A stretch of DNA of 24,355 nucleotides from a virus (IMGVR_UViG_3300027728_000090:1-24355); one strand, 5' to 3'; positions 1 to 24,355 are shown, numbered from the stretch's first letter. Numbers and translations are program-made. The notes: generated by a model from the letters alone, not told the origin.

Positions 1-117
1 GACTTCATAACAGATGAGCCTGTCAAATTATATGATGATGCTATGGATGCAATAAGATATGCCACTACTCACATAAGGCAGGAGTACTACACTGAAGATA
101 GCTACTATGCATTCTGA
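1..117 (+). CDS. terL: Terminase large subunit, C-terminal end (partial)
   Basis: An open frame enters from the left edge in frame 1 and stops with TGA at 115-117, giving 38 residues. The segment DDAMDAIRYA, followed by a short charged and aromatic tail, is typical of the extreme C-terminus of phage large terminases, just after the nuclease domain. The ATPase and nuclease motifs would lie upstream of the window. TerL would cut and pump DNA into the prohead through the portal, whose gene lies unusually far away at 12639. The next gene starts inside the last 11 bases, suggesting translational coupling. The family call is based on a short piece, but the motif and phage context agree. Confidence 0.75.
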   Translation, partial: DFITDEPVKLYDDAMDAIRYATTHIRQEYYTEDSYYAF

Positions 118-304
118 GACCATCCATAAGATACAAGTGGTGCAAGCCTACATCCACCATAAAACTGGTAAGCAGGTGCAGATAGTATTCAATAATCCTA
201 TGAGGGTGCAACAACATCTAGCCATGTTAGATCATGCATACATGATAGCGGGTGGCTTTAAAAACAATAACAGTAATGAAGCTAATATAGGTAAAGAGAA
301 GTAA
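107..304 (+). CDS. Small hypothetical protein (65 aa)
   Basis: Unrecognised 65-residue protein wedged between the terminase end (11-base overlap) and the first tail gene (TAATG overlap at 302-306). Its middle is basic and His-rich, around the segments IHKIQVV and YIHHKTGKQVQIVF. It ends with a polar Asn/Lys-rich tail. No signal peptide, membrane segment or catalytic motif is visible. Overlap with both neighbours and the absence of a competing frame support translation in the late operon. Bases 283-293 (TAATATAGGTA), inside its 3' end, resemble part of the 14-base motif seen at 7306, 9681 and 12274, but here they are coding. A role in packaging or tail assembly is only a guess from position. 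Confidence 0.6.
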   Translation: MHSETIHKIQVVQAYIHHKTGKQVQIVFNNPMRVQQHLAMLDHAYMIAGGFKNNNSNEANIGKEK

Positions 305-1782
305 TGGCCATTTTCGCAATAGCAACCCCACAGATATTAGTACCTGCATACAATCAGATCAAGTACATATACAACAGCACTAATGTAAACTTGTTAGGCT
401 TCAAGTATATCTTTGATATTTATGAGAGTGGCACTACTATTCAGATAGCAGAGTACAGGGTACTGCCTACCTATGGCACAGGGTATGGTGAGGTAGATCT
501 ATCTAAGTTATTACAAGCTCAGGTAAGCTATGACCTTAACTTGACTAACACCTCAGTGTACAATGCTACTAACTCCCACTACGAGTATGATGTGCATGTG
601 GGGGAGGAGTACTTAACTACTGTATTATACACTGCTACACTAGTAGCCTACACTATACCCCCCTTTAATGGAAGGGTACAGATAAATGTAGTGCATCCCT
701 TTGTGGTAGGTGATCAGATTAACATCATACAAGGTGTGGGAGGTATAGCAGCCAACCCTGGTATGGAAGGTCTCTTCACTGTGCTAGTAGCAGGTGTAGG
801 CTTCATAGTGGTGAACAGTCTCTTTAGCTTAGTTACAGCTCCTACTATAGATGGATCCATTACCTATGCAGATGGTCGTAAGACTATCACTAGGAATGTG
901 ACGCTAGACTTAGATAACTTTGTATTCAATGGTGCTAAGCCATGGGTGGAGATGCCTGCCTATAACTTCCAAGAGTACATGCTCAACAGCTTTAATGATC
1001 TGTTCTTAACAAGCTACCCAGGTGCTAACAAAAATATGTTTATGACTTTGTCACAGGATATGTGGGTAAATGCTGTAGCTAATGGCTCACCTACTGCCCC
1101 TGATACTATGGAGTTCACTAACAGTAATGGCAGTGTATTTGAAAAGGTAGTAACAGCTGTGGACCATGTTAGTGGTATATCTGTAGGGCCTAACAACTTT
1201 GGCACACTTACTCTTATCTCAGGCTCAGGTAACTTAATAGAGCCTAACACCACATTCTATGAGTTCAGGTACCTACGTAATGGTATACCTAGGAGTACAT
1301 CATATATGATTAACATAGATAGAAGGGTGAGAACATTAGAGCACAGTATACTCTTCCTAGATAGGATGGGCTCATGGGGTAGCTTTGCCTTCACAGGTAG
1401 AGCATACGAAAGGGGCACAGTAACTAGGGAGGAGTTTAATAGAGATGTGGAGGGGTACATAGATGGCACTAACCATTGGACCTATGAGACCTATGATAGA
1501 GGACAGATGGCTACCTACATAAGCACTACTAACACCATAGACTTAAACACTGACTACATGACTGAGGATATGGCCTTGTACTTTACTGAGCTCATCTCAT
1601 CACCATATACACTGTACAAGGTGAGCACCTATGAGAATGACTGTGAGATACCTGATAGCACTGAGTACATCAGCTGTAATATCATCACTAGTAGCTTTGA
1701 TAAATTTAAGCAAAGGAATAAGAATTTAATTAAGCAGAGCATACAGATAAAACTAGCTAATAACGATATAGTAAACGCATAA
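304..1782 (+). CDS. Putative tail-tip/baseplate protein (492 aa)
   Basis: Long protein rich in beta-prone stretches, Thr, Asn and aromatic residues, without membrane segments or enzyme motifs, as expected for a virion structural protein. It begins MAIFAIATPQILVPAYNQIK. It is followed one base later by a 961-residue tail protein and then the tape measure, so it most likely belongs to the distal tail (a Dit-like or baseplate-hub component). The start at 304 overlaps the stop of the preceding gene as TAATG, a common coupling arrangement in this window. I recall similar proteins beside tape measures in Bacteroidota phages but cannot name a characterised homologue. Smaller minus-strand frames within it look like shadows. 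Confidence 0.6.
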   Translation: MAIFAIATPQILVPAYNQIKYIYNSTNVNLLGFKYIFDIYESGTTIQIAEYRVLPTYGTGYGEVDLSKLLQAQVSYDLNLTNTSVYNATNSHYEYDVHVGEEYLTTVLYTATLVAYTIPPFNGRVQINVVHPFVVGDQINIIQGVGGIAANPGMEGLFTVLVAGVGFIVVNSLFSLVTAPTIDGSITYADGRKTITRNVTLDLDNFVFNGAKPWVEMPAYNFQEYMLNSFNDLFLTSYPGANKNMFMTLSQDMWVNAVANGSPTAPDTMEFTNSNGSVFEKVVTAVDHVSGISVGPNNFGTLTLISGSGNLIEPNTTFYEFRYLRNGIPRSTSYMINIDRRVRTLEHSILFLDRMGSWGSFAFTGRAYERGTVTREEFNRDVEGYIDGTNHWTYETYDRGQMATYISTTNTIDLNTDYMTEDMALYFTELISSPYTLYKVSTYENDCEIPDSTEYISCNIITSSFDKFKQRNKNLIKQSIQIKLANNDIVNA

Positions 1783-1783
1783 G

Positions 1784-4669
1784 ATGGTTAAGATACAACT
1801 AGCCACAGGCTACCTAGATGTAAAGGAGGGTACTGCCTTCCCCTTAAATTTTCAAGTGGGAGATATCAGGGATGTAAGCCAAAGGAAGGGTAACTTCTCT
1901 AAGACCATTACTCTAATAGGCTCTAAGAACAATGCTAACCTGCTTAACCAATACTATGATATTAACATAGTAGCAGGCACCTTTGATATTAACAAGCTCA
2001 CCCTGTGCTCAGTGATACAGGATGGTATACCCATAGTAGAGGATGCCTCTATGCAACTAACAGCCATAAAGAAGCTACAGATAACAGATGGCTATGAAGA
2101 GCAGGTAGACTATGAGGTGTTAATCAAGGATAGCAAAGCAGATTTCTTTACAGCCATAGCTAACAAACAATTAACTGATATTAACTTCAGTGACTATAAC
2201 CACCCTTATGATGCCTTCAATGTGGTGGCTAGATTTAGTAACACTGTAGTAAATGGCTTCAAGTATTTTCTCCCTGGCAGTGGTGATGCAACCTACAGCA
2301 CTCAGGAGTTTAAGCCTGCCATATTTGCTAAGGTATACTTTGATAGGATATTTAGTGGTTCAGGCTTTACCTATGATTGGGCTAGTCTATCATATGATAG
2401 ATTTGATCAGCTTCTGATCCCTTACAATGGAGGGGTAGATAACTTTGACTATAACGATTACTTAGTAAGAGCTGAGAGGATAGCACCCTTCACAATATCT
2501 AGTACCTTCCAATCATTAGGCCGTACAGATATAGGGGGGGGTAATTTCTTAGGGCCAAGCAATAAGGTAAACTTTACAGGCTTTACTGAGCTAGATGATA
2601 TACAGAATATCTTTAACCCTGTTACAGGGGTATACACTACACCCTTTATCATAAGCAGTAACAATGCTCAGAGCTATGACTTCAATGTTACTATGACTTA
2701 TTCATTAAGGATAGTTAATACTACAGGTGTTACTTGCTTTGGTGCATGGAATGGTTTACCAAGGAGTGTAAGATATGCACCCTATTTAGCAGTAAGTGCA
2801 GGTACACAGCCTGTAGTGTTCTCAAATTTATTCACTGCCACATCTGTACCTGCAGGATTTCTATACGCTGGCAATTCTGTAACCTGTCCTTTAACTGTGC
2901 TACCTGGCACTACTACTATCTTAACTCAAAACATTAACTCTACACTACCACTTAGCTACCAACTTCTATCAAATTTACAATCAGCTACTTTTGGTATCAA
3001 TGTACAGCAACAAAATATACAACACCAAAATGGTACAAATGTTTTTGCGCTATGGAGATTGGGCTCAGTAACAGGAGCTGTACCTGCAGCTGGCACACTA
3101 CGTATAGAGGCTGTTGTTAGTAACGTACAGCTCACCATCTTACCTAGCAGTAATGTGGTAGCTATAGGTGGCACAATAGATATGAATGATTATGTGCCTA
3201 AGAAGATTAAGCAGAGTGACTTCATTAAGGCTATCTTTAACATGTACAACCTATATGCTGAGGTAGATAAGGATCAACCTAACAAGCTCAACCTACAGAG
3301 CAGGGATGATTACTATGATGCAGGCACTGAGGTAGATTGGACTTACAAGCTAGCTAAAGACAAAGAGCAGGATCTATCCTTCCTACCTGAGCTCACCTCA
3401 AAGAAAGTAATACTCACCTATGCACCTGATAAGGATAACCCTAACACCACTTACACAGATGCCACTAACAATATCTATGGGCAGGCTGAGGTGGTATTTG
3501 ATAATGAGTATGTAAAAGATGTGACTACTAAGTCCATACTCTTTAGCCCTACTCCTGTGACTAAGACAGTATTTGGTGCCTTTGTACCTATGTTAGCAGG
3601 TGCTGCACCACAAACTAATATACGTATCTTATATGATAAGACTATAGCAGGACAGCCACTAGCTACCTGTGGCCAGTTTTACATCTATGACTATGGTAGT
3701 GTAGGGCAAATTAACCTAACTAGCTACCCATTGGTAGGCCACTTTGATGATCCACTCACTCCTACCTTTGATATAAACTTTGCAGTGTGCTCATTCTACT
3801 ACTACCAACCTACAAACCTAACTCAAAACAATCTTTACAATAGATATTGGAGGCGTACAATGGGGCAGATAAACAATGGTAAGATGCTTACGGCTTTGTT
3901 TAATCTTAGGGAGCCTGACATCCAAGCACTGAAACTTAATGATAAGATAAGGATAGATAACTCATGGTGGAATATAAACAAGGTAATAGACTATGATGCC
4001 AACGCTAACAAGCTCACTAAGGTAGAACTTATCAGCATAGATACTGAGGTAAACTTTACACCATTCATGGGGCCTAGTGGTCCTATCAAACCTACTACAC
4101 CATCACAGCCCCCCTTCGGCATAGGTCCTATTGGTATGCTAGCCATGACAAGATTAAACACTACTAGAATGATTACCTCGAATGTTTTTAGCAATAACGC
4201 TACTGCTATGGTAATGGGTAGAGGTAATGTGATAGTGGGAGGCACAAGGTCTATGATAGTGGGTGATGGTAACATAGTAGGTACAGATGAGATATTTACA
4301 CCTTCACTAAGAACTGGCTCTATAAATGGAGTACCTACAGGCATAGTGCCTAAGATATACATAGGCAACCTATCACAGCTTGCAGCACTAGATCCTGGTG
4401 TAGATATTATGAATAACAGCTTTAGTGATATAACATGGACCAGGATAGGAGTAGGTAACTACAGGGGTAGTATAGACAACTTTACACTAGGGACTATATT
4501 TCCGTCTGAGATTAGTGTGGTCATAAACAATGTAGTTTTTGATGGCATAGTTACTGCTAGCTACTTATTTCCAACTAATGAAATAGAGGTAACAACTTCA
4601 CAGATAGGGGTAGGCTTTGTAGATAGCTACCTAAATAGTACCACAATAGAAATTAAATACTACATATAA
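1784..4669 (+). CDS. Large tail-tip/baseplate protein with C-terminal beta-repeat segment (961 aa)
   Basis: The largest protein in the window, placed directly before the tape measure with a one-base gap. The N-terminal 150 residues contain RDVSQRKGNFSKTITLIGS, a pattern I associate with large tail proteins of Bacteroidota phages. The middle is Thr/Asn-rich and beta-prone, with a charged segment near 475-520. A Pro-rich linker at about 764-778 (GPSGPIKPTTPSQPPFGIGP) precedes a short Gly-rich stretch near residues 803-835 with repeating I/V-G-G/D-x-N/T turns. That stretch resembles a left-handed beta-roll such as YadA-type heads or some tail spikes. A tail-tip role, perhaps with a host-contact C-terminus, is inferred from size, neighbours and these repeats. 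No enzyme motif is visible. Confidence 0.6.
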   Translation: MVKIQLATGYLDVKEGTAFPLNFQVGDIRDVSQRKGNFSKTITLIGSKNNANLLNQYYDINIVAGTFDINKLTLCSVIQDGIPIVEDASMQLTAIKKLQITDGYEEQVDYEVLIKDSKADFFTAIANKQLTDINFSDYNHPYDAFNVVARFSNTVVNGFKYFLPGSGDATYSTQEFKPAIFAKVYFDRIFSGSGFTYDWASLSYDRFDQLLIPYNGGVDNFDYNDYLVRAERIAPFTISSTFQSLGRTDIGGGNFLGPSNKVNFTGFTELDDIQNIFNPVTGVYTTPFIISSNNAQSYDFNVTMTYSLRIVNTTGVTCFGAWNGLPRSVRYAPYLAVSAGTQPVVFSNLFTATSVPAGFLYAGNSVTCPLTVLPGTTTILTQNINSTLPLSYQLLSNLQSATFGINVQQQNIQHQNGTNVFALWRLGSVTGAVPAAGTLRIEAVVSNVQLTILPSSNVVAIGGTIDMNDYVPKKIKQSDFIKAIFNMYNLYAEVDKDQPNKLNLQSRDDYYDAGTEVDWTYKLAKDKEQDLSFLPELTSKKVILTYAPDKDNPNTTYTDATNNIYGQAEVVFDNEYVKDVTTKSILFSPTPVTKTVFGAFVPMLAGAAPQTNIRILYDKTIAGQPLATCGQFYIYDYGSVGQINLTSYPLVGHFDDPLTPTFDINFAVCSFYYYQPTNLTQNNLYNRYWRRTMGQINNGKMLTALFNLREPDIQALKLNDKIRIDNSWWNINKVIDYDANANKLTKVELISIDTEVNFTPFMGPSGPIKPTTPSQPPFGIGPIGMLAMTRLNTTRMITSNVFSNNATAMVMGRGNVIVGGTRSMIVGDGNIVGTDEIFTPSLRTGSINGVPTGIVPKIYIGNLSQLAALDPGVDIMNNSFSDITWTRIGVGNYRGSIDNFTLGTIFPSEISVVINNVVFDGIVTASYLFPTNEIEVTTSQIGVGFVDSYLNSTTIEIKYYI

Positions 4670-4670
4670 A

Positions 4671-6857
4671 ATGAATGAAGTAGAGATACCTATAAAATTA
4701 ACAGGAATTGCAGCCCTTAAGGCAGAGCTAAAGGACTTAAAAAATCAAATGGCTGATGCTGTTAACCCTGATGAGTTTGCTGCACTTGCTGATAAGGCAG
4801 GTGATGTACAGAAAAAAATAAATGCAGTTAATACTTCTATATCTAGCTTTAAGAAAGGTAGTAACCTTGACCAAGCTAAGGCTTCATTTGAGGGGCTTAC
4901 TTATTCAATAAATGCTTTAGATTTCACAAAAGCTGCAAAACAATCTCAAAATCTAAAGCAAGTACTAGGTGAACTTAAGCCATCAGATTTGACTAAGCAA
5001 TTTACAGACTTTGGTTCTACCATTAAAAATATCGGAGGGGTTTTCCTTAACCTAGGCAGACAGCTACTCTCGAACCCCTATTTTTTGGTGGCAGCTGTAA
5101 CTATTGCTATTGTGGCTGCAGTGGCTTTGGTTTTGCAAAAATTTGGTAAACTTCAAATGGTTATTGATATCTTAATGATACCAGTTAATGCTTTAATACA
5201 AGCCTTCAAAAATCTGACCGATTGGATGGGGCTTACATCTTTTGCTGCTGATGAAAATGCTCAAAGAGTCGAAGCTGCAAATAAGAAAATACAAGAAAGC
5301 TCACAAGAGAGAGCCAAGTCTACAGATAGTGCTCTAGCTCATGAGATAAGAATGGCTAAGATAGCAAATAAAGATACCACTTACCTTGAGCTACAAAAGT
5401 CGATGGTAGCACAGCGTGAAGCATACATACGTATAAAGGCAAACCAAAAAGAAATACTAAGTAAGATGCATGATACTTCTAAGGAAGGGATAGCAGCACG
5501 AAAAAAACTTAAGGACCAAATTAAAGCAGAAAATGAACTAATTAAAGCAGGGGTGCGAGAACGTGAAGCTATTAGAGCTCAGTCAGTAGTAGATGCTAGT
5601 AAGCCTGATAAGGTTGATAAGCCTGTAGGTGGTGGTGGTGGTGGTGGTAGCTTTGATGATGGCGCAAAGAATAGACTAGCAGCACAAAGAGCCTTTGCTG
5701 ACTTTGAGATCAGTATTATTAAGGATGCAGGTGAGAGAGAGATAGCTACAGTCAATGAGAAGTACAAGAGGATGCAAGAGGACCTAGTTAAAGATAAGGA
5801 TAAGACTAAAGCAGAAAAGCAACGATTTACACAAATATACTTAGCACAGCAAATAGATGAGCTTGACTTACTAGCAAAAAATAAGGCGAAGACTGAGGCT
5901 GATAACCTACTAGCAGGTGATAATATGATAGCTGAGCTTAGACTATCTATGATGGTGGATGGTACCGAGAAAGAGCTAGCCATGACTAAGAATAAATATG
6001 ATAAGCTAAGGAAGGCAGCACTTGATAATATAACTCTTACAGAAACTCAGAAGGCAGAACTTACAAAGATATACAATGAGCAGGAAGTAGCTGAAAATAC
6101 TAAGCGGACAGAAGCTAAGATAGCAGCAGATACCAAGGCACAGGTAGACCTACTAGCTTCACTGCAAGCGCAAGATGTAATAGCACAAGAGGCACGTAAA
6201 GCTAAGTTAGCTAAGGACCTTGAGACTGCTAACAATGATGCTGCTACTATTAAGGCTATCAATGATAAGTACCAAGCTGAAAGTGTCAAGATGGAGAATG
6301 ATGCTGCAAATGCTAAGATAGATGCTGCTCAACGTGAAAGGGATGCTAAAATAACACTAGCCAGTGATATTGGTAAGGGTATTACAGATATAGGTAACAT
6401 GCTAATTAAGGACCAGGCTAAGGCTGCTAAGTTAAATAAGGCTGCTGCACTTTTTCAATTAGGTGTAGACACTGCTAAGGCTATCTCAGCTTTAGTAGCA
6501 GCTGCTAACAGTAACCCATTAAATGGTCTAACAGCAGGAGGTGCAGGTATAGCTCAGTATGTAGGAGGTGCTATACAGATAGCTACCAACATGGCTAAGG
6601 CTAAGCAGATACTTTCTAACCCTGCAGGTGCAAGTGGTGTAGGAGGTGGAGGAGGTGGAGGTGATACAGCAGGATCTAACACTGCTACTGTAGTGCCACA
6701 AGGTCCTAACCTCTTCGGTAGTGCTAACACCGGTAACACAATGAGTGCAGGAGGAGTTACTGATACTAACATGACAGTTACTGCTGTAGTATCTGAAACT
6801 CAAGTAACTAGTGTACAGAATAAGATAAACAGAATTAATAAATCAGCAGAATTATGA
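4671..6857 (+). CDS. Tail tape measure protein (728 aa)
   Basis: Clear tape-measure architecture. The N-terminus is helical and charged. A strong hydrophobic segment lies at residues 137-156, with a second amphipathic one at about 161-178. A long Lys/Glu/Ala/Gln-rich coiled coil runs from about 195 to 570, interrupted by a seven-Gly linker near 320. An Ala/Gly-rich hydrophobic region covers about 590-650, and a second seven-Gly stretch precedes a polar C-terminus. Tape measures set tail length and are ejected to help DNA cross the membrane; the hydrophobic segments fit that. It follows the 961-residue tail protein by one base and overlaps the next gene by four bases (ATGA). Its 728 residues imply a moderate-length siphovirus tail. 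Minus-strand frames inside it are shadows of its coiled-coil coding bias. Confidence 0.9.
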   Translation: MNEVEIPIKLTGIAALKAELKDLKNQMADAVNPDEFAALADKAGDVQKKINAVNTSISSFKKGSNLDQAKASFEGLTYSINALDFTKAAKQSQNLKQVLGELKPSDLTKQFTDFGSTIKNIGGVFLNLGRQLLSNPYFLVAAVTIAIVAAVALVLQKFGKLQMVIDILMIPVNALIQAFKNLTDWMGLTSFAADENAQRVEAANKKIQESSQERAKSTDSALAHEIRMAKIANKDTTYLELQKSMVAQREAYIRIKANQKEILSKMHDTSKEGIAARKKLKDQIKAENELIKAGVREREAIRAQSVVDASKPDKVDKPVGGGGGGGSFDDGAKNRLAAQRAFADFEISIIKDAGEREIATVNEKYKRMQEDLVKDKDKTKAEKQRFTQIYLAQQIDELDLLAKNKAKTEADNLLAGDNMIAELRLSMMVDGTEKELAMTKNKYDKLRKAALDNITLTETQKAELTKIYNEQEVAENTKRTEAKIAADTKAQVDLLASLQAQDVIAQEARKAKLAKDLETANNDAATIKAINDKYQAESVKMENDAANAKIDAAQRERDAKITLASDIGKGITDIGNMLIKDQAKAAKLNKAAALFQLGVDTAKAISALVAAANSNPLNGLTAGGAGIAQYVGGAIQIATNMAKAKQILSNPAGASGVGGGGGGGDTAGSNTATVVPQGPNLFGSANTGNTMSAGGVTDTNMTVTAVVSETQVTSVQNKINRINKSAEL
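5628..5648 (+). repeat. GGT x7 microsatellite coding a poly-Gly linker
   Basis: Seven consecutive GGT codons in the tape measure gene encode seven glycines between two coiled-coil blocks. A second poly-Gly tract using mixed GGA/GGT codons lies at about 6642-6662. The pure GGT run could slip during replication in units of one glycine, which would keep frame. Confidence 0.85.
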
Positions 6858-7288
6858 ACAGTCTACAAGCAATAGTAAACGAGATAACAGCCTTCTATAA
6901 TGCACACTTACAGGTACAGAAGGTAGGTAGTGACTTTAAGGAACAGATGTACAACTTCTGTACTAAGAATGAGAAGTATCCTTTGGTATATATTGTGCCT
7001 AGTGGAGTGATACCAACTGAGAACACTACAGAGTTTAGCTTTGACATTTACTGCTATGATATCATACAAAAGGATAGAGCTAACATCATAACTATTTTAA
7101 GTGATACACAACAGATACTTAGTGATCTTAATGTGTACTTTAATGATAGCTCAGACTTTAGCTTTGATGTGGTAGGAGTGCCTACATTCTCACCCCTCAA
7201 TAATGATCTACTAGATTATGCTGCAGGGTATCAGATGAGTATCACATTAACAGTAAATGATTGGACTGATTGTGCAGTGCCAATTTAA
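6854..7288 (+). CDS. Putative tail-completion/tail-terminator protein (144 aa)
   Basis: Overlaps the tape measure by four bases (ATGA). It has a helical N-terminus (about 1-35) followed by alternating beta strands, including TTEFSFDIYCYDIIQKDRAN near residues 58-77 and a strand-rich C-terminus with LLDYAAGYQMSITLTV. Size and fold pattern fit the small tail-completion or tail-terminator proteins that cap the tail tube, and I recall similar proteins in Bacteroidota phages with the same F-D-x-Y-x-Y-D core. Such genes usually sit near the head-tail junction genes, so its place after the tape measure is unusual and part of the unusual order of this genome. The family call is tentative; a virion or assembly role is likely. 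Confidence 0.5.
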   Translation: MNSLQAIVNEITAFYNAHLQVQKVGSDFKEQMYNFCTKNEKYPLVYIVPSGVIPTENTTEFSFDIYCYDIIQKDRANIITILSDTQQILSDLNVYFNDSSDFSFDVVGVPTFSPLNNDLLDYAAGYQMSITLTVNDWTDCAVPI

Positions 7289-7305
7289 ACAAATGACTTT
7301 TATAA

Positions 7306-7319
7306 TATAATATAGGTAT
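7306..7319 (+). promoter_or_regulatory. Conserved 14-base late motif, copy 1
   Basis: TATAATATAGGTAT lies directly before the ATG at 7320, in a 31-base gap between genes. The identical 14 bases occur at 9681-9694 and 12274-12287, again at a gene start. It resembles an AT-rich -10-like element more than the host TAnnTTTG box. It may be a phage late promoter or operator, or a translation-initiation signal; function is inferred only from position and exact recurrence. Confidence 0.55.
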
Positions 7320-7955
7320 ATGGCTAATGGATGGTGGGGTGATTGGAGACCCTCTTTACCTGCTCACACAGGAGACTTACAGGCAACAGATTTGATAGAG
7401 TGTACTTCCATTATAGGAGGGCTTCCTGTCAATACTGCTATTACAGGCACTCAAATTATAGCAGCTGCTAGTGGTGGTGGAGGTGCTTTATACTGCTCAT
7501 CTGCCGTAACAATAGTAACAGCAACAACTAATGAAACTTTGATAGCTTCTGTGCCTATCCCTACTACAATAACCAATGCTATGCTTCGCTCATCTTTTAC
7601 TGTAAGAGTAACAACTTTAGGTGGTGCTGCACCAAGAACACGAATAAGAATAGGTACTGTAGCTAGTCCATCACTTGCACAAATAACAGCTTCAACTCAA
7701 ATAGCTACTAATGCAATAGGAAGTTTAGGGATGGTATCCATCTATAGGACTATGCCTGTAATAGGTGGTGCTTTAGGAGACATAAAAGCTCTTGCACCCG
7801 CAAGTAATGCTAATGCTGACTATGGTCAGTTAGCTGCTTTTACTGTTACTCCTAGAGACTTTACTGCTCAGCAATATTTATACTTTACAATTACAAATAA
7901 TACACTAACTGCAGTAACTGAAAGTTATGGAGTGCTAGTAGAAATAATACAATAA
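7320..7955 (+). CDS. Putative tail fibre / virion surface protein (211 aa)
   Basis: Thr/Ala/Gly-rich, beta-prone protein. The N-terminal 45 residues include WWGDWRPSLP and an ITGTQIIAAAS segment followed by a Gly-rich linker (GGGG) at about 53-56. The rest resembles a compact all-beta C-terminal domain. I recall this layout, a short conserved N-terminal anchor, Gly hinge and beta domain, in virion proteins of Bacteroidota phages that may be receptor-binding or decoration proteins. The start at 7320 follows the conserved 14-base motif, suggesting a separately controlled transcript. It ends in a TAATG overlap with the next gene. No enzymatic residues are apparent. A decoration protein or minor head protein are alternatives. 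Confidence 0.45.
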   Translation: MANGWWGDWRPSLPAHTGDLQATDLIECTSIIGGLPVNTAITGTQIIAAASGGGGALYCSSAVTIVTATTNETLIASVPIPTTITNAMLRSSFTVRVTTLGGAAPRTRIRIGTVASPSLAQITASTQIATNAIGSLGMVSIYRTMPVIGGALGDIKALAPASNANADYGQLAAFTVTPRDFTAQQYLYFTITNNTLTAVTESYGVLVEIIQ

Positions 7956-8425
7956 TGGGAAGATACGCTAATACAGGTGAGTTTAATGTGCTATATCCTA
8001 CACGTAGGAAAATGGCAGCCATATTAAAGAGAATAATTATGAGTAATGGCCTATTTCAAGAGGGCACACTAGTAGATAGTATCAGAATAAATGCCAAGGT
8101 ACCTACACTAGGTTACATAGAAATTGAGATCATTGCCATGTATTACTTTATCTATCTTAATAATGGGGTGCGAAAAACTAGTAACAAATATGGCCCTAAT
8201 AGTGGATCTATACCACCGTATGATTTAGTAAGACAGTTTACTCAAGAGCTAGACAATGCAGGTATAACTATTGAGATATACTCGCAGTACACTGAATGGG
8301 TTACTAAAAAGTATCCCATTATGGACATAGCTAGAATTTTTCAAGGCAACAAGTCAATAGTTTACTCATTCATACCTATTGAACCACCTGCAGGCTTTAT
8401 ACCAGGATACCCATTAGATGTCTAG
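7955..8425 (+). CDS. Putative neck / head-tail joining protein (156 aa)
   Basis: Begins at TAATG overlapping the fibre-like gene and ends inside the 3' end of a minus-strand gene (12-base tail-to-tail overlap). An N-terminal basic helix (about residues 15-33, YPTRRKMAAILKRIIMSNG) is followed by GTLVDSIRINAKVP and a strand-rich segment with YYFIYLNNGV. This helix-then-'xxSIRI' layout resembles HK97 gp10-like neck proteins that join head and tail. The C-terminus is Pro- and aromatic-rich. I cannot assign the family with certainty, but a small soluble head-tail connector fits the context better than an enzyme. Confidence 0.45.
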   Translation: MGRYANTGEFNVLYPTRRKMAAILKRIIMSNGLFQEGTLVDSIRINAKVPTLGYIEIEIIAMYYFIYLNNGVRKTSNKYGPNSGSIPPYDLVRQFTQELDNAGITIEIYSQYTEWVTKKYPIMDIARIFQGNKSIVYSFIPIEPPAGFIPGYPLDV

Positions 8426-9139
8426 CTCTTTTTTCATGGCTAATATATTAAATACATAGGTAAGGGGTAGCCTACCTACCTTCTCACTCTTAGTTATATC
8501 ACCATTGGTAAGGGTATAGATAGTACGCTCCCATGACCACTTAGCACTCTTACCCTCCTCTTCTATCTCCTTCAACTCTTCAGGGCTTAGCTCTATCTTC
8601 TCATCATCTGTGAGCTTATCATCTGCATCTACAAATAGGTTACGATAATTATCTAAGAACTTATCTCTAAACTTCAAGTACTCAGGGATGATACCATAAA
8701 CATCTGTAATAGGTAAGTCCAAAAACTGCTCAGCTCTAGTATACAATTCATACTCATAGCCTTCCATCTCTATATCACCCCACTCCCCTGCCTTAGTTTG
8801 CTTGTACAGGATGGCACATATCTTATCTAAATTTGTGACGTAGTTATCATTAAAAAAGTAGTCGAGGTCTATGTACTCAAATAGGGTAAGCTGTGATAAG
8901 GGCTTAATGGTGTAGTGTAGTAGCTTGTGCTTATATCTATTGTGTGGCTGTGAGGTAGCCCAACTTAACTGATTAATATAGCTGATCATATCATCTATAT
9001 CAAGCTCCTCTATCACCTCTATAGGCTCATCACTTAATATAGATAGTATCTCACTATTAAAGTGGTGTTGCCTATCTATTATAGATATTTCTATAAAATT
9101 TTCAACAGTTACATCACTCCACTGCTTCGGTAGGTACAT
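8414..9139 (-). CDS. Putative tail assembly chaperone-like protein B (241 aa)
   Basis: Minus-strand gene in an otherwise + strand structural region. Its N-terminus (LPKQWSDVTVENFIEISII) matches the layout of the upstream minus-strand protein (IPNRIEELTIEQFENISEI), so the two look like paralogues. The pattern 'W-x-x-[IV]-T-x-E-x-[FY]-x-x-I' is one I associate with siphovirus tail assembly chaperones. The middle is acidic, with EELKEIEEEGK near 189-199, and the C-terminus has WSWERTIYTL and a final helix. It starts 26 bases inside the upstream gene, in another frame, so expression may depend on coupling or frameshifting. A chaperone for the tape measure is the inferred role. I have no direct proof, and another assembly function is possible. 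Confidence 0.5.
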   Translation of the reverse strand: MYLPKQWSDVTVENFIEISIIDRQHHFNSEILSILSDEPIEVIEELDIDDMISYINQLSWATSQPHNRYKHKLLHYTIKPLSQLTLFEYIDLDYFFNDNYVTNLDKICAILYKQTKAGEWGDIEMEGYEYELYTRAEQFLDLPITDVYGIIPEYLKFRDKFLDNYRNLFVDADDKLTDDEKIELSPEELKEIEEEGKSAKWSWERTIYTLTNGDITKSEKVGRLPLTYVFNILAMKKELDI

Positions 9140-9650
9140 TCTCCACTTGGTTTTTTATCTTGTTAGCAATGAACATAATATAAGGGATAGCTATACATGC
9201 CTTAAGTTTACTAATATTTTTAGCTTTTAGTTTTAGGTGTGCATCTGCATAGTGCTCTGTAACAGTAAGGTGATCAGCCTTAAACATAATAGCTAGTATT
9301 CCAGAGATATATCCTTTAGGTTTGTTAATAGCTATAGTTTCAATCAGCTTAGTATCACGTACTGTGAGCTTTAACTGTGCAGTGTATGTAAAGCCATCAA
9401 GCGCTATAGTTTCTACCACAGGATACTCAGTCTTAGGCTGCTCATTAAATTTTTTAACAATATCAATAAAATCAGCCACATCATAATCAAAGAACTCACT
9501 CTCAGGGATACCTAAGCTAGCAAAAATTTGCAGGTGTCTATCAATGTTATCTATCTCTTTGTTATTAGATATCTCACTGATATTCTCAAACTGCTCAATA
9601 GTCAGCTCTTCAATTCTGTTAGGGATCTCCCTTCCTAAAATAGTTACCAT
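9114..9650 (-). CDS. Putative tail assembly chaperone-like protein A (178 aa)
   Basis: First gene of the minus-strand pair, starting 14 bases after a good TAnnTTTG box on that strand. The first 70 residues contain IEELTIEQFENISEI and DVADFIDIVKKFNEQ, matching in spacing the start of protein B. The remainder is mixed alpha/beta and Lys-rich, with no membrane or catalytic motif. Tail chaperones commonly occur as a short protein plus a longer frameshifted product just before the tape measure. Here a short A and longer B overlap by 26 bases, and codons ATA AAA AAC contain the classic heptamer A AAA AAC shortly before the stop. A tail chaperone is the best fit, but the antisense orientation is unexpected. 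Confidence 0.5.
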   Translation of the reverse strand: MVTILGREIPNRIEELTIEQFENISEISNNKEIDNIDRHLQIFASLGIPESEFFDYDVADFIDIVKKFNEQPKTEYPVVETIALDGFTYTAQLKLTVRDTKLIETIAINKPKGYISGILAIMFKADHLTVTEHYADAHLKLKAKNISKLKACIAIPYIMFIANKIKNQVENVPTEAVE

Positions 9651-9664
9651 ATTTAATTTTTTTA

Positions 9665-9672
9665 CAAATATA
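9665..9672 (-). promoter_or_regulatory. Minus-strand -7 promoter element (TATATTTG)
   Basis: Read on the minus strand, TATATTTG fits the Bacteroidota -7 consensus TAnnTTTG and is followed by an A/T-rich 14-base leader and the ATG of chaperone-like protein A. A TTTG lies upstream at a spacing of 24, a little long for the -33 box. It sits between divergent genes and beside the + strand 14-base motif, so the two transcription signals nearly overlap. Confidence 0.5.
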
Positions 9673-9680
9673 TGAATAAT

Positions 9681-9694
9681 TATAATATAGGTAT
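9681..9694 (+). promoter_or_regulatory. Conserved 14-base late motif, copy 2
   Basis: TATAATATAGGTAT ends within the ATG at 9693 (motif ...GGTATG). It is identical to the copies at 7306 and 12274. It precedes the protease and capsid genes. Its presence favours 9693 over the longer in-frame start at 9672, because the alternative start would make the motif coding. Confidence 0.55.
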
Positions 9695-10643
9695 GGCAAA
9701 AGATAATTTACCTGTATACAAAATTACTATTGATCCTGAATACTCTGAAAATGGGGAGGACTTAGGTATAGAACAAATAGCTTTTACATCCACTCCTGCT
9801 ATCAAAGTAATGGGTATGGCTTTCAATAGCCAGGTTAAGCCTATGATATTTACAGATGATATTAAGTATCGCATAGTAGCACCTGCTTTAATCCCAATGG
9901 AGATATATAGAAAGGATGATGAGGATGGTAAAGAGTACTATGTTAAGTTTACAATAGAAGAGATAGAGAAAATTCATGCAAAGTTTATGCGTGATATGAG
10001 TAACAAGGATCTCTTTAACCTAGAGCATGATACTGATAAGACTGTACCTGCTTATGTATTGGAAGCATGGATAGTAGATACTCCCAAAGAGGATAAAGCC
10101 TATTCTAGTTTTGGGATAGAGGTGCCTGAGGGGACTCTAATGGTTACAGCCCAGGTAACAGATAAAGAATACTATGCACAACTGGTAGCAGATGGGCAGG
10201 TAGGTTTCAGCATAGAAGGATATCTAGGTATGAAGCTCAAAGAACAGCAACAACTTAAACTAAATAATATGAATAAATTACCTGATGGTGAACACTTAAT
10301 TGACGGCAAAATCTACGTTGTAGTTGATGGTGAGATCACTGAAATTAGAGAAGAAGAAGTAGTAGTAGAAGAGGAGGCAATGTCTGATACAGTAGTAGAA
10401 GAGGAGGAAGTAGTAGAAGAGGAAACTATGGCTGTAGATCCTGCTATGGATGCTGAGGCAATACTAGAAATAGTACGCCCATTAATTACAGAACAAGTGG
10501 ATGCTCTTGTGGCTATGATAGCTGATTTAAAAAATCAATTAGAAGAGTCTTTAGTAGTAGAAACAGAAGAGGAGTTAGAAGAGGCTGTAAAGATGAGTGT
10601 ACAGCAAAAATTAAGTTCATTTAATAAATTTAACAACCAATAA
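9693..10643 (+). CDS. XkdF-like prohead protease with acidic scaffold-like tail (316 aa)
   Basis: Residues 1-180 fit the XkdF-like phage serine protease family (peptidase S78-related), which cleaves the scaffold and capsid during prohead maturation. Visible landmarks are FNLEHD with a candidate catalytic His112 and VGFSIEGYLG with a candidate Ser173, numbered from the 9693 start. After about 190 the protein becomes strongly acidic: Glu/Val repeats at about 220-246, then a helical, coiled-coil-like segment to the end. This suggests a protease-scaffold fusion. The major capsid gene follows 15 bases later. I chose 9693 because it matches the position of the repeated 14-base motif; the in-frame ATG at 9672 would add seven residues (MNNYNIG) and overlap the minus-strand promoter. 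Confidence 0.75.
   Translation: MAKDNLPVYKITIDPEYSENGEDLGIEQIAFTSTPAIKVMGMAFNSQVKPMIFTDDIKYRIVAPALIPMEIYRKDDEDGKEYYVKFTIEEIEKIHAKFMRDMSNKDLFNLEHDTDKTVPAYVLEAWIVDTPKEDKAYSSFGIEVPEGTLMVTAQVTDKEYYAQLVADGQVGFSIEGYLGMKLKEQQQLKLNNMNKLPDGEHLIDGKIYVVVDGEITEIREEEVVVEEEAMSDTVVEEEEVVEEETMAVDPAMDAEAILEIVRPLITEQVDALVAMIADLKNQLEESLVVETEEELEEAVKMSVQQKLSSFNKFNNQ
10361..10423 (+). repeat. Three short direct repeats coding acidic Val-Glu blocks
   Basis: AGTAGTAGAAGAGGA occurs at 10361, 10391 and 10409 within the protease/scaffold gene, coding V-V-E-E-E-like units. The repeats expand the acidic scaffold-like tail and could recombine or slip. Confidence 0.75.
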
Positions 10644-10658
10644 AAACAAACAAACAAA

Positions 10659-11603
10659 ATGAGAAAATTAAGATTTGATTTAAACATTGATGCTTCTGCA
10701 CTATTAGCACCAAACGCTGATGCGTTCTACGCACAGGCTTATCTTTCAGGTAGTGAAATTCCTGATAACTTCCGTACTTTACCTGGCATTAAGTACAAAA
10801 CTAAAATTGGTACAGTTACTTTTGGTACAGGCTTATTAGCTACATCCCCTTGTAACTTCCCTAACCTTAACACTGATGACTTAAGCTCTCATGAAGTAGA
10901 CGTATGTGCTCTTTCTGCTATGGCTCAAGTTTGTCAATTTGACTTAGAGCAGTCTTTTGTTTCTTTGCAAATGGCAGCAGGATCTAATGGTGATTTCACA
11001 GTAGCATCTTTCTTTAGCTTCTACTGGTCTGAGATGGCTAACGCTATTGCAGGACAAATTGAGTCTTTAAGATGGCAAGGTGATACCTTATCTGTTAATC
11101 CACAACTTGCTTTGTGTGATGGTTATGAGAAAGGATTAGCTGCTTCAGTTGTAGCAGGTGATGTTATCAATGGTGGTACAGGTGGTATCACTACGTTTAC
11201 AGGTGTAGCTGGATTAGGTGCTAAATTAGCAGCTGCTTTTGCTTTGGTTCCTGCAGCTATTGCTTCCCGTACTGCTGACTTGCGTATCTACATGCCTACT
11301 CAATTGGTTAATATCTACCGATTAGGTGTAGCTTCAGGTAACACTAATGCATACATCACTCAGGATCTAGCTTTGACTTACTTAGGTATCAAAATAGTAA
11401 TTTGTCCAGGGATGTCAAATGATACTTTTGTAATTACTTTGAAAGATAACCTTATCTATGCTTTTGATGGTGAGGGTGACTCTTCAGACTTACGTGCTGT
11501 GAACTTAGCAGATACTGTTGCTGAGCCTGTAATCAGAACTCGTGCAAACATGAAAGTAGGTTTCAGCTTTGTTAATCCTACAGATATCGTTTACTACGCT
11601 TAA
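10659..11603 (+). CDS. Major capsid protein (314 aa)
   Basis: Follows the protease/scaffold gene and is preceded by an A-rich leader (AAAACAAACAAACAAA) typical of strongly expressed Bacteroidota genes. The protein begins MRKLRFDLNIDASALLAP. It has no membrane segment and shows the mixed alpha/beta composition, with hydrophobic Ala/Gly-rich core near residues 170-205 and a beta-rich end (RTRANMKVGFSFVNP), of HK97-fold capsid proteins. Codon use is visibly shifted to forms such as GCT, CGT and TTC compared with neighbours, as expected for an abundant virion protein. A GC-rich hairpin terminator follows directly, which would separate or attenuate its transcript. I recall similar capsid proteins in Bacteroidota siphoviruses. 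Confidence 0.8.
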   Translation: MRKLRFDLNIDASALLAPNADAFYAQAYLSGSEIPDNFRTLPGIKYKTKIGTVTFGTGLLATSPCNFPNLNTDDLSSHEVDVCALSAMAQVCQFDLEQSFVSLQMAAGSNGDFTVASFFSFYWSEMANAIAGQIESLRWQGDTLSVNPQLALCDGYEKGLAASVVAGDVINGGTGGITTFTGVAGLGAKLAAAFALVPAAIASRTADLRIYMPTQLVNIYRLGVASGNTNAYITQDLALTYLGIKIVICPGMSNDTFVITLKDNLIYAFDGEGDSSDLRAVNLADTVAEPVIRTRANMKVGFSFVNPTDIVYYA

Positions 11604-11614
11604 TACTAACTCAT

Positions 11615-11638
11615 AAGGGGGGGCAACCCCCTTTATAT
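11615..11638 (+). terminator. Hairpin terminator after capsid gene
   Basis: AAGGGGG (11615-11621) pairs with CCCCCTT (11627-11633) around a five-base loop, GGCAA, followed by TATAT. The stem is strong and sits in the 49-base gap after the capsid stop. With only a short T tract, partial read-through into the tail-tube gene is plausible. Confidence 0.8.
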
Positions 11639-11652
11639 AAAACATATAAATC

Positions 11653-12198
11653 ATGCCAACAACATGCCAGGCCTTAGAGGCCATTTTAAAAAGTTGCGAT
11701 AATAACAGTGGTGGTATCTATGGTATATGGATTAACCAACAAGATGAAATTTTATCTATCACTCCTGCAGACCCATCTGCAGGTTTAGGATGGTCGATAA
11801 CAGCTATTACTTTAGTAGCTCTTGCTCCATTATTTAAAAACTACTACATTCGTAGAAATACATCTAGCTTTACAGAAGAGGCTGCTATTGACTTAATCAA
11901 TGGATCATCTTTTGTTACTTCTACTATTAACTTAATGTTTCATAGACGTGAAGCTGATAAGTCAAGAGCTATCAAAATTTTAGGATCAGGACAGCAGTAT
12001 ATTACAGCTATTGTTTTGGATGCTAATGGTAAGTATTGGTACTTCCCTTACTTGCAAGTTACAGGTGTAGCTGAAGGATCAGGAACTGCTCGTGCAGATG
12101 GTTCTAAATATGCTGTAACTTTGTTAGGTGAGAACGAATACTTAGCTTATGAGGTTACTATGTCAACTGCTGCACTTGCTGCAATCGGAGTATCTTAA
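11653..12198 (+). CDS. Putative major tail (tube) protein (181 aa)
   Basis: Bounded by hairpin terminators on both sides and using the same preferred codons as the capsid gene, both signs of high expression. The N-terminus (about 1-30) contains two Cys and a Gly-rich turn. The C-terminal half has the strand pattern IKILGSGQQYITAIVLDANGK, WYFPYLQVTGVAEGSGTA, then YAVTLLGENEYLAYEV. I associate this layout (…G..Q.YITAIV.D.NGKYW…) with tail tube proteins of Bacteroidota siphoviruses. Tube monomers stack around the tape measure, so a gene beside the capsid and far from the tape measure is noteworthy but seen in rearranged genomes. A head decoration protein is the main alternative. Confidence 0.6.
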   Translation: MPTTCQALEAILKSCDNNSGGIYGIWINQQDEILSITPADPSAGLGWSITAITLVALAPLFKNYYIRRNTSSFTEEAAIDLINGSSFVTSTINLMFHRREADKSRAIKILGSGQQYITAIVLDANGKYWYFPYLQVTGVAEGSGTARADGSKYAVTLLGENEYLAYEVTMSTAALAAIGVS

Positions 12199-12221
12199 TA
12201 CGCTTTAATACTATCAAAATT

Positions 12222-12248
12222 AGCCCTGCATATTGTGGGGCTTTTTTT
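12222..12248 (+). terminator. Rho-independent terminator after tail-tube gene
   Basis: AGCCC (12222-12226) pairs with GGGCT (12238-12242) across an 11-base loop, followed by a run of seven T. This is a canonical intrinsic terminator and implies that the following gene needs its own start signal, which the 14-base motif at 12274 could supply. Confidence 0.85.
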
Positions 12249-12273
12249 ATTTCTAAACATTTTGAAGTAAACA

Positions 12274-12287
12274 TATAATATAGGTAT
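12274..12287 (+). promoter_or_regulatory. Conserved 14-base late motif, copy 3
   Basis: TATAATATAGGTAT overlaps the ATG at 12286. It lies 25 bases after the terminator T-run, exactly where a new promoter is needed, and no TAnnTTTG box is visible in this gap. A TTTG occurs at 12261-12264. This copy is the strongest argument that the motif is a promoter rather than chance. Confidence 0.6.
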
Positions 12288-12636
12288 GATATACATTGAA
12301 CAGGGAGTAATTAACCAGGTAGTGCTAACCTTAACAGAGGTTACTACTGTACCCACCCCTCACTATCTCTTTGCTTTCACTAATGAAATGAATACTACTT
12401 CTAGCACTCAGTTATTTACCACTGCAGATACTAGCTTATGGCCTGAACGGTACAATCTTTTTGTACTTAATGAGCCTGTAGATATTACCTTGTTACAAGG
12501 GCAGTTTATATATCAGATTTATGAGAGCTCAGTACCCTATGTACTACCTTTATCTATTGCACAAACCACAGGAGTGGTAATAGAAGAGGGTAGAATGGTG
12601 GTAAGTGGGCCAGTAGGCACCTCAATATACGATTAA
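12286..12636 (+). CDS. Hypothetical late protein (116 aa)
   Basis: First gene after the terminator at 12222-12248 and the third copy of the 14-base motif, with the portal gene two bases downstream. The 116 residues are beta-prone, with repeated hydrophobic strands (VVLTLTEV, HYLFAFTNEM, QFIYQIYES) and a Val/Gly-rich end. No signal peptide, membrane segment or enzyme motif is visible. I recall small proteins of this kind (with an RYNLF-like segment) beside portal genes in Bacteroidota phages, so a virion or head-assembly role is plausible, but no function is known to me. Confidence 0.6.
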   Translation: MIYIEQGVINQVVLTLTEVTTVPTPHYLFAFTNEMNTTSSTQLFTTADTSLWPERYNLFVLNEPVDITLLQGQFIYQIYESSVPYVLPLSIAQTTGVVIEEGRMVVSGPVGTSIYD

Positions 12637-12638
12637 CT

Positions 12639-13925
12639 ATGGCATGGTATAATAATTTATTCAAAAAACAAAGCTCAACACCTGAAGTGGTAGAAGGCTA
12701 TCAATCTTTCAGCACTCCATTCTTACCTGTAGGTAAAGGTGATTTATCCCTGCCCTATGTTAATGGTAGATATGCCACTAATATGTGGGTGAGATTTGGT
12801 AATGATAACCTATATCCTCAGCTACTTAATCAAATGTATTTTTCTAGCCCCTTACATGGTGCCATAGTAGATTATAAAACTAATGCAGTGATAGGTGGTG
12901 GCTTTGCTTTGGCTACTGATAAACTAACTACCCCTGAGAAGCTAGAGCTTTATATGTTTGAAAGGAAAATAAAAATTAAACAAACGGTAAAAGCTGTTAC
13001 TAGACAGTTAATTGTGCACAATAGGATCTATTGCAAATTATGTTTTGATAGTACCAAAAAACTAATTAAGATTGAAAACATATCGCCTGAGAAAGTAAGA
13101 ATATCTAGGAATAAAGATATGTACTATCTATGTGAGGATTGGAGTACTAATATAGATGTAAGAGAGATTAAGCCTTATCACGTAGCATGCTCTGATTATG
13201 AGCAGTTATATTGCTATGAGATTAAATCACTAGGGCAGGATTACTACTCACTACCACAATACACCTCAGCTCTTAACTTTGCTTTCTTATCAGGTGAGCT
13301 TAGCTACTTTGCTAAAAGTAATATACAAAATAGTGTTTTTCCTAGCTTTGCCATGATGTTTCCTAAGAGACCACAAAGCGAGGAAGAGAAGCACATGATA
13401 AAAGAAACTATTGATAGAATGAAAGGTGCTGCTAATGCAGGTAAAGCTGTTGCATTTTTTGCTAACTCACAGGATCAGTTACCTAAGATAGAAAGCCTAC
13501 CTACAAATGGTAATGATAGTCTATTTCAGGAAGCCTCACAGCTTAATACTGAACAGATTTGCTTTGCTCATACTATAGATCCTATATTAATGGGAGTACG
13601 TACCACAGGAAGCCTTGGAGGTGGTGCAGATATTAAGCAGGCTTATGTGATATTTGAAAAGAATGTAGTAATGGAGCTAAGAGGATGTGTGATGGCTATC
13701 TTTAATGAGCTATTAACCATCTCCAAAATCCCTGCACAATTTACTATTAATAACTTTCAGATAATAGATGAGAATATAGTAGAGCTTGAGGCAGATACTT
13801 CTAGGATTAATAATTTAATTAGTGCTATGCACCCTACTATAGCTCAGAAAATACTTGATAATATGACAGCTGATGAGATACGAGCTCTAGCTGATTTACC
13901 ACCACTTACTAACCCCATTGTATAA
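12639..13925 (+). CDS. Phage portal protein (428 aa)
   Basis: Forms the dodecameric ring at the packaging vertex. An early segment FSSPLHGAIVDYKTNAVIGG (about residues 68-87) is typical of portal proteins. A long central region follows, and a C-terminal part has FANSQDQLPKIESLPTN (about 274-290), then LNTEQICFAHTIDPILMGV and a Gly-rich LGGGADIKQAYVIFEKNVV segment that fits the portal crown/stem transition. Length of 428 residues fits the family. It lies after the capsid genes, whereas portal usually precedes protease and capsid. Its stop overlaps the next start as TAATG. Confidence 0.85.
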   Translation: MAWYNNLFKKQSSTPEVVEGYQSFSTPFLPVGKGDLSLPYVNGRYATNMWVRFGNDNLYPQLLNQMYFSSPLHGAIVDYKTNAVIGGGFALATDKLTTPEKLELYMFERKIKIKQTVKAVTRQLIVHNRIYCKLCFDSTKKLIKIENISPEKVRISRNKDMYYLCEDWSTNIDVREIKPYHVACSDYEQLYCYEIKSLGQDYYSLPQYTSALNFAFLSGELSYFAKSNIQNSVFPSFAMMFPKRPQSEEEKHMIKETIDRMKGAANAGKAVAFFANSQDQLPKIESLPTNGNDSLFQEASQLNTEQICFAHTIDPILMGVRTTGSLGGGADIKQAYVIFEKNVVMELRGCVMAIFNELLTISKIPAQFTINNFQIIDENIVELEADTSRINNLISAMHPTIAQKILDNMTADEIRALADLPPLTNPIV

Positions 13926-14491
13926 TGCTATTCTTCATAACAGAAACTTACCTTAAAGTAAACACCCCTATCACAGCTAATGTAGATGTAACAGATGTTA
14001 CTCCCTATGTAGCTACTCAGGCAGCACTAAGGATACAGCCTATCCTGGGCACCACGTTCTACAACTATATGCTAACTCAGTACAATGCTCAGACACTTAA
14101 CCCTGATGAGATAGATCTAGTAGAATTTATACAGCCAGTGATAGCATGGAGGAGTGCAGAAGATGCAGTATTTGGATTAACCTACCAACTAAAAAACAAG
14201 GGACTGCAAACACAATCAGGTGATTACTCTGCTAGTGTATCTCGTAGCGAAGTTGCCTTTGGAATGGAACACTATGCACAGAAAGCATCATTCTTTGAGC
14301 AGAGACTTATCAGATGGCTACTAGCTAACAAGGCACTATTTCCTCAGTTTATATCTACCACTAACATGGATACTGATCTTAGGCCTATGTTTAACTCATG
14401 TAACATGTGCAATCAACAAACATACACCTGCACTGGTATGTGTGGTAACTTTAGAGAGAATGGATATAACAACTCTATATTAATACTATAA
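13925..14491 (+). CDS. DUF6712-like head-tail connector candidate (188 aa)
   Basis: The N-terminal part (MLFFITETYLKVNTPITANV, then PYVATQAALRIQPILGTTFY) and the following helices fit a family I know as DUF6712, found next to portal genes in Bacteroidota phages and thought to be a head-completion or adaptor protein. The helical core ends near residue 142; the C-terminal tail has an unusual Cys cluster (C159, C162, C169, C173 in CNMCNQQTYTCTGMC), which could bind a metal or form disulfides. TAATG overlaps couple it to both the portal and the holin genes. No enzyme motif is apparent. The family call is moderate, and the role in head-tail joining is inferred from position. Confidence 0.6.
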   Translation: MLFFITETYLKVNTPITANVDVTDVTPYVATQAALRIQPILGTTFYNYMLTQYNAQTLNPDEIDLVEFIQPVIAWRSAEDAVFGLTYQLKNKGLQTQSGDYSASVSRSEVAFGMEHYAQKASFFEQRLIRWLLANKALFPQFISTTNMDTDLRPMFNSCNMCNQQTYTCTGMCGNFRENGYNNSILIL

Positions 14492-14982
14492 TGAAAACAC
14501 AGCTATTAATTTTATTAACAACTTTTCAACAAAAATTTGTGCAACTATTAGCAGTTATCAGCTCATTCTTTTTGCCTATCTCAGGTATACTCTTTTTAAT
14601 TGCTTTTGCTATTGTGGTAGATACTATTACAGGAATTTGGAAGGCTAAAAAACTAAAAATTAAAATTACATCGCGCAAACTTTCGGCGGTAGTTTCTAAA
14701 TTATTCCTTTATGAAGTTGCCGTTATTGGATTCTACTTAATAGACTATTTTATTTTAAACGATATTATAATAAAGTTCTTTTCAGTTCCTTTAATGCTTA
14801 CAAAGATACTTTCGCTTATATTGGTAAGTATTGAGTGTATTTCAATCAATGAAAATTATATTGCTATTCGTGGAATTTCAATCTGGGATTCAATGAAAAA
14901 CTTATTTGCCAGGGCTAAAGAAATTAAAACAGATCTAAATGGACTTAGACATAACAAAGATAATTCAACACCGATTATCTAA
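14491..14982 (+). CDS. Phage holin (163 aa)
   Basis: Small membrane protein at the head of the lysis cassette. A first hydrophobic stretch at about 16-45 leads into VDTITGIWKAKK, a hallmark of the toxin-secretion/lysis holin family (Phage_holin_4), followed by the basic SRKL segment. Further hydrophobic segments lie at about 72-90 and 95-113, then ECISINENY near 115-123 and a charged C-terminus. It would form the inner-membrane lesion that triggers lysis. The endolysin starts 44 bases before its end, in another frame. The middle, about 14670-14880, contains more CpG than the surrounding genome (about eight CG dinucleotides), which hints that this gene was acquired from a differently composed source. 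Confidence 0.8.
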   Translation: MKTQLLILLTTFQQKFVQLLAVISSFFLPISGILFLIAFAIVVDTITGIWKAKKLKIKITSRKLSAVVSKLFLYEVAVIGFYLIDYFILNDIIIKFFSVPLMLTKILSLILVSIECISINENYIAIRGISIWDSMKNLFARAKEIKTDLNGLRHNKDNSTPII

Positions 14983-15586
14983 AGATCAATACGTAGATGA
15001 GCTTACAGAAAAGAGACAAATCTATCTGCATCATACTGCAGGTGGGCCTAGTGGCATAGCTGTAGCAAAGTTCTTTAATCAGAAAGTAGGGAAGGTCGCC
15101 ACTGCCTTTGTCATTAGTGCTAGTGGGGCCATAGTACAGTGCTTCAGTTCTAAACATTGGGCTTATCACCTGGGATTAAAACAAGAGGTATTTAGTGAGG
15201 CAGGAGTAACTTATAGGAGTTTAGATAGATTATCTGTAGGGATAGAGATCTGTAACTATGGCCCATTAACTAAAAGAAATGGCTACTACTATAACTATGT
15301 AGGGGGTAAGATAGACTATAAAGAAGTCACTACACTTAAAGAGAAGTACAAAGGGCATATCTATTGGCAGTCATATACAGATGCACAGATAGAAAGCACT
15401 CGCCAGCTGCTAGTGTACCTGTGTGACCAGTACAATATCCCTAAAGATTACTTTGCTAGCATATTTGATATAGATAAACGTGCTTTAAGGGGAGAAAATG
15501 GTATATTTACACACAATAGTGTGAGAAAAGATAAATCAGATATATATCCCTGCCCTAGAATGATAGCAATGCTAGAGAACTTATGA
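14939..15586 (+). CDS. N-acetylmuramoyl-L-alanine amidase endolysin (215 aa)
   Basis: Amidase_2-type (T7 lysozyme-like) zinc enzyme that cleaves the amide bond between muramic acid and the stem peptide. The motif LHHTAGG at residues 30-36 supplies the first zinc histidine, the core HWAYHLG lies at 73-79, and IEICNYG follows at about 103-109. The C-terminus has FTHNSVRKDKSDIYPCP, in which H192 and C205 are likely the second histidine and cysteine ligands. No signal peptide is present, consistent with holin-dependent release. The start at 14939 lies within the holin gene; it gives the usual short leader before a RLSKDQY-like segment. The next gene overlaps by four bases (ATGA). Confidence 0.88.
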   Translation: MDLDITKIIQHRLSKDQYVDELTEKRQIYLHHTAGGPSGIAVAKFFNQKVGKVATAFVISASGAIVQCFSSKHWAYHLGLKQEVFSEAGVTYRSLDRLSVGIEICNYGPLTKRNGYYYNYVGGKIDYKEVTTLKEKYKGHIYWQSYTDAQIESTRQLLVYLCDQYNIPKDYFASIFDIDKRALRGENGIFTHNSVRKDKSDIYPCPRMIAMLENL

Positions 15587-16029
15587 GATACATCCTACCA
15601 ATTATCGCACTATGCCTCTTAGGCTCCTGCTCAAGTGCTAAGAAAGCACAGTACCACTATAAGAAAGCACTTAAGCATGGGCTAAAGTTAGTAACTCAAA
15701 GTGATACTATCAGAATTACTGCCCTAGATAGCTTTGCAGTGATACGAAATGATACGATTGTATACGAGAAGTTTATTACCACTAAAGATACCATCATTCA
15801 GTTTAATAATATTTATGTTCCTAAGACCAGGTGGCAAACTAGAATAGAATATAGGTACAAAACTAAGATACTTAAGCAGGATGTGCTCAAATATAAGTAC
15901 ATATACAAGGATGGTAAGATTAAAAAAGCTAAGACTAATTGGATGCTGTTTGTCTATGGGCTTATAGCCGGCTTTCTAGTGAGCTTTGTGCTTAGAATAC
16001 TTGACAAACTATACAACCCCTTAAGATGA
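15583..16029 (+). CDS. Lipoprotein with C-terminal membrane anchor; candidate unimolecular spanin (148 aa)
   Basis: The N-terminus MRYILPIIALCLLGSC is a lipoprotein signal peptide with lipobox LGSC and Cys16 as the likely lipidated residue. The ectodomain (about 17-118) is charged and beta-prone. A strong hydrophobic segment at 120-137 (WMLFVYGLIAGFLVSFVL) with following basic residues can cross the inner membrane. One protein with outer-membrane lipid and inner-membrane anchor directly after holin and endolysin matches the layout of u-spanins such as T1 gp11, which fuse the two membranes at the last step of lysis. The function is an inference from architecture and location; a structural lipoprotein or an exclusion protein is possible. 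It overlaps both neighbours by four bases. Confidence 0.65.
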   Translation: MRYILPIIALCLLGSCSSAKKAQYHYKKALKHGLKLVTQSDTIRITALDSFAVIRNDTIVYEKFITTKDTIIQFNNIYVPKTRWQTRIEYRYKTKILKQDVLKYKYIYKDGKIKKAKTNWMLFVYGLIAGFLVSFVLRILDKLYNPLR

Positions 16030-16883
16030 TAAAACACGCAAAGAATATACATGAGTTACATATAGATGGTAGCCATGCTAGGATAGCTATGCTTAGTGAT
16101 CTGCACTGGGATAACCCTAAATGCGACAGAGTAATGCTAAAAAAACACCTTGACTACTGCTTAACAGAGCAGATACCTGTCATGGTTAATGGTGATTTTT
16201 TCTGTCTTATGCAGGGTAAAGGTGATAAGAGAGGTAATAAGTCTGATATTAGACCTGAGCATAACAATGCTAAGTACCTTGATAGCATAGTAGAGACTGC
16301 TGTAGATTGGTTTATGCCTTATGCATCTATAATTAGGCTAATAGGATATGGCAACCATGAAACTGCTATCATAAAGTACCAAGAAACTGATATATTACAA
16401 AGGTTTGTGGACCTCCTTAACATTAAAAGTGGTGCTAACATACAAGTAGGTGGATATGGGGGGTGGATAATAGTGCGCAACATGATGGGCACGATAAGCA
16501 CTAGCACTAAGATTAAATACTTCCATGGATCAGGTGGTGGTGGGGTAGTTACAAAAGGTGCTATCAATTTAACCAGGGCACTAGAACTGTATGAAGGCTT
16601 TGATGTGTTTACAATGGGCCACATCCATGAGAACAGCTGCAGGAATGACGTAAGAGATACAGTAGATCATCAGGCAGGTAATGGCTACACTCACAAACAG
16701 AAGCAATTACACCTAATGCTCACAGGAACGTACAAAGAAGAGTATGGTGAAGGAAGCTATGGGTGGCATGTTGAACGTGGTGCTCCTATTAAGCCTCTAG
16801 GTGGTAGGATACTTACTATAAAAGTTGAGAGATTTAGCCAAAAGAGCTGTAAATATGTAGATAGTCACAAATTTAATATGTAA
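16026..16883 (+). CDS. Calcineurin-like metallophosphoesterase (285 aa)
   Basis: All the family metal motifs are visible: SDLHWD (D25, H27), NGDF (D57), GNHE (N110, H111), a central histidine in YFHGSG (H167) and GHIH (H199, H201). These coordinate two metals for phosphoester hydrolysis. The substrate is not apparent; phage members can be DNA-processing phosphodiesterases or nucleotide hydrolases. It is the last gene of the late operon, overlapping the spanin candidate by four bases (ATGA), and a terminator lies 28 bases after its stop. Late placement with the lysis genes is odd for a DNA repair enzyme and could suggest a role in DNA maturation or in removing nucleotide signals. No signal peptide is seen. 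Confidence 0.85.
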   Translation: MIKHAKNIHELHIDGSHARIAMLSDLHWDNPKCDRVMLKKHLDYCLTEQIPVMVNGDFFCLMQGKGDKRGNKSDIRPEHNNAKYLDSIVETAVDWFMPYASIIRLIGYGNHETAIIKYQETDILQRFVDLLNIKSGANIQVGGYGGWIIVRNMMGTISTSTKIKYFHGSGGGGVVTKGAINLTRALELYEGFDVFTMGHIHENSCRNDVRDTVDHQAGNGYTHKQKQLHLMLTGTYKEEYGEGSYGWHVERGAPIKPLGGRILTIKVERFSQKSCKYVDSHKFNM

Positions 16884-16910
16884 ATTTGTACTAGGTTTAA
16901 TTGGTTAAGA

Positions 16911-16948
16911 AGCCCTCTATTAGTGGTTTGGTAGGGGGCTTTGTTATT
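16911..16948 (+). terminator. Terminator at end of the late operon
   Basis: AGCCCTCTA (16911-16919) pairs with TAGGGGGCT (16932-16940), with one G·T pair and a 12-base loop, followed by TTGTTATT. It closes the late block before the early promoter. Confidence 0.8.
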
Positions 16949-16987
16949 AACTAACAATTTATTGTTGATAACTTAATGTAAAAAGAA

Positions 16988-17018
16988 TTGAACAGTATAT
17001 TGTAAGTAAGTATATTTG
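16988..17018 (+). promoter_or_regulatory. Early promoter (TTG-N20-TATATTTG)
   Basis: TTG at 16988-16990, a 20-base spacer and TATATTTG at 17011-17018 fit the Bacteroidota -33/-7 consensus. A 28-base A/C-rich leader (…TTAAAACAAACCACA) leads to the ATG at 17047. The position just after a terminator and before a run of small genes marks the start of the early operon. Confidence 0.85.
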
Positions 17019-17046
17019 TCTCACTAACTAATTAAAACAAACCACA

Positions 17047-17211
17047 ATGACAAACCAAGAAAGAGAGATTATTATCTCGTATCAGCAAGAGCTCTATTCA
17101 GAAGCTCAAGAAACTCAAGAATTATTTGGATACCATGATCCTGAAGCTAAACGGCTATACAGCCAGTGGTATGCAATAGGTGAGCTACTTGAAAAATTAG
17201 AAGCACAATGA
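17047..17211 (+). CDS. Small hypothetical early protein (54 aa)
   Basis: First gene after the early promoter, 54 residues, with an A-rich leader and ATGA overlap with the next gene. The sequence is mostly helical and polar: TNQEREIIISYQQELYSEAQ, then a short GYHDPEAKRLYSQWYAIGEL helix. It has no signal, membrane segment or known motif. Position as the promoter-proximal gene and coupling to its neighbour support translation. The function is unknown; host-takeover roles are common for such genes but not shown here. Confidence 0.7.
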   Translation: MTNQEREIIISYQQELYSEAQETQELFGYHDPEAKRLYSQWYAIGELLEKLEAQ

Positions 17212-17519
17212 TGTACAGCCCTGAGATTAACTATGTGAGACCTTGTGAGGCTCATGTAGAATGGTATGATGAGGATGGTAGTACTTGCTACACAAGTGAG
17301 TTTATTATTAACTTCTTAGCCTATGATGATGTAGATGCCATGTATATGACTAGCACAAAACAGTTAATGTATGGTCCTAAATTAGCATATCATCCCACTG
17401 AACTAGAAGTAGAATTTTGTACAACATTAGTAACTAACACTGCACAAAATAACCCTGAAGATTGGGGATATTCTGAGTGGACTAAACAAGACAGCGATGA
17501 CTACTTTAACGAAAGATGA
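17208..17519 (+). CDS. Very acidic hypothetical early protein (103 aa)
   Basis: Overlaps the previous gene by four bases (ATGA). By my count it has about 20 Asp/Glu against five Lys/Arg, giving a strong negative charge. The sequence has an N-terminal beta-prone part (ECHVEWYDEDG-like, residues 14-24) and a C-terminal acidic, Trp-containing tail (EDWGYSEWTKQDSDDYF, about 84-100). No known domain is recognised. Acidic early phage proteins sometimes mimic DNA or bind basic host factors, but this is only a possibility. Its last 23 bases overlap the next gene. Confidence 0.65.
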   Translation: MMYSPEINYVRPCEAHVEWYDEDGSTCYTSEFIINFLAYDDVDAMYMTSTKQLMYGPKLAYHPTELEVEFCTTLVTNTAQNNPEDWGYSEWTKQDSDDYFNER

Positions 17520-17673
17520 TAACATATACATACCTACCACATACAGCCTTAAAAGGAAGATGTTATGGTGGAGAGAGCAGAGCTGTGAGGAAGATAAAGG
17601 TGGTAGCTTTGACTTAGAGCTGTACCTAGACTACTTAAGTGAGCAGGACTTTAACCCTCCTACAGATGTTTAA
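17497..17673 (+). CDS. Small hypothetical protein (58 aa)
   Basis: Frame opens with ATG at 17497, inside the end of the preceding gene, and stops at 17671-17673. The 58 residues begin MTTLTKDDNIYIPTTYSLKR and continue with an aromatic-basic part (KMLWWREQSC) and an acidic, Leu/Tyr-rich end (FDLELYLDYLSEQDF). A shorter in-frame ATG at 17560 is possible. I see no motif. The compact tiling with neighbours (23-base overlap upstream, eight-base overlap downstream) supports it as a real gene although it is short. Confidence 0.55.
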   Translation: MTTLTKDDNIYIPTTYSLKRKMLWWREQSCEEDKGGSFDLELYLDYLSEQDFNPPTDV

Positions 17674-17809
17674 GCTAATGTACTACATAGGTGATAAGCT
17701 CATAGAGAGCTATCACTTCCCATCCATGCAATTAGCAAGGTGGAAGCAGAGCCAACTGAGAAAGCAAGGCAGTCACAATAATGGTCACTTCAAAATAGAG
17801 AAAGTATGA
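17666..17809 (+). CDS. Small basic hypothetical protein (47 aa)
   Basis: ATG at 17666 lies just inside the preceding gene (eight-base overlap), and the TGA at 17807-17809 overlaps the next ATG at 17806. The 47 residues are basic: MFKLMYYIGDKLIESYHFPS followed by MQLARWKQSQLRKQG. This charge contrasts with its acidic neighbours. No domain is recognised; such a strand-plus-helix micro-protein could bind nucleic acid, but there is no direct evidence. Confidence 0.5.
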   Translation: MFKLMYYIGDKLIESYHFPSMQLARWKQSQLRKQGSHNNGHFKIEKV

Positions 17810-17970
17810 ATAGAGTATGGCTAGAGGATAGCGTAGAGCCTGAAGGTGGCTCATGGTGGAATTGCTACCTAGGCAAAGATGGCAAGCTGCATGATTACAT
17901 CTTCACAGATGAGCAAGCAGATACTCCCCAGTGGTATATTGATAACGGTTACATAGTAGAAGAGGTATGA
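17806..17970 (+). CDS. Small acidic Trp-rich hypothetical protein (54 aa)
   Basis: Coupled by ATGA overlaps to both the upstream gene and the HNH gene. In 54 residues there are about twelve acidic and three basic residues and four Trp (W5, W17, W18, W43). The sequence has a Gly-rich SVEPEGGSWWNCYLGKDG core that looks like a small beta fold. It is not recognised as a known family. It belongs with the other early micro-proteins; a host-directed role would be a guess. Confidence 0.55.
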   Translation: MNRVWLEDSVEPEGGSWWNCYLGKDGKLHDYIFTDEQADTPQWYIDNGYIVEEV

Positions 17971-18578
17971 ATATCAAAGCAGAAGTGATTAAAAGATACC
18001 CATTTGAGAGTACAGCTGTAATAGCTAAGGAATTAGGGATAACAATATCAAAGGTGTATAATATCGCATGGGCCTATAAGATACATAAGGACATCAACTA
18101 CCTTAAGACTGCAGCAAGTGGTAGGTTTATAGAGCCGAATGTAGCTAATCAATATAAGCCAGGGCACACTCCTCACAATAAAGGTAAGCAAATGCCTGAA
18201 GATATATATCATAAGGTAAGAGGTACTATGTTTAAGCCAGGGCACAGGCCTATGAATTGGAAGCCTAATGGTACAATAAGCTATAGACCTGAGAAATGTG
18301 GTAGATTATACGCTTATATTAAGCTAAGTGATAGTAAGTGGCAACTGTACAGCAGATATGTGTATGAAGCTAATTATGGGGTAATACCTAGAGGGCATAT
18401 AGTAATACACATAGATGGTAACAATACTAACCATGATATAAGTAACTTAAAAGCAATTACCATGAAGGAAAACATGCTACGTAACACCATCCATAGATAC
18501 CCTGAAGAGATACAACAACTAATTAAATTAACCAATAAACTAAAAAACAAAACAAATGGCACAAAACAAACTAAGTGA
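17967..18578 (+). CDS. HNH endonuclease (203 aa)
   Basis: The C-terminal half has an HNH_3-type nuclease core: Y-x-E-A-N-Y-G-V-I-P-R-G-H followed by VIHIDGNNTNHDISNLKAIT (His148, Asn152, Asn155, Asn160). An N-terminal helix-turn-helix at about 15-40 (STAVIAKELGITISKVYNI) could direct DNA binding, and a basic Gly/Pro linker (NKGKQMP, PGHRPMNWKP) joins the two. Enzymes of this kind nick or cut phage DNA, often as free-standing homing endonucleases. It sits among small early genes, overlaps the next gene by 23 bases, and is not next to an intron or a split gene that I can see. The first His of the classical H-N-H is not obvious. Confidence 0.82.
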   Translation: MNIKAEVIKRYPFESTAVIAKELGITISKVYNIAWAYKIHKDINYLKTAASGRFIEPNVANQYKPGHTPHNKGKQMPEDIYHKVRGTMFKPGHRPMNWKPNGTISYRPEKCGRLYAYIKLSDSKWQLYSRYVYEANYGVIPRGHIVIHIDGNNTNHDISNLKAITMKENMLRNTIHRYPEEIQQLIKLTNKLKNKTNGTKQTK

Positions 18579-18798
18579 TCTACGTGATCATATCTTCATG
18601 GCCCTAGAGAGACTAGCTGATGAAAATTTAACACCTGAACAAATTAATGCTGAAGTAGAGAAGTCAAAGGCAATAGCTCAGCTAAGCTCTGCTATTATAT
18701 CTTCTGCTAAGGTAGAGATAGACTTCATTAATGCTACAGGAGTGCTTGAGAGCCAGTCTGAGCTCTTTAAGTCAGTAACCCAAAATAAACTAAAATGA
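18556..18798 (+). CDS. Small conserved helical phage protein (80 aa)
   Basis: Begins MAQNKLSDLRDHIFMALERL after an A-rich stretch (AAAAAACAAAACAA) within the end of the HNH gene. It is predicted as almost all helix, with ENLTPEQINAEVEKSKAIAQ followed by a helix with SSAKVEIDFINATG. I recall small phage proteins with the same 'DLRxHxFxxLExL … KAIxxxxxxIIxSAKVEIDF' pattern in many phages, without a known function. It ends in an ATGA overlap with the DnaA-like gene, so it may act with replication or its control. Confidence 0.65.
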   Translation: MAQNKLSDLRDHIFMALERLADENLTPEQINAEVEKSKAIAQLSSAIISSAKVEIDFINATGVLESQSELFKSVTQNKLK

Positions 18799-19157
18799 CT
18801 AACCTAGAATTAGTGCAGGATTACATAGTAAAGTACAAACTACAAGAGCACTCAAAGTATCAGAAGTTAGTCTATATGAGGTATTACCTGTACAATGTAC
18901 TGTACAAAGATGGTATGGGCTTATCTGCTATAGGTAGAGTATTTAATAGGACACATGCAACTATCTACAATGGCCTTAAGAAGCATGACGATTACACTAG
19001 CTACAAAGATAAGGTATACATTCTTTATACAGCTGATTTAGCTAATAAATTTGTTAAAAAGCAAAAGATTAAACCCTTGAAGGATATGGTGTTAGAACTT
19101 TCTAGCATGGAGCAAGTTGAGTATCTTCAGACCATGATTGCTAACCATTATATATGA
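18795..19157 (+). CDS. DnaA-domain-IV-like helix-turn-helix protein (120 aa)
   Basis: Residues 41-64 (MGLSAIGRVFNRTHATIYNGLK) match the shape of DnaA domain IV, including the R-x-H-A-T-x-Y signature (R52, H54, A55, T56) that in DnaA contacts the DnaA box. N-terminal helices (about 1-38) and a Lys-rich C-terminal region flank it; there is no AAA+ domain. It lies directly before the candidate origin with repeated 20-base units, so it may bind these repeats and start or regulate replication. The match is by pattern only; a general phage transcription regulator is an alternative. Confidence 0.65.
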   Translation: MTNLELVQDYIVKYKLQEHSKYQKLVYMRYYLYNVLYKDGMGLSAIGRVFNRTHATIYNGLKKHDDYTSYKDKVYILYTADLANKFVKKQKIKPLKDMVLELSSMEQVEYLQTMIANHYI

Positions 19158-19242
19158 CGGTATGACGCTACGCTATAGGGGCTCTTTGAGAGTTCCACAA
19201 AAAGTGGAGGGGTACTAGGTTTTTCTAGCGTCGCATCGTCAT
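19154..19242. repeat. Imperfect 17-base inverted repeat with internal hairpins
   Basis: Left arm 19154-19170 (ATGACGGTATGACGCTA) pairs with right arm 19226-19242 (TAGCGTCGCATCGTCAT) at 14 of 17 positions, across a 55-base loop. Inside, GGGGCTCT (19178-19185) can pair with AGAGTTCC (19189-19196) with two G·U pairs, and TCCAC (19194-19198) alternatively pairs with GTGGA (19204-19208). The left arm overlaps the stop codon of the DnaA-like gene. It could be a structured origin, a transcript structure or a transcription stop; no T tract follows. Confidence 0.7.
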
Positions 19243-19348
19243 GAAATATGCTTAAACCTATACCTACACTATTTATTAGCCAATGACGATAACTTTATTT
19301 GCGACATTATTACCAATTTAACGACATTATTACTACATTTGCGACATT
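19158..19348. other. Candidate replication origin / control region (191 bp non-coding)
   Basis: The longest intergenic stretch in the window. It combines the inverted repeat, an AT-rich segment (about 19242-19300) and the three 20-base repeats. It sits between a DnaA-like DNA-binding protein and a primase/helicase, the usual place for a phage origin. TACATTTG at 19334-19341 resembles a -7 box, but it lies inside the repeats and has no good -33 partner. The origin call is inferred from layout only. Confidence 0.5.
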
Positions 19349-19350
19349 AT
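19301..19350 (+). repeat. Three direct repeats with 20-base period (candidate iterons)
   Basis: GCGACATTATTAC at 19301, ACGACATTATTAC at 19321 and GCGACATTAT at 19341 start exactly 20 bases apart; TTT precedes the first and third copies, and TTA the second. The third copy overlaps the ATG of the helicase gene (19349). Regular helical-phase spacing (close to two turns) is typical of iterons bound by an initiator or of operators. Confidence 0.8.
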
Positions 19351-21733
19351 GAATATATCAGTTTTTAAGTCTCTACTTCAATCTAAAGAGACACCTTTTA
19401 CACAAACTGCCCTCGAGGTATATTACAGGATAAAAGAAGGATACCCTGAATTAATACAAAAAATAGAAAAAATTAGGGCTTTAGATAAGGGGCATGAGGA
19501 GTATGATAAGACAAAAAAGTCACTACGAGCTATTATGTTCAATGGCACCTTTAGTGAACGTAATGATAATGGCCTAATACAGCACTCAGGGCTTTGTATT
19601 ACTGATTTTGATGATTACCCTAACCTAGAAGTAATGGAAGCTGAACGTGCTAAGCTAATAAGCTCACCATACACTTATATGCTGTTCACTTCTCCTAGTG
19701 GTAATGGGCTCAAATGTGTAATTAAGATACCTGCTTGTGATAAAGCTGAGCACAAAAGAAGATTTAAGGCCTACCAACAGCACATAGATAGTGAGTACTT
19801 TGATCCTAGTAGTGCTAATGTGAGCAGGGTATGCTTTGAGAGCTATGACACTGATGCATATATTAATATCAAGGCCTTAGAGTACACTGATATTACACAG
19901 GATGCAGGCTTCAGCTCATTTGAGAGGGTACCAGTGCTATCTATTACCAATGATGATAAGATTATAGGCCTAATAATGAAGTTTAATTTTGGTGATTTTA
20001 GGGCAGGTAGGAATAATTGGATATTCAAAGTGGCTTCCTGCTTCTGTGAGTATGGTATAGATGTTACCACTGCTAAAAATTACCTTATACAATATGCTGA
20101 GGATGGCTTTACTGAAAATGAAATAAGAATAGCTGTAGGAAGTGGATATAAGAAAGCCCTGCCTAACAGCAAATACTTTGAAGATAATGCCACTATTGAT
20201 AAAGTTAAGCTAAAAATAAGGGATGGTATTAAGCCTGAAGATATTGTAAAGCAGCTTGATGTATCTTCTGAGGTAGTAGCCGATATTAATAAGGAAGTAG
20301 CTAATAGTGAAGAAGTTTTTTGGAAGGTAGACAAAAAGGGAATTTGCATAGAGCCTGATTTATACACTGCCTTCCTAACTAAAAATGGATTTGCTAGATA
20401 TTACCATGAAGGTGCCCATAAGTCTACACTTGTAAGAGTAGTAGAAAATAAGGTATCCCTGTCTAGTGTAGAGAAAATTAAAGATTATATACTTGACTAC
20501 CTGAAAACTAAAAAACAGATTAATGTATGGAACTACTGTTGTAAGAGCCCTTACCTCTTTACAGATAACCATCTTACCATGATAGATAGCATAGAGTTCT
20601 TAATGCTTGATGATACAAAGGATATTAGCTACCTACCCTATAGAAATGGAGTAGTAAAGGTAAGTAAGACTAATATAGAGATAGTACCCTACATTGATAT
20701 AGAGGGGTACATTTGGGATAGTCATATCATTCAAAGAGATTACACACCAGGTAGTGGTAGTAGGAATGACTTTAGAGACTTCATAAGCAAAATATGTGCG
20801 AATGATGTAAGTAGGATACGATCACTAGAATGTACTATTGGGTACCTGCTACATACTCACAAAGATAAGGCTGATCAAAAGGCAATTATCTTTAATGATC
20901 AGGAGATAGATGATAACCCTAATGGGGGCAGTGGTAAGAGCTTAGTGCTAACTGCTATTGGTAAGATTAGAAATATAGTTAAGATAGATGGGAAAAGCTT
21001 TAACCCTGCAAAGAGTGACTTTGTATATCAAAGGGTAAATGTAGATAGTCAGATACTGGCCTTTGATGATGTAAAAAAGAACTTTGACTTTGAGCAGCTA
21101 TTTAGTTTAATATCAGAAGGTATTACTGTGAATAGAAAAAACAAAGATGAGATATTTATACCCTTTGAGCACAGCCCTAAGATAGTGATTACTACCAACT
21201 ATGTGATAAGTGGTGCAGGTGGTAGCCATGATAGGAGAAGGCATGAGGTGGAGTTTTTTCAGTACTTCAATGCTACCAATAGCCCACAGGATTTGTACAA
21301 AAAATTGTTTTTCGATGAGTGGAATGAGGATGAGTGGCATGTGTTTGATAACTACATGATTAATAACCTACAGCAGTTTATGAAGGCAGGGCTAGTTAAG
21401 ACTATACCTATAAATGCAGACGTTAAGAGGCTGATACAAGCTACGTGCAAGGACTTCTACGAATTTGTTATAGATAATGGCTTAGAACTAAATACAAGGC
21501 TATACAACTCAACTAGCCTCGAGAAGTTTAAGAATGAGACAGGAGGATATAAGGACTTAGATACTAAAAGATTCCACAAATGGATAAAAGAGTACTGTAA
21601 ATACAAGGACCTTAAGTTTACAACCAATAGAGATAACCATGGTAGATACTTTGAGCTCAGCAAAGAAGGTGCAGTGGTCCCTGATACTACTGATATATGG
21701 GACGAATTAACAGATAAAGCTAGTAGGATATGA
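19349..21733 (+). CDS. Primase-like/SF3 helicase replication protein (794 aa)
   Basis: Two-part replication enzyme. The N-terminal part (about 1-180) resembles the BT4734-like/VirE-N domain: an acidic DFDD motif (D86, D88), SPSGNGLK (115-122) and SRVCF (159-163), reminiscent of archaeo-eukaryotic primase signatures, though primase activity is unproven. The C-terminal part (about 470-690) is a superfamily 3 helicase: Walker A NPNGGSGKSL (523-532), Walker B QILAFDDV (568-575), motif C KIVITTNY (611-618) and an arginine-rich GSHDRRRHE (625-633). It would unwind and perhaps prime DNA at the adjacent candidate origin. The ATG at 19349 lies inside the third repeat, so binding there could self-regulate. 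A nuclease gene overlaps the end by four bases (ATGA). Confidence 0.85.
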   Translation: MNISVFKSLLQSKETPFTQTALEVYYRIKEGYPELIQKIEKIRALDKGHEEYDKTKKSLRAIMFNGTFSERNDNGLIQHSGLCITDFDDYPNLEVMEAERAKLISSPYTYMLFTSPSGNGLKCVIKIPACDKAEHKRRFKAYQQHIDSEYFDPSSANVSRVCFESYDTDAYINIKALEYTDITQDAGFSSFERVPVLSITNDDKIIGLIMKFNFGDFRAGRNNWIFKVASCFCEYGIDVTTAKNYLIQYAEDGFTENEIRIAVGSGYKKALPNSKYFEDNATIDKVKLKIRDGIKPEDIVKQLDVSSEVVADINKEVANSEEVFWKVDKKGICIEPDLYTAFLTKNGFARYYHEGAHKSTLVRVVENKVSLSSVEKIKDYILDYLKTKKQINVWNYCCKSPYLFTDNHLTMIDSIEFLMLDDTKDISYLPYRNGVVKVSKTNIEIVPYIDIEGYIWDSHIIQRDYTPGSGSRNDFRDFISKICANDVSRIRSLECTIGYLLHTHKDKADQKAIIFNDQEIDDNPNGGSGKSLVLTAIGKIRNIVKIDGKSFNPAKSDFVYQRVNVDSQILAFDDVKKNFDFEQLFSLISEGITVNRKNKDEIFIPFEHSPKIVITTNYVISGAGGSHDRRRHEVEFFQYFNATNSPQDLYKKLFFDEWNEDEWHVFDNYMINNLQQFMKAGLVKTIPINADVKRLIQATCKDFYEFVIDNGLELNTRLYNSTSLEKFKNETGGYKDLDTKRFHKWIKEYCKYKDLKFTTNRDNHGRYFELSKEGAVVPDTTDIWDELTDKASRI

Positions 21734-22191
21734 ACAAAGCAAACAAAGCTCTACTCAGAGCACTAGAGACTAAGTACATGGCATACAGGTACCCATCAGC
21801 ACCAGGTCATGTAGTACCCTTTACTGTCTACACTGACAGCACAGCTAATGGGCTCACTAGATGTATCTGTGACTTTCTTAACTACAGTGACCACCAAGCT
21901 GAACGTATTAATACTATGGGAGTGGCTAGAACTAAGAGGGCTACCTGTGGTAAGATAGTAGGGGTAACATGGACCAAAAGCACTAGCACCCCAGGCTCAG
22001 CTGATATATCTGCTACCATCTATGGTAAGTCAGTGAAGATAGAGGTAAAGATTGGTAAGGATAGGATGAGTGAAGCTCAGAAGAGATACCAGGAGAATAT
22101 AGAGAGAGCAGGAGGGATATACTATGTGGCTAAGGAATTTGATAGCTTTGTGGAGTGGTATGATATATTTAGCCAAAACTATAAAAATTAA
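21730..22191 (+). CDS. VRR-NUC-type nuclease (153 aa)
   Basis: The C-terminal half shows a PD-(D/E)xK core: GSAD (D92), IEVK (E105, K107), RMSEAQKRYQ (Q117) and a terminal helix, the usual VRR-NUC arrangement for structure-specific or Holliday-junction nucleases. The N-terminal 80 residues are mixed, with a Cys-containing CICDFLNYSDHQAERINT segment. It follows the helicase with a four-base overlap and would process branched replication or recombination intermediates together with the ERF and exonuclease genes downstream. The role is inferred from the family. Confidence 0.78.
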   Translation: MNKANKALLRALETKYMAYRYPSAPGHVVPFTVYTDSTANGLTRCICDFLNYSDHQAERINTMGVARTKRATCGKIVGVTWTKSTSTPGSADISATIYGKSVKIEVKIGKDRMSEAQKRYQENIERAGGIYYVAKEFDSFVEWYDIFSQNYKN

Positions 22192-22200
22192 CTACCTTTG
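22168..22200 (+). promoter_or_regulatory. Possible promoter (TTTA-N21-TACCTTTG)
   Basis: TACCTTTG at 22193-22200, immediately after the nuclease stop, fits TAnnTTTG. The upstream TTTA at 22168-22171 is only near-consensus. It would give a leader of about 50 bases before the ATG at 22256. Confidence 0.5.
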
Positions 22201-22255
22201 GCGAAGTATAAAAACAAAACGATAAAAGATAAGTGGTAAAAGTTGACACAATAAT

Positions 22256-22459
22256 ATGAAAGCTACCCTAGAATATAACCTACCTGAGGATAGGGAGGAC
22301 TTTGACTTTGCTACCAATGGCTTCAACTATTACATGGCACTTGTAGAGATGGATCAGTGGTTACGAAGTGAGTACAAGTACAATGGTAAAGAGGAGATGT
22401 ATGAGGTGAGAGAGAAGCTGAGAGAAATTATTTTAGAAAATAATGTGAATATAGATTAA
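22256..22459 (+). CDS. Small conserved phage protein (67 aa)
   Basis: The sequence MKATLEYNLPEDREDFDFAT is one I recognise from many phages: a short protein with 'NLPED...F..A..G', a WLRS-like helix and a C-terminal 'REKLREII' helix. No biochemical function is known to me. It lies between the VRR nuclease and the ERF gene, behind its own weak promoter, within the replication and recombination block. No membrane or signal feature is present. Confidence 0.75.
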   Translation: MKATLEYNLPEDREDFDFATNGFNYYMALVEMDQWLRSEYKYNGKEEMYEVREKLREIILENNVNID

Positions 22460-22465
22460 ATTTAG

Positions 22466-22473
22466 TATATTTG
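22466..22473 (+). promoter_or_regulatory. Promoter -7 element (TATATTTG) before the ERF gene
   Basis: TATATTTG, followed by a 22-base leader rich in A and C (…AATTAAACTACAAACCA). The leader strongly resembles that of the first early gene (AATTAAAACAAACCACA at about 17031), suggesting the same kind of early unit. The -33 side is weak (TGTG at 22444). Confidence 0.65.
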
Positions 22474-22495
22474 TAAACAATTAAACTACAAACCA

Positions 22496-23038
22496 ATGGA
22501 AAAAACAACTAAGGCTGAGAAGCCTCAGGAGGTTGAGCAGCATCCTGCTCCCTTCTATGTAAGGCTTCACCAAGCCAAACAACTAATAGGTAAGGTACAT
22601 AAGAACGCTACTAACCCCCACTTTAAAAAGTCCTATGCAGATATCAATTCTATCTTAGAGACTGTTGAGCCTATTTTATTACAGCATGATCTACTTTTGC
22701 TACAGCCTATAGAAAATGGTAGTGTATGTACTCAAATTGTATGCATATACACAGGCTTTAGTATCTCTAGCTGTATGACCTTAGACCTTAGCTTAGATGC
22801 TCAGAAGCAGGGCAGTCAAATCTCTTACTTTAGGAGGTACACCATTCAGAGCCTGCTAACTTTACAAGCTACAGATGATGATGGCCATGTGGCTGCAACT
22901 GCTAAGCCTAAGATTAGTATGGAGAGATTTGATGATGCACTAGTAGCTATAGCAGATGGTAAGTATTCTGTAGAGAAGTTAAAAGATAGCTTTGACCTAA
23001 CCGACCTTCAGCAGAAGGCTTTACTCCTAGTACAATGA
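22496..23038 (+). CDS. erf: ERF-family single-strand annealing protein (180 aa)
   Basis: Matches the ERF recombinase pattern: NPHFKKSYADINSILETV at about 39-56, then VEPILLQHDLLLLQP and the core GSQISYFRRYTIQSLL (about 102-117) followed by an acidic TDDDGH (about 122-127). ERF forms rings and anneals complementary single strands during phage recombination. The adjacent exonuclease (ATGA overlap) would make the single strands, giving a two-gene recombination system. The C-terminal 40 residues are a separate helical, variable part. The call is well supported by the motif. Confidence 0.88.
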   Translation: MEKTTKAEKPQEVEQHPAPFYVRLHQAKQLIGKVHKNATNPHFKKSYADINSILETVEPILLQHDLLLLQPIENGSVCTQIVCIYTGFSISSCMTLDLSLDAQKQGSQISYFRRYTIQSLLTLQATDDDGHVAATAKPKISMERFDDALVAIADGKYSVEKLKDSFDLTDLQQKALLLVQ

Positions 23039-23706
23039 AGATAAGATGCAGCTCCATAGGTAAGATAATGACTTCCTCCAAAACTAAAGCGGAGGTACTA
23101 TCGCAAACAACTAAGACGTATATCCAGGGCCTAGCCCTGGGACACGTTTATGGGATACGAAAAGAATTTACTTCTAAGTATACTGATAAGGGTAATGAGT
23201 GTGAGGATATGTGCTTAGGGTTCGTCATGGAAGTGCTAGATAAGGGCTTTCTGTTTAAGAATGATAAGAACTATAGTAATGATTGGCTTACAGGTACTCC
23301 TGATGTGGTTACTGATCAGGTGCTAATAGATGTTAAAAACTCATGGAGTGGTAGCACGTTCCCATGGTTTGAAACTGAGTCTCCTAATAAAGATTACTAC
23401 TACCAGCTTCAAGGGTATATGTGGCTAACTGATAAACAAGAGGCACTGTTATGCTACTGCCTAACCAATACACCCCATGCCATAGTAGAGCAGGAGGTAA
23501 AGAGTGCTCACTATAAGTTAGGGCTAATGGAGGAGAGCCTGGACTTAAGAGACCAGGTGCAGAAGCAACACAGCTTTGACCATATCCCTGATGCTAAGAG
23601 AGTAAAGACTTTTGTAATACAAAGGGATGATGAGGTGATAGAGCAGATTAAGCTCAAGGTAGAACAATGCAGAGAGTATTATAACCAATTAATAACACAA
23701 CTATGA
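23035..23706 (+). CDS. YqaJ/RecB-like exonuclease (223 aa)
   Basis: A PD-(D/E)xK exonuclease: SSIGKIM near the N-terminus, KGNECED (E55), GTPDVV (D90), then IDVK (D99, K101) and the helix YYYQLQGYMW (121-130), the order seen in YqaJ- and lambda-exonuclease-like enzymes. It would resect double-stranded ends for the ERF protein encoded just upstream. The typical ExK is replaced by DxK. The C-terminal helix-rich part contains FVIQRDDEVIEQIKLKVEQC. It overlaps the following membrane-protein gene by four bases (ATGA). Confidence 0.85.
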   Translation: MKIRCSSIGKIMTSSKTKAEVLSQTTKTYIQGLALGHVYGIRKEFTSKYTDKGNECEDMCLGFVMEVLDKGFLFKNDKNYSNDWLTGTPDVVTDQVLIDVKNSWSGSTFPWFETESPNKDYYYQLQGYMWLTDKQEALLCYCLTNTPHAIVEQEVKSAHYKLGLMEESLDLRDQVQKQHSFDHIPDAKRVKTFVIQRDDEVIEQIKLKVEQCREYYNQLITQL

Positions 23707-23960
23707 ACAGAATGAAAAATATAATAATCTTTTTAAGCGCGTTAATTATCGAAATTTGTTCGACCTTTTATATTCGGAGTGTATCGGAAGCAAACATTTA
23801 TGGAATGATATTCTTTGCTTTCATCGCGCCGTTCATTGGGTTACCATTTGCGGGTTATATGGTAGAATCAAAACTTTGGATTGAAAGAATAAAAATGGCG
23901 TTCGCGTTAGCCTTTGGATATGTAACGGGAGTAATAATAGTAATAAATCTAATTAAGTAA
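23703..23960 (+). CDS. Small membrane protein of foreign composition (85 aa)
   Basis: Three likely membrane segments at about 6-24, 33-52 and 65-84 of 85 residues, joined by short loops (FYIRSVSEAN; ESKLWIERIK). It contains about 14 CpG in 258 bases, roughly ten times the local frequency, so this gene has probably come from another source. It overlaps the exonuclease by four bases and precedes a small SSB-tail protein. I recall similar small membrane proteins in phages, but no function; superinfection exclusion is one idea among several. Confidence 0.7.
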   Translation: MNRMKNIIIFLSALIIEICSTFYIRSVSEANIYGMIFFAFIAPFIGLPFAGYMVESKLWIERIKMAFALAFGYVTGVIIVINLIK

Positions 23961-23961
23961 A

Positions 23962-24201
23962 ATGGAAACAAAGAACAATTCAGGTGCTATCTTTAAGAAT
24001 GATAAGCGTACTGCTGAAACTCACCCACACTACAAGGGTAAGGTAATGGTAAACAATGAAGAGATGGAGATAGCTCTATGGCTCAAAGAAAGTAAGACAG
24101 GACTTAAGTACTTTAGTGCTCAGTTCACACCACCTTACAAACGTGCAGAACTATCACCTACTCCTATAGCACAAGCTACAGATGATGATTTGCCATTCTA
24201 A
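23962..24201 (+). CDS. Small protein with SSB-like C-terminal tail (79 aa)
   Basis: The N-terminal part (NNSGAIFKNDKRTAETHPHY) resembles small phage proteins that I recall with a beta-rich core, here KGKVMVNNEEMEIALWLKES and GLKYFSAQFTPPYK. A short linker leads to a terminal ATDDDLPF, very close to the acidic C-terminal tip of bacterial SSB (DDDIPF), which docks replication and repair proteins. It may be a minimal phage single-strand binding protein or an SSB-pathway interactor. Position after the ERF/exonuclease genes fits DNA replication and recombination. The family assignment is tentative, the tail is clear. Confidence 0.65.
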   Translation: METKNNSGAIFKNDKRTAETHPHYKGKVMVNNEEMEIALWLKESKTGLKYFSAQFTPPYKRAELSPTPIAQATDDDLPF

Positions 24202-24219
24202 ATAATTGCACTATCTTTG
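24189..24219 (+). promoter_or_regulatory. Promoter (TTTG-N19-TATCTTTG) overlapping the last gene start
   Basis: TTTG at 24189-24192, a 19-base spacer and TATCTTTG at 24212-24219 match the host consensus very well. The element begins inside the preceding gene. The ATG at 24225 is only five bases after the -7 box, so the transcript would be almost leaderless. GGGCACA (24219-24225) and TGTGCCC (24242-24248) form a 7-bp inverted repeat around that start. Confidence 0.7.
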
Positions 24220-24224
24220 GGCAC

Positions 24225-24355
24225 ATGAACTTACTTGTACTTGTGCCCCTAGCGTGGTGGTTTGTTAATTTCGAGCCTCTTCAAGCAACTTTTGATAAGA
24301 TATTCAGTTATAGAACTAAGTATCCAATAGCCATACATATACACTCAGCAATGGG
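24225..24355 (+). CDS. Membrane-associated protein, N-terminal fragment (partial)
   Basis: Open frame running off the right edge, 43 complete codons. It begins MNLLVLVPLAWWFVNFEPLQ, a hydrophobic N-terminal stretch followed by a polar segment (FDKIFSYRTKY) and HIHSAMG. I recall similar phage proteins with a 'IPLAxxxxNFEPLQ' start in Bacteroidota phages, without a clear function; the rest may carry more membrane segments. The start is chosen because it is the first ATG after the promoter, but another start beyond the window cannot be excluded. Confidence 0.5.
   Translation, partial: MNLLVLVPLAWWFVNFEPLQATFDKIFSYRTKYPIAIHIHSAM

Follow-up and report, generated by a model that had tools for sequence, protein, structure and literature searches.

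The window analyzed here is a 24,355-nt stretch of DNA from a group of uncultured phages that we infer to infect Bacteroidota. Four copies of a 10-mer, TAATATAGGT, lie on its plus strand at sites that we call D, A, B and C, and boxes of the type used by the host, whose primary promoter in Bacteroidota is TTTG / TAHHTTTG (PMC6847099), precede other genes:

263..266, plus strand: AACA partner of site D, 20 nt 5' of the core
283..292, plus strand: site D core TAATATAGGT, 11 nt before ATG 304 and within the end of the open reading frame 107-304
7288..7291, plus strand: AACA partner of site A, 20 nt 5' of the core
7308..7317, plus strand: site A core TAATATAGGT, before ATG 7320
8414-9650, minus strand: divergent block of two genes (9650-9114 and 9139-8414)
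9664..9666, plus strand: (t)ACA partner of site B, overlapping the divergent host-type box
9665..9672, minus strand: host-type box TATATTTG of the divergent block, in 34/34 distinct upstream sequences
9683..9692, plus strand: site B core TAATATAGGT, before ATG 9693, at the head of the protease and capsid genes
12222..12242, plus strand: terminator-like hairpin with a T tail, shortly before site C and at the end of the capsid block
12256..12259, plus strand: AACA partner of site C, 20 nt 5' of the core
12276..12285, plus strand: site C core TAATATAGGT, before ATG 12286, at the head of the portal block
22466..22473, plus strand: host-type box TATATTTG, preceding the Erf-like gene (22496) by 30 nt; present in 96% of the 48 distinct sequences upstream of that gene
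24212..24219, plus strand: host-type box TATCTTTG, preceding the first gene in its block by 13 nt; present in 94% of the 79 distinct sequences upstream of that gene

The block headed by the box at 24212 runs past the end of the window and, in relatives, contains the genes for a candidate sigma factor and the terminase; the sigma gene itself is not contained in the window. The minus-strand block, whose two genes are of unknown function, lies within the late region, converges with gene 7955-8425 and points away from site B. Further features are an HNH endonuclease-like gene in the early region (17967-18578, PF13392) and, at 10361-10420, the repeated AGTAGTAGAAGAGG, which encodes an acidic Val/Glu-rich stretch of the protease-like protein.

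A preliminary description of this DNA had reported an exact 14-mer, TATAATATAGGTAT, directly in front of three late-gene start codons. We confirmed these copies at 7306-7319, 9681-9694 and 12274-12287, all on the plus strand, and found no further exact copy on either strand of the window. Their placement is also as claimed: ATG 7320 touches the motif, while ATG 9693 and ATG 12286 overlap its last AT. Based on Markov models of orders 1-3, only 0.002-0.003 exact copies were expected on both strands compared to the three found, which bears out the claim that they are not expected by chance. With up to three mismatches allowed, 15 matches were seen compared to 13.7 expected, and because such looser matches are at chance level, only exact copies count. 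Viral contigs scanned for the exact 14-mer belonged mostly to unrelated phages, in which the next base was G (completing an ATG) in about one-quarter of cases, as expected by chance, so that only relatives of the window are informative. The three 14-mers are thus real, but the conserved unit is the 10-mer TAATATAGGT rather than the 14-mer, and the list of three sites, correct as far as it went, overlooked the fourth core copy at 283-292. At site B, an in-frame ATG (9672) lies upstream; because several relatives lack it, 9693 is the likely start of this gene on comparative grounds.

We collected 80 loci by similarity to the capsid protein (10659-11603), ignoring the motif, and further loci by similarity to the candidate sigma factor. 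In genes matching those at 7320, 9693 and 12286, TAATATAGGT is kept 0-2 nt before the ATG or GTG, also in cases of strongly diverged proteins. Searching 22 contigs for the core revealed four sites per longer contig on a single strand, with D located ~7 kb upstream of A, and ten near-complete relatives (27.8-31.6 kb) contained four exact copies each, on the coding strand only; in contig G018, site A is doubled and the D copy has one mismatch. Across 23 contigs (583,606 bases), the core occurred 78 times on the coding strand and never on the opposite strand, compared to a mean of 4.8 in shuffled sequence for both strands together; the corresponding numbers of exact cores for 80 sigma-centred loci were 57 and 0. 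When counts were anchored at gene starts, the core (at most one mismatch) was present in 52/52 distinct upstream sequences at D, 31/35 at A, 30/30 at B and 37/37 at C, compared to 2 of 765 upstream regions at 22 other genes, both belonging to gene 7955, the second gene of the A block. The core is present in 80-100% of the distinct sequences upstream of each of the four block-head genes and is nearly absent before other genes. These loci were fetched by MCP or sigma similarity and their sequences are related, so that the counts are not independent events and the argument is instead that the same box recurs at four non-homologous places while spacer and flanks change. Scatter of the copies in relatives, named beforehand in the preliminary description as an outcome that would refute its claim, was not what we found. 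The sites are confined to the heads of structural blocks and to one strand, as is characteristic of late promoters, and, judged by this comparison, the TAATATAGGT boxes are a well-conserved class of putative late promoters.

A few of these contigs have features of their own. G018 (31.6 kb; loci L222 and L223) contains two diverged copies of genes 6854 to 9650 and of site A, one near each contig end, reflecting either a real duplication or a mixed assembly. In locus L315 (site at ~10336), the A block lacks its usual head gene or has another in its place, yet the late box still heads the block, before gene 7955. Direct terminal repeats of 73-127 bases in G002, G003 and G005 suggest that these are complete genomes of ~28.5 kb, in which case the window is probably short of some 4-5 kb holding the sigma and terminase genes.

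The late sites have a two-part architecture. In a class-balanced profile, AAC(A) was located 20 nt 5' of the core at nearly all sites (19 nt at B in one clade), separated from it by a spacer of variable sequence, and each of the four window sites has this partner, as AACA or (t)ACA, at a distance of 20 nt. The preliminary description had stated that the usual -33 partner was missing, which is incorrect given this element at nearly every site; nor does its TATAAT-like box hold, as the TA preceding TAATATAGG is not conserved. It was right about a terminator before one copy, namely the hairpin and T tail just 5' of site C. The core is non-palindromic and its orientation to the downstream gene is constant. 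At most sites, the distance from AAC to ATG is 30-32 nt. Site D differs between clades: its start codon abuts the box in several of them and is displaced downstream by 11 nt in the clade of the window, where the box is kept and sits within the preceding reading frame. Among distinct upstream sequences, we found no other conserved promoter-like sequence at the heads of the late blocks.

Host-type boxes have the opposite distribution and form a second promoter class. TAHHTTTG was conserved upstream of the minus-strand block, where a host-type promoter is present in all distinct relatives, and upstream of the Erf gene and the sigma-terminase block (34/34, 96% and 94%, as listed above). It was found for 38% of primase genes and, without a fixed position, 33% of capsid genes, and in only 0-4% of upstream regions at the four late sites. 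The latter do not have the signature of the Bacteroidota sigmaA promoter, showing an invariant TAATATAG instead of TAHHTTTG. Some host-type boxes (at 19334, at 24212 and, in relatives, upstream of gene e82) start only 11-15 nt before the ATG; because of this short distance, near-leaderless mRNAs may be made from early genes of these phages as well.

In relatives, a protein of 175-180 aa is encoded between the position of the window's right end and the terminase, and was full-length in 20/22 contigs examined. Searches of 28 members against NCBIfam returned mostly sigma factors as top models, all below curated cut-offs (PRK12520 for 18/28 and TIGR02985 for 13/28, best E-value 3e-4). No sigma-70 family profile was matched above its curated cut-off in the window's group, Pfam gave no sigma match for the candidate, and a search of PDB sequences with the candidate's profile returned nothing convincing. 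An annotated phage collection contained no match to the MCP or the candidate sigma, and a search of genome contigs found none encoding the candidate. AF2 models of modest confidence (pLDDT 70 and 78, low pTM of 0.41-0.42) have helical N- and C-terminal parts joined by a low-confidence linker at ~74-94. When these were compared to the PDB using Foldseek, the best matches were mostly sigma factors, with E-values no better than ~3e-3; sigma4 domains were matched by the C-terminal part (TMt ~0.6), among them that of E. coli sigmaE in complex with -35 DNA. On these observations, the protein is likely to be a sigma factor of ECF type, a type defined by having sigma2 and sigma4 as the only domains, with a linker of <50 residues. 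Consistent with this type, AAC or ACA occurs at a nearly fixed distance at the predicted -35 position of all four sites, and likewise in the relatives of the cultured phage P12024S described below. Two other traits of ECF systems were not found: the -10 element of the window group is TAATATAGG rather than one with CGT, which is seen in the P12024S group (CGTTAATA), and there is no sign of positive autoregulation, the sigma-encoding block having a conserved host-type box at its head and no late box. A phage RNA polymerase as the reader of the late sites was set aside: no gene for a T7-like single-subunit or a multisubunit enzyme was recognized, and relatives have a primase-like protein as the product of their largest early gene.

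Nonlabens phage P12024S (P12024S/L, NC_018271) is a cultured phage with portal, Erf, exonuclease, primase and a sigma gene upstream of the terminase in the same order, and its portal protein is 24% identical. The sigma protein, gp33, passes the Pfam model for sigma-70 region 2 (PF04542), and an hhalign comparison between the window group's sigma family and the P12024S sigma was not significant. AAC-N17-CGTTAATA-like boxes occur at six gene starts of P12024S, matching the ECF hallmark of AAC and CGT (PMC8103513), with the box start 12 nt before late ATGs; all five coding-strand copies of CGTTAATA have this placement, and TAATATAGG is absent from its coding strand. Metagenomic relatives of the P12024S sigma retain the AAC and CGTTAATA boxes. 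The two groups are alike in the distance from AAC to the -10 element and in boxes that abut late ATGs, but differ in the -10 element itself and in the position of the ATG, 12 nt after the box start in P12024S and 10 nt in the window group. The late box therefore differs where the sigma factor differs. We found no paper on these promoters of P12024S.

Taken together, TAATATAGGT with AACA ~20 nt upstream most likely serves these phages as their late promoter, read by a phage ECF-type sigma factor and giving near-leaderless mRNAs, and the phage-specific late promoter of this kind proposed in the preliminary description is strongly supported by the comparative evidence. The host polymerase would first transcribe an early block, including the gene for the 175-180-aa sigma factor, from a TAHHTTTG promoter. 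The phage sigma would then bind the host core RNA polymerase and direct it to D, A, B and C, one site for each late block, with AAC(A) recognized by region 4 (-35 element) and TAATATA by region 2 (-10 element). Because the 30-32 nt between AAC and ATG correspond to what an ECF sigma factor needs between its -35 element and the start point, leaderless or near-leaderless mRNAs are expected: 5' ends would fall on the first start codon or no more than a few nucleotides away from it, except for a leader of ~10 nt at site D of the window. The fit is tight, as typical ECF or Bacteroidota geometry places the start at the A of the ATG or 1-2 nt past it. The predicted sigma -35 element of site B coincides in part with the divergent block's host -7 box; the two promoters could therefore exclude each other, and late initiation would shut the block off. 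That all of these hold at once (a late program run wholly by the phage's own ECF sigma through a four-promoter regulon, leaderless block-head mRNAs, the switch at site B, and AAC kept while the -10 element changed between CGTTAATA and TAATATAGG) is a tentative proposition, plausible and slightly improbable as a whole.

An alternative is that the host primary sigma holoenzyme reads the late sites with the help of a phage HTH activator, in which case TAATATAG would be a TAHHTTTG -7 box that has decayed and requires activation. The two sequences have T1, A2, T6 and G8 in common, the AACA partner could serve as the activator site, and the phage encodes other HTH-like proteins, such as that at 18795-19157 with a weak HTH_38 match, which could be the activator. 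However, A5 and A7 are invariant in all distinct late sites, whereas the host boxes found in these phages have an invariant T there, as the pattern itself prescribes, which argues for a different specificity rather than decay; moreover, an ECF-like sigma is present, and P12024S, with a different sigma, has the hallmark CGTT in its -10 element. We consider the activator unlikely.

The preliminary description had also raised an initiation signal read by the ribosome. The box does abut the start codon at A, B and C, and at D in several clades, in a phylum without Shine-Dalgarno signals (PMC6847099), but practically all other gene starts, including those of the capsid and portal genes, are boxless, and the D box stays in place when the start codon moves 11 nt. 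A spaced AAC at a nearly fixed distance is also a feature of promoters, and one copy comes after a terminator; a ribosomal signal is therefore very improbable. Short, identical and few boxes at block heads might equally be bound by a repressor or another DNA-binding protein without being promoter elements, an explanation to which we assign a minimal chance given their single orientation to the downstream gene (78 versus 0), their non-palindromic core and bipartite -35/-10-like spacing, and the lack of another conserved promoter-like sequence at these heads. The background of looser matches and the common ancestry of the relatives could suggest an artefact of AT-rich DNA, but with the exact copies so far above expectation, and the core kept at four non-homologous places while flanks, spacer and downstream proteins diverge, the probability of this is negligible. 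Two known promoter types were also set aside: a T4-late-type promoter, consisting of TATAAATA alone, because of the spaced partner, and the AR9-type late promoter AACA-(6N)-TA/G (PMC5312081), in which the AACA distance differs.

Phages phiEco32 and 7-11 provide experimental precedents for a phage sigma factor that reads a few late promoters (PMC8948821). As proposed here, Salmonella phage 7-11 uses a small sigma factor with region 4 (gp47) on host core RNA polymerase; its bipartite late promoters, only a handful in number, stand at block heads, and its early promoters are for the host sigma (PMC8948821). Its late promoter is GTAAtg-(16)-aCTA and it is an enterobacterial podovirus (PMC8948821), whereas here AAC(A) is combined with a TAATATAGGT that all but adjoins the start codon. 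In phiEco32, a single phage sigma, gp36, recognizes the consensus tAATGTAtA, which is similar to the TAATATA core, and transcription from its middle and late promoters starts 6-8 bp downstream (PMC8948821). In contrast to the -35-like partner and C-terminal HTH found here, gp36 has no region 4 and its promoters no -35 element (PMC8948821). Compared to the Bacteroidota promoter, which is present at the early blocks of this phage, the late boxes have an invariant A at two TTTG positions and an AAC partner that is closer in (PMC6847099). We found no paper in the open-access literature on a phage-encoded sigma factor and its promoters in Bacteroidota.

Gene control in phages of Bacteroidota has been little described, and the present analysis provides a complete two-class promoter map from sequence: host-type early promoters, one phage-specific box at four late blocks and a candidate sigma factor, of which the four late sites would be the targets. 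The cultured, syntenic P12024S is an immediately testable system. If the late mRNAs are leaderless, this would be unusual in a phylum whose studied member has mostly leadered, Shine-Dalgarno-less mRNAs. Sigma factor and promoter diverging together in two phage lineages would also constitute a natural data set on the change of -10 specificity.
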